Below, one piece after another: positions 1-64,000 of a stretch of 64,000 bases of DNA. The notes beneath the pieces were generated by a model. It was not told the DNA's origin. It did not search any database and saw only the letters and a list, made by a program, of their open reading frames with translations. Origin of the DNA: Chamaesiphon minutus PCC 6605 (lineage in GTDB: Bacteria > Cyanobacteriota > Cyanobacteriia > Cyanobacteriales > Chamaesiphonaceae). The stretch spans positions 3,506,385 through 3,570,384 of the forward strand of contig NC_019697.1 of NCBI RefSeq assembly GCF_000317145.1, read 5' to 3'. The number at the start of each line of letters is the position of its first letter. Position 1 is the stretch's first letter. The position numbers and the translations under genes are program-made.

Positions 1-402
1 GAGCAGTTTGCCATTGCTGGTGGCTACGAAAACGCCGCAATCTGGAATCGGACGCCAGGACAAAATCTCGATGGCGGTAAAACTGGTTATGGAGTAGCCA
101 GTTTCGTCCTCAACCCCGATCCAAACATGGGCTTTTTTAGCAATACGACACTCTCCGTCGGTGGTGGTGCGGGAAGATTCCGCAGCATCGGCGATATTCG
201 CAATGGCAAAGATAGTTATGGCGTCTTTGGTAGCATCGGAACTCGGCTCTCGCCCAACTTTTCTGTAGTCGTAGACTGGAACGGACAAGATATCGGCGTC
301 GGTTTGCCGATCGCGGTTTACTTGGGCGATAATACCTCACTACAACTAGTACCGTCAGTCGTAGATCTAGCCAATCAAGAGACTGGAGGCGCACGGTTCT
401 TG

Positions 403-1670
403 CTGTCGGGGCGACTTGTCGCCTATAACGCTGATAGGATAAGTCTCATAGCTCTCAAGCCTTGTTGATAATTAGGTAGTTTATGTGGGGACAAAGACAT
501 TAATTCAACAACAACCTGCCAATTACTAGATGTTGAATCGACCCATGATTCACCCCAGAGTCCAATATAGAAAGTGCTATGTCTAGCATATTTTCGGTGA
601 TGTTCTGTTTTTCTGCCGAGATATTCTTGAACTTGCTTTGATTTGATATCTATCCCTTGGATGATACTCTTCAAGTATGCTAGTGATAGCAAAATCAATA
701 ATTTGCTCAATCGTTCGCCCGTTAAATTAGTCTTTTCTAAGTTATATCCTCCGCCCTTAAAGTCTCGAAACATCTCCTCAATTCCAAATCTTTTAGCATA
801 GGTATCAACTGCTGCTTGTAGATCTGCCAAGCTGGTCAGAATATACCAAGGCTCTTTTGTGGTAATATTTCGATATTTACCTAGCCATTTACCTGCTAGG
901 TTAAATCCTTCAACTGGTGCAGTTTTTCTAATTGTTACTTCTTGATTAAAAAAGCTATTTCCTGGCTCTAATCCTAGCCTTTTCAGTTCAGTCCACAATT
1001 CCTCTTCAGTCTTGATACAAACATTCTTTTTCAGTCGTAAACAGAAATCTATTTTCTGCTCTCTAAGCCAGTTCGCAAGAGTAACACTACAAAATTCACG
1101 ATCTCCCAGTACCAACAAGCTATAATCTGATAGGGCAGCGAATACTGGGGTTAATACTAATTGTTGGTTTTCCAATGTACTGTTCCCTTGTTTATCAAGC
1201 ATTTGCCAATAAATAGGAATTGCTCTCTTTCGCCAAATCATACTGACCATCAAAATATTGTTTGATTGCCATTTGGTTCGATCTATTGCTAAATATATAA
1301 TATTATTCTGTTTGACATTGCCTTTAATCCAAGCAATCACTAGTGATAACCAAACATTATCTAAATCCCATTCATCATTTGATAAAAATCTCTGGACTTT
1401 TTTTCTTCTGCTTTCAAATTTAATTGGCATCGCTAGTTTTGTTGCGATGCTTTCTAGCGTGACTTCTTTAATAGATTGCACTACTTGAATCAATAAAATT
1501 GTCAATAAGTAGTTACCGCGTGTGAATTTTTCTGACAAATGGGCATGATACAATTCTGGTAACATTTAATTGTTTTTTGGGTAAGAAGCTCTCTTACCCT
1601 ATCTTTTTTGATACTATTTGTCTAGAGTTGTCTCTCTGCCGAGTTTTCAGGCGACCTGTCGCCCCGTCAG
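403..1670 (-). mobile_element. IS4-family insertion sequence, 1268 bp, with 9-bp target duplication
   Basis: The element carries one transposase on the minus strand. The left end reads CTGTCGGGGCGACTTGTCGCC, and the complement of the right end reads CTGACGGGGCGACAGGTCGCC, which gives about 21 bp of near-perfect terminal inverted repeat. The host sequence CGGTTCTTG occurs on both sides, at 394-402 and 1671-1679. A 9-bp duplication fits the IS4 family. The clean ends, intact transposase and perfect duplication suggest a recent insertion. Confidence 0.93.
423..1565 (-). CDS. IS4-family transposase (DDE)
   Basis: This 380-residue transposase cuts and joins the ends of its own element. The DDE acidic residues are visible as Asp95 (in AIDRTKW), Asp155 (in VLGDREF) and Glu263. 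The last lies in the IS4 signature Y256-x2-R259-x3-E263-x6-K270. The ATG at 1565 and the stop at 423 sit 105 bp and 20 bp from the element ends, so the gene fills the element. There is no frameshift and no internal stop, so it looks intact. The base composition is more AT-rich than the flanking host gene, which fits transfer. Confidence 0.93.
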   Translation of the reverse strand: MLPELYHAHLSEKFTRGNYLLTILLIQVVQSIKEVTLESIATKLAMPIKFESRRKKVQRFLSNDEWDLDNVWLSLVIAWIKGNVKQNNIIYLAIDRTKWQSNNILMVSMIWRKRAIPIYWQMLDKQGNSTLENQQLVLTPVFAALSDYSLLVLGDREFCSVTLANWLREQKIDFCLRLKKNVCIKTEEELWTELKRLGLEPGNSFFNQEVTIRKTAPVEGFNLAGKWLGKYRNITTKEPWYILTSLADLQAAVDTYAKRFGIEEMFRDFKGGGYNLEKTNLTGERLSKLLILLSLAYLKSIIQGIDIKSKQVQEYLGRKTEHHRKYARHSTFYIGLWGESWVDSTSSNWQVVVELMSLSPHKLPNYQQGLRAMRLILSAL

Positions 1671-1757
1671 CGGTTCTTGTTAAACGCTGGCTTGGGCTTC
1701 CACTTTTAGTCACAGCCTTCTATGTTCGTTAAATTCATCTAGATAATTATTGCAAAC

Positions 1758-2345
1758 ATGAAACTTTTAGCTTACTTGTTAGGGCTGGGGGCGATAACTG
1801 GTTCGATGCTGCTCGACCTGACCCCAGTCTATGCCCAAATCGGTGGCGGTAATGATAATGGTACTGGTCGAGAAGCCATCTCCGCTCCCCGATCGCGAAA
1901 TACTCAGTCGCCCGAGGCTGCGCGGCGGCAAGCTGCGCTCGACGAATTTTCTAAATCGCTGACATCAAATAGTGTGGGCGATGCCGCACTATTTGATGTT
2001 ATCAATGGTGGCGCGCCAGCACCTTTAGTTGCGGCGTTGTTACCTGCCGGATTAGCGGCAGATAGTGCCACTAGCAAAGCCGCCACGACGTTAGCCGATA
2101 CTGTGCGCGGACTGCGTGCCGCTAATGGCAACATCGACACCAATAAACTCCAAGCCTCGATCGATGCTTTTAACGATTATGTCAAGACTCTAGTTAGCGA
2201 AATCGGCCCAGACAAGGCCGTAACTGACGCACCTAGCGGTCAAAAAGCTCTCCAAGGATTGTTGGGTCGATTGGTGCAGATAGCTAGTCAAGGAGCCGCT
2301 ATGACGCCACCCACGCCCAGACAACTCAAGTGGCTACCCACTTAA
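1758..2345 (+). CDS. Secreted protein of unknown function
   Basis: The 195-residue product begins with a clear Sec signal peptide: Lys2, a hydrophobic core, and a likely cut after VYA at residue 26. The mature part has a polar, low-complexity start (about residues 28-60) and then an Ala/Leu-rich region that is probably helical, from about 60 to 190. No family is recognised. The gene begins 48 bp after the restored stop of the upstream barrel gene on the same strand, so the two may once have been co-transcribed. The insertion sequence upstream would now separate it from that promoter. Confidence 0.7.
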   Translation: MKLLAYLLGLGAITGSMLLDLTPVYAQIGGGNDNGTGREAISAPRSRNTQSPEAARRQAALDEFSKSLTSNSVGDAALFDVINGGAPAPLVAALLPAGLAADSATSKAATTLADTVRGLRAANGNIDTNKLQASIDAFNDYVKTLVSEIGPDKAVTDAPSGQKALQGLLGRLVQIASQGAAMTPPTPRQLKWLPT

Positions 2346-2368
2346 TAACCGCTGCTAATTAAAATCTG

Positions 2369-3061
2369 ATGACACACCCAACAACTCTAATTAAATCCGG
2401 TCCATCAGATTATCCATCACTCGCTCGAATTAAGTGGTTTCGACAACAGCTTTCGGCTTGGGGAGTTGTCAATCGGCGCGATTATCCCTGGCGGAGAACT
2501 AAAGATGCCTATCATCTCCTCGTCGCCGAATCTTTACTCCAAAAAACTGATGCCGATATAGTCGCACCGATTTACGAACTATTTCTAGAGCATTATCCCA
2601 CCATCCAAGACTTAGCCGCTGCCAACCTCGATGATGTTGCCAAAATTCTCAAGCCATTGGGATTATTCTTTCGCGCAGAACGCTTACAGCAGTCCGCAGA
2701 GATTATTATTAGGCTATATGATGGCAAGGTACCTCAAGACCAAAAACAACTGCTTAAATTACCAGGAATTGGCGACTACACAGCTCGCGCTATCGGTTCT
2801 CAAGCATTCAACCAGCCTTTGGCAGTATTAGATGCCAATGTCGCGCGGATTCTCGAACGGTTCTTCGGTTTGCAAGGGGAAAGAGTCAAATCGCGCTGTA
2901 AGATTCTTTGGGGTGCAGCAGATTTAATCGCACCTAAAACCGACGTCGGAGAGTGGAATCTCGCGCTGCTAGATTTTGGCGCATTGACTTGCAAGGCTCA
3001 AAGTCCAAATTGCCAACATTGTCCCCTAGCTTCTAAGTGTCAGTGGAATAGCGATCGTTAA
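2369..3061 (+). CDS. Short MutY-like HhH-GPD DNA glycosylase with Fe-S cluster
   Basis: The protein belongs to the endonuclease III/MutY superfamily of base-excision DNA glycosylases. Visible features are Glu54 in AESLLQKT (the MutY catalytic-Glu position), the helix-hairpin-helix LPGIGDYTARAI at residues 131-142, the invariant Asp155 in VLDANVARI, and the cluster ligands C208-x6-C215-x2-C218-x5-C224. At 230 residues it stops right after the cluster loop, so the C-terminal NUDIX-like domain that recognises 8-oxoG in MutY is absent. Tyr137 fills the place of the endonuclease III lysine, which favours a monofunctional enzyme. It may act on A:G or T:G mispairs rather than on oxidised pairs. It starts 23 bp after the secreted protein gene. 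Confidence 0.85.
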   Translation: MTHPTTLIKSGPSDYPSLARIKWFRQQLSAWGVVNRRDYPWRRTKDAYHLLVAESLLQKTDADIVAPIYELFLEHYPTIQDLAAANLDDVAKILKPLGLFFRAERLQQSAEIIIRLYDGKVPQDQKQLLKLPGIGDYTARAIGSQAFNQPLAVLDANVARILERFFGLQGERVKSRCKILWGAADLIAPKTDVGEWNLALLDFGALTCKAQSPNCQHCPLASKCQWNSDR

Positions 3062-3090
3062 TGCGATGGCTATTCCACCATTATCGGTAT

Positions 3091-3480
3091 TTATGAATTA
3101 GACGGGTAAGAAATAATCGATAACACAGCACCTTGAGGATCTTGAATCACTGCAAATCGTCCGACATCCGGAATGTCACTCGGAGGATACTTAATTTGCC
3201 CGCCCAAATCTTCTACCAACTTAGCCGAAGCATCGACATCATCCACCGTGACGTATACACCCCAATGTGGTGGTATTCCAGCCATATCGGGGGGCATTTC
3301 CATCAAACCACCCACACCTAGCTCCCCTACATTCAAGACACTGTACATCATTCCAGAGACTGGTCGATCGACAATCTCCCAGCCAAATAATTGGGAATAA
3401 AATTCTTTTGCCGTTGTCGTGTTGGTTGTCATTAGTTCGCACCAACTGAAAGCACCATGCTGTTGCATTAAATTCGTCAT
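3091..3480 (-). CDS. VOC family protein (glyoxalase/bleomycin-resistance fold)
   Basis: The 129-residue protein has two beta-alpha-beta modules of the vicinal oxygen chelate fold. The first covers about residues 8-60 (GAFSWCELMTTN, EFYSQLFGWEI) and the second about 72-125 (HWGVYVTVDDVDASAKLV, GRFAVIQDPQGAVLSI). The ending FAVIQDPQGAVL is typical of the family. Substrates in this family vary widely and cannot be read from sequence. It converges with the glycosylase gene, 29 bp apart. The start is an ATG at 3480. Confidence 0.85.
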   Translation of the reverse strand: MTNLMQQHGAFSWCELMTTNTTTAKEFYSQLFGWEIVDRPVSGMMYSVLNVGELGVGGLMEMPPDMAGIPPHWGVYVTVDDVDASAKLVEDLGGQIKYPPSDIPDVGRFAVIQDPQGAVLSIISYPSNS

Positions 3481-4034
3481 CAGATTTCAACTGCTCGTGG
3501 CAGCAATGCTACGTACATGCGTACTTTTGCAGTTTCTTTGTACTGTCGTCAAGCAGGTGGGTATACAAATTTACTAACAAAGGTGGGGAGCAATCTCTGT
3601 ATGATGTTGAAATCGAGATGGGTACTACTGCGAACGCTATGTGAAGTTTTATGTGGCAGAATGGAATCGACTAGCTCGGTTGCCATCAATCAATCGCCCG
3701 ATCGTCATTCTCGTACCTACTTCCAATCCAAAATACTTAAATGGCTTTTCGACAACCCATAAATTGAAATCGATTTCTCTGAGCATAGCAATCTAGCAGC
3801 AATTCCAAATTCAAAATATTTCACCGATTTTTCACCGATAATCTATCTTTGCTAGTGGGGTTGGGCGGGATGGGTTAGTATTGATTAGTACAAATCTGGA
3901 CTAGCTAGCATAAACCCGCCCCTACGAGATATACGAATAGGTTTGAATTTGGAATTGCTGGCAATCTAGGTACCGATAAGATACTAAGGTGGTAATTCAT
4001 AAATTACCACTACCTCAATTAAAGCATAATTTAA
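3481..4034. other. Intergenic stretch with no convincing gene
   Basis: No credible gene is seen in these 554 bp. A short open frame at 3517-3762 has an unnatural composition and no start signal. The segment 3851-3930 carries a dispersed repeat related to 9107-9205: GCTAGTGGGG on the left, and AAACCCGCCCCTACGAG on the right. Confidence 0.6.
3851..3930. repeat. Dispersed repeat, CTAGTGGGG / AAACCCGCCCCTAC type
   Basis: The complement of the right half (TCGTAGGGGCGGGTTTATGCT) matches 9131-9150 after leuC with one difference. The left half shares CTAGTGGGG with that copy. The two copies therefore belong to one intergenic repeat family. Confidence 0.6.
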
Positions 4035-4703
4035 TTACACTTTTGCACCTGCTTTTTGTAATGCTATAACTATTTTTTGCCACTTACCTTTCCTAGCAAT
4101 ACTCAAAGGTGTATCGCCTATCTTATTTTTAACATTGACTTTAGCACCATTTTTAATTAATAGCCGCACAACTTTTACATATTCATCTTGGTAATGGTCT
4201 GCTACACCCCAAGACGCATACATTAAAGCCGTACTACCCTTACTAGCTTTAGCATTAACATTCGCACCTTTTTTAATTAATAACTCAGTCATTTCTAAGC
4301 CACCCCGATAAGTCACTCTTGCAGCAGTCATTAAGGGTGTTACACCTTCCTCGCCAGCCAGATTGACATTTGCTCCGCGCTCCAGCATAACTTTAACACT
4401 ATCGATCGCACCTGCATTAATTGCTGCATGAAAATAACGATTGGGGCTACCACCCGAATTGAGAAATTGCTTTAGTTTCTCGATTCGATTCGAGACAACA
4501 TCTTCAAATATCGGATCTTCTATTTCTTTACCTTGCTCGCTAGTAGATTGAGTTAAATATAGGTTATTTGGAGTTGCTAGACGCTCGTTGCTTTCGATCG
4601 CAATATGTGCCCCTGTCAAAATTGCGGCGAAAGTTGGATGACTTATTAAGACTAAATGTGCGGTAATAACTAGGCAGATTTTAAATACTGTGGACTCAGA
4701 CAT
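4035..4703 (-). CDS. Exported ankyrin-repeat protein
   Basis: The 222-residue protein has an N-terminal hydrophobic segment (about residues 8-27, ending TFAA) that reads as a signal peptide, so it probably acts in the periplasm. A linker follows to about residue 75. About four ankyrin repeats run from about residue 78 to the end, with the hallmark phrases GANVNLAGEEGVTPLMTAA, GANVNAKASKGSTALMYA and GAKVNVKNKIGDTPLSIA. Ankyrin repeats bind partner proteins; the partner is unknown. It is divergent from the methyltransferase gene downstream. The start is an ATG at 4703. Confidence 0.85.
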   Translation of the reverse strand: MSESTVFKICLVITAHLVLISHPTFAAILTGAHIAIESNERLATPNNLYLTQSTSEQGKEIEDPIFEDVVSNRIEKLKQFLNSGGSPNRYFHAAINAGAIDSVKVMLERGANVNLAGEEGVTPLMTAARVTYRGGLEMTELLIKKGANVNAKASKGSTALMYASWGVADHYQDEYVKVVRLLIKNGAKVNVKNKIGDTPLSIARKGKWQKIVIALQKAGAKV

Positions 4704-4866
4704 ATTTAGAAAATATCGGGATTATCGTTTTGGCAAGCTGTGTTCGAGATTGATACTTTAAAAGTATTAATAATATCCTTAATATATATTGGACAAGCAT
4801 AAACACTTTGTCTATAGTAGTGATACAACTCCACAGCAACCATTACCGCAGCCTACGCGCAACATC

Positions 4867-5496
4867 ATGGTAAATCTATGGTCTACTACCGAACATGCCC
4901 TCGGCTATCTAGCCAAAGCAGATAGTATTGCCCATCGAACCGAGGGTGAAGCTGTCTTACTGGACTATATCCCAAAAACTGCCCAACGAATTCTCGATTT
5001 GGGTACTGGCGACGGGAGACTGATGGCATTACTAAAAATCGATCGACCCCAGGCGACAGGAATTGCGTTAGACTTTTCACCAGTGATGCTGGAAAAGGCT
5101 AGAGCGAGATTTCAAGATGATAAATCGATCGAAATCATCAGTCATAATTTAGACGATCGATTACCAGATCTTGGCAAGTTTGATGCGATCGTTTCGAGTT
5201 TTGCCATCCATCATGTCACCCACGATCGTAAGCGTTCGCTATACGAGGAAATATTTAATTTATTAACCCCCGGCGGCGTATTTACCAATCTCGAACACGT
5301 TGCCTCACCCAATCAAAATATTCATATTCAGTTCCTAACTAAGATTGGTTATACACCCGAAAATGAAGATCCATCGAATAAATTACTCGATGTCGAAACT
5401 CAATTAGGGTATCTAAGGGAGATTGGATTTAACGATGTAGATTGTTATTGGAAATGGTTAGAGCTGGCTCTATTAATTGGAATCAAACCAAATTAA
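4867..5496 (+). CDS. Class I SAM-dependent methyltransferase
   Basis: The SAM-binding motif I is ILDLGTGDG, followed by an acidic residue at the end of strand 2 (GIALDFS) and the post-motif DAIVSSFAIHHV. This is the small-molecule methyltransferase type. The frame extends upstream to a TTG at 4789, but those 26 extra residues look unstructured and Pro/Gln-rich. The ATG at 4867, giving MVNLWSTTEHALGYL, is the better start and yields 209 residues. The substrate is unknown. An inverted repeat at 5571-5622 follows the gene. Confidence 0.8.
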   Translation: MVNLWSTTEHALGYLAKADSIAHRTEGEAVLLDYIPKTAQRILDLGTGDGRLMALLKIDRPQATGIALDFSPVMLEKARARFQDDKSIEIISHNLDDRLPDLGKFDAIVSSFAIHHVTHDRKRSLYEEIFNLLTPGGVFTNLEHVASPNQNIHIQFLTKIGYTPENEDPSNKLLDVETQLGYLREIGFNDVDCYWKWLELALLIGIKPN

Positions 5497-5570
5497 TTAA
5501 TAGTCGATCGCGATCGAGTAATCTAGGTAGTTATCGATAACCTCAGCGGTTGGAAACCGCTGCTCATGAT

Positions 5571-5622
5571 GCAAAGTCCGCCTGCGCGGACTAGTTAATT
5601 AGTCCGCGCAGGCGGACTTTGC
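5571..5622. repeat. Palindromic intergenic repeat (GCAAAGTCCGCC family), copy 1
   Basis: This is a perfect 23-bp inverted repeat with a 6-nt loop. The arm begins GCAAAGTCCGCCTGCGCGGA. The left flank also carries CAGCGGTTGGAAACCGCTG, a second small hairpin. Related copies lie at 44333-44386 and 60794-60848, with a degraded one near 29242. It could act as a transcript end between the methyltransferase and the TSUP gene, but its repetition suggests a REP/MITE-like element. Confidence 0.88.
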
Positions 5623-5671
5623 AACACTAGCCCCGAATTTATTCGGAGGCGTTTAATTAAAGGCTAATATA

Positions 5672-6454
5672 ATGCCGATCGCACCGCCACTTACATATCT
5701 CAATGGTTTGTTGTTATTTGCGACTGCTTTTATTGCAGGCGGATTGAATGCCGTAGCTGGTGGAGGAAGTTTCATTAGCTTTCCGACGCTAATTTTTACT
5801 GGCATATCGCCGATCGCGGCTAACGCTACCAATAATACTGCCCTCTGGGTGGCTGGTTTGGCAAGTGCGGGCGCGTACCGCCGCGATTTGGATGTCGATC
5901 GACGAACTATGCTGATTTTAAGTATCGTTAGTCTAGCAGGTGGATTGTTTGGATCGATCGCCTTACTATATACATCTGCCGATGTTTTTAAAAAGCTAAT
6001 TCCCTATTTACTATTACTGGCAACTATTGTATTTATCTTCGGTGAATCCTTCAAAAAATGGTTGCAATCGTTCGATGTGACAAATTCATCTCAGCCACCG
6101 CGACTAATTTATTTAGTTACCGCACAACTAATAATTTCAATCTATGGCGGCTTCTTTGGCGCGGGAATTGGAATTTTAATGTTGGCAACTTTAACTTTTT
6201 TCAATATTAAAAATATTCATGCGATGAATGCGTTAAAGTCATTTTTAGCAACCTGTATCAATGGCATCGCGATCGTGCCTTTTCTGTTCGCAGGTATTAT
6301 CGCTTGGAAGCAAACAATTATAATGGCGATCGGCGGTGCTCTCGGTGGCTACTTTATCGCCAACTTTGCCCGACAGATTCCATCAATAATTGTCAGGCGA
6401 TTTGTATCGATCGTTGCTATAGCTATGACTACCTACTTTTTCATTCGCAGTTAG
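5672..6454 (+). CDS. TSUP (TauE/SafE) family membrane transporter
   Basis: The 260-residue protein is almost entirely membrane segments, about eight by eye, in two halves. The family signature is visible in the first half as GGLNAVAGGGSFISFPTLI with the following NATNNTALW, and in the second half as IYGGFFGAGIGILMLATL. TSUP proteins move sulfur-containing or organic anions such as sulfite or sulfoacetate; the substrate cannot be read here. An AAAGG sequence lies upstream of the ATG. The gene sits 27 bp before a second methyltransferase on the same strand, which may be co-transcribed. Confidence 0.88.
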   Translation: MPIAPPLTYLNGLLLFATAFIAGGLNAVAGGGSFISFPTLIFTGISPIAANATNNTALWVAGLASAGAYRRDLDVDRRTMLILSIVSLAGGLFGSIALLYTSADVFKKLIPYLLLLATIVFIFGESFKKWLQSFDVTNSSQPPRLIYLVTAQLIISIYGGFFGAGIGILMLATLTFFNIKNIHAMNALKSFLATCINGIAIVPFLFAGIIAWKQTIIMAIGGALGGYFIANFARQIPSIIVRRFVSIVAIAMTTYFFIRS

Positions 6455-6481
6455 TTTAAATATGCTTAGGAAATAAAACTT

Positions 6482-7180
6482 ATGATTAACAATCGATCGC
6501 GAGTTTACGAGCTATCACAAGCAGCTTATCAGCAAGGAGATTATACTGGTTGGTTTGAAAAACTTTACGCCGAAGCTGCTGGGAATGCCGATGCAATTCC
6601 GTGGGCAGATCGAGAACTAAATTATTGGTTGTCCGACTGGATTCTCTCTTGGAGAGGCTCCGCCAACGAACAATCTAAGTTAGTCTTGCAAGATCGACGG
6701 GTATTAGTTGTCGGTTGTGGGTTAGGTGATGATGCCGAATATCTAGCTCAATTCGGTGCTAAAGTAACCGCATTCGACTTATCTCAAACCGCGATCGATT
6801 GGTGTCATCAAAGATTCCCAGACTCGCAGGTAAATTATCAAGTTGTCGATTTATTTACCGCTCCAGCCGATTGGAAATTAAGTTTCGATCTCGTCATTGA
6901 AATTTATACAATCCAAGCATTACCTGCAAATATTCGCCCACAGGCGATCGATTGTATTGGTAATTTCGTCGCCCCCAACGGTAAACTATTAGTCGTCTGT
7001 CGCGGTCGAAACTCTGAAGATGCTTGCGATAATTTACCATTCCCTCTCACTCAAGATGAACTGAATAGATTTACAACCAGCGGATTGACTCAAGTATCTT
7101 TTGAAGATTTTATCGATAATTTAGAATCAGGTTCGCCCCGCCGATTTCGGACTGTCTATCAACGATTGGATAATACGTGA
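6482..7180 (+). CDS. Class I SAM-dependent methyltransferase (thiopurine/tellurite-type)
   Basis: The 232-residue protein has motif I VLVVGCGLGDDAEYLA, then VTAFDLSQTAIDWC and FDLVIEIYTIQAL. The layout, with an N-terminal helical stretch containing WF.KLY and IPW, resembles the thiopurine S-methyltransferase/TehB-like group. AGGA precedes the ATG by about eight bases. The short spacing behind the TSUP exporter raises the possibility of a shared role in detoxifying sulfur or chalcogen compounds; this is inference from position only. Confidence 0.8.
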   Translation: MINNRSRVYELSQAAYQQGDYTGWFEKLYAEAAGNADAIPWADRELNYWLSDWILSWRGSANEQSKLVLQDRRVLVVGCGLGDDAEYLAQFGAKVTAFDLSQTAIDWCHQRFPDSQVNYQVVDLFTAPADWKLSFDLVIEIYTIQALPANIRPQAIDCIGNFVAPNGKLLVVCRGRNSEDACDNLPFPLTQDELNRFTTSGLTQVSFEDFIDNLESGSPRRFRTVYQRLDNT

Positions 7181-7223
7181 AGTGGGTGCAAGTGTATTTA
7201 TTATTGTTGCTATATGATTGGAT

Positions 7224-7640
7224 ATGTATGTAAAAAGAATATGGGTTGAAACTGAAGACGGAATTGAAGAAGATATCACTTATCCTAGCTGGGAGAAAAT
7301 TATCTTATATCTAAAAATGATGAATGGTTGTAGTAAACACATGATGTTTCTATATCCAGACGTGAATGAAATCGAAGATTCTGAGTTTATGAGTGTATGT
7401 GGTGGTGAGAACAACACTTTTATTTGTACGCTCCACAATGATGGCACTGATAGTAATAAATTGGTTAATGCAGATGAATCATCGAAAGAAACAGTAATGT
7501 TTTATTCTGGACAGACTTCTGGAAAGTCCAAAGATCGGATCGTAGATTTTGAGATGGTATTAAAGGCAATTAAAACTTATGTAGAAACAGGACAATTAGA
7601 CAGGACATTAACATGGCGTAATTACAGTCAAGATAATTGA
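7224..7640 (+). CDS. Imm1-like immunity protein, tentative
   Basis: The product is 138 residues, acidic and soluble. The pattern SWEKIILYL near the N-terminus, a hydrophobic strand (MMFLYPDV), then [17 protein letters not shown] and a C-terminal helix, resembles Imm1-type immunity proteins of polymorphic-toxin systems. These usually have W..I...L followed by a GGG-like turn. No toxin gene is seen nearby, so this may be an orphan. A TTG at 7218 gives two extra residues; the ATG at 7224 is preferred. The family call is tentative, but the gene itself is credible. Confidence 0.55.
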
Positions 7641-7647
7641 GATTAAA

Positions 7648-7675
7648 CTATCCACTATCCACTATCCACTATCCC
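7648..7675. repeat. Heptamer repeat CTATCCA x4 upstream of leuC
   Basis: Four head-to-tail copies of CTATCCA (the last ends CCC) lie in the 47-bp gap just before the leuC ATG. The same heptamer occurs in complement at about 21935-21953, upstream of bioD. Confidence 0.8.
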
Positions 7676-7687
7676 CTAATTAAAACC

Positions 7688-9094
7688 ATGAGCAAAAACA
7701 CCTTATTCGATAAAGTCTGGGACGCACATACTGTCGCCACCTTACCATCGGGACAAACCCAACTATTCATCGGTTTACACCTAATCCACGAAGTCACCAG
7801 TCCCCAAGCCTTTGCCATGATGCGCGATCGCGGATTGAAAGTACCCTATCCCGAACGTACCGTCGCCACCGTCGATCATATCGTACCCACCGAAGACCAA
7901 TCGCGCCCCCTCGCCGATAGCCTTGCCGAAGAGATGATGCAACACCTGGAAAATAACACCAAAGAGCATGGCATTCACTTCTATAACGTCGGTTCTGGTA
8001 GCCAAGGCATCGTCCATGTAATTGCCCCAGAGCAAGGGCTAACCCAGCCAGGAATGACGATCGCTTGTGGAGATAGTCATACTTCTACCCACGGTGCATT
8101 TGGCGCGATCGCGTTCGGCATTGGTACCTCTCAGGTACGGGACGTTCTAGCCTCCCAAACCTTGGCTTTAGGTAAATTAAAAGTCCGCAAAATCGAAGTC
8201 AATGGCACCCTCCAACCAGGGGTATATGCCAAAGACGTCATCCTCCATATCATCCGCAAACTCGGCGTCCAAGGCGGCGTTGGCTATGCTTATGAGTTTG
8301 CAGGCACTACCTTTGAAAACATGGATATGGAAGCTCGAATGACCGTCTGTAACATGGCGATCGAAGGTGGCGCGCGCTGTGGGTATATCAATCCCGATCG
8401 AGTCACCTATGATTATCTCAAAGATCGCGATTTTGCCCCCAAAGGAGCCGATTGGGACAAAGCCATTGCTTGGTGGGAAAGCCTCCGCAGCGATAAAGAT
8501 GCCGAATATGATGATGTCGTCGTCTTCGATGCCGCCGAAATTGCCCCCACAGTCACCTGGGGCATCACCCCCGCTCAAGGTATCGGCGTAGACGAACCCA
8601 TCCCGACAGTAGCACAGATGCCTGTAGACGAACGCGCGATCGCCGAAGAAGCTTATCAGTATATGGATCTCGCTCCAGGCGCACCAATTATCGGCACTAA
8701 AGTCGATGTTTGCTTCGTTGGGAGCTGCACCAACGGACGCATCACTGACTTACGTGAAGCCGCCAAATTCGCCGCTGGCAAACAAGTAGCCACCGGAGTC
8801 AAAGCCTTCATCGTCCCTGGTTCCGAACGGGTGAAAAAACAAGCCGAAGCCGAAGGGTTAGACGTGGTTTTTAAAAACGCAGGCTTTGAATGGCGCGAGG
8901 CGGGTTGCTCGATGTGCTTGGCAATGAATCCCGACAAATTAGTCGGACGACAACTCAGTGCATCATCTTCCAATCGTAATTTCAAAGGTCGTCAAGGTTC
9001 TTCGTCGGGGCGGACATTATTGATGTCACCTGTAATGGTAATCGCGGCGGCGGTGACGGGTAAAGTTACCGACGTGCGGGAATTGATGAATTAA
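7688..9094 (+). CDS. leuC: 3-isopropylmalate dehydratase large subunit
   Basis: LeuC with LeuD converts 2-isopropylmalate to 3-isopropylmalate in leucine synthesis, using a [4Fe-4S] cluster in the cytoplasm. The 468-residue length is standard. The cluster ligands are visible as Cys347 ([11 protein letters not shown]) and Cys407/Cys410 ([11 protein letters not shown]), at the same numbers as in E. coli. The substrate-loop sequence [13 protein letters not shown] is present. The frame is open upstream to about 7637, but the ATG at 7688 with [12 protein letters not shown] matches the family start. The small subunit leuD is 2.3 kb downstream rather than adjacent. Confidence 0.97.
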
Positions 9095-9106
9095 AATAAT
9101 ATTTTT

Positions 9107-9205
9107 CTAGTGGGGAAATGTGCGATCGAGTCGTAGGGGTGGGTTTATGCTGGAAATATTCGCTTTTAACAGCAATGCTCGAACAAACCCGCCCTACCCC
9201 ACTAG
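9107..9205. repeat. Inverted-repeat element downstream of leuC
   Basis: The ends CTAGTGGGG and CCCCACTAG form a perfect 9-bp inverted repeat about 80 bp apart. Inside lie GTAGGGGTGGGTTT and its near-complement AAACCCGCCCTAC. It is related to the repeat at 3851-3930. It could be a small non-autonomous element. Confidence 0.65.
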
Positions 9206-9244
9206 TATCTACTTTAGATTTTAGAATGAAATTCCCTAAAATTT

Positions 9245-10132
9245 ATGTACGCTAAAGAACTAATTCAATGCTATGAGGCTGGCGAGAGAGATTTCAAAGG
9301 TGTTGTCTTAGATGATGAAGATCTAAGTGGGCAAGATTTAAACGGTATTGATTTTGAAGGTGCTAGTCTAGCTCGTGTTAATTTCGACCAAACCTGTTTG
9401 TCAGGGGCAAATCTATGTAATGTAGATTTGAGAGGTGTAAGATTATTTGAATCTGGATGGAATGATGCAAATCTAAGAGGAGCTAATTTAGAAAATGCCG
9501 ACATATCATTTTCTTCATTTGAAAATTCTAATCTTCGAGAAGCAAACTTAAAAGGAATTAAATTACATCGGGTTGACTTAACCAGAACTAACTTGCAGGG
9601 AGCTGATTTTAGTGAAGCCAAGGTAGACTATAGTGATTTCAGTGGATGTCTTTATGACTCAGAAACTATTTTTGACGATTGTATCTATGAGTCAGGCTAT
9701 GAGTCTCTGACTGGTGAGGAGATTTATGGGAAGTTAGCCACAATCGCAATATCGATCGAGGCAGGGGCTAATTTACAGAAAAGCGATTTAAGAAACACAG
9801 ATCTAAGTGATGTCGATCTAAGTGAAGTCAATCTAAGCGATGCTAATCTTCAATATGCAGATCTAAGTGATGTCGATCTAAGTGAAGCAAATCTAAGCAA
9901 TGCTAATCTTCAGTATGCAGATCTGAGCAGATCTGTTCTCTTCCAAGCAAATCTCGAAAATGCCGATCTAGATTATGCAGATCTAACAGATGCAGATCTC
10001 GAACAAGCTAATCTTGCTAATGCTCAAACTCGCATGGCTACCTTTTGCAATACAACTATGCCAGATGGAACTATTCGAGATGATGGATGTGCAGACGAAG
10101 AGGAAGAGCTTGATGATGAGCAAGAGGAATAA
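9245..10132 (+). CDS. Pentapeptide-repeat protein with acidic tail
   Basis: The 295-residue protein is mostly tandem A(D/N)LxX pentapeptides, about residues 20-130 and 175-265, which fold as a right-handed quadrilateral beta-helix. A spacer (about 131-172) divides the two blocks. The N-terminal cap MYAKELIQCYEAGERDFKGV resembles that of the second pentapeptide protein at 37062 (ELL..Y..GERDFSSV). Both proteins end their helix with a MPDG phrase. A run of Glu/Asp closes the protein. Residues encoded by 9799-9918 come from a recent 60-bp tandem duplication. The function is unknown. It lies between leuC and leuD. Confidence 0.9.
   Translation: MYAKELIQCYEAGERDFKGVVLDDEDLSGQDLNGIDFEGASLARVNFDQTCLSGANLCNVDLRGVRLFESGWNDANLRGANLENADISFSSFENSNLREANLKGIKLHRVDLTRTNLQGADFSEAKVDYSDFSGCLYDSETIFDDCIYESGYESLTGEEIYGKLATIAISIEAGANLQKSDLRNTDLSDVDLSEVNLSDANLQYADLSDVDLSEANLSNANLQYADLSRSVLFQANLENADLDYADLTDADLEQANLANAQTRMATFCNTTMPDGTIRDDGCADEEEELDDEQEE
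9799..9918 (+). repeat. 60-bp tandem duplication inside the pentapeptide-repeat gene
   Basis: Bases 9799-9858 and 9859-9918 align with 56 of 60 identical, in frame, adding exactly four pentapeptides. The near-identity points to recent slippage or unequal exchange. Confidence 0.9.
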
Positions 10133-10191
10133 ATTTAAATAGAAATATTATAGATTGATATTCTTCGTAATATAAATAGGTAGTGACTGCG

Positions 10192-10857
10192 ATGATTCAA
10201 CTACAGGAAAAAACAACAACTAATACTTGGAGAAAGGCTGATTGGGAGACATATATCTCGACGATCGATCCCCCCGATCGCGAACAAAATCAAGGCTACT
10301 ACTATAGCGGCTACATGAGGATTGAGGATATGCCAACAGGTGCCGACCATGCTAGTGATAATGGACTTATTTATTTAGCAGTTACATTATTCTGCATGAT
10401 CAAAGGAATTCCAATTCAAGGTTTAATTGGCTGTAGCTATCGTAAAGTTGAAGTTAGAGAATGTCAGCCAGATATTTCGTTCTATATTGGCGATCGAGCT
10501 AATTTAGCACCAACAGGTAAATCTGTTGTTAATCTAGACGAACAAGCTATTCCAAACTTAGTGATTGAGATTTCTAATACTACTTTTGAAGACGATCTTG
10601 GTGCGAAACGCTTGTTATATGAAGAAATGGGTATTTCTGAATATTGGGTAGTAGACGTGCAAAATTCTCTAATTTATGCTTTTGAAATGTTCGATGGCGG
10701 AGCCTCTCCTTCGGAGTATCGAGGTAGCAAACGCATCGACACATCGTTAGTATTGCCGGGACTATCGATCGCTACGATTACCGAAGCATTAAACCTCAGC
10801 AAAGAACAAGACCAATCTCAAGTTGGTAAATGGCTGATGAGTCAATTTCAAGGATAA
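10192..10857 (+). CDS. Uma2-family (DUF820) PD-(D/E)xK nuclease-like protein
   Basis: The 221-residue protein has the Uma2 core: QPDISFYIG for the conserved Asp, LVIEISNTTFEDDLGAKRLLYEEMG for the ExK part, and SEYWVVDV just after it. These proteins have a restriction-endonuclease-like fold and are greatly multiplied in cyanobacteria; their biological role is not settled. A GTG at 10183 is an alternative start, but the ATG at 10192 is better placed behind AGG at 10178-10180. It is one of three Uma2 genes here; the others are at 44503 (disrupted) and 60175. Confidence 0.85.
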   Translation: MIQLQEKTTTNTWRKADWETYISTIDPPDREQNQGYYYSGYMRIEDMPTGADHASDNGLIYLAVTLFCMIKGIPIQGLIGCSYRKVEVRECQPDISFYIGDRANLAPTGKSVVNLDEQAIPNLVIEISNTTFEDDLGAKRLLYEEMGISEYWVVDVQNSLIYAFEMFDGGASPSEYRGSKRIDTSLVLPGLSIATITEALNLSKEQDQSQVGKWLMSQFQG

Positions 10858-10885
10858 TAACTAAACTCATATTAGGATAAAGATC

Positions 10886-11278
10886 GTGTCACAACGTCAA
10901 AATATTTCTACCGGATCGAAATGGGAACCAATCATCGGTTATTCCCGCGCTGTCAAAATTGGTAACACCATCCACGTCTCCGGTACCACCGCCTCCAACG
11001 CCGCAGGCGAACTAGTCGGTATCGGTGATGTTTACGCCCAAACCAAACAAATCATCCTCAATATAGAATCTGCCCTCCAACAAGCCGGAGCCAGCCTCTC
11101 AGATGTCGTTCGCACCCGCATCTACTGCACAAATATCGACGAATGGGAACTCATCGGCAAAGCCCACGGCGAATTCTTCAGCGAAATCCGCCCCACTACC
11201 GCCATGGTAGAAGTCAGCCGCCTGATTTCCCCCGATATTCTGATCGAAATCGAAGCTGAAGCGATCGTGCAGGATTAG
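10886..11278 (+). CDS. Rid (YjgF/YER057c/UK114) family protein lacking the catalytic arginine
   Basis: The 130-residue protein has the Rid fold and phrases such as [21 protein letters not shown] and [14 protein letters not shown]. In RidA the imine-deaminating Arg105 precedes the VEVARL strand. Here that strand is AMVEVSRL and the matching residue is Thr105, so the protein probably belongs to a non-archetypal Rid subfamily and may not deaminate 2-aminoacrylate. The start is a GTG at 10886 behind AGGA. It stands between the two leucine-pathway genes. Confidence 0.88.
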
Positions 11279-11349
11279 TCATTAGCCGAGATCTTACCCA
11301 CCCCGCCCTACGGGCACCCCTCCTGGGAGGGGATTTCGCCCCTATTTCC

Positions 11350-11378
11350 TACCCTCTACTCTCTACTCTCTACTCCCT
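11350..11378. repeat. Heptamer repeat CTCTACT upstream of leuD
   Basis: About three to four copies of a CTCTACT heptamer lie directly ahead of the leuD ATG. This is like the short tandem repeats ahead of leuC, bioD, trmD and rimI. Confidence 0.7.
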
Positions 11379-11383
11379 TAGCC

Positions 11384-11974
11384 ATGAATAGCCAAATCTC
11401 CAGCATCTCTGGTACCGCCATCCCCTTGACAGGCAACGACATCGATACCGATCGCATTATTCCCGCCCGATTCCTCCGCTGCGTCACCTTCGACGGCTTG
11501 GGTGCTAGCGTATTTGAAGACGATCGCACTCAACTCAAAGGCGAACACCCTTTCGATTTACCCCAATTCCAAGGTGCAAACATTTTAGTTGTAAATAGCA
11601 ATTTCGGCTGCGGTTCTAGTCGCGAACACGCACCTCAAGCCCTGGCTAAATGGGGCATCAAATTAATTATCGGTGAAAGCTTCTCCGAAATCTTCTTTGG
11701 CAACTGCGTCGCGATGGGCATCCCCTGTCTGACGGCAAATCCCGCCACTACTACCCGCCTGCAAGAGATCTTGCGGGATAAGCCCAAAACTCCAGTTACA
11801 GTCGATCTCAACGCTTTACAGGTACAATGTGGTGACTTTACCGCTCCTGTATCGATCGGTGAAGGCTCCCGTCAGCAATTAACCAACGGCACCTGGGATG
11901 CTTGCGGACAATTGGTAGCCAATTTAGCTCGGACGAAAGTTACAGCAGCAAAGCTACCTTATGTTGCTTGGTAA
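11384..11974 (+). CDS. leuD: 3-isopropylmalate dehydratase small subunit
   Basis: LeuD supplies the swivelling domain that completes the isopropylmalate isomerase active site with LeuC. The 196-residue length is normal. The conserved phrases [14 protein letters not shown] near the N-terminus and [15 protein letters not shown] at residues 74-88 are present, followed by [10 protein letters not shown]. The ATG at 11384 is the natural start. The gap from leuC is 2.3 kb and holds three unrelated genes, so the two subunits must either be read on a long transcript or be separately controlled. Confidence 0.97.
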
Positions 11975-12036
11975 TAAGCGGGCTGGGGACGGGAAGACGC
12001 TTGCGTCCAAGCTCTCAATTCTCTAACTTCTACACC

Positions 12037-12396
12037 CTAAGTCGGCAATTGCCAGCGTTCGGACTCGACATGCTCGATCGAAAAAGAGTTACCGCAGCCG
12101 CAAACAGTAGTAGCCAGGGGGTTTTCAAACCGGAAGCCTCCGCCCATGAGATCTTCGGAATAATCTAACTTGAGATGCTCTAAATATCCTAAGTGTTGAC
12201 CATCGATTAATACCGAGATTCCGTCTACCTCATAAACCCTGTCGGTTTCGGCAATCGAGTCTGCAAGATCGATCGTGTAGTAAAATTTTTCGCAGCCCCC
12301 ATTGCCAAAACTGACTCGAAATTTACTCTCAGGTCGAGCGCGTACTGTTTGCATTCTGTGGATTTCGGCGATTGCTGCTTTGCTAATCTCAATCAT
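12037..12396 (-). CDS. A-type iron-sulfur carrier (SufA/IscA/HesB family)
   Basis: The 119-residue protein carries the three conserved cysteines of A-type carriers: Cys35 (GNGGCEKF) and the C-terminal pair Cys99/Cys101 in TVCGCGNSF. Such proteins accept Fe-S clusters from the Suf scaffold and pass them to target enzymes in the cytoplasm. It converges on leuD, whose partner LeuC is a [4Fe-4S] enzyme, but there is no operon. The C-terminal tail (SFSIEHVESERWQLPT) is a few residues longer than in IscA. Confidence 0.92.
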   Translation of the reverse strand: MIEISKAAIAEIHRMQTVRARPESKFRVSFGNGGCEKFYYTIDLADSIAETDRVYEVDGISVLIDGQHLGYLEHLKLDYSEDLMGGGFRFENPLATTVCGCGNSFSIEHVESERWQLPT

Positions 12397-12430
12397 TGCT
12401 TATATCGATCGGGTCTATAAAAATAACCCT

Positions 12431-12452
12431 ATTCCCTCACAAGTGAGGGAAT
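12431..12452. terminator. Hairpin between the cupin and Fe-S carrier genes
   Basis: ATTCCCTCAC and GTGAGGGAAT form a perfect 10-bp stem around AA. On the minus strand a T-rich stretch (GGTTATTTTTA) follows. It could end transcription of the upstream cupin gene. Confidence 0.6.
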
Positions 12453-12482
12453 CATAGGGAATGAAGATCGCTAATATAACGC

Positions 12483-12890
12483 TTAGCTGTTGTTTCTGGC
12501 ATAGTCGTCTTCAAACCGGACGATATCATCTTCACCTAAATACTCACCATTTTGGACTTCGATGATTACTAACGGAATCACGCCAGGATTTTCGAGACGG
12601 TGCTTGGTGCAAGCAGGTACATAGGTAGACTGATTGCTGTGGAGAATTTCTGTTTTCTCGTCGCAAGTTACCATCGCAGTGCCGCAGACCACGATCCAGT
12701 GTTCGCTGCGGTGGTAGTGCATTTGCAGGCTGAGGCGATGTCCTGGCTTGACTTCGATCCGCTTAATTTTGTGTCCTCTGCCTTCTTCAAGGATTGTAAA
12801 TGAACCCCACGGACGCAATTCTGTGGCGGCGACAGTATTTGTAGGCAATGGTGGTGCGGGGATGAGAGTACTTGTTTTGGTTGGAGTCAT
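12483..12890 (-). CDS. Mannose-6-phosphate isomerase type II-like cupin
   Basis: The 135-residue protein matches the stand-alone cupin domain found at the C-terminus of bifunctional mannose-1-phosphate guanylyltransferase/isomerases. Signature parts are RPWGSFTILEEG, KPGHRLSLQMHYHRSEHW (metal-binding His58, His60, His64) and the closing EVQNGEYLGEDDIVRFEDDY. It lacks the nucleotidyltransferase half. The likely role is in mannose or sugar-nucleotide supply for surface polysaccharide. The start is an ATG at 12890. Confidence 0.9.
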   Translation of the reverse strand: MTPTKTSTLIPAPPLPTNTVAATELRPWGSFTILEEGRGHKIKRIEVKPGHRLSLQMHYHRSEHWIVVCGTAMVTCDEKTEILHSNQSTYVPACTKHRLENPGVIPLVIIEVQNGEYLGEDDIVRFEDDYARNNS

Positions 12891-13312
12891 AAATATAGGA
12901 AGTAGTGAATTCTGAGGATCGGGCGATCGAACTGAGCGGATTAGCCACTAACTACTGTATCAAGAGTGGTAGATGTTCCGAATCGACAAATATACCGATC
13001 TACCGAGTTAAAATAACGCTCGTGTAAGAGTTTAGGACTCTTTAATCACAAAATAGCATCTTCTTTGCGTTCGCGTAGTGTCTCTAAAAGACAATTGATT
13101 TGCTCTTAGCAAGTGTTATTTGCCCAATCTTAGCTCAAAACTCACCTAATTCACTCAGCTAGATCTGAGATTAATTCGTCGATGAATATTCGCTCGAAGC
13201 TCGCATTTGAAAGGCAGACGATAGAGGGTAGAGGGTAGGACTGAAAATGCTAGTATTTTTTCCACTCCCTACTCTCTATCCTTGACCAATAACTTATAAC
13301 TAGCAACTTAGG
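12891..13312. other. Intergenic stretch with a repeat at its right end
   Basis: No open frame of interest is seen. The divergent-looking first part may hold the cupin promoter. From 13221 onward it consists of the dispersed repeat described at 13221-13314. Confidence 0.6.
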
Positions 13313-13314
13313 TT
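13221..13314. repeat. Dispersed repeat ending AACTAGCAACTTAGGT, copy A
   Basis: The segment runs TAGAGGGTAGAGGGTAG, AAAATGCTAGTATTTTT, then CACTCCCTACTCTCT and finally TAACTAGCAACTTAGGTT. The same order of blocks occurs at 17311-17411. The element overlaps the stop codon of the AEC transporter gene. Confidence 0.8.
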
Positions 13315-14242
13315 AATAAATATAAATCCACACTGGAATCATCGCGAGGAAAATCAACGTACTGACAATAATGCTACTAGCGACCAGATTGCCATTAAGA
13401 TTGTACTCCTCAGCCAGAATCAATCCGGCAAAAGCGCACGGCATCCCTGACATTAGTACCAAACCCAAGCGGGGATCGCCTCTCATGCCCATTGTTGTGA
13501 TTGCAATCCCCACGATGGTCGGCATGACGATCGTTTTGACGATCGCGGGTAATAATGCTAGTTTTAGACTTTGCCAGCCTTGGATCTGGCTCAAGCGAAT
13601 GCCCATCAGGATAAAAGCTCCCGGAATTACCACCCAAATCGAGGCATGAAGGCTGGTTTCGACAACATTTGGTATCTGCCAGCTCCGAGTGAGCGAACCT
13701 AGTGCGAAGCCCCACAGAGAGGGCACTCGGAGCAGATCTTGAAACTGCGTCCACCAGCGATTGGTGGCAGCACCTTGGCGACCGTAATAACTAGAGACGA
13801 TTACTCCTAAGCCATAAGTCCCAAAAACATTTTGGGTGACGCTATATAGCACCGCCCAACTTAAGTCTGTTTCGGAGACAAAAAAGGGGACGATCGCCAA
13901 ACCGACAAAACCAGTATTACCCAGCATCGAAGAGATCAGTAAACTGCCTTTGAGTCCGGGTGGTGCTGGTTCTGGCTGTAATTTTTGCCAAATCTGGAGA
14001 CTGAGCCATCCCAATCCTAAGCCCAAAAGTAGCGAACCGATGGTAATTGCTGGTGCTAATTGGGCGCGTTCGTCAAAGGTAGTCTGACGAGCTAGCGAGA
14101 AAATTTCGATCGGCACTCCGATCCAATATAGTCCGCGTCCGAGCCAATATGGAAAAGAAGTAGGCAAAAACCTTACCGAAACAATACCTAGCCCCGTCCA
14201 ACCAATTAGCGGCGCGTAGGCATCAACGAGACGATCGAGCAT
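13313..14242 (-). CDS. AEC (auxin efflux carrier) family transporter
   Basis: The 309-residue protein is made of about ten hydrophobic segments in two halves. It has the family phrases LLISSMLGNTGFVGLAIVP in the first half and LVLMSGMPCAFAGLILAEEYNLN in the second, the cross-over region of this carrier type. Bacterial members export or import small organic acids; the substrate here is unknown. It is 10 bp downstream of zipN on the same strand and so may be co-transcribed with it. The start is an ATG at 14242. Confidence 0.88.
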   Translation of the reverse strand: MLDRLVDAYAPLIGWTGLGIVSVRFLPTSFPYWLGRGLYWIGVPIEIFSLARQTTFDERAQLAPAITIGSLLLGLGLGWLSLQIWQKLQPEPAPPGLKGSLLISSMLGNTGFVGLAIVPFFVSETDLSWAVLYSVTQNVFGTYGLGVIVSSYYGRQGAATNRWWTQFQDLLRVPSLWGFALGSLTRSWQIPNVVETSLHASIWVVIPGAFILMGIRLSQIQGWQSLKLALLPAIVKTIVMPTIVGIAITTMGMRGDPRLGLVLMSGMPCAFAGLILAEEYNLNGNLVASSIIVSTLIFLAMIPVWIYIY

Positions 14243-14252
14243 TAAATGGTTA

Positions 14253-16784
14253 CTATTGGCTGCTTAGTTGTTTGACGACACCCATGTCTTTAATGTACCA
14301 GCTATCTTTCTGACGGACAAAATTGTATTGAACCAGCAGTTGTTTGGAATAAGAATTATTCGGATTCAATTGCGTTCCTTGATAGTAGCGAGCATTTTCT
14401 TCTACTCTGGCCTGGATGGTGGCGACGTTCGCGCGGGGATTGGGTTGAGAAATCGACGAGATGCCAATATTCTGATGCTCGTACTGCCAATGTACGCCAT
14501 CTGCCTTAGCTGTTTTGGCACGATCGAGCGCGCTAGACAATGCTGGCTCGGCCAACACAGCTTCTAATTGGGCGACTTGATGTTCTGGCCCCATCGATTT
14601 GGTTTTCGCACTCAGCCATTTCTCGATCGTCTGTTTGGCAATCTCGCTAGTCAACACGCCATCGCTGGGTGGTAGTTGTGGCGACGCGGGTGCAGGTGGT
14701 GATGGCACTGCTATCTGTGGAGATCGATCTGGACGCGGATTGTCTGGAGATGTGGCAACCGATGGGGTAGAGATGCGATTACTCACAGCTTGGAAGGCAG
14801 TTCCCGCCAACCAAGCCGTTCCCCACAAAAAGCCTACTCCACCCGTGCCGACCAATAAAATGCGCGGAATGTTGGGTCTGCGGCGAACCCGACGGGGGCG
14901 AACGAGCGTGCTGGACTTATGACTAGTTTTGGCTAGTTGTCCGGATTTGCTCGCTGGTACTAGTTGGCTGGATGTCTGGATGGTAATTGTCGGGAGCGGT
15001 TCGTTCGGATAAAGTTGCTCGAATTGGCCGTCGATCGTCCGTGCGGTAGGCATCGATCGACGGCGTTGACGTTCGCGCTCGAACTGAATCACATTAGTGT
15101 CTGGCTCGTTGTTAGGATCTAGTGGCAGCGGCTCTGGAACTAGTGGGAGTGGCTGTTCGACGCGCACGGCAGGGGTAATATTGCCAATGCCGATCCGATC
15201 TGGAGGGGTTTGCAATACAGTATTGAGCGAGTTGGGTCGGCGCAGGCTAGATCTGGTTGAATAGGTAGCTGTAACTGGCTCTACGATCTCCCTGGTTGTA
15301 GAGCGATCGAAGTCCATCGCTCCCGACAGATCGCCAGAGGGCGGTACGTCGATCAGTTTGGGTGTATCGTCTGCCCAACTCGTGACGCGGCGATCGGTCG
15401 CAGGTACTCGATCGACAAAATCTTGGACGTCTCGATCGTTAAAATAAGCTTCCAGCGAAGGATCGCTGGTGAGTAAATCGCGGAAGCAGGGAAAAGCTTC
15501 ATCTTTCAACCACGATTCGATATACCAGCACAAGCCTCTAATAAAATTGGACAATCCTTGCGATTGTTGGCGGATCGTCAATAGCGGGGCTGATTCTGGG
15601 GCCGAAACCAGGATTTGGTTGGCTTCTTCGGTTTGACCCAATAGGAGGGCGCAAATTGCTTGCTCGATCGCCACATCGATGCGTTGACTGAGCCGATACT
15701 GCAAGATTTGTTGGGCGGTGTAGATCGATTGGGGATTGCGATAGGTAAAGCCTTGGGCGATCAGTGCGTGGACGTGTAAGTACGTACATGCCAATTGCAT
15801 GACATTCAACGCCGTCGCCCCTCGATCGGAATCTCGCGCTAACTGACTGAATAAATTGCGTTGTTCGGCAGCAGTCAGGTGGGGCAGAGTTTCGTGGATG
15901 AAAGGGATCGCGCTCTCGCTATTGAGTGCAAAACGTTCTTGACATTTAACCTCATTCGTGCAAGCACTATCGAGCAATTCTTCGAGGAATTGAATCCCCT
16001 GCCGCCGCTGTTCGTGGCGATCGAGTGGTAACGAGACTAGCGATGCGATCCGATACGGACGCAATCGATCGAGCCGCCTGTCGATTTCACCTTGAATTTG
16101 TGGAAATAAATCTTCTTGAATCAGAATTTTCTTGGCAGTTTCAAGGTGAATTACAGCTTCTTCGTGGCAGCCATCTCGCCATTCGCGCTCGCCCAATTGC
16201 CAAAATGAGGAAACCATCGCCAGAACGATATCTGGCTTGAGGGGGATGATATGAGTGCCGTTGGCAGTCTGTTTGACTTTGGCCAATGGCACTGGTTCGT
16301 GGCGAGCTGTGGAGGCTTTGAGATTGCCGCTGGGAGTCACGGCAATCTGTGGCTGGGGATGCAGGCTCCCACTATTACTACTGCGCCCGTTATTACCCAG
16401 GTAGGGCATACAAATACTATTAATTTCCTCATACTCACCCAGCTCGAATAGAATCAGCAATCCGCCCAAAAAGTGTTCGGCGGCGATGTCCAGCTCTGGA
16501 CGCAGGTGTAAGGAATTAGCCGCAAAGTTGCTCGCATCGCCAGCGGGAGCGTCTGCTTCGATTTGAAGCCTCTCGATCTGACTTTGTTGATATCGTTCCC
16601 GTTGCTGTGGATCGCTTAATACCTCATAAGCCACAGTAATCAGCCGTTTGCGAGATTCGATCGCAGCATCAGAGTATTCTTGCTGGGGCAATTGAAGCAA
16701 GCGATCTTGATATGCCTGCTCTAGCTCCGATAGATCGCTCTCGGGTATGCCCAAAATCTGATAATAATCAAGCGGGATTCGCAC
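14253..16784 (-). CDS. zipN: ZipN/Ftn2 (ARC6-type) cell-division protein
   Basis: The product is 843 residues with the layout of cyanobacterial Ftn2/ZipN and plant ARC6. A divergent DnaJ-like domain is at about 6-65 (PLDYYQILGIPES, without an HPD). A long helical cytoplasmic region follows, then a Ser/Pro-rich linker. One membrane segment lies at about 660-685 (ILLVGTGGVGFLWGTAWLAG). A C-terminal IMS domain runs from about 720 to 843 (SEIAKQTIEKWLSAKTKSMG to the end). In this family the protein tethers FtsZ to the inner membrane at the division site. The start is a GTG at 16784. The AEC transporter follows 10 bp later. Confidence 0.92.
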   Translation of the reverse strand: MRIPLDYYQILGIPESDLSELEQAYQDRLLQLPQQEYSDAAIESRKRLITVAYEVLSDPQQRERYQQSQIERLQIEADAPAGDASNFAANSLHLRPELDIAAEHFLGGLLILFELGEYEEINSICMPYLGNNGRSSNSGSLHPQPQIAVTPSGNLKASTARHEPVPLAKVKQTANGTHIIPLKPDIVLAMVSSFWQLGEREWRDGCHEEAVIHLETAKKILIQEDLFPQIQGEIDRRLDRLRPYRIASLVSLPLDRHEQRRQGIQFLEELLDSACTNEVKCQERFALNSESAIPFIHETLPHLTAAEQRNLFSQLARDSDRGATALNVMQLACTYLHVHALIAQGFTYRNPQSIYTAQQILQYRLSQRIDVAIEQAICALLLGQTEEANQILVSAPESAPLLTIRQQSQGLSNFIRGLCWYIESWLKDEAFPCFRDLLTSDPSLEAYFNDRDVQDFVDRVPATDRRVTSWADDTPKLIDVPPSGDLSGAMDFDRSTTREIVEPVTATYSTRSSLRRPNSLNTVLQTPPDRIGIGNITPAVRVEQPLPLVPEPLPLDPNNEPDTNVIQFERERQRRRSMPTARTIDGQFEQLYPNEPLPTITIQTSSQLVPASKSGQLAKTSHKSSTLVRPRRVRRRPNIPRILLVGTGGVGFLWGTAWLAGTAFQAVSNRISTPSVATSPDNPRPDRSPQIAVPSPPAPASPQLPPSDGVLTSEIAKQTIEKWLSAKTKSMGPEHQVAQLEAVLAEPALSSALDRAKTAKADGVHWQYEHQNIGISSISQPNPRANVATIQARVEENARYYQGTQLNPNNSYSKQLLVQYNFVRQKDSWYIKDMGVVKQLSSQ

Positions 16785-17475
16785 AGTTCACCTATACACA
16801 CCATGAACGACACAGTTAACAGTTATCGACTTTAGCTCGGAAAATAGACTAGTTTAGCAACCGATCGTGCTATTGCTGCTGGTGGGATTGGTGCCGTCGA
16901 TGCACGCCCGCACTAGAGACTAGATTACGCTAAAAGTTAACGAAATCTGAGCTTGTTGAAAACCTACGAATAAACATAACATAACATCACAACTTTCGAT
17001 CGATACGGCTACAATCGACCGCTAGGCAATTATTTAACGTAAGTTGCCAGCTAGATCGAGAGTTAGGAATTGGGTAAAGGCTAGAGGGCAATCAGTTCTA
17101 AACATGTGTTCGAGTTTTACGGCTGGCTCTCCAGCGACGCCAATTTCGGTGCGTCAATAAGCGACCCGATCTAATCTATAATTTTTGCCATGGCAGTTCT
17201 AGTGCAAGTTACTAGTAGTCTACGGCGCAAATAAGGTTACTATTTTGCAGGGAGCGGGGAAAGAAATGGTTGGTTAATTTCTGCCGCATAGTACTAGTTA
17301 TTAGTGTGTGTAGAGGGTAAAGGGTAGTTAAAAAATGCTAGCATTTTTCCCGCTTTCTACTCCCTACGCCCTACCTTCTAGCCTCTAAATCCTATAACTA
17401 GCAACTTAGGTGACTAGCCACTCTGCCCCAAATAGGGGACAATATCGATCGCATACAAGTGGATAAAACAAACTA
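16785..17475. other. Long intergenic region upstream of zipN and pdhA
   Basis: These 691 bp separate the divergent zipN and pdhA genes and probably hold both promoters. No protein gene or tRNA is recognised. The last 165 bp carry the dispersed repeat 17311-17411, which ends 64 bp before the pdhA ATG. Confidence 0.6.
17311..17411. repeat. Dispersed repeat ending AACTAGCAACTTAGGT, copy B
   Basis: The blocks TAGAGGGTAAAGGGTAG, AAAATGCTAGCATTTTT, TCTACTCCCTAC and TATAACTAGCAACTTAGGT follow one another as at 13221-13314. AAATGCTAGCATTT forms a perfect palindrome in this copy. Confidence 0.8.
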
Positions 17476-18507
17476 ATGGTTCAAGAGAGAACTTTACCCG
17501 CATTTGAGCCAAAGTCGGGAGAAATCACCAAAGCAGAAGGCTTGATGTTATACCGCGATACGATCCTCGGTCGTTTTTTTGAGGATAAATGTGCGGAAAT
17601 GTACTATCGAGGCAAAATGTTTGGTTTTGTCCATCTGTACAATGGGCAAGAAGCCGTATCTTCCGGCGTAATTAAAGCGATGCGTCCCGGACAGGACTAT
17701 GTTTCTAGCACCTACCGCGATCACGTTCACGCCCTCAGTGCTGGCGTCCCACCGCGCGAAGTGATGGCCGAATTATTTGGCAAGGAGACTGGCTGTAGCA
17801 AAGGGCGTGGCGGCTCTATGCACATGTTTTCGGCAGAACATCGGTTATTGGGCGGTTATGCTTTTGTAGCTGAAGGGATTCCCGTCGCGACGGGTGCTGC
17901 TTTTGCCAGTAAATATCGCCGCGAGGCTTTGGGAGATGCCAGTTCCGATTTGGTTTCGGCTTGTTTCTTTGGCGATGGTGCGGCCAATAACGGACAATTC
18001 TTTGAGTGTCTGAATATGGCAGCATTGTGGAAGTTGCCGATGATTTATGTCGTCGAGAATAATAAGTGGGCGATTGGGATGTCTCACGAACGTGCTACCT
18101 CCGTACCGGAAATTTATACTAAAGGTGCTGCCTTTGGGATGCACGGGGTGCAAGTCGATGGCATGGACGTATTGGCCGTTTATAGCGTCGCTAAAGAGGC
18201 TGTTGCCCGCGCGCGGGCTGGGGAAGGGCCGACTCTAATCGAAGCCCTCACGTACCGTTTTCGCGGCCACTCCTTGGCAGATCCCGACGAACTCCGACCT
18301 AGGGAAGAAAAAGATTTCTGGTTCGCTCGCGACCCGATTAAGAAATTAGCTAATTATTTAATTGCCGAAGGTTTGGCAACAGCCGACGAACTTGCCGCAC
18401 TCGATCGCGAAATTCAAGATTTAGTCGATGATTCGGTAGAGTTTGCCGAAAACAGTCCGGAACCCGATCCCCGCGAACTGCGTCGGTACATTTTTGCTGA
18501 GGATTAG
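17476..18507 (+). CDS. pdhA: Pyruvate dehydrogenase E1 component, alpha subunit
   Basis: This subunit binds thiamine diphosphate and decarboxylates pyruvate in the pyruvate dehydrogenase complex. The ThDP/Mg motif runs from [20 protein letters not shown] to YVVENN (about residues 167-197). The phosphorylation-loop region [14 protein letters not shown] is near residue 262. The opening [18 protein letters not shown] and the 343-residue length are typical of cyanobacterial and plastid E1-alpha. The beta subunit is not adjacent, as is usual in cyanobacteria. The start is an ATG at 17476. A heptamer array follows the stop. Confidence 0.96.
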
Positions 18508-18517
18508 GTTTAGGGGG

Positions 18518-18566
18518 TAGGCGTTAGGTTTTAGGTTTTAGGCTTTAGGCTTTAGGCTTTAGGCAA
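18518..18566. repeat. STRR heptamer array, TAGGCTT type, after pdhA
   Basis: Seven head-to-tail heptamers (TAGGCGT, TAGGTTT x2, TAGGCTT x3, TAGGCAA). They are the complement of the CCTAAAG units seen at 25636, 42284 and 53322, and the same strand as the units at 34061. Confidence 0.88.
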
Positions 18567-18704
18567 AAGACACAAGGTTTTAGGCAGAAGGCTGTGGAAC
18601 TGCGTTCTCTGGTTTATCCCGTCCCGTCGCCCCCTCTCGCCATCCACCCACATCCACCCTTGAGAGATTCGATACAACTTCAGGCGGCTGAATAAAATTG
18701 GCCT

Positions 18705-19334
18705 ATGTGCAAAAAACTGTCACGTTTGTTGCTGTTACTATTGTGCGGTTGCACCCATACACCGATCGAGTCATCGGCACAAAGTCAGACTCAGGCACCG
18801 CTACCAAATCTGACGGCAGTGATGCAAGCGCAGACAGTGGAAATTTATAATGATTGGAACGGATATTCAGATATCACCCCAATTTTACGTCGTTATAAGT
18901 TACGCCTAGAGCGACAAAAATTCGTGGGCAACGCACATATTGCTGTCGGTGGCTATGGTGCCGCTGGAATTCATCAACAGCAAACAACCAGAGTAGCAAT
19001 CCCCGCAGATGTAAGTAAAAAATTTTTAGCAACACTAGCACAAACGCCGCTGCAAGTTGGGGTTTATCAACCGAGAAACTTGCGGCATGATGACTATCCC
19101 TCAATCGAGATTAAAGTTATCATATCGCCGCAGCAACAAGTAACCTTTAGTTCGCGCTCTCAGGCGAGCAACTATATCCCATGGAAAGTAACAGTTACCC
19201 GCGCAAATACGACCGCTGCGTATATTAGTAATTCACCCATCCCCGATCGGGCACTACAAGTACTCAAACCTTATCTGGCTAGTTCGGGGATCGATCGAAT
19301 TATCGAGCAACGGCGATATAAACGCAAAAAATAG
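18705..19334 (+). CDS. Putative lipoprotein of unknown function
   Basis: The 209-residue protein starts with two lysines, a leucine-rich core and a lipobox-like LCGC. Cys16 is the likely lipid-modified residue, placing it on a membrane outside the cytoplasm. The mature part begins with a Ser/Gln-rich linker (about 20-35) and continues as one soluble domain with VEIYNDWNGYSDITPI and an Ala/Gly-rich centre, ending in a basic tail (RRYKRKK). No family is recognised. The gene stands alone between pdhA and the kinase-like gene. Confidence 0.7.
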   Translation: MCKKLSRLLLLLLCGCTHTPIESSAQSQTQAPLPNLTAVMQAQTVEIYNDWNGYSDITPILRRYKLRLERQKFVGNAHIAVGGYGAAGIHQQQTTRVAIPADVSKKFLATLAQTPLQVGVYQPRNLRHDDYPSIEIKVIISPQQQVTFSSRSQASNYIPWKVTVTRANTTAAYISNSPIPDRALQVLKPYLASSGIDRIIEQRRYKRKK

Positions 19335-19670
19335 ACTTCCTGCGCTTGTCAGCGGTGAACTGCGATGAGAGCCTAGAGGGTAGTTATACAGAATGAAGAT
19401 TGCGTTTGTAATCGACTAAAAAATAGTAGGACGATCGGTAAAGCTCGATCTAAATAATGCCAAAGGAACCAAATCATTATTCGGCAACTCCTTAACTCCA
19501 AGCTGTAAAATTCACTGTCATACAGCGATCCTAAATAATTCATGAGAATCTCTATTCTATTTTCTGCACCCTCTGCGCCTAGAGCGGTTAAAAATAGATC
19601 GAGATCGAATCTCACAAATGATTTAGAATTGCTATAGTTTCGATCTCCGTAACTTGAGCGAGCACATCGT
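19335..19670. other. Intergenic stretch with no convincing gene
   Basis: These 336 bp hold no credible gene. A minus-strand open frame at 19373-19615 has an odd composition and no ribosome site. The region presumably carries the promoter of the kinase-like gene at 19671. Confidence 0.55.
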
Positions 19671-21935
19671 ATGCTACCAATTGCCCCAGATACTCTTTTG
19701 CAGCAACGTTACCGCATCCTCAACATCCTAGAAGAGGGAGGATTGGTGCGGACATATCTCGCGACCGATCGCCAATATCCCGATGCCTATTACTCGATCG
19801 AGGAATTGACTCCTTTTTCGCAATTTTCTAGTGCTGTAGTCAAAGCCAAAGAGCTTTTTAAGCACGAAGCCACTTTACTCGAACGGCTCGATCTGCCGCA
19901 GTTGCCCCGCTTTTGGACGACGTTTGAAGAACAAAATCGCCTCTTTTTAGTGCGAGATTATATTCAGGGCAAAACCTACGGTCAAATTTTGGCAGAACAT
20001 CGCGATCTGGGGACGGTGTTGAGCGAAAGTGAAGTCTGGCAGTTGTTATTAAAAATTTTGCCAGCAATCGGGTACATTCACACTCAAGGCGTCATCCATC
20101 GCGATATCTGCCCCGAACATATCGTGCGCCGCCAGAGCGATGGCTTGCCCGTACTTATCGACTTTGGCATTGTCAAAGAATTTGCCAATCAACTCCAAGC
20201 GGTGCCTTTCAATGGTGGCGTTTCTGTAGGGCGCACGGGCTACGTACCCAGCGAACAAATCCACGGCGGTCGAGTTTATCCTCATAGCGATCTTTACGCC
20301 CTAGCAGTAACGGCGATCGTCTTATTAACTGGTAAAGAACCTAGTGCTCTGTTTGAAAACGAGCGGATGAACTGGGACTGGCGCAGATGGACGCAAATCG
20401 ACGATCGATTTGCCAATTGCCTGAGCAAAATGTTGAGTCCCAATCCCGAAGATCGCTACCAATCCGCCGCCGAAGTCGAAAGCGATCTGCGTGCCGTTGC
20501 CAGTCCCACTCCACAACCGATCGATCTGCCACCAATCGTCCCCAATCGTCTTTCTGCTGTGCCCACCGTTGCCGTCGGCGGTAAAGTTCCGCCCGCTGCT
20601 GACGGTGCGCAAACGGCAATTACCAATCTCGAACGCAAATCGATCTGGGAAAAGCCGCAAGTATTTATTCCAGTGGGAATTCTTATTTCCCTCTTGGCTG
20701 GTTTTGGCTCCTGGTTTGGCGTGAGCCAACTCCTACACCGTGAATCTTCAGATCCAGTTGCCACCACGCCACCCAAACAGATCGACTTTAACAATCCCAC
20801 AATTCCGACCGATACTACCAACCCCAGCCCTACTAACAGCGATGCGATCCAACCAGAAATGGATCGACCGATTTTCAGAGAGGGCATGGTGAGCACCGAG
20901 AACTCTGTCAAATATCGAGTTGCCGCGCTAGCTGGTCAAAATCTAGATATTCAGCTAGTTTTTGCTGGCAGTCAAACCAGTTCCGCTCCCTCAACATCTA
21001 CCGCATCGACGACAAATCCGGCAACATCGCTTTCTAGTCCGAGCGCGAGCATGTCGCCCAGCCCGAGTACGACCAATGATGCTCAGTCCCAGAATCCACC
21101 CATCTCCGTGCCGACGATGGCCGCAACTCAAGTCCTAATGACGATTCTGACGCCAACTGGCAGCCCGATCGATTCGCAAGCCGATCGGGTAGTTGGTTGG
21201 CGCGGATCGGTGCCCACCACAGGCGAATACACGATCGAGTTGCGCCCGATTCAAGGCTTAAAGGGTAATGCCTTTCCATACAAACTCAGCGTCACTCAAA
21301 TTGCCGCTATCCCTTCACCCACATCCACTGTCCCTAGTACGCCCATCCCAGACGCGACAGCCATCCCAGACGCGACAGTCACGCCAGCCGTACCAGTGCC
21401 CGACGATAGTAGTGGCATCGATCCGACACCTAATACTAGCCCTAGCACGACTCAGCCCACAGACGACGGACTTCCCAGCTCTTTCCCCGCTCCCATCCCC
21501 AGCGTCTCGACCTCACCCAGCCCAACCGAAACCCTCAGCCCCAGACGCAATCGCCGCCGCAATCGCACGGAATCCTCAACTAGTTCCACCACTAGGCAAC
21601 GCATACGGAACAACGAATCAAACGAAGGAGCAACTTCTACCCGTCGCCGCAGACGCAACCGCGTCGTCGAATCTAGCGACGAATCAACTGCCACTTCCAC
21701 TCCTCGCCGCAGACGCAATCGCGTCGAATCTGGCAACCAGACAACTTCTACTTCAACTACCCGTCGCAGACGCAATCGGACGACTCAAGCCACACCGGAG
21801 TCGAGTTCATCTACAACAAATTCCGGCAATACTCAGCCTAGCAATACGCCCAGCCCCGAACCCTCCGTCGGCATCCCCGTACCCCCAGCCAAAACTAACA
21901 CCTCACCGAATAGCGGGGTTACCGATACGGAATAG
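19671..21935 (+). CDS. Serine/threonine kinase-like membrane protein, probable pseudokinase
   Basis: The 754-residue protein has a eukaryotic-type protein kinase fold at about residues 12-275. A membrane segment at about 327-350 (VFIPVGILISLLAGFGSWFG) leads to a Ser/Thr/Pro-rich outer region. Catalytic motifs are degraded. The glycine loop reads EEGGLVRTYLA. The ATP-anchoring lysine of the VAIK strand is Glu44 (YSIEELTPF). The catalytic loop is HRDICPEHI, so the usual Lys and Asn are Cys147 and His150. DFG (164-166) remains. It is more likely a signal-binding or scaffold protein than an active kinase. The C-terminal part holds several (R)RRRNR clusters in an acidic/Ser/Thr background. The start is an ATG at 19671. 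Confidence 0.85.
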   Translation: MLPIAPDTLLQQRYRILNILEEGGLVRTYLATDRQYPDAYYSIEELTPFSQFSSAVVKAKELFKHEATLLERLDLPQLPRFWTTFEEQNRLFLVRDYIQGKTYGQILAEHRDLGTVLSESEVWQLLLKILPAIGYIHTQGVIHRDICPEHIVRRQSDGLPVLIDFGIVKEFANQLQAVPFNGGVSVGRTGYVPSEQIHGGRVYPHSDLYALAVTAIVLLTGKEPSALFENERMNWDWRRWTQIDDRFANCLSKMLSPNPEDRYQSAAEVESDLRAVASPTPQPIDLPPIVPNRLSAVPTVAVGGKVPPAADGAQTAITNLERKSIWEKPQVFIPVGILISLLAGFGSWFGVSQLLHRESSDPVATTPPKQIDFNNPTIPTDTTNPSPTNSDAIQPEMDRPIFREGMVSTENSVKYRVAALAGQNLDIQLVFAGSQTSSAPSTSTASTTNPATSLSSPSASMSPSPSTTNDAQSQNPPISVPTMAATQVLMTILTPTGSPIDSQADRVVGWRGSVPTTGEYTIELRPIQGLKGNAFPYKLSVTQIAAIPSPTSTVPSTPIPDATAIPDATVTPAVPVPDDSSGIDPTPNTSPSTTQPTDDGLPSSFPAPIPSVSTSPSPTETLSPRRNRRRNRTESSTSSTTRQRIRNNESNEGATSTRRRRRNRVVESSDESTATSTPRRRRNRVESGNQTTSTSTTRRRRNRTTQATPESSSSTTNSGNTQPSNTPSPEPSVGIPVPPAKTNTSPNSGVTDTE
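21540..21780 (+). repeat. Arginine-cluster repeats in the kinase-like gene
   Basis: Four to five imperfect copies of a CGCCGCAGACGCAAYCGC block, encoding RRRRNR followed by Ser/Thr/Glu, lie in the extracytoplasmic part of the gene. The copies are close in DNA sequence, which suggests repeat expansion. Confidence 0.7.
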
Positions 21936-21961
21936 TGGATAGTGGATAGTGGACGCAAGCG

Positions 21962-22015
21962 TTTCCCCTTTCCCCCTTTCCCCCTCTCTCCCTCTCTCCC
22001 TCTCCCCCTCTCCCC
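21962..22015. repeat. 54-nt polypyrimidine tract upstream of bioD
   Basis: An uninterrupted run of C and T made of TTTCCCC and CTCTCCC repeats ends 13 bp before the bioD ATG. Mirror-like purine/pyrimidine tracts can form triplex DNA; a role here is only a possibility. Confidence 0.85.
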
Positions 22016-22028
22016 AACACCTATCGAC

Positions 22029-22727
22029 ATGCTCCTGATCTCCAGTACCGACACAGAGGCGGGTAAAACCGCTCTTACAGCCACCTTGGCAGCATATGGG
22101 CGGAAGTATCGCCCGCAGCAAAATTGGGGGATTCTCAAGCCAATTCAGTGCGGTAATGGCGATCGAGAGTTTTATAGTCGGGTGTTCGATCGATCGATCG
22201 AGGATATCAATCCGATTTATTTAGCAGCTCCACTCGCACCCCCGATCGCCGCCGCACAAGCTGGGACTAATATCGAGCTGGGAGTGGCTTGGCAAGCTCT
22301 CCAGCGGATGCGTCAGCAATATGATTTCGTCTTGGTAGAAGGCATTGGGGGTTTAGGGACGCCGCTAACGGCGGAACTTGTGGTTGCAGATCTCGCAAGG
22401 GAGTGGCGATTGCCGACAGTTTTAGTCGTCCCAGTCAAACTCGGCGCGATCGGTTTAGCTGTGGCTAATGTGGCTTTAGCCAAACATTATAATGTTCAGT
22501 TACGTGGCATTGTCCTCAATTGTCCTGAGCCACTCTCAGACGCAGAAATCGCCAACTTTGCCCCAGCAGAGCTGATTCAATCGCTCACTAGCACTCCCGT
22601 TCTCGGTTGCCTTCCTTATTTGCCAAATCTGGAAGATCTCGACTTATTAGCCGCCGCCGCCGCCAATCTCGAATTGGAGGTATTATTACCAAATCTGGCT
22701 TACGGTGGGCGACAGGTGAGAGTTTAA
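22029..22727 (+). CDS. bioD: Dethiobiotin synthetase
   Basis: BioD closes the ureido ring of dethiobiotin from 7,8-diaminopelargonate, CO2 and ATP. The P-loop-like N-terminus is LLISSTDTEAGKTALTATL, and the second nucleotide-site motif is VLVEGIGGLGTPL. Later phrases VVPVKLGAIGLAVANVAL and RGIVLNCPE fit the family. The frame is open from 21942, but those residues come from the pyrimidine tract, so the ATG at 22029 (232 residues) is the start. It is not linked to other biotin genes here. Confidence 0.92.
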   Translation: MLLISSTDTEAGKTALTATLAAYGRKYRPQQNWGILKPIQCGNGDREFYSRVFDRSIEDINPIYLAAPLAPPIAAAQAGTNIELGVAWQALQRMRQQYDFVLVEGIGGLGTPLTAELVVADLAREWRLPTVLVVPVKLGAIGLAVANVALAKHYNVQLRGIVLNCPEPLSDAEIANFAPAELIQSLTSTPVLGCLPYLPNLEDLDLLAAAAANLELEVLLPNLAYGGRQVRV

Positions 22728-22801
22728 TGAAGGCAGAGGGCAGAGGGCAAAAGGCAAAGGGCAAAAGGGAAAAGGCAAAGGGCAAAGAAAATAAGACAGT
22801 T

Positions 22802-22862
22802 TACCCGTCTACCCATCCACCCATCTACCCATCTACCCATCTACCCATCCACCCATCTACTC
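22802..22862. repeat. Octamer tandem repeat ACCCATCT/ACCCATCC upstream of trmD
   Basis: About seven tandem octamers lie between bioD and trmD, and end just before the TrmD start region. Purine-rich AGGGCAAA units precede them (about 22738-22788). A related CCACCCAT array lies at 34180-34244, and its complement at about 54025-54050. Confidence 0.85.
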
Positions 22863-22884
22863 CCTGCTTTTCAAACAGTTCCCG

Positions 22885-23574
22885 ATGCGTTTTGACATAA
22901 TTACCTTATTTCCCGAATTTTTTACCTCCCCCCTTGGTTGTGGCTTGATGGCAAAAGCCTTAGCCAAACAGATTGCGTCGGTACATGTTACCAATCCGCG
23001 CGATTTTACATTCGATCGACACCACAAGGTCGATGATGAGTCTTATGGGGGTGGCGTGGGGATGGTGATCAAGCCAGAACCGATTTTTGCAGCGGTGGAG
23101 TCGTTGCCGCATTTCGATCGTTCTCAGGTATTACTAATGAGTCCTCAAGGCGAAAAGATCGATCGAGCCTTATTTGAGGAATTACAGAATAATTGCGATC
23201 GATTGGTGTTAATTTGCGGTCATTATGAAGGGATCGACGAGCGGGTAATGAATATTGTCGATCGCGAAATTTCTTTAGGTGATTTCGTGTTGACTTGTGG
23301 CGAAATTCCCGCGCTCACCCTGATTAATGGCATCACGCGATTGTTACCTGGAACTGTCGGTAAAGTAGAATCTCTCAAAGCCGATAGTTTTGAAGATGGC
23401 TTACTCGATTACCCGCACTATACGCGTCCGCCAGAATTTCGCGGGTGGCGCGTGCCTGATGTCCTAATGTCTGGCAATCACGAAAAAATCGCCCAATGGC
23501 GACATCAACAACAACTCGATCGTACCCAGGCAAAACGTCCCGATCTATATACTAAATGGCTAGAAAATACTTGA
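22885..23574 (+). CDS. trmD: tRNA (guanine-N1-)-methyltransferase
   Basis: TrmD makes m1G at position 37 of tRNAs that read CNN codons, which prevents frameshifting. The 229-residue protein shows the opening MRFDIITLFPEFF, DESYGGGVGMV near residue 51, and the SAM-binding trefoil-knot phrases LICGHYEGIDERV and LGDFVLTCGEIPAL. The end YTRPPEFRGWRVPDVLMSGNH is diagnostic. The start is an ATG at 22885, and the length is standard. Confidence 0.97.
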   Translation: MRFDIITLFPEFFTSPLGCGLMAKALAKQIASVHVTNPRDFTFDRHHKVDDESYGGGVGMVIKPEPIFAAVESLPHFDRSQVLLMSPQGEKIDRALFEELQNNCDRLVLICGHYEGIDERVMNIVDREISLGDFVLTCGEIPALTLINGITRLLPGTVGKVESLKADSFEDGLLDYPHYTRPPEFRGWRVPDVLMSGNHEKIAQWRHQQQLDRTQAKRPDLYTKWLENT

Positions 23575-23705
23575 GCATCAAAGGAGTGTTGGCAGTTATT
23601 GCCATTAATTATTCCTAGATGACCTTGAATTTTCCCAGATCTTTACCGTATACCCGATCGCCACATCAATAGATCGATCTTTCAAACCACTTACTAGTTG
23701 AGCTT

Positions 23706-24704
23706 ATGCGGACACCGATTGAATTACCGGATCATCGCGGTCTGATTTGTGGTTTTTTACTATGCCCTCAATTACCGCCACAGCAACTAGAATGGGACGC
23801 CCTAGCAGAAGAATTAGGCACTGCCGATCGCTTAATCTGGTTGCATTTCAATCTCGCTGATGTCCGCGCTCGCACCTGGATTTCTAATTGCGAGTATATC
23901 CCAGCAGTGGCTAGAGAGATGTTGTTAGATTCAGCGCCACATATTCAAATAGAATCGCTTAAAGATGGTTTTGTAGGTATATTAGGCGACTTACATTATC
24001 AATTTGATGCCGAGCCAGATAGTTTGGGGTTGGTACGGATCTATCTCGATCGGGGGTGTCTGATTTCTGTGCGCGGACGACCTCTCAAAGCGACCGATCG
24101 ATTGCGGTTAGCTCTGCTGCATGGAGAGCAGATCGAGACATCCATCGATCTGTTGGTGCATTTACTAGAATACATGACCGAGATATTTAGTAGTGTGACG
24201 ATCGATATTCGTGAGGTGGTAGATGAGATCGAAGACCAGCTTCTCAAAGGAAATTTTCAAGATAAACGTGGGGAAATAGGCACCGCACGTAGAGGTTTGG
24301 CTAGATTGCGCCGTCACCTCACTGGCAACCGACAGGCATTATCTCAACGGTTGATACCCCGTTTACCAGCTTGGTGCCGAGAAATCGATGTTTCGGAACT
24401 TCGCCGCAATCTCGAACGATTAGATGCCGTCATTCAGGATTTAGAATTAGTTCAGGAGCGCGCGAGATTACTTCAAGAAGAAATTGCTGGGCAACTTCAA
24501 GAGACTGTCAACCAGAACTTGTATATGTTGTCGATCGTCACTACTATCTTTTTACCCATTACCTTGATTACAGGGATATTTGGCATGAATGTTGGTGGTA
24601 TGCCTTGGACACAAGAGCCAATCGGTTTCTGGTGGGCAATCTTGACGATGGTCGTTACCTTGTCGATGACTTTGTTTCTATTACGGCGACAGCAATTATT
24701 CTAA
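23706..24704 (+). CDS. CorA/ZntB-type divalent metal ion transporter
   Basis: The 332-residue protein has a soluble N-terminal domain, a long coiled helix (about 190-275), and two C-terminal membrane helices joined by the GMN loop (GIFGMNVGGMPW). The phrase NVGGMPW rather than a CorA-like NF..MP is closer to the ZntB branch, whose members import zinc. CorA-type magnesium transport is the alternative. The ion cannot be decided from sequence. A strong hairpin follows the stop. Confidence 0.88.
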   Translation: MRTPIELPDHRGLICGFLLCPQLPPQQLEWDALAEELGTADRLIWLHFNLADVRARTWISNCEYIPAVAREMLLDSAPHIQIESLKDGFVGILGDLHYQFDAEPDSLGLVRIYLDRGCLISVRGRPLKATDRLRLALLHGEQIETSIDLLVHLLEYMTEIFSSVTIDIREVVDEIEDQLLKGNFQDKRGEIGTARRGLARLRRHLTGNRQALSQRLIPRLPAWCREIDVSELRRNLERLDAVIQDLELVQERARLLQEEIAGQLQETVNQNLYMLSIVTTIFLPITLITGIFGMNVGGMPWTQEPIGFWWAILTMVVTLSMTLFLLRRQQLF

Positions 24705-24727
24705 TCGCTGTTCGATACTCACGAAAA

Positions 24728-24758
24728 AGCCTTCTCCTGTTAGAGAAGGCTCGATTTT
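24728..24758. terminator. Bidirectional terminator after the ZntB-like gene
   Basis: AGCCTTCTC and GAGAAGGCT form a perfect 9-bp stem with the loop CTGTTA, followed by CGATTTT. On the other strand the stem is followed by TTTTTCG, so it can serve both converging genes. Confidence 0.88.
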
Positions 24759-24760
24759 GT

Positions 24761-24792
24761 CTTAACGATCTGATGATTTCCAGATCGTTAAG
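24761..24792. terminator. Second hairpin between converging genes
   Basis: CTTAACGATCTG and CAGATCGTTAAG form a perfect 12-bp stem with an 8-nt loop, just beyond the stop of the minus-strand porin-like gene at 24798. Confidence 0.7.
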
Positions 24793-24797
24793 AGTCT

Positions 24798-25259
24798 CTA
24801 GAATTTGAAACCAGCACCCAGAGTTACGAGCGTGCTAGAATTGTTGCTGCTTAAGGGCACATCTAATGCTGCTTTTAATTGAATTGTGTCGGTGACATCA
24901 AAATCTGCACCGCCAGTGAAGGCAACAGTTGTGTTGCTACCAGCACCGGAGTTAATAAATACAGAACCACCGATAAAAGGAGTGATTTGAACTTTGCCGC
25001 CTCTGTTGGACAAGTCGAAATCATAAGTAAGACCGCTACCAAAGGTGGTACCACCGCTGGGGAAGTAGATAAATGGGCGGAGGGAGAGATTGTCGCTAAC
25101 TCTAAATTTAGAATTTACGCCAACAGTTGTTTGTCCGCCACCGATTGCTAGGGCTGGTCCGATTACGTTCTGACCCACTTGTGCTTTTGCTGGTGCGCTC
25201 ATACTTAGAGCAGCAACTGACGAGCACAACATAACTAATGCAACAATATTTTTTTTCAT
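24798..25259 (-). CDS. Small exported beta-barrel-like protein
   Basis: The 153-residue protein has a classic signal peptide (MKKNIVALVMLCSSVAALSM, cut near APAKA-Q27). A mature part of short amphipathic strands rich in Gly, Ser, Thr and Asn follows, closing with the barrel-type C-terminus GAGFKF. It is probably a small outer-membrane barrel with about eight strands. Its exact family is unknown. A pair of hairpins follows the gene. Confidence 0.75.
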   Translation of the reverse strand: MKKNIVALVMLCSSVAALSMSAPAKAQVGQNVIGPALAIGGGQTTVGVNSKFRVSDNLSLRPFIYFPSGGTTFGSGLTYDFDLSNRGGKVQITPFIGGSVFINSGAGSNTTVAFTGGADFDVTDTIQLKAALDVPLSSNNSSTLVTLGAGFKF

Positions 25260-25526
25260 CTTGGGTTTCTCGTTTTTTAAGTAGAGTCGCTCGACTAACT
25301 ATGTTTGGTGTTTCTATTAGACAAAGAAACTTTTTTTAAGCCAACTTTTGTCTCGGTCGAGCTTCAGGTGTAAGTTTTTTCCTGATTACTCCACCTTGAC
25401 GCGGCTGGATTACGAAATGTTCCAAACAAAATTTTGCTAGCTACTTAATAGATGCAGTCGTTCGCGGAGCTTACCGGAGGTAATCGATCTGTCGAGTCGG
25501 ATAATTTTTGACATTTGGCCATAAAA

Positions 25527-25566
25527 ATCAGGAGAAGCGACGATCGCGATCGTCGCTTCTCCTGAT
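25527..25566. terminator. 40-bp perfect palindrome downstream of glgP
   Basis: The arm ATCAGGAGAAGCGACGATCG is followed directly by its exact complement, with the HIP1 core GCGATCGC-like centre. TTTTAT follows it on the minus strand and GGTTTT on the plus strand. It can end glgP transcripts and can act in both directions. Confidence 0.85.
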
Positions 25567-25635
25567 GGTTTTGCTAATTTTTAGTCAGCATTAGCAGGAT
25601 TGGTCTACTGATAAGTAGTCTCATCTCTCATTTCT

Positions 25636-25670
25636 GCTAAAGCCTAAACCCTAAAGCCTAAACCCTAGTC
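25636..25670. repeat. Short CCTAAAG/CCTAAAC heptamer array after glgP
   Basis: Five heptamers (GCTAAAG, CCTAAAC, CCTAAAG, CCTAAAC, CCTAGTC) end just before the glgP stop codon. They belong to the same heptamer family as at 18518, 34061, 42284 and 53322. Confidence 0.8.
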
Positions 25671-25672
25671 CT

Positions 25673-28234
25673 CTACGCCCACAGAATCGATCCGAGTTCG
25701 TAAGGATTGCTCAAATGTGGGTGGTGAGGCAACACGCGCAGAGACAAGCCTTGCAGGCCGCTAGCAGCGTAAGCAATCTCACTGGTGTACAGACTATTCC
25801 CGTTGCCATCCCGGCCTTGATAGGTCATTACAGTGGTGTCTGCGTTGACGATTTTGCCATTGGTGTCTACGGCACCTTTGTACAATTCGACTTGGACGTC
25901 GTGAGGTTCTAAACTTCCTAGTTGAATCAGACTCTTGACGGAGATCGACTGATTGACGTTAATATCTTCTGGTGCGGAGACATCGACGGTATGGACTTTG
26001 AGGTCGCCCCAATGTTTGAGCATCTTTTGTTTCCAATGGGCGAGATCTTTACCAGCTTGATAATGATTGTCGGTGACGACATGGTTGCGATCGCTGGCGG
26101 GGAAATAACCCACAGTCGCATAATCCCGCAGCATCCGGGCGGTATTGAAGGTCGGACAATTGAGCCGGATGGCATCTTTCATCTTGGCGATCCATTTCCG
26201 AGGTAAGCCTTCTTTGTCTCGATCGTAGAATAAGGGGACGATTTCTTGTTCTAACAGGTCGTAGAAAGCATTGGCTTCGACGCTATCTTGATAATCTTCA
26301 TCGGAGTATAGCTCGCCGTGACCGATCGGCCAACCCGTGCGGACGTAATCGGCTTCATCCCACCAACCATCGAGAATACTCAGGTTGGGTAAGCCATTCA
26401 TTGCCGCTTTCATGCCGCTGGTACCAGAAGCTTCGTGCGGACGCCGGGGCGTATTCAGCCAAATGTCGCAACCAGCTACCATCACTCGCGAGACATAAAT
26501 ATCGTAGTCGGGGACGAATACGACTGAGTTCATGCCTTCGGAGCGCGTGAAGTGGACGATATCGCGGATTAGTGCCTTACCGGGTATATCTTTGGGGTGG
26601 GCTTTACCTGCGATTACAAATTGAACTTTACGTTCTTTATTGCCGACTAAAATCTTTTTAATCCGCTCTAAATTGCGTAAGAATAATGTCGCGCGCTTGT
26701 ATGTCGCAAATCGTCTGGCAAACCCGATCGTCAAGACGCCTGGATCTAGTGCTTCTTGCGCGTGGTTGATTTCAGCTAAAGTCGCGCCGCGTTCTTTGAG
26801 ATGGCTGACGATGCGATCGCGAACGTAGACGACCATTTCCGATCGACTGTGTTCGTGATTGCGCCACAGTTCCTCATCGGGAATCGCGTCCATTTTGTGC
26901 CAAATCGGATCTTCGATCGATTTTTCCGACCACTCTGGGCCTAAATAGCGATCGTACAATTCTTGCACGGATTTGGCGACGCAACTGCGGGCGTGGACGC
27001 CATTAGTTACCGACGTAATCGGTACTTCGTCGATGGGGACATCTTTCCACATGTTTTGGAACATTTCCCGCGAGACGACGCCGTGCAACTTCGCCACACC
27101 GTTGACAAAGCTAGAAGTCTTCATCGCCAGAGCTGCCATGCTAAAGGGCGAATTTAAATCCGCCGCATTTTCGCGTCCCAAGCCCATAAAGTCATCTTTA
27201 CTCAGTCCGTAAATGCCAGCATAATGACCGACATAATAGATCGTCTTGTCTGGAGGGAACAGATCGAATCCCGCACTCACAGGCGTATGCGTTGTGAAAA
27301 TCTGAGTAGACTGCGCGACTTGTCGGGCTTCGACAAAGGATAAGCCATCGCGTTGCATCAGCACCCGAATGTGTTCGAGAATCAGGAAGCCGGAGTGTCC
27401 TTCATTCATGTGATAGACGCTCGGCTTGTGTCCCAACGCTTCGAGCGCGCGGAAGCCGCCGATCCCTAACATGATTTCTTGATGAATGCGCGTATCTAAA
27501 TCGCCACCATACAAGGCATCGGTAATATCTTGGTCGTAAGCACTATTTGGCTCGATATTGGTATCGAGCAAGTAGAGCGGAACCACACCCACTTGCACGC
27601 GCCAGACTCTGGCATACACCATCCGTCCGGGATACTCTACCGCTATGCGTAGTTCGGAGCCATCGGGTTTGCGTTCGAGTTGAACGGGGATATTGTGAAA
27701 ATCGTTAACTGGATAACGTTCCTGTTGCCAGCCTTCGGCATTGAGATATTGGGCAAAGTAGCCTTTTTGGTATAGCAAACCGACGGCAACTAGGGGTAAA
27801 CCTAAATCGCTAGCTGACTTGAGGTGATCTCCCGCCAGCACGCCCAAACCGCCAGAGTAGATCGGCAGACAGTCTACTAATCCAAATTCAGCACAGAAAT
27901 AAGCAAAGCATTCTTTGCCGACATTATTGGCACGTTTGTGTTTGTACCAACTGCGATCGTGTAAGTAGGTATTGAGTTCGCCTACTGCGCGTTCCATGTG
28001 AGCTAGAAAACCATCATCAGCAGCAACTTCTTGCAAGCGCGACTGACTGACTCTAGCTAATAGAGCGACTGGGTTGTGACGGGTAGCTTCCCACAAATCC
28101 CGATCGAGTCTTCTAAATAGTTCTTTGATCTCCGTATTCCAGTCCCAATACAGATTATAGGCAAGCTGCCGTAGGGGTTCGAGTGAGGCTGGTAGGGAAG
28201 GAGAAACGTTGAATGTACGAATCGGCTGCATCAA
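25673..28234 (-). CDS. glgP: Alpha-glucan (glycogen) phosphorylase
   Basis: The enzyme releases glucose 1-phosphate from glycogen. The 853-residue protein is of the GlgP branch with the N-terminal DUF3417-like domain (about 12-120; LAYNLYWDWNTEIKELF). The core has CAEFGLVDCLPIYSGGLGVL and HMNEGHSGFLILE. The pyridoxal phosphate region RRPHEASGTSGMKAAMNG contains the Schiff-base lysine. In cyanobacteria this enzyme mobilises glycogen in the dark. It is a single gene, closed by a strong palindrome. Confidence 0.96.
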   Translation of the reverse strand: MMQPIRTFNVSPSLPASLEPLRQLAYNLYWDWNTEIKELFRRLDRDLWEATRHNPVALLARVSQSRLQEVAADDGFLAHMERAVGELNTYLHDRSWYKHKRANNVGKECFAYFCAEFGLVDCLPIYSGGLGVLAGDHLKSASDLGLPLVAVGLLYQKGYFAQYLNAEGWQQERYPVNDFHNIPVQLERKPDGSELRIAVEYPGRMVYARVWRVQVGVVPLYLLDTNIEPNSAYDQDITDALYGGDLDTRIHQEIMLGIGGFRALEALGHKPSVYHMNEGHSGFLILEHIRVLMQRDGLSFVEARQVAQSTQIFTTHTPVSAGFDLFPPDKTIYYVGHYAGIYGLSKDDFMGLGRENAADLNSPFSMAALAMKTSSFVNGVAKLHGVVSREMFQNMWKDVPIDEVPITSVTNGVHARSCVAKSVQELYDRYLGPEWSEKSIEDPIWHKMDAIPDEELWRNHEHSRSEMVVYVRDRIVSHLKERGATLAEINHAQEALDPGVLTIGFARRFATYKRATLFLRNLERIKKILVGNKERKVQFVIAGKAHPKDIPGKALIRDIVHFTRSEGMNSVVFVPDYDIYVSRVMVAGCDIWLNTPRRPHEASGTSGMKAAMNGLPNLSILDGWWDEADYVRTGWPIGHGELYSDEDYQDSVEANAFYDLLEQEIVPLFYDRDKEGLPRKWIAKMKDAIRLNCPTFNTARMLRDYATVGYFPASDRNHVVTDNHYQAGKDLAHWKQKMLKHWGDLKVHTVDVSAPEDINVNQSISVKSLIQLGSLEPHDVQVELYKGAVDTNGKIVNADTTVMTYQGRDGNGNSLYTSEIAYAASGLQGLSLRVLPHHPHLSNPYELGSILWA

Positions 28235-28592
28235 TAAACTTCCTCGGCAATTAATTCCTCAATCTCTTATTGTTACCCACCATGGTCGGTGGGTACCAGT
28301 TTCTCCACAATATCTTTACAAGTTTCGCGATCGGACAAATTGTCGATGTAGGTGATAGCTCGTGTAGTTTTTGAGAAAGAGATGGCAAACATTATAACTT
28401 ACAAATAATTTTAGCTGAGGATGGTAATTGTTTCTGTCTAAATGGGTACACATAAGAGAACACAGTTATCAGCGATTTAGTTGAGTTTGAACGATGCGCT
28501 TAAGACTTTTGTCATAGGGCAAAGCCAAGCCAATATGCGTAAGCTGTGCTAGCTTCCGCGATTGTCAAACTAAAAAGATTAAAATAATTAGT
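28235..28592. other. Intergenic region upstream of glgP
   Basis: This 358-bp divergent region presumably carries the promoters of glgP and of the gene at 28593. A small hairpin, ACCCACC with GGTGGGT, lies at 28275-28294. No gene is seen. Confidence 0.5.
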
Positions 28593-29117
28593 ATGCGCCG
28601 ATACACATTTCTCAACACCTTACGCAATATGAAAACCAGTCAATATTTGTCTGTCATCATGTCGATTGGTGCGCTCTGGATTTCGCTCGGCAGTCGGTCT
28701 GCAATCCAAGGTTTTGGTGTTGAATCTGCCATCGCTAATTCTGCCATGGGAGTGTCACCGGATCGACATCCCCAACTACTTGCTCAAAGCAACGCAGCAT
28801 CTAATTCGAGTCAAACTGAAGTCGAGCGCGATTTCCGACTCCAAGATATCACTGTGACTCGCAATAGCTCGGATAAATCCCTGTTTACTGTCAAAGGGTC
28901 GATCGAGAATCAAAGCAAACACACTTATTACATATATTACATTGTAGCTAAATTTATTTCTAACGATGTCTCGATCAAGCAAGCGATCATTCCGGTTAAT
29001 ATCGCTATTCCGGCTGGTAAATCCACTTCATTTACACATGAGATTTCGACCCAGAGTGTCAACTCCATCTCCCCAGAAACAGTCAAACCGATCGTGGTTA
29101 AATATGAGTATCGGTAG
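28593..29117 (+). CDS. Exported protein of unknown function
   Basis: The frame gives 174 residues. An inner ATG at 28629 (MKTSQYLSVIMSIGAL) gives a more usual signal peptide, so the mature start lies around residue 45-55. The C-terminal domain, about residues 80-174 (FRLQDITVTRNSSDKSLFTVKGSIENQS, then a final VKYEYR), has the look of an immunoglobulin-like beta-sandwich that tolerates additions. No family is assigned. Confidence 0.65.
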   Translation: MRRYTFLNTLRNMKTSQYLSVIMSIGALWISLGSRSAIQGFGVESAIANSAMGVSPDRHPQLLAQSNAASNSSQTEVERDFRLQDITVTRNSSDKSLFTVKGSIENQSKHTYYIYYIVAKFISNDVSIKQAIIPVNIAIPAGKSTSFTHEISTQSVNSISPETVKPIVVKYEYR

Positions 29118-29208
29118 GTTAGGGACTAGGGAGCAGGGAATAGGGGCTAGAGGGTGGAGGCTGCCCGCGTGGTTCGCGGTTGCTGTAATTAACCTGACTT
29201 GCTCCCAA

Positions 29209-29360
29209 TAACCGCAGCAGTTAGAAACCATTGCTCATCCGGCAAAGTCCGCCTTCACGGACTAGATAATTTAGCACGCAAAGAAGGCGTAGCGTCTCGA
29301 AGAGAAGGCAGGCTACGCCAACGCGAACAGTCGCAGGTAAGAGGTAAGTAGCAACTTGGG
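29209..29360. repeat. Degraded composite intergenic repeat
   Basis: The segment begins with a decayed copy of the GCAAAGTCCGCC family (29242-29265). It continues with GGCGTAGC (29286-29293) and GGCTACGCC (29311-29319) around GAGAAGG, a common cyanobacterial intergenic hairpin, and ends with TAGCAACTTGGGTTA, the end motif of the repeats at 13221 and 17311. Confidence 0.65.
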
Positions 29361-29364
29361 TTAA

Positions 29365-29802
29365 TTAATAACCCAAAGCAGTCAGGATATCGTTAGCGTG
29401 AGTATCTGTCTTAACGCTACTATCGACATGGACGATCGTGCCATTCTCGTCGATCGCGTAAGTGACGCGTTTGGCATAGCCGCCACCATCAACATCATAG
29501 GCTGCAATAATTTCGCCATTGGTGTCAGCTAAGAGCGGGAACGGGAGATTGAATTTTTTAGTAAAATCTTGGTGCGAAGATTCATCATCCTTGCTAACGC
29601 CAAGAATGACAATACCTTTGTCTTGATATACGGCATAATTATCGCGAAAACTGCAAGCCTGTTTCGTGCAGCCAGGGGTATCATCTTTGGGATAAAAATA
29701 CATGACAACTTTCTTGCCAGCTAATCCAGAGAGCGTCACCGGATGACCATTGGTGTCTTTAACGTTAAAATCAGGAGCTTTTGTGCCTACAGCCAGAGCC
29801 AT
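29365..29802 (-). CDS. bcp: Thioredoxin-dependent peroxiredoxin (BCP/PrxQ type)
   Basis: The 145-residue enzyme reduces hydrogen and lipid peroxides with electrons from thioredoxin. The active-site phrase is PKDDTPGCTKQACSFRD, with the peroxidatic and resolving cysteines five residues apart, as in two-Cys PrxQ. The frame opens upstream at 29874, but the ATG at 29802 (MALAVGTKAPDF) has AGGG about nine bases ahead and matches the family start. A repeat lies beyond the stop. Confidence 0.95.
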   Translation of the reverse strand: MALAVGTKAPDFNVKDTNGHPVTLSGLAGKKVVMYFYPKDDTPGCTKQACSFRDNYAVYQDKGIVILGVSKDDESSHQDFTKKFNLPFPLLADTNGEIIAAYDVDGGGYAKRVTYAIDENGTIVHVDSSVKTDTHANDILTALGY

Positions 29803-30007
29803 GAGATAATTTCCCTGTAATATTTCAGAAGTGCTAACACAGCTTACTGTAGACGCGATCGAGCTGTTTTTCAAGCTTTAGAATAAATGTATTATCCAAT
29901 GTTTAGTTCGGCGGTGCTGGATTAATGGATCGAAATCAGCGGGGTGCGGAGTGAGGGGATGAAAAAATACCGAAGGGAGAAAATCGTACCTTAGATCGGT
30001 AATGCCC

Positions 30008-30448
30008 TTAATTCATCATGGTTTGGCGAGGGGTGGTTTTGGCATGTAGATCGGCTTTGTTAAAACGATCGCTCTGGGACTTGGATGCTAGCAATGTGGC
30101 GGTAGACTGTCCTGCATTCAACGGTTGCCAGTCAAAATCCCGATCGATGGTGGAGCGGAGAAGATCGAAGATTTGGCGACAGTGGTTGTTGCTTTTGAGG
30201 GGTAATTCCTCATTTTTGACGACAAAGCTCAGTTTGACATGAGTGGGAGTGGCATGAGTGGTGTCGATGAGGACTTCGGTGGTAACTAATTTAGCAAATG
30301 AGACGCGACCGGGAATCTCTCTAGCCATGAGGTAATCATCCAGATCGTAGATTGTCTCTAGCCCGCAAACCTCCATCAATTTACGTAGCGACGAACGGAG
30401 GTTTGAGGATTGCAGATTTACTGAATAATGACATGTGTAGCGAGACAT
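30008..30448 (-). CDS. Conserved-looking hypothetical protein
   Basis: The 146-residue soluble protein has a well-balanced composition in residues 1-110. Alternating strands and helices are visible (SRYTCHYSVNL, LRKLMEVCGLETIYDLDDYLM, HVKLSFVVKNE, IFDLLRSTIDRDFDW), followed by a basic disordered tail. The family is not recognised. The start is an ATG at 30448. It lies upstream of bcp on the same strand with a 205-bp gap, so co-transcription is uncertain. Confidence 0.65.
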   Translation of the reverse strand: MSRYTCHYSVNLQSSNLRSSLRKLMEVCGLETIYDLDDYLMAREIPGRVSFAKLVTTEVLIDTTHATPTHVKLSFVVKNEELPLKSNNHCRQIFDLLRSTIDRDFDWQPLNAGQSTATLLASKSQSDRFNKADLHAKTTPRQTMMN

Positions 30449-30556
30449 AGTAATCGATCTCTAAAGAACAAAGTTTCGTTATCTGAAATTCCCTTGACAT
30501 CGTAGCAGATTCATTACCTAATTTGTAGTGATGTTAGATCCAATATTTAGCTAAAC

Positions 30557-31240
30557 ATGAGTGGTAAGTTTATCGTGTTTGAAGGAGTCGAAGGCTCTGG
30601 CAAAAGCACTCAGATTCAGTTAGCGGCAGAATGGCTCAAAAGCTTACCTGGCAAGAATCAATCGGCAATTGTGACGCGCGAACCAGGTGGGACAAATTTG
30701 GGACGACAGATTCGCCAGATGTTGCTTAACGACCCCAGTAACGATATCGGAAATCGCACCGAATTATTATTATATGGTGCCGATCGCGCTCAACATGTAG
30801 AATCGATCGTCAAACCGCATCTAAAGCTTGGCGATCTGGTCTTATGCGATCGATTTACCGATTCGACAATTGCCTATCAGGGCTACGGACGGGGATTCGA
30901 TCGCGATGAGATCGATCGGGTCAATCAATTAGCGACAGGTGGGTTGCAAAGCGATCTGACTTTCTGGCTAGATCTGGATGTGACGATCGGTTTGCAACGA
31001 GTTGGATTGCGCGGTCAGCCCGATCGGATGGAACGGGCAAATTTAGATTTTCACCAACGGGTCAGACAGGGCTATCAAGAGTTAGCAAATAGCTATCCAA
31101 ATCGCATTGTTCGCATCGATGCCGATCGCTCTGCTACTGTCATTCAGATGGAGATTCAGACGATATTAACACAGCAGAAATGGTTCGATTTAGGTAGTGC
31201 AGATACTGCCACAGTAACGGATGCGCGCCCCCCCAAATAA
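30557..31240 (+). CDS. tmk: Thymidylate kinase
   Basis: Tmk phosphorylates dTMP to dTDP. The P-loop is FEGVEGSGKST at residues 8-18. The DR motif region REPGGTNLGRQIR and the CDRFTDSTIAYQGYGRG phrase (about 96-112) are present. The protein is 227 residues, a little longer than the usual 205-215, because of a C-terminal tail after QKWF that looks unstructured. The start is an ATG at 30557. It is divergent from the 30008-30448 gene. Confidence 0.95.
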   Translation: MSGKFIVFEGVEGSGKSTQIQLAAEWLKSLPGKNQSAIVTREPGGTNLGRQIRQMLLNDPSNDIGNRTELLLYGADRAQHVESIVKPHLKLGDLVLCDRFTDSTIAYQGYGRGFDRDEIDRVNQLATGGLQSDLTFWLDLDVTIGLQRVGLRGQPDRMERANLDFHQRVRQGYQELANSYPNRIVRIDADRSATVIQMEIQTILTQQKWFDLGSADTATVTDARPPK

Positions 31241-31584
31241 GACTAAATACTCAATAGTTTTGTAATTTAAAGACAAATAATGCGATAATCCTATTTAAAA
31301 TCAGACTAAGTGGAAAAATTTAGTCACCGATCGGTAAAATTGCTACCCGATCGAGGTCGTCAATTAAATAGCATTTTTGTTGACATCAATGGTTGTCAAA
31401 TCAAAGATTTGGAGCGATCCTGTCAAGATTTTACACTACTGCGATCTAGCGTTTAGGCAAATACTACCGGGATAAAAACTTAAATCCGAGCGTCTGGACT
31501 TGCTGTGAAGCTGGATCGAGATATCAACGATAAGCGATACCAAAATTCTTTAACTTTAAAAAATTTAGCATTGAGGTAAATACT
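31241..31584. other. Intergenic region before the SLH gene
   Basis: No gene is seen in these 344 bp. A GAGG ribosome site lies 10 bp ahead of the SLH-protein ATG. The region is AT-rich around 31241-31330. Confidence 0.5.
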
Positions 31585-32541
31585 ATGACTAACTCACCCA
31601 ATCCCAATCGTCGTCGCCGCCTGACTGCGGACGAACTGATCGCGATCGGAGTAGCTCTAGCTGGGATCGGTACGGTATTTTTCTGGGGACTCGGTCAAAA
31701 GTACCAACCGATGTTCCAAGGCGCGATGTCTAGCCTCAATAACGACAATTCCAATCGCCAAGTCGGTGTGCTAGGCAATCGCAATATTTATCTCAACAGA
31801 GAAAGACGGACGATCGCCGATAGCGCGCGCGTGGAAACCCCGCCGTCGGCTCCGAGTGCGCCCCCCGCTACTTTTGTACCGCCGATCGTCAAAACAGTCG
31901 AAGTACCTGTTGTCGAAACGCCGAAAACTGTCGTACCCCAGGTAGTAACTCCCACTAAAGTGTCGGTAGTCCCAGCTTTTACAGATGTACCCAAACAATT
32001 CTGGGCGGAAAATTATATCAATGAGTTACAGAAACGGGGAATTCTCGATGATTTTGGCGATGGTAAATTCGATCCGAGTAAGGAAATTACCAGAGGAGAA
32101 TATGCCAAAATGCTCGATCGGGCATTTGCCGATAAACCAGTAATGATGGCAACATCTAAATTTGCCGACATCCCAACTGATTATTCCCGCAAAGAAGCGA
32201 TCGACAAATCGGTACAATTAGGATTTATGACTGGCTATTCACCGACCAAATTCTTCCCAAATCAACCGATTCCGCGCTATCAATTACAGATATCTTTAGC
32301 CAAAGGATTGAAACTGGCAGTGCCTACTAGTACGGGGCAAGTATTGAGTAAGTTCAAAGACGCCGATCGGATGCCCAAATTTGCTAAAGACAAAATGGCA
32401 GCCGCGATCGATGCGGGATTGATTATCAAAGATAAAGACACCAATCTACTCAAACCCGTTGCCAATGCGACTCGTGCTGATGCTGCCGCTCTAATTTATC
32501 AATCCTTAGTTAAAGAAGGCAAAATTCAACCACAAAAATAA
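31585..32541 (+). CDS. SLH (S-layer homology) domain membrane protein
   Basis: The 318-residue protein has a basic N-terminus and one membrane segment at about residues 19-38 (IAIGVALAGIGTVFFWGLG). A Pro/Val/Thr-rich linker runs from about 85 to 130. Three SLH modules follow from about 131 to 315, with FTDVPKQFWAENYINEL, FADIPTDYSRKEAIDKSV and FKDADRMPKFAKDKMAA. SLH modules in cyanobacteria bind the cell wall and tie the outer membrane to peptidoglycan. This one would link the inner membrane to the wall. Confidence 0.9.
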   Translation: MTNSPNPNRRRRLTADELIAIGVALAGIGTVFFWGLGQKYQPMFQGAMSSLNNDNSNRQVGVLGNRNIYLNRERRTIADSARVETPPSAPSAPPATFVPPIVKTVEVPVVETPKTVVPQVVTPTKVSVVPAFTDVPKQFWAENYINELQKRGILDDFGDGKFDPSKEITRGEYAKMLDRAFADKPVMMATSKFADIPTDYSRKEAIDKSVQLGFMTGYSPTKFFPNQPIPRYQLQISLAKGLKLAVPTSTGQVLSKFKDADRMPKFAKDKMAAAIDAGLIIKDKDTNLLKPVANATRADAAALIYQSLVKEGKIQPQK

Positions 32542-32602
32542 GCGTGAGTAAACGAGCTGGATTAGAAGATAAAGCAATTATCGTCTATGTTTGACATTTT
32601 TC

Positions 32603-32646
32603 GATGCAACGCGATTGCCGGAATATTCACAAAATTGCGTTGCATC
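32603..32646. terminator. Hairpin after the SLH gene
   Basis: GATGCAACGCGAT and ATTGCGTTGCATC form a 13-bp stem with one mismatch, followed by an AT-rich stretch. It is a possible transcript end. Confidence 0.5.
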
Positions 32647-32701
32647 TAATAATTTATAATTTCTAATTTTAAATACTTTTTAAATTTTTATTCACTATTT
32701 T

Positions 32702-34054
32702 ATGAGACTCGATTCTCCCAAGGAGAGATTACACCAACGCTTACCTTATCAGGTCTGGATTTTAAGTATATCAAGCTTACTGGTAGACATTAGTGCGGAA
32801 ATGATTCGATCGGTGCTACCGATTTTTGTTTTGTTAAAATTACAAGGTGGCGCAATGACAATTGGCGAGATCGAAGGGATCTCCGCCGCCACAGTTGCAA
32901 TTATGCGCGTCTTTTCGGGAGCATTGAGCGATTATCTGGGAATGCAAAAAGGACTAGCAGTAATTGGCTATGGGATCGCTACATTGATGCGATCGCTGCT
33001 CCCCATCGCTCTCGATCCGATCTGGGTAATCTGGACTCAATTTGGCGATCGATTCGGACAGGGGATTAGTGTTGCTCCGCGCAAGGCATTGATGGCAGAT
33101 TTGACATCGGAAGAAACGCGCTCTAAAGCTTATCGCTTGCGACAATCGCTATTAATTGCGGGAGCTTGTATCGGTTCGATCGTCGCGGGTGCGATTTTAT
33201 ATGTCGAGCCGAATGGTTACAATCTAATATTTGCTGGCGCGGTAGTTCCGAGTTGTATGGGCTTAGCTTTATTAATATTGGTAGTCAAACCCGTCCAAGA
33301 ACCCAAGAAACTATTAACCCTACCAGCCGAAATGACTGGTTTGCTGGCTGGAAATGATAAATTTTACACTAGCGTTTCACCATCACAGCAAAAACGGAAT
33401 GTATCTTCCACCGCCGTAACTACTCGCCACTCCGAGAGAGCGGACTCATTGCCAAGTTACAACCCGATTTATTTACGAGATATACCAGCATTAGGCGGCG
33501 AATATTGGCGGCTAGTAGTTGCGGCTATCTTCTTTAATCTTGGCAACTCTAGCGATGCATTCATGCTAATGAGATCGATTGAGATCGGTATGTCCCCAGC
33601 ATTTATTCCCGTGGGACTGGTGGTGATGAATTTAGTCTTTGCCTTGGTATCCTATCCAATAAGTTCGCTCGTCCTCAACCTCACCGCCAATCGCGATAAT
33701 CGATCTCTCAAGATTCGCTTTCTGCTAACTGGGTTTTTACTCCACGCGATCGTGTATTTTGGACTAGCAGTCGTCACCACAAATGTTCAGATTTGGTGTT
33801 TATTTGGCTTGTACGGACTGCATTTGGCAATGATTCAGGGTTTGACAGTCGATCTAGTAAATAGAGCTGTAGAGCCAAGCAGACGGGGGACAGCATTTAG
33901 TTTATTCAATTTAGTCATCGGCATCACTCTCCTAATTGCCAATCTGATTGCTGGTTGGTGTTGGCTGCAAATCGGCTCTGGCTTTACATTTACCGTCGGA
34001 GCCTTTTTTGCCTGTGTTGCTACTTTGATACTATTAATTGGGAGTGAGGAGTAG
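32702..34054 (+). CDS. Major facilitator superfamily transporter
   Basis: The 450-residue protein has about twelve membrane segments in two six-helix halves with a central polar loop (about 205-260). The motif-A-like loop reads GALSDYLGMQKGLAVIGYG, and GDRFGQGISVAPRKALMADL is seen in the fourth-fifth helix region. This resembles the drug/H+ antiporter-like branch. The substrate is unknown. A heptamer array follows the stop. Confidence 0.88.
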   Translation: MRLDSPKERLHQRLPYQVWILSISSLLVDISAEMIRSVLPIFVLLKLQGGAMTIGEIEGISAATVAIMRVFSGALSDYLGMQKGLAVIGYGIATLMRSLLPIALDPIWVIWTQFGDRFGQGISVAPRKALMADLTSEETRSKAYRLRQSLLIAGACIGSIVAGAILYVEPNGYNLIFAGAVVPSCMGLALLILVVKPVQEPKKLLTLPAEMTGLLAGNDKFYTSVSPSQQKRNVSSTAVTTRHSERADSLPSYNPIYLRDIPALGGEYWRLVVAAIFFNLGNSSDAFMLMRSIEIGMSPAFIPVGLVVMNLVFALVSYPISSLVLNLTANRDNRSLKIRFLLTGFLLHAIVYFGLAVVTTNVQIWCLFGLYGLHLAMIQGLTVDLVNRAVEPSRRGTAFSLFNLVIGITLLIANLIAGWCWLQIGSGFTFTVGAFFACVATLILLIGSEE

Positions 34055-34060
34055 AGGGGA

Positions 34061-34137
34061 TAGGCTTTAGGCTTTAGGCTTTAGGCTTTAGGCTTTAGGT
34101 TTTAGGTTTTAGGCTTTAAACTTTAGGCTTTAGGCTT
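34061..34137. repeat. STRR heptamer array TAGGCTT, 11 units
   Basis: Eleven uninterrupted heptamers (mostly TAGGCTT, with TAGGTTT x2 and TAAACTT) follow the MFS gene stop by 6 bp. A short GGAATAG repeat comes next. Confidence 0.92.
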
Positions 34138-34179
34138 TAGGGAATAGGGAATAGGGAATAGAATACGCACTCATCATTA

Positions 34180-34244
34180 CCCGTTACCCGTCTATCTATC
34201 CACCTGTCTATCTATCCACCCATCCACCCATCCACCCATCCACC
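34180..34244. repeat. Octamer repeat CCACCCAT upstream of the HGSNAT-like gene
   Basis: Tandem CTATCTAT and CCACCCAT units end three bases before the ATG at 34248, so any ribosome site would lie inside the repeat. Confidence 0.85.
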
Positions 34245-34247
34245 CTT

Positions 34248-35381
34248 ATGCGCTTAACCTCCCTAGATGTCTTTCGAGGGTTGACGATGGCTACCATGAT
34301 TTTGGTAAATATGGCTAGCCTGCCCAATGACGATCGCAAATATGCTTGGCTCGATCATGCTCCTTGGCATGGTTATACGATCGCCGATTTAGTTTTCCCA
34401 TTTTTTCTGTATATTATCGGCGTGTCGATGGCATTTTCGCTGGCTAAATATACGAGTGGAGATGTGCCACTCTCCAAGCAAGTATATTGGCAAATTCTTC
34501 GTCGGAGTGCGATCTTATTTGGCTTAGGTTTGATTCTAAATAATTTAGTGTGGAATTATAATCTCACCGAGCCGAAGTTCTTTGCAAATCTCGATAAGCT
34601 ACGGATTATGGGTGTATTGCAGCGGATTGGAATTGCTTTTTTCTTTGCTTCGATCGCTGTTTTAGCTCTAGCTCAAAGATGTTTGTGGATATTAACTGGC
34701 GGTATTTTGGTAGGGTATTGGCTAATTTTGGCTTTTATTCCGGCCTTAGATAATAGCGATGGTGTATTCAGCCAATTTGGTAACTTTGGAGCTTATGTCG
34801 ATCGATTAATTATTACGCCAGCACATTTGCATAAAGGCTCTAAAAACCTCAGCGATCCAGAGGGATTATTTAGTACTTTACCTGCGATCTCCAGCATTTT
34901 ATTTGGTTACCTCACTGGAACGTGGTTGAAACGTCAGCCTGTAGCTACTCGCACTAGTGCCAGCCTCCTGATGTATGGATTGGCGGCTGTAGTCATTGGG
35001 TTAGTTTGGAATAGTTTTTTCCCAATTAATAAAAAGCTATGGACGAGTTCGTTCGTGTTATTTACAACTGGTTGGGGTTTAATTTCGCTGGCGGCTTGTT
35101 ACGAATTAGTCGATGTCCGTAAATATCGGCAGTGGTTTAAACCATTTGAAGTTATGGGTTTGAATGCAATTTTTATCTATGTGGCTTCGATTGTGCTGAT
35201 TAAGTTATTGATGGTCAATCAGATTGCTAAAGATACATCTATTTATGTATGGTTGAGTACGCAGTTGTTTGGCTGGGCGGGTGCGCTTAATAGTGGCGTC
35301 TTATTTGCGATCGCGACTGTTCTATTATGGCTGGTGGTCGCGTATCTAATGTATCGCCAGCGGTGGTTTTTAAAAATTTAG
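34248..35381 (+). CDS. HGSNAT-like membrane acyltransferase family protein (DUF5009/DUF1624)
   Basis: The 377-residue protein has about ten membrane segments. The N-terminus SLDVFRGLTMATMILVN, then HAPWHGYTIADLVFPFFLY with the conserved His and the following IIGVSMAFSL, define the family. Its human member, heparan-alpha-glucosaminide N-acetyltransferase, carries acetyl groups across a membrane to sugar amines. In bacteria the family may modify envelope sugars. The substrate is unknown. Confidence 0.85.
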   Translation: MRLTSLDVFRGLTMATMILVNMASLPNDDRKYAWLDHAPWHGYTIADLVFPFFLYIIGVSMAFSLAKYTSGDVPLSKQVYWQILRRSAILFGLGLILNNLVWNYNLTEPKFFANLDKLRIMGVLQRIGIAFFFASIAVLALAQRCLWILTGGILVGYWLILAFIPALDNSDGVFSQFGNFGAYVDRLIITPAHLHKGSKNLSDPEGLFSTLPAISSILFGYLTGTWLKRQPVATRTSASLLMYGLAAVVIGLVWNSFFPINKKLWTSSFVLFTTGWGLISLAACYELVDVRKYRQWFKPFEVMGLNAIFIYVASIVLIKLLMVNQIAKDTSIYVWLSTQLFGWAGALNSGVLFAIATVLLWLVVAYLMYRQRWFLKI

Positions 35382-35426
35382 ATACTCACTTTTACAGAAA
35401 TAATCAGTTATCTCGAGCGATTTCGA

Positions 35427-36809
35427 TTAACTCAACCATTGGTCTTTTCCGTACTTAATCCATTGTTCGATCGTGGCAATTATAGAGATTACTAGCCAGT
35501 AGTAAAGAGATCTGCTTACTTTCGCATTATTAAAGTAAATACACAAATATCCCAAACTAATGTAAAAAAATGGGATTGCAAACACATGTCTGCCTAGACT
35601 TGCTATGGTTGTAAAACCAAAATCCATCGGACACAAAAACACGATTGTGCAAGTAATTACAGCAAAGCAAGTTGAGAACCAAAATAAATAATTTGTAGCT
35701 AATGTATCTACTTCATTTTGTCGATCTAACTTGTCTTCACTTAAGGTGCTCCATTCTGTCTCGATCTGTTTAGAGCGTAATTTTAACCTAATGATTGTAA
35801 ATGGAATAAAGATGGCTGGGTAGAGTAGCCATACATTGCCAAGTGGAGATTTTGGAATCGAATTTAAGATGGCATTAAATTTATCCTTCATCACAACAAA
35901 TGCTACAGCACTAACCAGAATAATCCAGGGCATATATAGTCCCATCATATCGAACATAGATGTTCTAATAAAAAGTAGATCTGGGTAGAATCCAAATTTC
36001 CGACCCCAATTAGCTTGATCGTGAAATGGGGCTAAGAAATCGCCTCTCATCTGCCAACAGATCCATCCGTAAATGGAGTATCCCACAATTGTGGCTATAG
36101 ATATTAAAGCAGATATTTTTAGCTCTGGTAGGAACTGCTGAAATATCGACCTAAAACTAGTTTGTTTGTTGTTATGCCACTTGAGACTAACTAAAACGAG
36201 CGAAGCTCCCATCACCGAGCCTATTAATTGAATCGAGCAAGGTCTAATTAAAGACATAATAACAGTGGAAACTGCGGCAATTAAGTAGTGCCGACTCATC
36301 GGCTTTATTTGAAGCTCGTGTAAGCTCCAAATTAGAAACAGAGTAACCGCACAATAAAAACTTTCTGTATATCCTAAAACTCTCTGAATACCTGTCGGAT
36401 TGAGAGTAAATAATAGTAGAATTAAGAGAGCTAGTTTTGAAGACTTAAATAGTCGATCGAATAAAATATACAAAGGTGGTAAAATTACTAAAAATATCCC
36501 TGCTCCTAACGTCTTTAATTGATAAGCCGCAGTTACTACTGTATTCGGGTGAAATATGTTCCTAGTCAACCATGGCCATAATGGATAGAATGCACTGCAA
36601 GTATCACTAATAACCATTGCAGCATAATGTTCTACATCCCAATAATAACCATCTTTAACAGCATTTATCGACGGACTAAGACGAACGATCGAGAAGAATT
36701 TATCAAAAGCTCTAGGACAAATTATCATACCGATTACAGCACAACCAATAAATATCCCATAGACAATTGCCAGATGAGATAAAATTCTTTGAGGATTTTT
36801 TTTAGTCAT
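35427..36809 (-). CDS. PIG-V-like mannosyltransferase family membrane protein
   Basis: The 460-residue protein has about ten to eleven membrane segments. The first periplasmic loop has YYWDVEHYAAMVI, and the next has FYPLWPWLTR, matching the WD...Y..IA and FFP.YP patterns of PIG-V type GT-C glycosyltransferases. GYTESFYCAVTLFLIW follows. These use dolichol- or polyprenyl-phosphate-mannose to add mannose. A role in cell-surface glycan assembly is inference. AT content is higher than in the neighbours. It converges with the gene at 34248, 45 bp apart. Confidence 0.75.
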   Translation of the reverse strand: MTKKNPQRILSHLAIVYGIFIGCAVIGMIICPRAFDKFFSIVRLSPSINAVKDGYYWDVEHYAAMVISDTCSAFYPLWPWLTRNIFHPNTVVTAAYQLKTLGAGIFLVILPPLYILFDRLFKSSKLALLILLLFTLNPTGIQRVLGYTESFYCAVTLFLIWSLHELQIKPMSRHYLIAAVSTVIMSLIRPCSIQLIGSVMGASLVLVSLKWHNNKQTSFRSIFQQFLPELKISALISIATIVGYSIYGWICWQMRGDFLAPFHDQANWGRKFGFYPDLLFIRTSMFDMMGLYMPWIILVSAVAFVVMKDKFNAILNSIPKSPLGNVWLLYPAIFIPFTIIRLKLRSKQIETEWSTLSEDKLDRQNEVDTLATNYLFWFSTCFAVITCTIVFLCPMDFGFTTIASLGRHVFAIPFFYISLGYLCIYFNNAKVSRSLYYWLVISIIATIEQWIKYGKDQWLS

Positions 36810-37061
36810 TAGATTAGGCGATCGTTCAACATTTCTGGGAGATACATATTTAAACCGTATTTAAGCGATCGCTAAAATTGCAACTATTGTACTATAAATT
36901 GACGCCAACTGTAATTTAACAGAGCGAGACAGAGCTGCCGATCTTAAAGCCAAGATTTACAGAAGCGAAGTTGACTTCGATCGAAAGGATCGAACGTTAA
37001 CATTGGCACCTAATCGGGGAACAATAGGCAAGACATCTTCAATACAGATACTAGCCAAGCT

Positions 37062-38060
37062 ATGGATGCGGAAGAACTATTGTGGCGATATCGCGGTGGC
37101 GAACGGGATTTTAGCTCGGTCGATCTGAGTGGATTTAGTTTGGTTTCCCAAGACTTAATCGATATTGTCCTCAACCAAGCCGATTTACGCAAAAGCAATC
37201 TCACGTTTGCCTACCTCAATCGCGCTCAGTTACTCAAAACCAACCTTTCTAGCTGCAAATTAGGCGGCGCGACGCTGATCCGAGCAGATCTTCAAGGTGC
37301 CAATCTCCGCGATGCGGACTTGCATGGAGCCAGTCTCCAATATGCCGATTTTCGCGGTGCCGATATGACATGGGTAAATCTCCTCGATGCCAATCTGATG
37401 GATGCGGACTTACGCAATGTCAATCTCAGCGGTGCCAATCTCAGCGGTGCTTGTCTGCGTGCGGCTAATTTTCGAGAGGAAAAACGCAGTTATAATTCCA
37501 ATCTCCGCAGTGCTAAACTGTGTCGCGCCGATTTGCGAAATGCTAATATGGCTGGAGCAAATTTATCAAAAGTCGATCTTAGTTATGCCAATTTGACTGA
37601 GGCAAATTTGAAGGGAACCGATCTCACTGGTGCCAATTTAACGGGTGCCAAATTAACGAATGCAATTTTGACAGAGGCAAATTTGCACGAGGCAAATCTC
37701 CCTCATGCCGATCTCTCTCTGGCAAAACTCGAACGGGCGATCGTCACAGCGTGCGACATGACAGGTGCTAATCTGAGTAGAGCGATCATGTCTAAAATTA
37801 AGTTGGCAAATACTAATTTGAGTTATGCCGATCTCACAGATGCACGGATGCATCACGCCGATCTGACACGCACCATTTTATGTTATTCGACGATGATTAA
37901 TGTCGAACTGATCGAGGCACATTTAGCCAAAACCGATCTCGAAGATGCCAACTTAACCAATGCGAATTTGATGCGTGCGGAAATGAGTAGTGCTAGCATG
38001 GTCGGGACGATTCTGACTGGTGCTAAGATGCCTGACGGCAGGCTGTATGCGAATGTTTAA
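37062..38060 (+). CDS. Pentapeptide-repeat protein
   Basis: The 332-residue protein is a nearly continuous array of A(N/D)LxX repeats from about residue 20 to 320, with one break near 140-147 (REEKRSYNS). It has the cap MDAEELLWRYRGGERDFSSV, also found in the 9245 protein, and it closes with AKMPDGRLYANV. It should form one long beta-helix. The function is unknown. Confidence 0.92.
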   Translation: MDAEELLWRYRGGERDFSSVDLSGFSLVSQDLIDIVLNQADLRKSNLTFAYLNRAQLLKTNLSSCKLGGATLIRADLQGANLRDADLHGASLQYADFRGADMTWVNLLDANLMDADLRNVNLSGANLSGACLRAANFREEKRSYNSNLRSAKLCRADLRNANMAGANLSKVDLSYANLTEANLKGTDLTGANLTGAKLTNAILTEANLHEANLPHADLSLAKLERAIVTACDMTGANLSRAIMSKIKLANTNLSYADLTDARMHHADLTRTILCYSTMINVELIEAHLAKTDLEDANLTNANLMRAEMSSASMVGTILTGAKMPDGRLYANV

Positions 38061-38235
38061 TAACAAAGATTGAAATCACTCGCTCTTCAGGGTAGGCGCA
38101 CTTGATGATGCGGCGCACTACTTGCTGGAGGTTTACTCTAGCGAATAGTGTGACAAGACATTATCCCTACCCTCAAATTTTGAGAGATGGTGACATGTTT
38201 GATAAACTACTACCAAAATTACGATCGAGCATTGT

Positions 38236-38847
38236 ATGGTAGAAGCACCCGAACAGAGTGAAACCGGACGGATCGAGGCATTTAGCGATGGCGTATTTGC
38301 GATCGCGATTACGCTATTGGTGCTAGAAATTAAAGTACCGCAACACAAGATCGTCGAAACAGTCGGTTTAGTGTCTTCGTTGCTGTCCCTATGGCCGAGT
38401 TATTTGGCATTTCTGACTAGCTTCGCCTCGATTTTGGTGATGTGGGTCAATCATCACCGGATTTTTAGTTTGGTAGCGCGTACCGACCATGCTTTTTTCT
38501 ACTGGAACGGACTGCTCCTAATGCTGGTGACGTTCGTACCATTTCCGACGGCGTTATTGGCGGAATATTTGATTCATCCCCAGGCGAGGGTTGCTGCAAG
38601 TGTATATGCGGGCATCTTTTTGGCAATCGCGATCGTGTTTAATCGATTGTGGAAACATGCTGCCACAGCGGACAGACTGCTCGCACAAAAGGCAGATCGG
38701 CACGAAGTAGACGCCATTACCAAACAGTATCGATTTGGCCCAGGATTGTATTTAGTTGCCTTTGCGTTGTCATTTATATCTGTATGGCTGAGTGTTGGCG
38801 TATGCTTTGTGTTGGCAATCTATTTTGCGCTGCGGAGCAACGCCTAG
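38236..38847 (+). CDS. TMEM175-family (DUF1211) potassium channel-like protein
   Basis: The 203-residue protein has about six membrane segments. The family signature R12-x3-FSDGVFAIAITLLVLE in the first helix is complete, and the Ile/Leu in that helix form the pore filter of TMEM175 channels. Bacterial members act as tetrameric potassium leak channels. The start is an ATG at 38236. It is 176 bp after the pentapeptide gene, with no clear operon. Confidence 0.9.
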   Translation: MVEAPEQSETGRIEAFSDGVFAIAITLLVLEIKVPQHKIVETVGLVSSLLSLWPSYLAFLTSFASILVMWVNHHRIFSLVARTDHAFFYWNGLLLMLVTFVPFPTALLAEYLIHPQARVAASVYAGIFLAIAIVFNRLWKHAATADRLLAQKADRHEVDAITKQYRFGPGLYLVAFALSFISVWLSVGVCFVLAIYFALRSNA

Positions 38848-38984
38848 TAAGGAAAAGGTGCAAGTTAAGTTACCATTGCCTATCTCCCGCGCCCCCGCTC
38901 CCCCCTCCCCGCCAAGCTCCTACCTAGATTTAATAGACTACTAGAGTATTGTTTCTCACCACATCTCAACCATAGGAGTAGTCG

Positions 38985-39473
38985 ATGTCTGACAATTTTT
39001 TAGAAGCTCTCAAAACTTTCTTGCCATTAATTGTAGTCGTAGTGACTGGTGCAATTGGGGTGGCAACTTATACTTGGCAAGAGAATATCAAACGTCAAAC
39101 AGAAATAGTCGAGCGCAGGCAAAAACTCTACGAAGATCTCAATGGTGCTTTGTTTGGGCTGATTTTAGCGACAACTCCCGCAGAACGTCGCAATATCATC
39201 GCTCAAATCGAGAAGGGTTGGCTGTTTGCGTCGGATGATGTTTTAGCGGCTTTATTTAAGTATATGGAATTGTATGATGAGCTATGGGTGCAAGCCGCAG
39301 GCAATGTCCGACAATTGATTCGCGAAGATAAAATAGCTAGGAAAAATTTGGAGCAGTCAATGTCGGATCTTTTTTTGGCGATGCGTCAGGATCTTCGCCG
39401 TACTAAAATCCCCACAAATTTAGCACGGCAATATATGCACTTCTATCAATGCGGAATGCTCGATCTGAATTAA
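38985..39473 (+). CDS. Membrane-anchored protein of unknown function
   Basis: The 162-residue product has one membrane segment near residues 11-29 (FLPLIVVVVTGAIGVATYTW) and then an alpha-helical cytoplasmic domain with KRQTEIVERRQKLYEDLNGALFG. The end is DLRRTKIPTNLARQYMHFYQCG. A GGAG ribosome site precedes the ATG at 38985. The family is not recognised. It converges with the FHA gene, 9 bp apart. Confidence 0.7.
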   Translation: MSDNFLEALKTFLPLIVVVVTGAIGVATYTWQENIKRQTEIVERRQKLYEDLNGALFGLILATTPAERRNIIAQIEKGWLFASDDVLAALFKYMELYDELWVQAAGNVRQLIREDKIARKNLEQSMSDLFLAMRQDLRRTKIPTNLARQYMHFYQCGMLDLN

Positions 39474-39482
39474 ATTTATCCT

Positions 39483-41444
39483 CTAATTTGGCGATCGATT
39501 AATAATCCAGTGCCACCATTGTAAAAGCGAGCGAGATAAAACTAAGGGCTTGAGTTCGATCGCATTACGAGCGAGTAAATCTTGCACGATATTAAAAGCG
39601 GCATATTGTAGCCCCAAGAAACTATCGACAGGTGCATAATAATTACCTAATGTTATCGCCCCAGAAGCATAGACTTTGCCCACCTGATTGGCCATTTCGG
39701 GTAATTCAAAATCTTCGGTAACTGTCAGCCTGCCTAACTGGTTGATCGGTAAATTATATTGCTGAATTAGATCTTGAAGTAAGGGACTAGCAGTAATTGG
39801 GGCATCGACAGCCGTCGCGTCGATGATAAAGTCGGATTCTAAGTGGATGTCGCCTTTGACTCCCGATTCGCACACGGTGGTAATCGTACCGCCACGATTG
39901 GGATTGGGGACTACCTGCTGAACTTCCCCATAAAAGATCTGATACCAACCCTTATGGATGCCACCCGTGATGATTTTACGCCAGTCGGGACGATTCATCG
40001 TCGTGACGCCACCCCAATCGGCGAGTAAATGCTGGCGTTGCTCTGGGGTGGCATGTTCGAGGATGGTTTTATACTGACCGCCCCAGGCTGATTTCGGCCA
40101 ATTGAAGGGCTGAAATTCATAATTATGTTCGACTTTGCGCTCGGCTAAACCGTATTTATTCCCGTCGGTTTTGGGGGAGCGGAGTAACTGAATGACGCGG
40201 ATTTCGACTCGATCGTTATTGCGGCGGAGGGTGTAGAGTTTCTGAAGGATCCGCGCGGCGACAATTCCCGTACCGCGTAATAATACCGTCCCGCCATACA
40301 TGGCTAGCGATTCGTAGATATGTTCGTGGGGTTCGTAGGCATTAACTACGGTTTTGAAATCCTGAGTGCGATCGCGATAAGCCTGGAGATCTGGTAAAAA
40401 TTGGAGCGCGGGATAACCAGTAGCAATATGCACGTACCGCGCGATCGTGCAAGCATAATCAGTCGGTTGCTGGCAGGTATACACGATCGCATAGCGTCCG
40501 TCGGTAGTCTTGCGAATGGCTTGGACGCTCGCTGTGCGAATCATTTTCTTCCAACTAATTCGTGCAGCTTCGCGATCGATCGCGGCGATGACATCCCCAG
40601 CTTTGGGAGTATAAGTATCAGCCAGCGTCGGCTCGGCGAAGACTTGCCACAGATGCCCCAAGCCCGATTTCAATTTCCCTTTAGCGATGTCTCTCACCGC
40701 CTCTACGGTCGCATAATTGGGAAAACCCCAAATATTGTCAGGACAGGCATCGGCGGGGGATCTAAGCCGCTCGTAAGGCACGATCTGAGCATTGAGACAG
40801 AGCTGATGATAGCGTCCGTAGGGTTGCTGCTCCATTCCCAAGGCGCGGATGCGATCGGTACTCACGCCACTAATGCGCAATAAGTCTACCCAAATAAAAC
40901 TCCCCAAACCGCCGCCGACAGTCGCATACTCGACTTCTTCGACGGGCAATCCGGTAGCGTGAATGGCTTGCGGCTCGATATGGGTTTGGCGGAAGATCGT
41001 GGGTAGACAACTATTGAGCTGAACTACAGGCGGCGGCGTGATGCGCGGATCGGGTCGATTAGTGACAGAATTAAATCTAATCTGCGATTGACTTGCTGGT
41101 GTAGCAACAGGTTGAGAATTATCTGGTAAAGCGATGGCAATTTGGTAATTGCCGATTTTAATGACATCTCCAGGCTCGATCGAACTTTGGGCTTGCTTTG
41201 TCCCATTAACGATGACACCATTACTACTGCCGCGATCGAAGATCGTTAACCGATCTCCCGCCATCTCGATCGAGGCATGATAGCGAGATACATCCAAACT
41301 ATTTAGTACGATCCGACACACGCGCTGTCCGTCTAACAGATCCGGCAGTCGCGCAAACTCTCGCCCCAAGGCAATGGGCACGGTTAACAGGGGTTCTTTG
41401 CGTTCTCCTGTTGCTGGATCTTCCCACATCAAACGGATTTGCAC
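39483..41444 (-). CDS. FHA-domain and FAD/NAD(P)-binding oxidoreductase fusion
   Basis: The N-terminus is a forkhead-associated domain of about 105 residues that binds phosphothreonine (IALGREFARLP, SRYHASIE, DRGSSNGVIVNG). After a Pro-rich linker come about 480 residues with two Rossmann-like nucleotide sites: YATVGGGLGSFIWVD, and TVLLRGTGIVAARILQ further on. IIDATAVDA and GKVYASGAITLGNYYAP follow near the end, as in flavin-dependent oxidoreductases. The frame opens at a GTG at 41573, but the leader crosses a 12-bp inverted repeat. The GTG at 41444 (VQIRLMWEDPATGE) fits the usual FHA start better, giving 653 residues. Coupling of phospho-signalling to redox chemistry is inference. Confidence 0.8.
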   Translation of the reverse strand: MQIRLMWEDPATGERKEPLLTVPIALGREFARLPDLLDGQRVCRIVLNSLDVSRYHASIEMAGDRLTIFDRGSSNGVIVNGTKQAQSSIEPGDVIKIGNYQIAIALPDNSQPVATPASQSQIRFNSVTNRPDPRITPPPVVQLNSCLPTIFRQTHIEPQAIHATGLPVEEVEYATVGGGLGSFIWVDLLRISGVSTDRIRALGMEQQPYGRYHQLCLNAQIVPYERLRSPADACPDNIWGFPNYATVEAVRDIAKGKLKSGLGHLWQVFAEPTLADTYTPKAGDVIAAIDREAARISWKKMIRTASVQAIRKTTDGRYAIVYTCQQPTDYACTIARYVHIATGYPALQFLPDLQAYRDRTQDFKTVVNAYEPHEHIYESLAMYGGTVLLRGTGIVAARILQKLYTLRRNNDRVEIRVIQLLRSPKTDGNKYGLAERKVEHNYEFQPFNWPKSAWGGQYKTILEHATPEQRQHLLADWGGVTTMNRPDWRKIITGGIHKGWYQIFYGEVQQVVPNPNRGGTITTVCESGVKGDIHLESDFIIDATAVDAPITASPLLQDLIQQYNLPINQLGRLTVTEDFELPEMANQVGKVYASGAITLGNYYAPVDSFLGLQYAAFNIVQDLLARNAIELKPLVLSRSLLQWWHWIINRSPN

Positions 41445-41522
41445 GATCGATCGATTGACTGAGTGTTTAACGATCGATCTTAGCAGGATGAGCGATTTTT
41501 TGCTCGATCGCGCCTCATTTAG

Positions 41523-41563
41523 ATTTAGATCCCCGACTGCTCGGAGAAGTTGGGGATCTAAAT
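41523..41563. repeat. 12-bp inverted repeat upstream of the FHA gene
   Basis: ATTTAGATCCCC and GGGGATCTAAAT are exact complements 17 bp apart. It sits in the leader of the FHA gene and argues against the upstream start. Confidence 0.7.
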
Positions 41564-41582
41564 CATCGTACACTATCCAAAT

Positions 41583-41846
41583 TTAGCTAAATCGATCGTC
41601 ATCGACTAAAATAATCCTAATCTTAGCTCCAACTTTTTCTAGGTCGCTAGCAATATTCCAGATTTTCCTTCTGTATCCCAATGCAGTTATCACATCATCA
41701 AAAGTATCTAAAATTGCTTTGACATCTTTGGGTGATTTAGCAGTAAGCTGTCTGACTGTGTAAAAAACTTTTGACCGGAATTCGCCCACATCAGTAATAA
41801 TTAAGCTAAAGCCGTCGGGTTCGCACCTAATGAAGATCTCATCCAA
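41583..41846 (-). CDS. Small hypothetical protein
   Basis: The 87-residue soluble protein has a natural composition with alternating strand and helix (DGFSLIITDVGEFRSKVFYTVRQL, DVKAILDTFDDVITALGY, GAKIRIILVDD). The only start found is a TTG at 41846. The family is unknown. It stands just upstream of the FHA gene on the same strand, and its start overlaps the frameshifted membrane ORF on the other strand. Confidence 0.55.
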   Translation of the reverse strand: MDEIFIRCEPDGFSLIITDVGEFRSKVFYTVRQLTAKSPKDVKAILDTFDDVITALGYRRKIWNIASDLEKVGAKIRIILVDDDRFS

Positions 41847-42146
41847 AAATTAGCGGCTGGTAAATTATTTAGATCGGTTTCATTATTACAACTTGGCATT
41901 CATCTTTGTGCCTATATTGTAGCTTTTGTCAAGCTAATCATTGTCGATGCTGGTGGCTATTATGATGTTAGCATCCTGCGCTTTTTGTCCATAACAGCAG
42001 GATCTATGCCCTTGTTCGCGATCGAGTGGTGGCTGATTCAAAACAGCTTGAAGCTTTCTAAGTCTAAAAGAGCTTGGGGATATTATCTAAATTTTGGCGT
42101 GTGTTTGTGGAGTATCGGGACGATCTTTGTCAGTTATTTTGTCTGA
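41830..42146 (+). pseudogene. Small membrane-protein ORF broken by a one-base frameshift
   Basis: An ATG at 41830 gives MKISSKN and stops at TAG (41851-41853). If the A5 run at 41845-41849 had one more A, the frame would continue as KKLAAGKLFRSVSLLQLG into a 98-codon open frame ending at 42144-42146. That frame contains three convincing membrane segments (LCAYIVAFVKLIIV, LFAIEWWLI, LNFGVCLWSIGTIFVSYFV). The composition is clearly protein-like. This is either a real frameshift mutation or an assembly error. It fills an otherwise empty gap. Confidence 0.6.
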
Positions 42147-42283
42147 TATAGCGATCCTATTTGAGTTCCTCACCGTAAAGTCAACTTGTAGGGGCGGTGC
42201 CTCGTGCCCGCCCTTTAGGGACTATGCTTCTCCTTTAGGATTGCTATAGTTCAGGATTAGGTTGCTGGCGAGCAATCTAATCC

Positions 42284-42325
42284 CTAAAGCCTAACGCCTA
42301 AAGCCTAACGCCTAACGCCTAAAAC
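42284..42325. repeat. Heptamer array CCTAAAG/CCTAACG, 6 units
   Basis: Six uninterrupted heptamers run up to the base before the stop codon of the universal stress protein gene. They are the same family as at 53322. Confidence 0.88.
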
Positions 42326-43171
42326 CTAGCTGGCAGTCGATCGGTTCAACAATACCGGGCAAGGAGCTTTGACGCGGACATAGTCAGAGAGCGAACCACC
42401 TAATAACCGATCGAGATCTGGTAAACTTTTGGCGATCGAGGGACGACGTTCTGGCGAACCGATCGTAATTAGATCGACATTTAGATCCTCAGCATATTTA
42501 CAGATTTCTTTACCAGGATCGCCAGCCGTCACAATACATTTATAAGCGACGCCTTGTCGTTTGGCTTCACTAACCGCAGGTGCGAGAATCGGATCTGTTT
42601 CGGGATTACTTACGGCATCGGCAGCTTTTTTATCTGATTTAACTTGAATGAGGATCAGTTGACTACCTTTGATATCTCTTAATAGAGACAGAGCTAATTT
42701 GAGCGATGCTTGAGCATCGGGCGAGTTATTATAACCTACCATAATCCGATTAATGCGTCTGATATCGACATCATCTTTTACCAATAACATCGGACGCGAA
42801 GTGAGCTGAAAAACATATTGACTGACAGAATTAGAGAGAATCGATTCTAACCGATTGAGTCCCCGCGAACCCATAATAATTAAGTCAGAATTTTCTTCAT
42901 CGGCAATTTGACAAACAGTATCTTTAGGATCGCCTTGTTTTAGTCTGACATTGACTTTTGCCGGATCGAGCTTGAGATACTCGATCGCATCAGCCAAGAT
43001 TTGACCGCCAGCAGTAAGTTTTTCGGCCATTAGTTCGGCAGAGACTTGTGGAGTTACCACATGTAAAATGGTGACATTTGCTCCTTGGATGGTAGGAATT
43101 TCCATCAGCAGCTTGAGCATCCGTTCGCATTTACCCAAGCCAGCGACGGCAATTAAAATATTTTGAATCAT
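42326..43171 (-). CDS. Universal stress protein with two tandem Usp domains
   Basis: The 281-residue protein carries two Usp folds, about residues 1-133 and 140-278. The first ends with DLIIMGSRGLNRLESILSNSVSQYV, close to the ATP-binding pattern GxxG-x9-GS but with the second Gly replaced. The second has DLITIGSPERRPSIAKS and a closing GSLSDYVRVKAPCPVLL. ATP binding in the second is doubtful. It is a cytoplasmic stress protein, exact role unknown. The start is an ATG at 43171. Confidence 0.92.
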   Translation of the reverse strand: MIQNILIAVAGLGKCERMLKLLMEIPTIQGANVTILHVVTPQVSAELMAEKLTAGGQILADAIEYLKLDPAKVNVRLKQGDPKDTVCQIADEENSDLIIMGSRGLNRLESILSNSVSQYVFQLTSRPMLLVKDDVDIRRINRIMVGYNNSPDAQASLKLALSLLRDIKGSQLILIQVKSDKKAADAVSNPETDPILAPAVSEAKRQGVAYKCIVTAGDPGKEICKYAEDLNVDLITIGSPERRPSIAKSLPDLDRLLGGSLSDYVRVKAPCPVLLNRSTAS

Positions 43172-43547
43172 ACATTTAGCATCCTATCTAATTATTAACT
43201 TAACTGGTGGTGAGATGATGTTTGACACCTCAATAATTGGGTTATTGAATTCAAGTTGCTACCTGTAAGGAAAGCGGTTTGCGACGCGCGCATCACGGAG
43301 GGAACCTCCAGGTTGAGTGCATCAAGACACAATCGTTGGCATTCAAGGAGGTCGCAACTTGGATTGTTTAACTTATTAGCCTCTTGTCGTCGAACTGTCG
43401 TTAAAATTTTTGTTATGTTCTCGATCTTGCACTGTCACCATCTCCATACTGGCTCGATCGCAATATTATTTATTATTTAGTCGCCCCAGACAGAGATGAA
43501 TGCAGGATAATTGTTGAATCGCTCTAGATTCACCTCTCACATCTCCT
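43172..43547. other. Intergenic region with an inverted-repeat element
   Basis: No gene is credible in these 376 bp; an open frame at 43256-43480 is an artefact of the element at 43252-43361. Promoters for the divergent stress-protein and HAD genes are expected here. Confidence 0.55.
43252..43361. repeat. MITE-like segment with CAAGTTGC/GCAACTTG ends
   Basis: CAAGTTGC at 43252-43259 and GCAACTTG at 43354-43361 are inverted. Inside lies GCGACGCGCGCATCACGGAG. The end motif is shared with the elements at 44283, 13221 and 17311. Confidence 0.6.
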
Positions 43548-44279
43548 ATGCTGTCGATCGAATGTCTCAACCACAAATTTACAGATATTCAAGCCATAAT
43601 TTTTGATAAAGACGGCACCCTCGAAGACTCAGGCGACTATCTCCGCAATCTCGCCCAAAAACGCGCGCGCCTCATCGACGCTCAAGTTCCTGGCGTCGGC
43701 GAACCGCTACTGATGGCATTTGGCGTCACCGAGAAGGGTTTAGATCCGGCGGGATTGCAAGCGGTGGGTAGTCAATATGAAAATGAAATTGCCGCAGCGG
43801 CTTACATTGCCGAAACGGGGAGAGGTTGGAGTGCGGCGTTAGAAATTGTCAAAGGTGCCTTTAATGAAGTCGATCGCGTGATGGAATCCACGCCAGCAGC
43901 CATGTTTCCCGGTTGTGCCGAATCGCTTTCTACCCTTGCAGGTGCGGGACTCAAACTCGGCATCCTCTCCGCCGCCACCACTAGCCAAGTCGTCAAATTT
44001 GCCAATTATCATCGATTACAGTCGCATTTCCGGGTGCTGCTAGGTTCCGATCTCCAGTTTGCCAAACCCGATCCGCGCTTATTCCAATTTGCCTGTCAGG
44101 AACTCGGCGTAAATCCCGCACAAGCCCTAATGGTTGGCGATAGTACCTGGGATATGTCTATGGCCAAAAACGGCGGCGCAGCAGGCTGTATCGGCATCTC
44201 CTGGGGTCGATTCATGCAACCGATCGCCATGTCGGATGTCACGATCGAGGATTTATCCCAGTTACAAATCAGCCAGTAG
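43548..44279 (+). CDS. HAD-superfamily hydrolase
   Basis: The 243-residue phosphatase-like protein has motif I DKDGTLEDS, with nucleophile Asp20 and Asp22. Motif II is LSAATTS, and motif III/IV is KPDPRLFQFACQELG with MVGDSTWDMSMAKNGG. The helical cap (about 30-110) is of the C1 phosphoglycolate-phosphatase-like type. The substrate is unknown; a phosphoglycolate or nucleotide phosphatase is possible. The start is an ATG at 43548. Confidence 0.9.
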   Translation: MLSIECLNHKFTDIQAIIFDKDGTLEDSGDYLRNLAQKRARLIDAQVPGVGEPLLMAFGVTEKGLDPAGLQAVGSQYENEIAAAAYIAETGRGWSAALEIVKGAFNEVDRVMESTPAAMFPGCAESLSTLAGAGLKLGILSAATTSQVVKFANYHRLQSHFRVLLGSDLQFAKPDPRLFQFACQELGVNPAQALMVGDSTWDMSMAKNGGAAGCIGISWGRFMQPIAMSDVTIEDLSQLQISQ

Positions 44280-44282
44280 TCC

Positions 44283-44432
44283 AAGTTGCTAGTTACTGGA
44301 TCTGCCAACGACTGGAAGTCGTGGCTGGTGGTGCAAAGTCCGCCTACGCGGACTAGGATTTTTTAGTCCGCGTAGGCGGACTTTGCAGCATTAGCAGCGG
44401 TTTCTAACCGCTGAGGTTATAACTAGCAACTT
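44283..44432. mobile_element. 150-bp MITE-like element with 13-bp terminal inverted repeats
   Basis: The ends AAGTTGCTAGTTA (44283-44295) and TAACTAGCAACTT (44420-44432) are exact complements. The core holds the GCAAAGTCCGCC palindrome (44333-44386; perfect 23-bp arms) and the small hairpin AGCGGTTTCTAACCGCT. It lies 3 bp after the HAD gene stop. It has no coding capacity, so if mobile it must use a transposase in trans. Confidence 0.8.
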
Positions 44433-44675
44433 AAGTTACTAACCGCTCCTCAACCCTCATTTACAATCGAGATAAATAGCCAATCCTCACCCAGCACCCG
44501 CCATGGTAACACCCTCCCAGCCTCGGCTGATTCCACCATTAGAAAATGGCGACAGACTCACTCGTTACGAATTCGAGCGTCGCTATGCTACGATGCCCCA
44601 GAATAAGAAGGCTGAATTGATTGAAGGAGTTGTCTACATGGCTGCGGCACTGCGCTTTAGAAGTCACGGCGAACC

Positions 44676-46159
44676 CATTCGTGACAAGTTAAGAAAATCA
44701 GAGATTTGTCAAAAGGGTAATAAAAAGATGCCAAACTGTTTCTAGTCAAGAGTTTGAGGGAATAGAGGCCTGATGACCAGCCGCCGAAGAAGTAACCGCG
44801 ACCACGCCAAAAAGAACCACCAACCAGGTGTGGAAGATGAGATCATCGCCGCTCAAGTAGAGGCTTTATTGACACCAGCAATTTTCAATCAAAGTCATTA
44901 CTACCGACAATTAGGGCTGAGAAATCGGCTGTTAAATTTACCCTTGATGATGGCAGCAGTGCTGACGCTACTGTGGCGGAATGTGCCAGGAGTCAGAGAA
45001 CTAAGCCGAATGTTAGGGCGAGAAGGATTTTTGTGGTGTGAGCCAACACAAGTAAGTCAACAGGCGATTGCACAAAGATTTCTGACCTTTCCATCTGAGT
45101 TATTTGAGAGAGTGTTTAAGGAATTACTGCCAGAATTTAGAGTGAAGTGGCACCAGAGAAAACAGCGATTGTTGCCACAAAGCATTGAATTTGCTCAAGC
45201 AAAATTTGAGCGGATTTGGGCATGTGATGGCTCCACATTGGAAGCGATATTCAAGAAATTAGATAGCTTATCTGATGTGCCAATCGGACAACTAGCGGGA
45301 AAAATGGGAGTAGTCATAGATTTGGTGACGAGATTGCCGATTGAAATCTGGTTTAGAGAAAATCCCAAAGCTTCAGATGTTAATTTTGAGAAAGATATCC
45401 TGAATTTAGTAACATCGGGCACTTTATTGCTCTTGGATCGAGGCTTCTATCATTTCCAATTTTGGCAAGAATTAATTAACAGAGATATTCATTTTATTAC
45501 TCGATTAAAAAAAGGTGCATCGCTACAGATAGAACGAGTATTTAGCAATAGTTATAGTATCCGTGACCGAATAGTGCGGATGGGGTCTGGCACCAAAAAG
45601 ACTCCATATATAACTGTAAGATTAGTCGAAATTAAAGTGGGTAAAGTCTGGTATTCTTATCTAACTAGTGTACTCGACCCATTGAATCTTCCTCCCTATG
45701 TAGTCGCCGATTTGTACGGAAGACGGTGGCGAATTGAAGAGGCTTTTAATACTGTTAAACGATTGCTCGGGTTGAGTTATTTATGGACTGGTTCAGTTAA
45801 TGGAATTAAATTACAGATGTGGGGGACTTGGCTGTTTTATGCAGTTCTAGTCGATTTAGGTGATGCTGTAGCTGATGAATTATCTCTCCCATTCGACCGC
45901 ATTTCTTTAGAGATGATTTATCGAGGTCTTTATCACTTTCATGTAGCTCATCATAAAGGTTTAGCTGCCAATCCAGTCACCTATTTTGCTGCCCCAGAGA
46001 ATCAAGATTTAGGTATTGTTAAAACTGTTCGTAAACCTAATGTTAAGTTAATTATTGCACCTTTTCCTGATTCTATGAGTCGAACAGACAATTTTTTCTT
46101 CGACTCATCGCCTCAAGCCCGCTTGACAAGTGCGATCGCTTCTTAACTTGTCACTAATG
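44676..46159 (+). mobile_element. IS4-family insertion sequence, 1484 bp, with 9-bp target duplication
   Basis: Terminal inverted repeats CATTCGTGACAAGTTAAGAA (left) and CATTAGTGACAAGTTAAGAA (complement of the right) match at 19 of 20. CGGCGAACC flanks both sides (44667-44675 and 46160-46168). It is a different element from the one at 403-1670. Confidence 0.94.
44773..46146 (+). CDS. IS4-family transposase (DDE)
   Basis: This is a 457-residue transposase. Acidic residues are Asp152 (WACDGSTLEAI), Asp222 (LLLDRGFYHF) and Glu322. The IS4 signature Y315-x2-R318-x3-E322-x6-K329 (DLYGRRWRIEEAFNTVKRLL) is complete. A GAGG site lies just ahead of the ATG. The gene ends 13 bp before the element end. 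It appears intact. Confidence 0.94.
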   Translation: MTSRRRSNRDHAKKNHQPGVEDEIIAAQVEALLTPAIFNQSHYYRQLGLRNRLLNLPLMMAAVLTLLWRNVPGVRELSRMLGREGFLWCEPTQVSQQAIAQRFLTFPSELFERVFKELLPEFRVKWHQRKQRLLPQSIEFAQAKFERIWACDGSTLEAIFKKLDSLSDVPIGQLAGKMGVVIDLVTRLPIEIWFRENPKASDVNFEKDILNLVTSGTLLLLDRGFYHFQFWQELINRDIHFITRLKKGASLQIERVFSNSYSIRDRIVRMGSGTKKTPYITVRLVEIKVGKVWYSYLTSVLDPLNLPPYVVADLYGRRWRIEEAFNTVKRLLGLSYLWTGSVNGIKLQMWGTWLFYAVLVDLGDAVADELSLPFDRISLEMIYRGLYHFHVAHHKGLAANPVTYFAAPENQDLGIVKTVRKPNVKLIIAPFPDSMSRTDNFFFDSSPQARLTSAIAS

Positions 46160-46667
46160 CGGCGAACCTCATAGCAATATTATGGGTTGGTTGTGGACTT
46201 ATAAAATTACGACTCCAGGTGTGGCACTGGGGGATGCGCCGACAGTACGGCTAGACTCAGATAACGAACCTCAGCCCGATGCAGTATTGTTAATTGAAGA
46301 ACAATGCGGCGGTCGATCGCGTGTAAGTGAAGATGATTACATTGAAGGGGTACCAGAATTAGTTGTAGAAATCGCCGCTAGTAGTGCCGCGATCGATCTG
46401 GGAGATAAAAAACGCGCCTACCGTCGCAATGGCATCCCCGAATATATCGTCTGGCAAGTATTCGATCGGAAAGTTGATTGGTTTTGCTGGCAAGAAGGGG
46501 AATATATCTCTTTACCGATAGATGCCGATGGCACGATTCGCAGTCGCATTTTTCCAGGTTTGTGGCTGGCGGTGGAGGATTTACTCGCCGGAAATATGGT
46601 GCGAGTTTTGGCAGTATTACAGGCAGGTTTGGCAGCAGCAGAGCATAGTGAATTCGTACAGCAGTTG

Positions 46668-47507
46668 TCACAAGTAATCGACTAATTCTGATTCAGGAAC
46701 AGATTTAATCGAATCAATCCAAGACTCGTAATTTTTTCTCTGTTCTGCGACAGATACAATTAAAGGTGGTTCAGCGTAGTCAAAAGTATCTACTCGATCT
46801 ACTTGATTAGGTAGTTTACCTATGGTGAGAATGTGTACGAAGATTCCACCATCATCTATATCCATAGGTAGAGCATAAGCATCACATCTTGCTCCGTTGC
46901 AAAGTGGGCGATAACCATATTTTTCAAGTTCGACTCTGAGAATTGCCAAACACTCAAACCCATTCGTACCATTTGCTTGAATATCTGGAGTAACTACAGA
47001 TGTGAATTTTATATTGTTCGGTTCTAGAATTCTACTCTCATGAATAATTCCTTCCACGATCGAACCATTATGATGCTGTATTTTTAGTTCATAACTGCAC
47101 AAAAATAGAGAACCATAATAATTCCATTGCTCTTCGACAGAGGCGATCGAATCTGGTTCTGCATAGTCAAATATACCTACCTGAAGATCTTTCCAATCGA
47201 CCTCAGAGCCTAAACTCATAATCTGTGCGCTTAAACCACTGCCCATGTCTCTATGCATTCCAGATAGATATACATCAAGCCTAGCTCCAGCGCATAATGG
47301 TTTACAACCATGTTTTGCAAGTTCTAATCTCAGTTGAGTTAAGCATTCAAATACATCTGTGGCTGTAAAGGATAATTTTTCAGTAATAGGCGATGTAAAT
47401 TCCAGAATCCAGTCTGGCCAGGAAGGACTAAAATATTCCACATGTGCATTAATAATAGAGCCTCGATCATCTTGAATTTTTAACTGTACTAAAGTCTTAT
47501 CTTTCAT
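46668..47507 (-). CDS. Unrecognised protein with an internally duplicated domain
   Basis: The 279-residue soluble protein consists of two related halves of about 135 residues. Matching phrases are FECLTQLRLELAKHGCKPLC with FECLAILRVELEKYGYRPLC, then GARLDVY with GARCDAY, and FDYAEPDSIASVEEQWNYY with FDYAEPPLIVSVAEQRKNY. The cysteine in PLC is conserved in both. No known family is recognised. Its 3' end overlaps the Uma2 pseudogene by 18 bp on the opposite strand. It lies in an accessory block with an antitoxin gene and a small acidic protein, so an immunity or defence role is conceivable but unproven. Confidence 0.75.
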   Translation of the reverse strand: MKDKTLVQLKIQDDRGSIINAHVEYFSPSWPDWILEFTSPITEKLSFTATDVFECLTQLRLELAKHGCKPLCAGARLDVYLSGMHRDMGSGLSAQIMSLGSEVDWKDLQVGIFDYAEPDSIASVEEQWNYYGSLFLCSYELKIQHHNGSIVEGIIHESRILEPNNIKFTSVVTPDIQANGTNGFECLAILRVELEKYGYRPLCNGARCDAYALPMDIDDGGIFVHILTIGKLPNQVDRVDTFDYAEPPLIVSVAEQRKNYESWIDSIKSVPESELVDYL

Positions 47508-47540
47508 GTGGTTATAATTTCCTTTTAGTAAGGATAATTT

Positions 47541-47816
47541 TCAGCTATCGTTGGCGATAGCCTCTCCTGGGAGAATCGAGCGCATTTTTAGTAACTCTAC
47601 CGCAGTTACAAACCCTGTAGTCTCAACCATGGCTTGTTTTAACTGTGTTGTAGCGAGCGCGTCTTCAAAAGTTTCTAGTTTGGTTAAGTTTTCATAATTA
47701 ACGATCGTCGCCACAGGTTTGACATGACTTTCGGTTGTAATTTGCTCTTGCTGATGGGCACAATCGAGCGAGTCAAAAAAGTCTTGATGTCCATCCGTAC
47801 AGTTGACTGGTAGCAT
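47541..47816 (-). CDS. Small hypothetical protein, possibly antitoxin-like
   Basis: The 91-residue acidic protein (from the ATG at 47816; a GTG at 47831 adds five residues) has a C-terminal part VATIVNYENLTKLETFEDALATT that loosely resembles prevent-host-death-type antitoxins. The match is weak. It lies 33 bp upstream of the duplicated-domain gene on the same strand and downstream of the truncated antitoxin gene, so the three may have formed an operon. Confidence 0.5.
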   Translation of the reverse strand: MLPVNCTDGHQDFFDSLDCAHQQEQITTESHVKPVATIVNYENLTKLETFEDALATTQLKQAMVETTGFVTAVELLKMRSILPGEAIANDS

Positions 47817-47917
47817 AATACTAATTCTCACAAAAGCACAAAGATTACATATCTATTATGTCTGCGAGGATGGATTATTGACAATCTAATCGGTAATTGC
47901 GGCTTGTTGCCATTCTA

Positions 47918-49213
47918 GTACAGAGCGGCGTAAATAGACCTATGATTGAAAGCAGCTCATCAAAATGAGAGGAACACAGAGGATGCCAAGATTATCCGCT
48001 GCCCTAATTACACTCAATGAAGTAGAACAAGCCGAACTACAACAACTACTCAAGCGCAAGAAAACGCCACAACAAATCGCACTCCGAGCCAAAATCATCG
48101 TCTTGGCAGCCCAAGGGAAAAGTCACGGTGAGATTGCTGAGACATTAGAAATTAGCAAGGATATGAGTAGATTATGGCGAAACAGATGGTTGGAGTTGAA
48201 GGATCGACAACTGCCAGCCATCGAGCGGCTGATGGATGCCGTGCGACCAGGTGCGCCAGCCACCTTCACCCTCGAACAAATCACACAACTATACGCCATC
48301 GCATGTGCCCCGCCCGAACAGTACGGCCGTCCCATCAGTCAGTGGACGAGCAGAGAATTAGCCGCCGAACTGATAAAACAGGGCATCGTCGCATCGATTA
48401 GCCAGCGACATGTGGGCAGACTCCTAGCTGAAGCCGAACTCAAACCCCACCAGAGTAGTTACTGGTTGCATCCCCCCCCGACCCAGAATTGGGGCACAAA
48501 GTTGAACACATCTGTCGTGTCTACGAACAAGCACCCCAACGTGCGCTGACAGGAGAAGTCACCCTCAGCCTGGACGAAATGACTGGGATTCAAGCACTGG
48601 AGAGAACTATGCCAAATATTCCGATGAAACCAGGACAGTGCGAACGTGTAGAGTTTGAATATACTCGACACGGAACTCAATCATTAATTGCCAGTTTCGA
48701 TGTGGCAACTGGTCGAATTGCGTTGGCCAGTGTGGGCGCAACTCGAACCGAAGCTGATTTCGCCGAGCATGTCACCCGTTCCTTAGCACAATATCCCACT
48801 GCCGCAAAATACCATTTGGTCATGGATTGTCTCAATACCCATCAATCCGAGACGCTGGTTAGGCTGGTGGCCGGATTAGAGACAACTCCACAGGAGCTGG
48901 GTGTTAAAGGTCAGTCGGGGATTTTGAAGTCAATGGAGACGCGAGCGCAATTTTTAGCCGACCCAAACCATCGGCTAGTGATTCATTACACGCCCAAACA
49001 TTGTTCTTGGATGAATCAGATTGAGATCTGGTTTGGGATTCTAGTACGGAAATTGTTACGACGCGGTAGCTTTACCAGTACAAATCACTTGAAAGCCCGG
49101 ATCCATGAGTTTGTGGACTACTTTAACATTACGATGGCCAAACCCTTCAAATGGACTTACAAGGGTAAACCTCTAACCTCTTAGATACTTGGTTTATTTC
49201 CGCCGCTCTATAC
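47918..49213 (+). mobile_element. IS630-family insertion sequence, 1296 bp, at a TA target
   Basis: The left end GTACAGAGCGGCGTAAATAG and the complement of the right end GTATAGAGCGGCGGAAATAA are terminal inverted repeats, with about 20 of 23 matching over the full ends. TA flanks both sides (47916-47917 and 49214-49215), as expected for the IS630/Tc1 group. The transposase lies on the plus strand. Confidence 0.9.
47965..49184 (+). CDS. IS630-family transposase in two frames joined at a C8 run
   Basis: The first frame (to a stop at 48549) holds the helix-turn-helix part ([21 protein letters not shown] and onward). The second frame (open from before 48489 to 49184) holds the DDE part: [26 protein letters not shown] and [20 protein letters not shown]. 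They join at eight Cs (48472-48479). A -1 slip there gives [20 protein letters not shown], the normal family sequence. It is either programmed frameshifting or a one-base loss. A start at the inner ATG 47983 (MPRLSAAL) is equally likely. Confidence 0.85.
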
Positions 49214-49399
49214 TAGATCCTCTGCTGACGATCGTTCGTCCAAAACCAAGCAAGCGGAGAGTATTTCTCGTTGTTGCTGTTTTTTGTGCCAATCCCAGAG
49301 CAATGATTCAATTAGTTGGCTCCGGTTGTCCACTCTTTCATCGATATAGCGCACCAGTTCATTGGGCAAGGAAATAGATATTTTCACGATCTTTTTCAA
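49208..49399 (-). pseudogene. Ribbon-helix-helix antitoxin gene truncated by the IS630 element
   Basis: The 63-residue frame begins KKIVKISISLPNELVRYIDERVDNRSQLIESLL, a CopG/MazE-type ribbon-helix-helix DNA-binding antitoxin. Its last codon and stop lie in the IS630 end. Removing the element and one TA restores EDLEWQQAAITD and a stop at 47886-47888, the usual C-terminus of this family, for a 71-residue protein. The change removes the toxin-binding tail. No toxin gene of the usual MazF type follows. The start is probably a TTG at 49399. Confidence 0.8.
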
Positions 49400-49526
49400 T
49401 GGTGTTGCGGATAGTACTAAGCATAAGCCAGATTATGAGCTGTGTAGCACGAGGCAATTGGCAGTGATTGGTCTACAATGATTTAGTCGAACGGCTTGCC
49501 GTCTGCGATAGTAATCGAGTAAGTAG

Positions 49527-51203
<1,677 letters not shown>

Positions 51204-51479
51204 ATGCTGTCGATCGCGATCGATTTAGTAAATCTATAAGACTCAGTTTGCGGCTGTGTTAACCCCCTTATAAAGTATCCATTACCTACAGATTTTGGAA
51301 GAGTGCTTAGTTTTAAGTTACTGGTGCTGGAGAACCCAGATCTGGGGGGAGAACGTCTTGATGCGCTAAACCGTCGGGAAACCCGACAAACTCGCACGCA
51401 AACCACAGATTTGATTTGGTGGGGAGAATTCACCGCACAATCTTAGTTAAATGTAATCAAGGGGATATTTAGTAAAGAG

Positions 51480-53252
51480 ATGGCATTAATCGTCCAAAAA
51501 TATGGGGGAACATCAGTTGGTGACCCAGAGCGGATTCAAGCAGTCGCTCGGCGAGTGGTAGATACAGTCAACGCTGGCAACGATCTAGTCGTCGTCGTTT
51601 CGGCGATGGGCAAAACCACCGATGGCTTAGTCAAACTAGCACATGAGTTATCCAGCCAACCGTCCCGCCGCGAGATGGATATGCTGCTAGCCACAGGCGA
51701 ACAAGTGACGATCGCATTATTGAGTATTGCCATCCAAGAATTGGGACAACCCGCAATCTCCCTCACTGGCGCGCAAGTAGGGATCGAAACCGAAGCCGAG
51801 CATACCCGCGCGCGGATTTTGGAGATCGCACCCGATCGCGTCAAACGGCACCTCCAAGAGGGTAAAGTCGTCGTCGTGGCTGGATTTCAGGGCGTTAGTG
51901 CTACAGGCGATCGCGATATTACCACGTTGGGTAGAGGCGGTTCGGATACATCCGCCGTTGCCCTCGCTGCTGCCCTCAAAGCTAGTGCTTGTGAGATTTA
52001 TACTGATGTTCCCGGCATTTTGACGACCGACCCCCGCATCGTTCCAGAAGCCAAATTACTGACCGAAATTACCGCCGATGAAATGCTCGAACTCGCCAGC
52101 TTAGGCGCGAAAGTATTGCACCCCCGCGCGGTAGAAATTGCCAAAAATTATGGCGTCCCGTTAGTAGTACGATCTAGTTGGACTGACGACCCTGGCACCT
52201 GGGTAATCTCGCCAGTACCTGCGCCCCGTCCCCTTACGGGTTTGGAAATCGCGCGAGCTGTCGATGCCGTCGGATTTACCACCGACCAAGCTAGGATCGC
52301 GTTATTGCAAGTACCCGATCGCGCGGGGATTGCCGGACAATTATTTGGCGCACTCGCTCGCGAACAAGTAGATGTCGATCTGATCGTCCAATCGATCCAC
52401 GAAGGTAACACCAATGACATCGCCTTTACCGTCCACAAACAAGCAATCGGACGCGCCCAGGCGGTCGCTGAAGCCATCTCGCCTGTGCTTCATGACAACT
52501 TTATCCCCAGCCACGATGGCATCCTCGTAGCGGACGATATTGCCAAGGTCAGCATCTCCGGCGCGGGGATGATCGGTAGACCTGGAGTAGCCGCCCAAAT
52601 GTTTAGAATCCTCGCCGATGCGGGCATTAATATCCAAATGATTTCGACTTCCGAAATCAAAGTCAGTTGTACGATCGCCTCGGAAGATTGCGATCGAGCC
52701 ATTGCCGCACTCTGTCAGCACTTTGAGATTTCCACCTCTGCCAATGAAAGTCAGATCCCACCAGTTGCCGCCCCCTCAGTACGCGGCGTCGCCCTCGATC
52801 GCGATCGTGCGAGATTAGCTATACTGCAAGTACCGGATCGTCCCGGTATGGCAGCAGAGTTATTTGGCATCTTGGCCGCAAATAATATCAGCCTAGATGC
52901 GATCATCCAATCCCAACGCACCCGCATTATCGAAGGTGTCGCCACGCGAGATATTGCCTGCACCGTCGCCCAAAACGATGCCGCCGATGCCAAACGCGTC
53001 CTCGAAGCTTCCGCTACCCGATTGGGGTGTGGATCTGTCGTCGTCGATGAATCGATCGCTAAAGTCAGTATCGTCGGCGCGGGCATGGTTAGCAATCCTG
53101 GCGTCGCCGCCAAAATGTTCGATGCCCTCGCCGCAGCCGGAATTAATATTCAAATGATTTCCACATCTGAAATTAAAATTAGCTGCGTTGTCGCTCGATC
53201 TCAAGGCATCGACGCGCTTAAGACCGTTCATCGGGCGTTTGGGTTGGGATAG
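51480..53252 (+). CDS. lysC: Aspartate kinase with duplicated regulatory ACT region
   Basis: LysC phosphorylates aspartate, the first step to lysine, threonine and methionine. Catalytic residues are in KYGGTSVGD at the N-terminus and [16 protein letters not shown] near residue 160. After about residue 265 come four ACT domains arranged as two similar pairs. [16 protein letters not shown] and [17 protein letters not shown] open the pairs, and [14 protein letters not shown] and [14 protein letters not shown] open their second members. Each pair ends in [12 protein letters not shown]. The 590-residue, four-ACT layout is known from cyanobacterial aspartate kinases. Feedback by lysine and threonine is expected from the family. 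Confidence 0.96.
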
Positions 53253-53321
53253 GCTTTAAGCTTTGGGCTTCAAGCTCTAGAATTGAAGACGCTTGCGTCT
53301 TGCTAATTATTTCGCGATCGT

Positions 53322-53503
53322 CCTAGTACCTAACACCTGATACCTAAAGCCTAATACCTAATACCTAATACCTAATACCTAATACCTAATACCTAATACC
53401 TAAAGCCTAAAGCCTAAAGCCTAATACCTAATACCTAATACCTAAAGCCTAATACCTAATACCTAATACCTAATACCTAATACCTAAAGCCTAATACCTA
53501 ATT
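53322..53503. repeat. STRR array of 26 heptamers, CCTAATA/CCTAAAG
   Basis: Twenty-six uninterrupted 7-bp units run for 182 bp in perfect phase. CCTAATA dominates, and CCTAAAG occurs singly or as a triplet (53399-53419). The array ends 12 bp before the GTG of rimI, so it occupies the gene's leader. Confidence 0.96.
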
Positions 53504-53515
53504 CAGCAATACTAA

Positions 53516-54016
53516 GTGGGTTTAGATGTAACTATTAACTCAATATCGGTCGCAGAGATCGACTCGATCGTTATCCTCGATCGCTTATGCTTTGGAGGAT
53601 TATGGTCGATCGATAGTTATCGGCGCGAATTGACCAATGAAAATAGCCATTTTATCGGCGTATCGATCGATAAAAGCTTAGCACCAGACACATCCGGAAT
53701 CGTCGGTTTCGGATGCTTCTGGGCGATTTTAGATGAAGCTCATATCACCTTACTGGGCATCCATCCCCAGTATCAACGCCAAGGACTGGGACAAATGCTC
53801 CTGAGTGCCTTAATCGACAAAGCTCGATCGATCCAGATGGCGCGCGCGACGCTAGAAGTCCGCAATTCCAATCATGGAGCCATTCACCTCTACGAAAAAA
53901 ACGGCTTCCAAACAGTCGGACGCCGTAAGAAATACTACCAAGATACTGGCGAAGACGGCATCATCATGTGGCGCGGCGGTTTACAAGACCCTAATTTTAG
54001 GCACATTGTTGTTTGA
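53516..54016 (+). CDS. rimI: Ribosomal-protein-alanine N-acetyltransferase (RimI-like)
   Basis: The 166-residue GNAT enzyme has the acetyl-CoA site QRQGLGQMLLSALI (about residues 87-100), then LEVRNSNHGAIHLYEKNGF. It ends with the RimI hallmark GRRKKYYQDTGEDGIIMWRGG. It acetylates N-terminal alanine of a ribosomal protein, bS18 in E. coli. The start is a GTG at 53516, directly behind the heptamer array. No purine-rich ribosome site is seen, which makes the start somewhat uncertain. Confidence 0.9.
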   Translation: MGLDVTINSISVAEIDSIVILDRLCFGGLWSIDSYRRELTNENSHFIGVSIDKSLAPDTSGIVGFGCFWAILDEAHITLLGIHPQYQRQGLGQMLLSALIDKARSIQMARATLEVRNSNHGAIHLYEKNGFQTVGRRKKYYQDTGEDGIIMWRGGLQDPNFRHIVV

Positions 54017-54090
54017 GGGAGGTAAAGGGGTGGATGGGTGGATGGGTGATAGGGATGTGAGAAGAACGTTAATCTCCAATCCCCAATCCC

Positions 54091-54981
54091 TCAAAGCGGC
54101 TGTTCCAAACGCGGTTCTTCGGGCAAAGGAATAAATTCGGTTTCCCCTGGGACTCGAGCGAATTTGGCTTGTTGCCAATCTTGCTTGGCTTGCTCGATTC
54201 GTTCGGGACGACTAGAGACAAAATTCCACCACTTAATGCGAGAGCCGACGGGTTCGCCGCCGATAACCATACACCGAGCTGCCTTTTCGGCAGAAATAGT
54301 CACCGCCGATCCTGGCTTGAGCATAGCTAAGCGATGCTGTTCGATGGGCGTACCATCGATTTGGAGTCCTGGGGTCACGGTATAGATAGCTTGCTCTGAA
54401 TAGTTGCTTGGTAACGTAAATTTCGCTCCCGAGGCAAGTTGCACATCGAGATAGATCGTTGGCGAAAATGTCTGCACGGGGGAAGTCCGCTCCAATGCCG
54501 TGCCAGCAATCAGTGTAAATGATACTCCCTCAGTCTCCCATCTGGGTAAATCGCTGGCGGGATAGTGCTCGAACGAGGGTTCGGTTTCTTCAGATTCGGC
54601 GGGCAACGCGAGCCAAGTTTGAATCCCATGGAGCGTCGCTTCTTGGCTCCGCAGGTCATCTGGCGTCCGCTCTGAGTGAACGATACCGCGTCCGGCTGTC
54701 ATCCAGTTGACCGCACCCGGACGAATTTCGCGAACGCTACCGAGGCTATCGCGATGCATTAAGGCACCCTCGAATAGATAAGTAACTGTCGCCAAATTAA
54801 TATGCGGATGCGGTCGCACATCGACAGCTTTACCTGGTGGAAATACGGCTGGGCCGAGATGGTCGAAAAAGATAAATGGGCCGACCATCGTCAGTGTTTC
54901 GGCAGGCAATAAGCGACGGGCTTGAAATCCGCCCAAGTCTTGAATGTGAGGTTCGATAAGATGCTCGAAGAGATCGGCCAT
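54091..54981 (-). CDS. Pirin-family cupin protein
   Basis: The 296-residue bicupin carries the pirin N-terminal iron-site region (FIFFDHLGPAVF, RPHPHINLATVTYLFEG, GRGIVHSE) and a second cupin half ending with GGEPVGSRIKWWNFVSSRPER. Bacterial pirins include quercetinase-like enzymes. The frame opens at 55017, but the ATG at 54981 (MADLFEHLIEPH) is closer to the family start. It converges with rimI. Confidence 0.92.
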   Translation of the reverse strand: MADLFEHLIEPHIQDLGGFQARRLLPAETLTMVGPFIFFDHLGPAVFPPGKAVDVRPHPHINLATVTYLFEGALMHRDSLGSVREIRPGAVNWMTAGRGIVHSERTPDDLRSQEATLHGIQTWLALPAESEETEPSFEHYPASDLPRWETEGVSFTLIAGTALERTSPVQTFSPTIYLDVQLASGAKFTLPSNYSEQAIYTVTPGLQIDGTPIEQHRLAMLKPGSAVTISAEKAARCMVIGGEPVGSRIKWWNFVSSRPERIEQAKQDWQQAKFARVPGETEFIPLPEEPRLEQPL

Positions 54982-55230
54982 AATTGCTGTGGAGAGATCG
55001 AGACAAATATATTTCATTATCGATCGAATCTCGAACTCGATCGCTTGTCACACTAAATTTAGCCAACAATGATGACAGATGGTTCGATTCTCGTTCCGAG
55101 AGGCTACGCCAACGACTCTGAGTACAGCAAGGTTTTCCTAGTCCGCAATCCACAATCCAGTAGGATTTTTGTCCAGTTTTGTCTTACCCAGCCGTGAATA
55201 TATCGATCGTAGTCTATTGACAATCATTGT

Positions 55231-55518
55231 ATGAGTATCGGTTTGACAGTTCTGCTAGCGATCGTCGGCGTGGTATTGCTATATTGTGCCCTAGAGCATT
55301 TTTCCAAGAAATCTCGTGCCGACCAAATTTTTGAAGAGTGGCAGCGCAAAGGTACTGTCGATCCCGATACGCGTCGCCGTGCGATCGTTATTGCCGGACA
55401 CGACATGGGGCGGATCGAACGTTTGCTCGACAGCGCGCGTCGCAGCAATCCCGATCGATCCGAGCAATGGTACTGGGAGAAAATCTTGTACGACATGGAA
55501 CGCGATCGTGGTGTGTAA
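55231..55518 (+). CDS. Small membrane-anchored hypothetical protein
   Basis: The 95-residue protein has one N-terminal membrane helix (about residues 3-22, IGLTVLLAIVGVVLLYCALE) and a charged helical cytoplasmic tail (SRADQIFEEWQRKGTVDPDTRRRAIVIAG). The even composition and proper start make it credible. The family is unknown. Confidence 0.7.
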   Translation: MSIGLTVLLAIVGVVLLYCALEHFSKKSRADQIFEEWQRKGTVDPDTRRRAIVIAGHDMGRIERLLDSARRSNPDRSEQWYWEKILYDMERDRGV

Positions 55519-55561
55519 GTGAGTTATTGGCAGCTAAGTCATTGGCACCTTTAACTATTCA

Positions 55562-55978
55562 CTATTTACTAAACTTTAGTAATTCTTCTAATGCGGCTAA
55601 AAGCTTGACTTCTACTAGCAAAATCTCTTTATCTGTATTTAGCTGCATCAACCAACTTACGTTAATAGTAAAGTAATTAGTCTTTACTTTGCCTTGGACG
55701 TGATACTGAGTCAGCTCGCTATCTTTTAGTAGCATTGCGCCAGACTCCGGGCAAAAGGTCATCCCTTTGGCTTCTGTCGCTAAATACTTAGCGATCGCCT
55801 CTCTACCCTCGATCGGATTTTCAAATGGCGGCTCTAATCTACCGCTCTGGGCAAATAATTCGGCGGTGGCTGCGAACTCACCACTGTTCAAGCCACTAAA
55901 GTATGCAGCAATGGTCGGCTCTTCAATTCCATCGATATCGATTAATAATCCCGAACTGGAGGTAGGAGTTATGCTCAC
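55562..55978 (-). CDS. OCP C-terminal-domain homologue (CTDH), carotenoid-binding NTF2-like protein
   Basis: The 138-residue NTF2-fold protein closely follows the C-terminal domain of the orange carotenoid protein. Parallels are AYFSGLNSGEFAATAELFAQ, LEPPFENPIEGREAI, VQGKVKTNYFTINVSW and the end VKLLAALEELLKFSK. The keto-carotenoid hydrogen-bonding residues of OCP are retained as Tyr26 and Trp109, while the OCP Trp277 site is Tyr here. Cys76 (TFCPESG) may support dimer formation as described for CTDHs. CTDHs bind ketocarotenoid and hand it to helical carotenoid proteins. It is divergent from such a gene 222 bp away. The start is a GTG at 55978. Confidence 0.9.
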   Translation of the reverse strand: MSITPTSSSGLLIDIDGIEEPTIAAYFSGLNSGEFAATAELFAQSGRLEPPFENPIEGREAIAKYLATEAKGMTFCPESGAMLLKDSELTQYHVQGKVKTNYFTINVSWLMQLNTDKEILLVEVKLLAALEELLKFSK

Positions 55979-56200
55979 GAGCGTCAGTTATATATTTTGC
56001 AATGAGGCAAATAATCGAGATCGCGAATCGTGAAAACAGTAGCTTTTCGATCGCGATTTTTATTTGTTATTACATAAATATCAAAGCACAAATAATAAAT
56101 AATTCTATCTGTCTTTCGACCGATCGTCGTCTCTTTCTAAAGTAGGTATGATACCGAATAGATTATGAGTATTGTAGAGGAGACGAATTAGGACAGTATT
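55979..56200. promoter_or_regulatory. Shared divergent promoter region of the CTDH and HCP genes
   Basis: The 222-bp AT-rich gap between the two divergent carotenoid-protein genes must hold both promoters. AGGA lies 7 bp ahead of the HCP start codon. No operator was identified by eye. Confidence 0.5.
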
Positions 56201-56701
56201 GTGACAACAAGTATTTCTAATATTCAGCCGGAAATGACTTCTGCATTTACCGCTTTAGACACAGACCAACAGCTTGCATTATTGTGGTTTATATATAAGG
56301 AAATTGGCAAATCAATTACACCTGCTGCACCCGGAGCTAGTACCGCAGCACCAACGATTGCCGAAGGCTTGTTCAAACAAGTAGCCGAAATGAGCCACGA
56401 AGAGCAATTGCAAATCCAACGGGATTTGGTAGAAGGCAAAAATAGCTTAATTAGTCGGGAATATGGCGCGCTCAGCGATACTACTAAATTACTATTTTGG
56501 TATTTACTCGCCCAAGGTATGGATCGGACTGAAATTATCCCCATGCCAGCCGACTATCAAATGTCAGAGGAAGCGACTCAATGCATGACTAAACTTCAAG
56601 CAATGGAGCATTCAGAGCAAATAACAGTTTTACGCAATTTAGTAGCAAATATGGGTGCCGATCCTGAGACTAGTGCTCACGATGAGGCAACAGGTTTATA
56701 A
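56201..56701 (+). CDS. Helical carotenoid protein (OCP N-terminal-domain homologue)
   Basis: The 166-residue all-helical protein matches the OCP N-terminal domain: DTDQQLALLWFIYKEIGK, PAAPGAS, TKLLFWYLLAQGM and HSEQITVLRNLVANMG. The carotenoid-contact residues Tyr44 and Trp110 of OCP are present as Tyr32 and Trp100, and Arg155 as Arg145. It stops after the N-terminal domain with a short polar tail and has no NTF2 domain. HCPs bind canthaxanthin-type ketocarotenoids and quench singlet oxygen or, in some clades, phycobilisomes. Pairing with a CTDH suggests the HCP4/5-like groups; clade assignment is inference. The start is a GTG at 56201. Confidence 0.93.
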   Translation: MTTSISNIQPEMTSAFTALDTDQQLALLWFIYKEIGKSITPAAPGASTAAPTIAEGLFKQVAEMSHEEQLQIQRDLVEGKNSLISREYGALSDTTKLLFWYLLAQGMDRTEIIPMPADYQMSEEATQCMTKLQAMEHSEQITVLRNLVANMGADPETSAHDEATGL

Positions 56702-56785
56702 AAATTTTAGCGAGTGTATTAATACCTAAATTTTTAGGGTAATACCAAATTTTCATTACAAAACCTTCTTGTACCAGCAAAATTC

Positions 56786-56985
56786 TTTTGCCCTCACCCC
56801 CAACCCCTCTATCTTGTTGAGCTAAACCGTCGGGAAACAAAGGCGTGGGCGCACCGCTTCCAAATTTGGGAGCGGATGCAATCGCGCTGAGGCTTCCGCC
56901 TTCGGCACGTCTCGCTTCGTATGCCTACGGCGTGCGTTGCACCAAGCAGAGGGGAGCCAGAGGCGAAGGCGGGGTGAGGGCAAAA
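56786..56985. mobile_element. 200-bp MITE-like element with 15-bp terminal inverted repeats
   Basis: TTTTGCCCTCACCCC (56786-56800) and GGGGTGAGGGCAAAA (56971-56985) are exact complements. The inside is unusually GC-rich, with ACGTCTCGCTTCGTATGCC-type hairpin sequence. It has no coding capacity. It fills the gap between the HCP gene and the ABC importer gene. Confidence 0.78.
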
Positions 56986-57032
56986 CTTACTACGTATTTA
57001 ACCGAGTATTTAACCGATCGATTTAAAATAAT

Positions 57033-58562
57033 CTAAGTCAAATTTTTAGACTTGAGCCACTCTCGCACGACTCGATCGACAGGACGAGATTTATTATCCA
57101 CTTGATAATTCATCTGCTGGATATCTTGAGTCGAAATCTTTCCGGCTAATTTATCGATAACTGGCTGTATCTGGGGGTACTTTTTCAGCGTCGCTCGATT
57201 AAAAATTGGTACGGCTTGATAGGGCGGAAAATACTTTTTATCATCTTCTAAAATCGTTAAATTTAGCACTGGGATTAATCCATCGGTGGAGTTTGCCGCA
57301 ATTAGATCGACGCTCTTTTTCTCGATCGCGGGATACATTAGGCTAAATTCCATCTGTTGAATTTTGGCGAATTTTAAACCGTAAGTCTTGGCTAAAGCTG
57401 GATAACCATCTTGACGTTCTAGAAATTCATAGCCAAATCCACCGCGCATCTGGGGCGTATATTTAGCAGCTTCCGAAAGCGTCTTAATTTGCAACCGTTG
57501 GGCATCTTCATTGCGGATGATGAAGGCAAAAGTATTCTCAAATCCCAGCGGTGACATGACTTCGAGTTGAAACTGGCGATCGTAGGCTTGTTTGACGGTA
57601 TCGAGTACTACCTGCGGATCTTTAATTGGGGCTTGTTTTAAGATTTGGATGAGCGAGGTACCTGTATATTCGACGTAGCCTGCAATTTTTCCGGCTTTGA
57701 CTGCTTCGTGACAGATAAAAGCACCGCCTAAATTTAATTGTCGATCGACATTAATATTTGTATGCATTTCAATCTGTTGGGCGAGTAATTCGCCAAGAAT
57801 CACCTGCTCGGTAAAATTTTTAGAGCCAATCGCAATTGTCGGCGGTGCCTGGAAATAATTAATTCCAACTAATCCAGCAATTAGTAATGCCAGTATGCCA
57901 CCCCCGATCGCATATTTTCGATCGAGTTTACCTCGGCGTAGTGGTTGTTCCCTAAGTCGCCGCTCTATCCATCCTAGAGCCAAATCTGCGCCCAAAGCGA
58001 TCGCTGCTGCGGGTACTGCACCCATCAAAATCAGGCGATTGTCGAGTGTTGCCAATCCCCGAAAAATAAATACCCCCAAACCACCGCCACCAATCGCCGC
58101 CGCGATCGTGGCGACGCCGACGGAGATCGCCGTTGCTACTCTAATCCCCGCCAAAATTGCTCCTGAAGCGAGCGGAATCTCTACCTGAGTTAGCAATTGC
58201 CAATCGGTCATTCCCATCCCCCTTCCCGCTTCTCTAATCGCTCGATCGACACTATTTATGCCGACATAAGTATTGCGAATTAATGGAAGTAGTGCGTACA
58301 GAGTTAGCGCGACGATCGCCGGATTCTTACCAATCCCGCCCAGAAATGGTACAGAAATTAGAAAGCCAAAAATTGCCAAACTCGGAATAGTTTGGAGCGC
58401 ATTAGCGACGCCAAGAATAGGTTGAGCAAACTTAGGATAGCGAGTAATCGCAATCCCCAAGGGAATCCCGATCGCGATCGCTACTATCATCGCGATCGTC
58501 ACTAAAATTAAGTGTTCGCCGCTGCGTAAAATTATCTCTGCAACATCTTCATTTGAAAACAA
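57033..58562 (-). CDS. ABC importer permease-substrate-binding fusion (OpuB/OpuC or EgtU type)
   Basis: The 509-residue protein joins a permease domain of about five or six helices (residues about 18-205) to a type II periplasmic binding domain (about 245-509). The permease has the EAA-like loop REAGRGMGMTDWQLLTQVEIPLA. The binding domain has the opening TIAIGSKNFTEQVILGELLAQ, VEYTGTSLIQILK and DLIAANSTDGLI. Such fusions import osmoprotectant quaternary amines; some import ergothioneine (EgtU). The ligand cannot be decided here. The ATPase gene lies upstream on the same strand across a 26-bp palindrome. Confidence 0.9.
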   Translation of the reverse strand: MFSNEDVAEIILRSGEHLILVTIAMIVAIAIGIPLGIAITRYPKFAQPILGVANALQTIPSLAIFGFLISVPFLGGIGKNPAIVALTLYALLPLIRNTYVGINSVDRAIREAGRGMGMTDWQLLTQVEIPLASGAILAGIRVATAISVGVATIAAAIGGGGLGVFIFRGLATLDNRLILMGAVPAAAIALGADLALGWIERRLREQPLRRGKLDRKYAIGGGILALLIAGLVGINYFQAPPTIAIGSKNFTEQVILGELLAQQIEMHTNINVDRQLNLGGAFICHEAVKAGKIAGYVEYTGTSLIQILKQAPIKDPQVVLDTVKQAYDRQFQLEVMSPLGFENTFAFIIRNEDAQRLQIKTLSEAAKYTPQMRGGFGYEFLERQDGYPALAKTYGLKFAKIQQMEFSLMYPAIEKKSVDLIAANSTDGLIPVLNLTILEDDKKYFPPYQAVPIFNRATLKKYPQIQPVIDKLAGKISTQDIQQMNYQVDNKSRPVDRVVREWLKSKNLT

Positions 58563-58621
58563 AGCAATCTCCTACAACTAATATCAACAGTTCAGAAAGA
58601 TTAGTACTAGCGTAGATCTTC

Positions 58622-58682
58622 GGGTACCCACAAGGGGCACCCCTACACAATTAATCTGTAGGGGTGCCCCTTGTGGGTACCC
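58622..58682. repeat. Perfect 26-bp inverted repeat between the importer genes
   Basis: The arms GGGTACCCACAAGGGGCACC... and ...GGTGCCCCTTGTGGGTACCC are exact complements over 26 bp with a 9-nt AT-rich loop. The repeat lies between the ATPase and the permease fusion and could weaken read-through between them. Confidence 0.88.
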
Positions 58683-58733
58683 TGAGATTGTGGCAGTAAC
58701 TAAATCTGTGTATCGGTTCAAAATTTAAGATAA

Positions 58734-59522
58734 CTAAATTTTATTCCCCTGTTCCCAGGCATTCAAACAAGCAATAAAAGCTCGTGCTTCTGGATGTTGA
58801 GATTGTAACAATTCGTCCTTCGTTCCTAATACCACCAGATTACCTTCATACATCAAACCGATTCGCGTTCCCAACAAAAAAGCCTCTTGAATATCGTGAG
58901 TGACAAAGACAACCGTCTTACCTAATTGTCGTTGTAAATATTGAAACTGTCGTTGAAGTTCCAACCGCGTAATCGGATCGAGCGCGCCAAAAGGTTCGTC
59001 CATCAATAAAATCGGCGGATCGGCAGCTAAAGCTCTCGCCACACCCACCCGCTGACGTTGCCCCCCTGAAAGCTGATGGGGATAGCGTCGTGCGAATACT
59101 TCTGGTTCCAATCCCACCAAGTTTAATAGCTCATAAACTCGTGCCTCAATGCGCGGTGTTTGCCACTGCTCTAATGAAGGTACCAATCCAATGTTTTCAC
59201 TGACATTAAAGTGCGGAAACAAACCAATATCCTGAATCGCATAACCGATTCTGCGTCTGAGTTTAATCGTATCCCAATCGGCAGTCGATCGATCGTTGAC
59301 TAATACTACGCCAGTAGTCGGAATCGCGAGGTGATTGATTAACCTGAGCATCGTAGTTTTGCCGCTACCACTGCGCCCCAACAACACGATCGTTTCCCCT
59401 TTATAAATGCTCAGATTCAAGCCAGCTAAAATCTTGCGCCGATGCTCCCGTGCAGAGGCTTCTCCGACGATATCAAAACCGACATCCCGAAATTCAACAG
59501 CAATTTCTGACGATTGGGGCAT
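58734..59522 (-). CDS. ABC importer ATP-binding protein (OpuBA/OpuCA/EgtV type)
   Basis: The 262-residue ATPase has Walker A GRSGSGKTT, Q-loop YAIQDIGLFPHF, signature LSGGQRQRVGVARAL, Walker B ILLMDEPFGALD and the switch His in VTHDIQEA. The wording matches the osmoprotectant/betaine importer branch, but the C-terminal CBS domains of OpuCA are absent. It would power the permease fusion at 57033. The start is an ATG at 59522, divergent from the DnaJ gene. Confidence 0.93.
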   Translation of the reverse strand: MPQSSEIAVEFRDVGFDIVGEASAREHRRKILAGLNLSIYKGETIVLLGRSGSGKTTMLRLINHLAIPTTGVVLVNDRSTADWDTIKLRRRIGYAIQDIGLFPHFNVSENIGLVPSLEQWQTPRIEARVYELLNLVGLEPEVFARRYPHQLSGGQRQRVGVARALAADPPILLMDEPFGALDPITRLELQRQFQYLQRQLGKTVVFVTHDIQEAFLLGTRIGLMYEGNLVVLGTKDELLQSQHPEARAFIACLNAWEQGNKI

Positions 59523-59622
59523 AGAATAGTAAATCTCGGCAAGTCACTTAATTCGATCGTAGCGTAGATTTTACGCTGGGGATCGATCGACAGTACCCGA
59601 TCGATAGATCCGCTCCAGGTGC

Positions 59623-60015
59623 ATGAATCCCTATCAAATTCTCGGCATATCGCCCCACGCATCTCTAGCTCAAATCAAATCAGCCTACCGCCAAGCTGCT
59701 GCAATCAATCATCCAGATCGCGGTGGTACTCACGCCGCCATGGTGGCGATTAATGATGCCTACGATCGACTAACCCATCATCTGGCACCTAATAATCCCC
59801 ACTTTAATCAATCCGCTCCACCCCCAACATCACTCAGCGACTGGTTTGTTGTCTATCAGGGCTTGCTATCGATCGTGGAACGTCGCGGCTACAAACACGG
59901 CTGGATTACATACCGACTCATCGAACTCCAACCCCCACTAGAAATCTGGGAACTACACGGGCAAGTCATGGGTTATCGGGCTGGATTTGCCCGATACCAC
60001 TGGGAAAAACAGTAG
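59623..60015 (+). CDS. J-domain protein, small
   Basis: The 130-residue protein has an N-terminal J domain of about 55 residues (NPYQILGISPHASLAQIKSAYRQAA, with HPD at INHPDRGG), so it can stimulate a DnaK partner. It lacks the Gly/Phe-rich and zinc regions of DnaJ. The C-terminal 65 residues (SDWFVVYQGLLSIVERRGYKHGW and onward) form an unrecognised domain. The start is an ATG at 59623. Confidence 0.9.
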   Translation: MNPYQILGISPHASLAQIKSAYRQAAAINHPDRGGTHAAMVAINDAYDRLTHHLAPNNPHFNQSAPPPTSLSDWFVVYQGLLSIVERRGYKHGWITYRLIELQPPLEIWELHGQVMGYRAGFARYHWEKQ

Positions 60016-60174
60016 TGAAAATCGATCGATTACTTACGATAAAGCAGATTAACTCATCTTCAAACAAATCGAGAGTCGATCGTCTCTATTGGAGCCTCTC
60101 CATCAGAGAATTACATTTTTTGCCTAGCGTGTTGATATGATGATAATCAGGTCAATTAAGGGAGAGATTGCCCC

Positions 60175-60777
60175 ATGTCAATCGCCACGACAAAACGCAT
60201 CACGATTGAGGAGTACCTCACTTATGAAGATGGTACGGATAATCGCTATGAGCTGGTGGATGGGGAGTTGGTTGAGATGTCATTAGGAACGGGAGAACAT
60301 GGCGATATTAGTGAATTTCTCAACGATCGATTCAAGGCTGAAATCAAACGGGTAGGGCTGAATTGGGTTTCTAAAGACATGAAGATTGGGATTCAGTCGC
60401 CAAGGGGCACGCGGTGGGAAACCGCACGAGTGCCAGATGTCGTGGTGCTAACTTTAGAACAGTGGAATGGCTTGAGAAAACGGGAATCTTTAATTCCACT
60501 AAATGAACCCCCGCCATTATTGGTGGTAGAGGTGGTGAGTCCTTCGACGGCAACAGTGGACTATCGAGCCAAGCATAGCGAATATGCGGTCTTAGATATT
60601 CCAGAATATTGGATTGTCGATCCGATCGATCTTAAAGTAACTATTTGTGTCCTAAAGGATGGAGCTTATAGTGATACTGTGTTTGTTGGCGATCTTGCGA
60701 TTATTTCTCCAACGTTTCCAGAGTTAGGTTTGACTGCGATCGAAGTGATGAGTGCTGGCAGTGGAGTCAGCGGTTGA
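60175..60777 (+). CDS. Uma2-family (DUF820) PD-(D/E)xK nuclease-like protein
   Basis: The 200-residue protein has the complete Uma2 layout: ITIEEYLTYEDGTDNRYELVDGELVEM, VPDVVVLTLEQW, LLVVEVVSPSTATVDYRAKHSEY and DIPEYWIVDP. It appears intact, unlike the copy at 44503. GGGAGA lies upstream of the ATG. A palindromic repeat follows 16 bp after the stop. Confidence 0.9.
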   Translation: MSIATTKRITIEEYLTYEDGTDNRYELVDGELVEMSLGTGEHGDISEFLNDRFKAEIKRVGLNWVSKDMKIGIQSPRGTRWETARVPDVVVLTLEQWNGLRKRESLIPLNEPPPLLVVEVVSPSTATVDYRAKHSEYAVLDIPEYWIVDPIDLKVTICVLKDGAYSDTVFVGDLAIISPTFPELGLTAIEVMSAGSGVSG

Positions 60778-60793
60778 AACCGCCGCTAGTGAT

Positions 60794-60848
60794 GCGAAAC
60801 CCGCCTTCGCGGGTTAAGAAAATCTTAGTCCGCGAAGGCGGACTTTGC
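60794..60848. repeat. Palindromic intergenic repeat (GCAAAGTCCGCC family), variant copy
   Basis: The left arm GCGAAACCCGCCTTCGCGGG and the right arm TCCGCGAAGGCGGACTTTGC pair with several mismatches. The right arm keeps the family sequence while the left arm has diverged. It is preceded by GCGGTTGAAACCGCCGCT, the same accessory hairpin as in copy 1. Confidence 0.8.
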
Positions 60849-60915
60849 AACATGAGCGACGATTTCAATCGTGCGGTATTCGATCGCGGTCGTGCTGTGA
60901 GAAGCAATCCTGTAA

Positions 60916-63582
60916 TTACGCGATCGATTCGTTAATGGGGAATCTATCGATTAATTGAATCGCTCGTCTGGCATTTGCTTGTAAAGCATCGCTAGCATGA
61001 GGTACATAGGGAATCTGCGACAATAAATCCACTGTGCGACGCAACATCCGCACGATATCGCCCTCATCGAGATTGGTATTGCTACACAATTCCGTCCAGG
61101 ATACTTCCAACGCCCAGTTTTCGACGATGCCGACTAGCTCGTACTCCATCCAGACGGGGAGAGCTACCTGATAGCGACGTTGGATTTGGAATAGTTGGCG
61201 GCGAGAGCCGCGTAGGGCACTGAGGGTCATTACTACTTCATCAGCCGGATCGTAATTCGTCCAACTGTCGGAGCGGGGGGTTTCCGATACGAGGGCGCAG
61301 ATGACTGCGGCTAAATGGTGCGGATCTAAAGTATCTAGATAACCAGACATCAGCGCGAGGGCAATCCATAGCTCGTTATCCCCACGAATGGCGGCGGCGG
61401 CTTCGCCAATCCGGGTGGGGAGGACGCCCTGCAAACCATTGACTTGACGCAATACTTCAATCAGATTGAGAAATTCTTGCCAATGTCGATCGAGTTGGGT
61501 TTGCAGTGTATCTTGGAGATCTTTAATCTCCTGTTCTAATGTGGCTTGGCGGCGGTAGCGTTTGAGCAATGTGGCGGGATTGCCCCATTCCCAGACGGGA
61601 TGATTTTCGAGCTTGGTTTTGAGTTCGGCGACGGTTTTGACTTGGGCTGTTAATTCGGCGGTGGCTGGCGGTTCGAGATTGGGGATGCTTTGGGCAATTT
61701 CGGCAGTTAGGGTCATTCCCTTGCGGACTTGTCCGGGTTTGAGGGGCATATCCGCAGGTGGGAGCAGGGATACTACCTGCGGTACCCGCTGTTTGCCGCC
61801 ATATTCCGACCAATGTTTGTGGACGGCGACGACATCCTGATGATTGACGACGTACCAGCGGTTATCTTGTCCCAGACAGACTAGAGCGGGTTTGTAACCA
61901 GATCCGGCAATTTTGGTGACGAGGACGGCGGGTAATGGCGTAGCGACGGGGACGTGTTTGCCTTTGAGGCTGAGGATCGTGCCTGGGAAGGCTGCGGGTA
62001 ATTGTTTGCTGACTTGTCCGGCTTGGACTTGTTCGGTATAGAGTTGGAGATTTTTGAGCTGATTTTGGTCTAATTTAAGTTGAGAATGGGCGGTTTCATA
62101 GTCAGCTAAAACATTAGGATCGATCTTATTCAAACTTTCCTGGAGAGTGCTCAATTCCTTTTTGATATCGCCGATGCTCTGCTGTTGGGGCAACAGATGG
62201 AGCGTCTTGGTAAAATGTCCGAAACTGCGTTCGACTAGTTCTCTAGCTTCCTCTAAGGTATGAGTTTGGAGTAGATTTAAGACCATCCCATAAGTGGGCG
62301 TAAATTGACTCACTAAGGGATCGGGTGCAGATGTGGCAAAGTCGCTTGCTTCCTTGGCACCTTCAAATCTCGTCTGAGTGGCCACTACATAGCCCACCAC
62401 GTCCTTACCGCGTCGTCCGGCACGTCCGGCCATCTGGAGAAATTCGGATGCCGTCAGCAGGCGATGTCCTTGGTCTGTGCGCTTGGAGAGGCTGGAAATT
62501 ACTGTCGTCCGGGCGGGCATATTAATCCCGGCGGCGAGGGTTTCTGTCGCAAATACGACTTTGATCAAACCCATGCCAAATAGTTCTTCTACCAATGATT
62601 TCCACGCGGGGAGAATGCCTGCATGGTGAGCGGCAACACCTTTATACAGTGGTTCTACTTGTCCCGCCCGTGCTGCTTCGGGATTTTTATCGAGAAAGTC
62701 ATCGATGCGGATCTTGAGTAAAGCTGATTCAGCCGGAGTCACTAATTGCATCGTCGCCATCTCGGCGACAGCTTTATCGCACCCGCGCCGACTGAAGATA
62801 AAGTAGATGGCGGGTAACATTTCCCGCTCGGCGAGCTTGCTGACGACAAAGCCGATGCTGGGGACATCTTCAGCTTTGCGGCTACCAGTCGGACGATGGG
62901 TTTTGAGTTTGGGGTTGAGTTTGGCAGTATTAGGATCGAGTAATGGCAAAATTCCTTTGGGATTTACAAAGTGAAATTCCAAGGGGACGGGGCGAAAGTC
63001 CGAATAGATCAGTTCGGTGCTACCATGAACGGCACCGATCCATTCGGTCAATTGTTTGCTATTGGCAACGGTGGCAGAGAGCGCGACGAGCTGAATGTGC
63101 GGCGGACAGTAAATAATCGATTCTTCCCAGACGGTACCGCGCTGTTTGTCATTCATATAATGGCACTCGTCAAGCACCACGGCTTCGACACCTACCATCG
63201 AAGTCCCGACTTCGCCGATGCGGGTACCATATAGCATATTCCGAAAGATTTCGGTGGTCATCACCACGATCGGCGCATCCCGATCGATCGAAATATCCCC
63301 AGTCAGCAAGCCGACATTACCTTCACCAAATTCCGCCCTGAAATCTCGATACTTTTGATTGGAGAGAGCTTTGAGCGGGGTGGTATAAAAGACTCTGCGT
63401 CCCTGTCGCAGGGCGCGATGAATGGCATATTCACCAATTAACGTTTTGCCCGAACCAGTTGGAGCGCAGACTACCACCGATTTTCCGGCATTGAGTGCAT
63501 CTACCGCCTGAAGTTGAAACCGATCGAGTGGAAATGGAAATATATCTTTTAATTGCTCGGTAGTAATAGCAGAGGTGGTCAT
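60916..63582 (-). CDS. Ski2/Mtr4-like DEAD/DExH RNA helicase with DSHCT domain
   Basis: The 888-residue helicase has Walker A APTGSGKT, motif Ia TTPLKALSNQKY, DExH-type DECHYMND, motif III SATVAN, and motif VI QMAGRAGRRG. A C-terminal region (about 740-885; LWIALALMSGYLDTLDPHHLAAVICALV) fits the DSHCT domain. Its plant relative ISE2 acts on chloroplast RNA. It likely unwinds RNA in processing or decay. The frame begins at a GTG at 63597; the ATG five codons later (63582) is preferred. Confidence 0.92.
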   Translation of the reverse strand: MTTSAITTEQLKDIFPFPLDRFQLQAVDALNAGKSVVVCAPTGSGKTLIGEYAIHRALRQGRRVFYTTPLKALSNQKYRDFRAEFGEGNVGLLTGDISIDRDAPIVVMTTEIFRNMLYGTRIGEVGTSMVGVEAVVLDECHYMNDKQRGTVWEESIIYCPPHIQLVALSATVANSKQLTEWIGAVHGSTELIYSDFRPVPLEFHFVNPKGILPLLDPNTAKLNPKLKTHRPTGSRKAEDVPSIGFVVSKLAEREMLPAIYFIFSRRGCDKAVAEMATMQLVTPAESALLKIRIDDFLDKNPEAARAGQVEPLYKGVAAHHAGILPAWKSLVEELFGMGLIKVVFATETLAAGINMPARTTVISSLSKRTDQGHRLLTASEFLQMAGRAGRRGKDVVGYVVATQTRFEGAKEASDFATSAPDPLVSQFTPTYGMVLNLLQTHTLEEARELVERSFGHFTKTLHLLPQQQSIGDIKKELSTLQESLNKIDPNVLADYETAHSQLKLDQNQLKNLQLYTEQVQAGQVSKQLPAAFPGTILSLKGKHVPVATPLPAVLVTKIAGSGYKPALVCLGQDNRWYVVNHQDVVAVHKHWSEYGGKQRVPQVVSLLPPADMPLKPGQVRKGMTLTAEIAQSIPNLEPPATAELTAQVKTVAELKTKLENHPVWEWGNPATLLKRYRRQATLEQEIKDLQDTLQTQLDRHWQEFLNLIEVLRQVNGLQGVLPTRIGEAAAAIRGDNELWIALALMSGYLDTLDPHHLAAVICALVSETPRSDSWTNYDPADEVVMTLSALRGSRRQLFQIQRRYQVALPVWMEYELVGIVENWALEVSWTELCSNTNLDEGDIVRMLRRTVDLLSQIPYVPHASDALQANARRAIQLIDRFPINESIA

Positions 63583-63763
63583 AGCGTTTAACTTCACAGA
63601 CGGTGGCGCGAGGTTAGATTGTGGCGGTAGCTAAGTCTCGATACTATACAGTATATTCGGAAATTACGGTCGGGCGCGATCGTCTTAAAGCTGACACGTT
63701 GTTTGGTGACGATCGAGCGACTACTGGTATCAATGCAACGACTAATAAATGGATCTAGCCCAA

Positions 63764-64000
63764 TCAACGTTTGAGTTGTTTATAGACCTCATCATCGTTG
63801 CGCTTGCCAACCAAAGTTACTTCAACTAAATCCACATCTGGCTCGAAACGATATACAATTCGATATTATCCAGAATCGACGCGATAGTATCCCGGATAAC
63901 CAGTTAATTATTTGTAGTCTGCTGGGAAAGGATCGATACTCAACGACATCACTTTGTTCGCAATTTGGGCAACTATTTTAGGTTGTAATCCCTTGAGAAA
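63764..64000 (-). pseudogene. RelE/ParE-type toxin pseudogene with two in-frame stops, 5' end outside the window
   Basis: Read on the minus strand, one frame gives LKGLQPKIVAQIANKVMSLS, then DPFPADYK-stop-LTGYPGYYRVDSG-stop-YRIVYRFEPD, then VDLVEVTLVGKRNDDEVYKQ and LKR. This is a RelE-like mRNA interferase. The stops are at 63908-63910 (expected Gln: CAA to TAA) and 63866-63868 (expected Glu: GAA to TAA). Everything else is well preserved, so inactivation is recent. The antitoxin would lie to the right, outside the window. Confidence 0.82.

Follow-up and report, generated by a model that had tools for sequence, protein, structure and literature searches.

A divergently transcribed HCP1-lineage and CTDH gene pair in Chamaesiphon minutus, a putative ketocarotenoid loading and storage couple

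The gene pair and its control region

The window is the 64,000-nucleotide stretch of Chamaesiphon minutus DNA that was analysed here. A C-terminal domain homolog (CTDH), an NTF2-like carotenoid carrier homologous to the C-terminal domain of the orange carotenoid protein (OCP), is encoded on the minus strand (positions 55562..55978; 138 aa, GTG start). A helical carotenoid protein (HCP), which has the Carot_N domain and is placed in the HCP1 lineage by its sequence, is encoded on the plus strand (56201..56701; 166 aa, GTG start). The two GTG start codons are 222 bp apart, and the region between them (55979..56200) presumably carries the 5' control sequences of both genes. An earlier note on this DNA had described two separate, divergently transcribed genes at this distance, and the ORF coordinates bear this out. 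Its naming of the products as HCP and CTDH is likewise supported, by Pfam Carot_N for the former and by Anabaena All4940, in sequence and fold, for the latter.

The flanking genes, named by inspection, read as a CTP synthase, an aspartate kinase, an acetyltransferase, a pirin-like protein and an osmoprotectant-type ABC transporter. On these readings, a pigment operon is not evident beyond the pair itself.

A block upstream of the HCP gene (56080..56200) is conserved in the genus and is presumed to be a promoter or leader region. Across six Chamaesiphon genomes, mean pairwise identity is 68% over the 140 bp that precede the HCP gene (some rows of this alignment may hold up to about 10 coding bases), as compared to 46% over the 140 bp that follow the gene and 40% in shuffled sequences. 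The sequence AGGA is located 7 nt before the GTG start of the HCP gene. A search of the control region against Rfam found no family at gathering scores, and a promoter scan of the 222-bp region was uninformative, with five sigma-70-like sites on the two strands versus 2.7 in shuffles. The two genes may be co-regulated through this shared region.

Identity and lineage of the HCP

The Carot_N HMM search proposed in the earlier note is positive for the HCP (E=2.6e-60, 203 bits against a cut-off of 25). The 166-residue ORF has this Pfam domain without a fused NTF2 domain, and the protein is a single-domain HCP. Among the NCBIfam models, a match was found for neither the HCP nor the CTDH. The top solved relative of the HCP among PDB sequences is 5FCX/5FCY (E about 2e-53), which we take to be Anabaena HCP1; the entry name is given as red carotenoid protein ('RCP'). 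The structure of Anabaena HCP1 has been solved, according to the accessible part of PMC6123778.

A tree was calculated with IQ-TREE from 113 rows, which remained after 18 near-duplicates and 38 of the 48 OCP rows were removed from 169; five Carot_N pieces shorter than 120 aa were excluded before the counts. The clades were calibrated by 5FCX for HCP1 and by the gene naming of Chlorogloeopsis fritschii, in which the CTD gene adjoins HCP4, with HCP3 nearby (PMC7029182, in the portion available). The HCP5 clade was calibrated by inference, from a Halothece sequence (L118) that is a relative of the Euhalothece HCP5/CTDH1 pair in the available text of PMC6971039.

The HCPs of nine divergent pairs, together with the protein of genome G005, whose gene is at a contig end, form a clade in this tree (support 100/96). 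This clade joins L150 and then HCP1, and the C. minutus HCP thereby clusters with the HCP1 proteins of Anabaena and Chlorogloeopsis in a group of 20 rows (99/96). The grouping of the HCP1 lineage again has 99/96 in a wider tree of 84 rows. HCP1 proper is weak in the first tree (86/76), and is a grade around the divergent-type sub-clade in the second. Those HCPs retained in the 113-row tree whose genes lie before a CTDH gene on the same strand are grouped with HCP4/5 and OCP (47 rows, 100/97).

A two-residue loop insertion after TPAAPGA is present in all 20 HCP1-lineage rows and in none of the 91 others, based on the 111 of the 113 tree rows that were grouped for the comparison of residues and loops. 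The 20 rows consist of 11/11 of divergent type (nine paired, L156 and L150) and 9/9 of HCP1. This insertion is a character noticed in the present analysis, and is not a published definition of HCP1. The mean identity between the C. minutus HCP and the group of Anabaena HCP1 is about 55%. On the basis of its sequence, the HCP is assigned to the HCP1 lineage and not to HCP4/5, the clades nearest to the OCP N-domain.

This assignment bears on the name given to the locus in the earlier note, a split orange carotenoid protein. Under that reading the two proteins would form an OCP-like heterodimer, or the HCP alone would quench phycobilisomes in the manner of HCP4 and HCP5. Tyr32, Trp100 and Arg145 are indeed retained at the aligned positions of the HCP, as had been claimed, together with the equivalent of Arg155, and OCP domains that have been separated are able to assemble into an OCP-like heterodimer (PMC12059629, in the part available). 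The contact residues do not discriminate among groups, since they are near-universal in the 111 HCP/OCP rows (Y32 in 110, W100 in 110 and R145 in 109) and universal in the 106 CTDHs described below. Arg65 and Phe152, given as marks of HCP4/5 in the same portion of PMC12059629, are missing. The loop at the HCP4 R65 site has no Arg, and residue 137, the equivalent of HCP4 Phe152, is His; His or Gln replaces Phe at this position in 9/11 divergent-type rows. In AU tests, for which the groups were defined after the trees had been viewed, a clade that unites HCP4 with the HCPs of the divergent pairs is rejected (p=0.0007), while a broad placement of the divergent-pair proteins with the whole HCP4/5/OCP side is not (p=0.175). 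Moreover, the C. minutus genome encodes a complete OCP elsewhere (C1:346909-347871). Given the HCP1 lineage, the missing HCP4/5 marks and the intact OCP, a split OCP is rejected as the best reading of the locus, and an OCP-like or HCP4-like quencher is most improbable here.

Identity and residues of the CTDH

The NTF2 profile search that had been suggested did not recover the CTDH, which has only sub-threshold scores with the generic Pfam models SnoaL_2, SnoaL_4 and NTF2. Its closest match among PDB sequences is Anabaena CTDH All4940 (3.8e-30). An AlphaFold2 model, calculated from a 32-row alignment, has a pLDDT of 89.5, and the All4940 structures are the best Foldseek matches to this model (6s5l, E 1.9e-16, TM-score by query 0.82). 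Among its relatives, of which the best 80 of 216 confirmed loci were retained, the CTDH of C. polymorphus CCALA 037 is the nearest with a species name, at 88% identity.

Tyr26 and Trp109 are found at the aligned positions, in agreement with the earlier note, and equivalents of Tyr201 and Trp288 are present in 106/106 CTDHs. The note had also pointed to a change of Trp277 to Tyr. The Tyr is there, but the site varies freely among the 106 CTDHs (W 43, L 32, A 11, V 9, Y 6, F 2, and S, Q and I 1 each), and the replacement is rejected as a meaningful change. The interval between Trp277 and Trp288 is 4 residues shorter in the CTDH than in OCP, as judged from the OCP sequence of the same genome. The protein is an NTF2-like homolog of the OCP C-terminal domain with this shortened interval and with the Tyr201 and Trp288 equivalents, which are the characters of a CTDH/CCP.

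The Cys103 site is Phe in 79 and Cys in 27 of 106 distinct CTDHs, and it is Phe in C. minutus. In the available text of PMC7512017, CTDHs are grouped by this residue, with Phe in CCP1 and Cys in CCP2. Similarly, the Anabaena CTDH (Cys103) is assigned to clade 2 and the T. elongatus CTDH, which is without Cys103, to clade 1 (PMC6123778, in part). The C. minutus CTDH has Phe and not the Cys at 103/105 of clade 2/CCP2. The Phe at 103/105 of clade 1/CCP1 is present, and the protein is located on its own separate branch, in a tree that does not contain the T. elongatus CTDH.

The CTDHs of Chamaesiphon and G032 form this branch (nine rows, 100/100), and a 12-row set is recovered in a wider tree (99/91), for which 24 near-duplicates were removed from the 106 sequences and 12 were added (the CTDHs of 11 pairs and the second copy of one tandem). 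The CTDH of G025 is placed elsewhere, with weak support. A single clade of paired CTDHs is neither recovered nor rejected by the AU test (p=0.349 for the first set and p=0.18 for the wider set). The phylogenetic placement called for in the earlier note puts the HCP in the HCP1 lineage (99/96) and the CTDH on a separate branch.

The divergent order could also be an early state that preceded fusion into OCP. The 20 paired CTDHs lie apart from the bulk of the family in the wider, midpoint-rooted tree, where the divergent-pair label needs 3 changes versus 18.4 in shuffles. However, this tree has long branches, and its root was set at the midpoint instead of being inferred. Moreover, the OCP N-domains group with HCP4/5, whose genes, in HCP>CTDH order, are a simpler source for the fusion. 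An ancestral pair is very unlikely on this evidence.

Recurrence of the divergent pair

The neighbours of 106 CTDHs were recorded within 1.5 kb. An HCP precedes the CTDH on the same strand in 37 cases and an OCP in 14; a divergent HCP is present in nine, and the CTDH precedes an HCP on the same strand in three. None was seen for 43 CTDHs, some of which are at contig or locus ends. The nine divergent pairs of this set of relatives are in genomes G000, G002, G003, G004, G006, G007, G008, G025 and G032. The same-strand HCPs before a CTDH are HCP4/5-type proteins, whereas those of the divergent pairs are HCP1-lineage proteins.

Two other arrangements were observed in the same census. The OCP genes that precede a CTDH are at loci L026, L031, L033, L078, L081, L084, L086, L099, L110, L128, L130, L133, L136 (where the contig ends within the OCP) and L138. 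At L017, L030 and L139, the HCP that follows the CTDH is of another clade, and this is a further type of pairing.

Within Chamaesiphon, the divergent pair is found in 7/9 genomes. G005 has both genes, each with a contig end on its 5' side, as expected of a broken pair. No match of HCP1 type and no separate CTDH were found in G001 (82% complete). In G009 and G010, family members of other genera, an HCP1-type match was not found at 1e-50. Wider searches covered 388 genomes of the order (E up to 1e-50, 69 matched) and 388 of the class (E up to 1e-52, 67 matched), two sets that overlap. Among the best 30 loci of each, which were inspected for a CTDH, at least 11 further divergent pairs were found, six in the order and five in the class. 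The total is at least 20 genomes in 10 families, and such counts should be taken as lower bounds, not as frequencies. Chance adjacency of the two genes is not plausible, because the pair recurs so widely. The divergent order had been thought worth comparing across genomes, and it proves to be recurrent and tied to one HCP lineage.

A single HCP1 sub-clade, with 45 rows and a support of 100/99 in the 84-row tree, contains all 20 paired HCPs. Another 24 of these rows are without a CTDH in the flank (mostly 1.5 kb, but less than 600 bp of 5' flank for L259 and L267), and one is at a contig end. Linkage of HCP and CTDH within the sub-clade is not obligatory, as more than half of its rows (24/45) have no CTDH in the flank. 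A CTDH is found at 0/21 loci of HCP1 proper (flank mostly 1.5 kb). The Cys103 site is Phe in 20/20 CTDHs of the divergent pairs. The distances of the partner proteins are correlated, with a Mantel r of 0.81 for 18/20 pairs (two were excluded, one with its CTDH in two ORFs and one long-branched), and 0/9999 permutations are as high. This correlation is as expected of joint inheritance, and is confounded by common descent.

Several loci have unusual gene structures. Two tandem CTDH-like genes, the second very diverged, are located beside a divergent HCP1-type gene at L239:2219-3124. The CTDH of one divergent pair is split into two overlapping ORFs (L242:834-1207), due to a frameshift or an assembly error. 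A weak second Carot_N piece is present near the HCP1-type gene at L148, L160, L216, L244, L248, L249 and L256, and is possibly a strongly diverged HCP that adjoins HCP1. In G027, two Carot_N domain halves are separated by about 40 bp within a single 206-aa open frame.

Other carotenoid genes and mobile elements

The C. minutus OCP gene has a divergent neighbour of its own, a CrtW-like beta-carotene ketolase (L001:542-2421; G000:C1:345992-347871), and this is a second divergent carotenoid pair in the genome. The ketolase scores 283.9 bits with the NCBIfam CrtW model, below the cut-off of 350. The genome also encodes an HCP2-type protein, whose best match is 6MCJ, presumably an HCP2. FRP was not found in C. 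minutus and three congeners (G000, G003, G004 and G006), while the identical search was positive in another member of the family, G009, and in the Chlorogloeopsis control (G060). The OCP of C. minutus (G000) may be of the FRP-independent type.

A search of viral contigs with the CTDH alignment gave 25 pattern matches, of which 0/25 were confirmed as relatives. On plasmids, the HCP and the CTDH each match only five records, with less than 60% identity. The two queries match adjacent parts of one and the same set of five records; at the matches, four records carry OCP-type gene names and one is unannotated. A mobile origin is rejected, as the plasmid matches look like OCP genes and viral relatives of the CTDH were not confirmed.

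Proposed function

The HCP1-type protein of this locus is paired with a CTDH in which the disulfide cysteine is missing, and because of this combination we propose that the locus probably encodes a divergent loading and storage couple for ketocarotenoid, with reversible transfer between the partners. The couple would not be a light switch, and quenching of phycobilisomes by it is improbable. The CTDH, without a redox-lock cysteine, would extract ketocarotenoid from membranes as a carotenoid-bridged dimer and would load it into the neighbouring HCP1-type protein. The latter would store or carry the pigment as a soluble antioxidant and, on demand, would probably return it to the CTDH. Through the 222-bp region that they share, the two genes would be expressed together. 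Carotenoid binding, the dimer, the direction of transfer and the lack of quenching are extended here from published relatives in Anabaena and T. elongatus, and are expected by analogy.

The available text of PMC6123778 describes the Anabaena proteins. The CTDH extracts canthaxanthin from membranes, which HCP1 and HCP4 are unable to do. It loads both of these HCPs, and holo-HCP1 arises only with the CTDH. Among HCP1-4, only HCP1 returns carotenoid to apo-CTDH-C103F, and HCP1 was proposed as a carrier. By lineage and by residue, the C. minutus pair looks like a natural equivalent of this reversible HCP1/CTDH-C103F couple. The CrtW-like ketolase near OCP in the C. minutus genome counts in favor of a role in handling ketocarotenoid. 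Against the proposal, the biochemical analogy leans on Anabaena HCP1, whose group is about 55% identical, and on an engineered mutant. In Fremyella, hcp1-3 and ccp2 are in one expression class and the hcp genes are up more than 30-fold in salt (PMC8739951, in part), which suggests a stress-related role.

Transfer could also be one-way, from the CTDH to the HCP, where the pigment would be kept as a quencher of singlet oxygen or radicals and would not be returned. HCP2, HCP3 and HCP4 give no carotenoid back to CTDH-C103F (PMC6123778, in the part available), and the divergent-type HCPs depart from HCP1 proper, for example by His/Gln at residue 137 (9/11 rows). On the other hand, lineage and the loop insertion place the C. 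minutus HCP with HCP1, for which return was measured. Loading without return is thus somewhat unlikely, and reversible loading and storage is preferred.

HCPs and CTDHs are already known, and the adjacency of HCP4 and CTDH has been published. A description of the divergent HCP1-type/CTDH pair was not found in the literature searched, to the extent that its text was available; two surveys that most likely treat gene neighbourhoods lie outside that scope. We suggest tentatively that an HCP1 sub-lineage may have co-evolved with its own redox-lock-free CTDH lineage into a dedicated, genetically linked, reversible carotenoid shuttle, which we hold to be possible rather than probable. If so, cyanobacteria would have a ketocarotenoid buffer that can be filled and emptied independently of the thiol control seen in the Anabaena CTDH, with no quenching of phycobilisomes. 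OCP and the HCP4/5-CTDH pairs would then be joined by a third functional branch. A 2022 review (PMC9237682, in part) names the roles of HCPs and CTDHs as an outstanding question. Across many genomes, neighbouring genes link one HCP lineage with one type of CTDH, and the divergent pairs offer natural proteins for a direct test of reversible transfer, so far shown with an engineered mutant.

Comparison with known systems

The C. minutus HCP shares its lineage, the two-residue loop insertion and the contact residues with HCP1 of Anabaena sp. PCC 7120. However, the residue-137 site is Phe in Anabaena HCP1 and His in C. minutus, and the divergent CTDH neighbour of the C. minutus gene has no counterpart in the flanks of HCP1 proper (0/21 loci).

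The C. minutus CTDH has the same shortening between Trp277 and Trp288 as Anabaena All4940, which is of clade 2 (CCP2 type). All4940 has Cys103, the disulfide lock, and adjoins HCP4 (PMC6123778, in the part available). In comparison, the C. minutus protein has Phe and a divergent HCP1-type partner. The published HCP4 or HCP5 and CTDH neighbours of Anabaena, Chlorogloeopsis and Euhalothece likewise have an HCP gene adjoining a CTDH gene. The HCPs of such pairs belong to the OCP-like clades and the genes are co-directional (37/106 CTDHs), while the divergent set has HCP1-lineage proteins.

In OCP, both domains and the linker are in one chain, in contrast to the separate, divergent genes of C. minutus. 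The combination of AnaCTDH-C103F with holo-HCP1 (PMC6123778, in part; mutant structure 9R84) likewise brings together HCP1 and a CTDH with Phe at position 103. That pair was engineered in the laboratory, whereas the C. minutus pair is natural and genetically linked.
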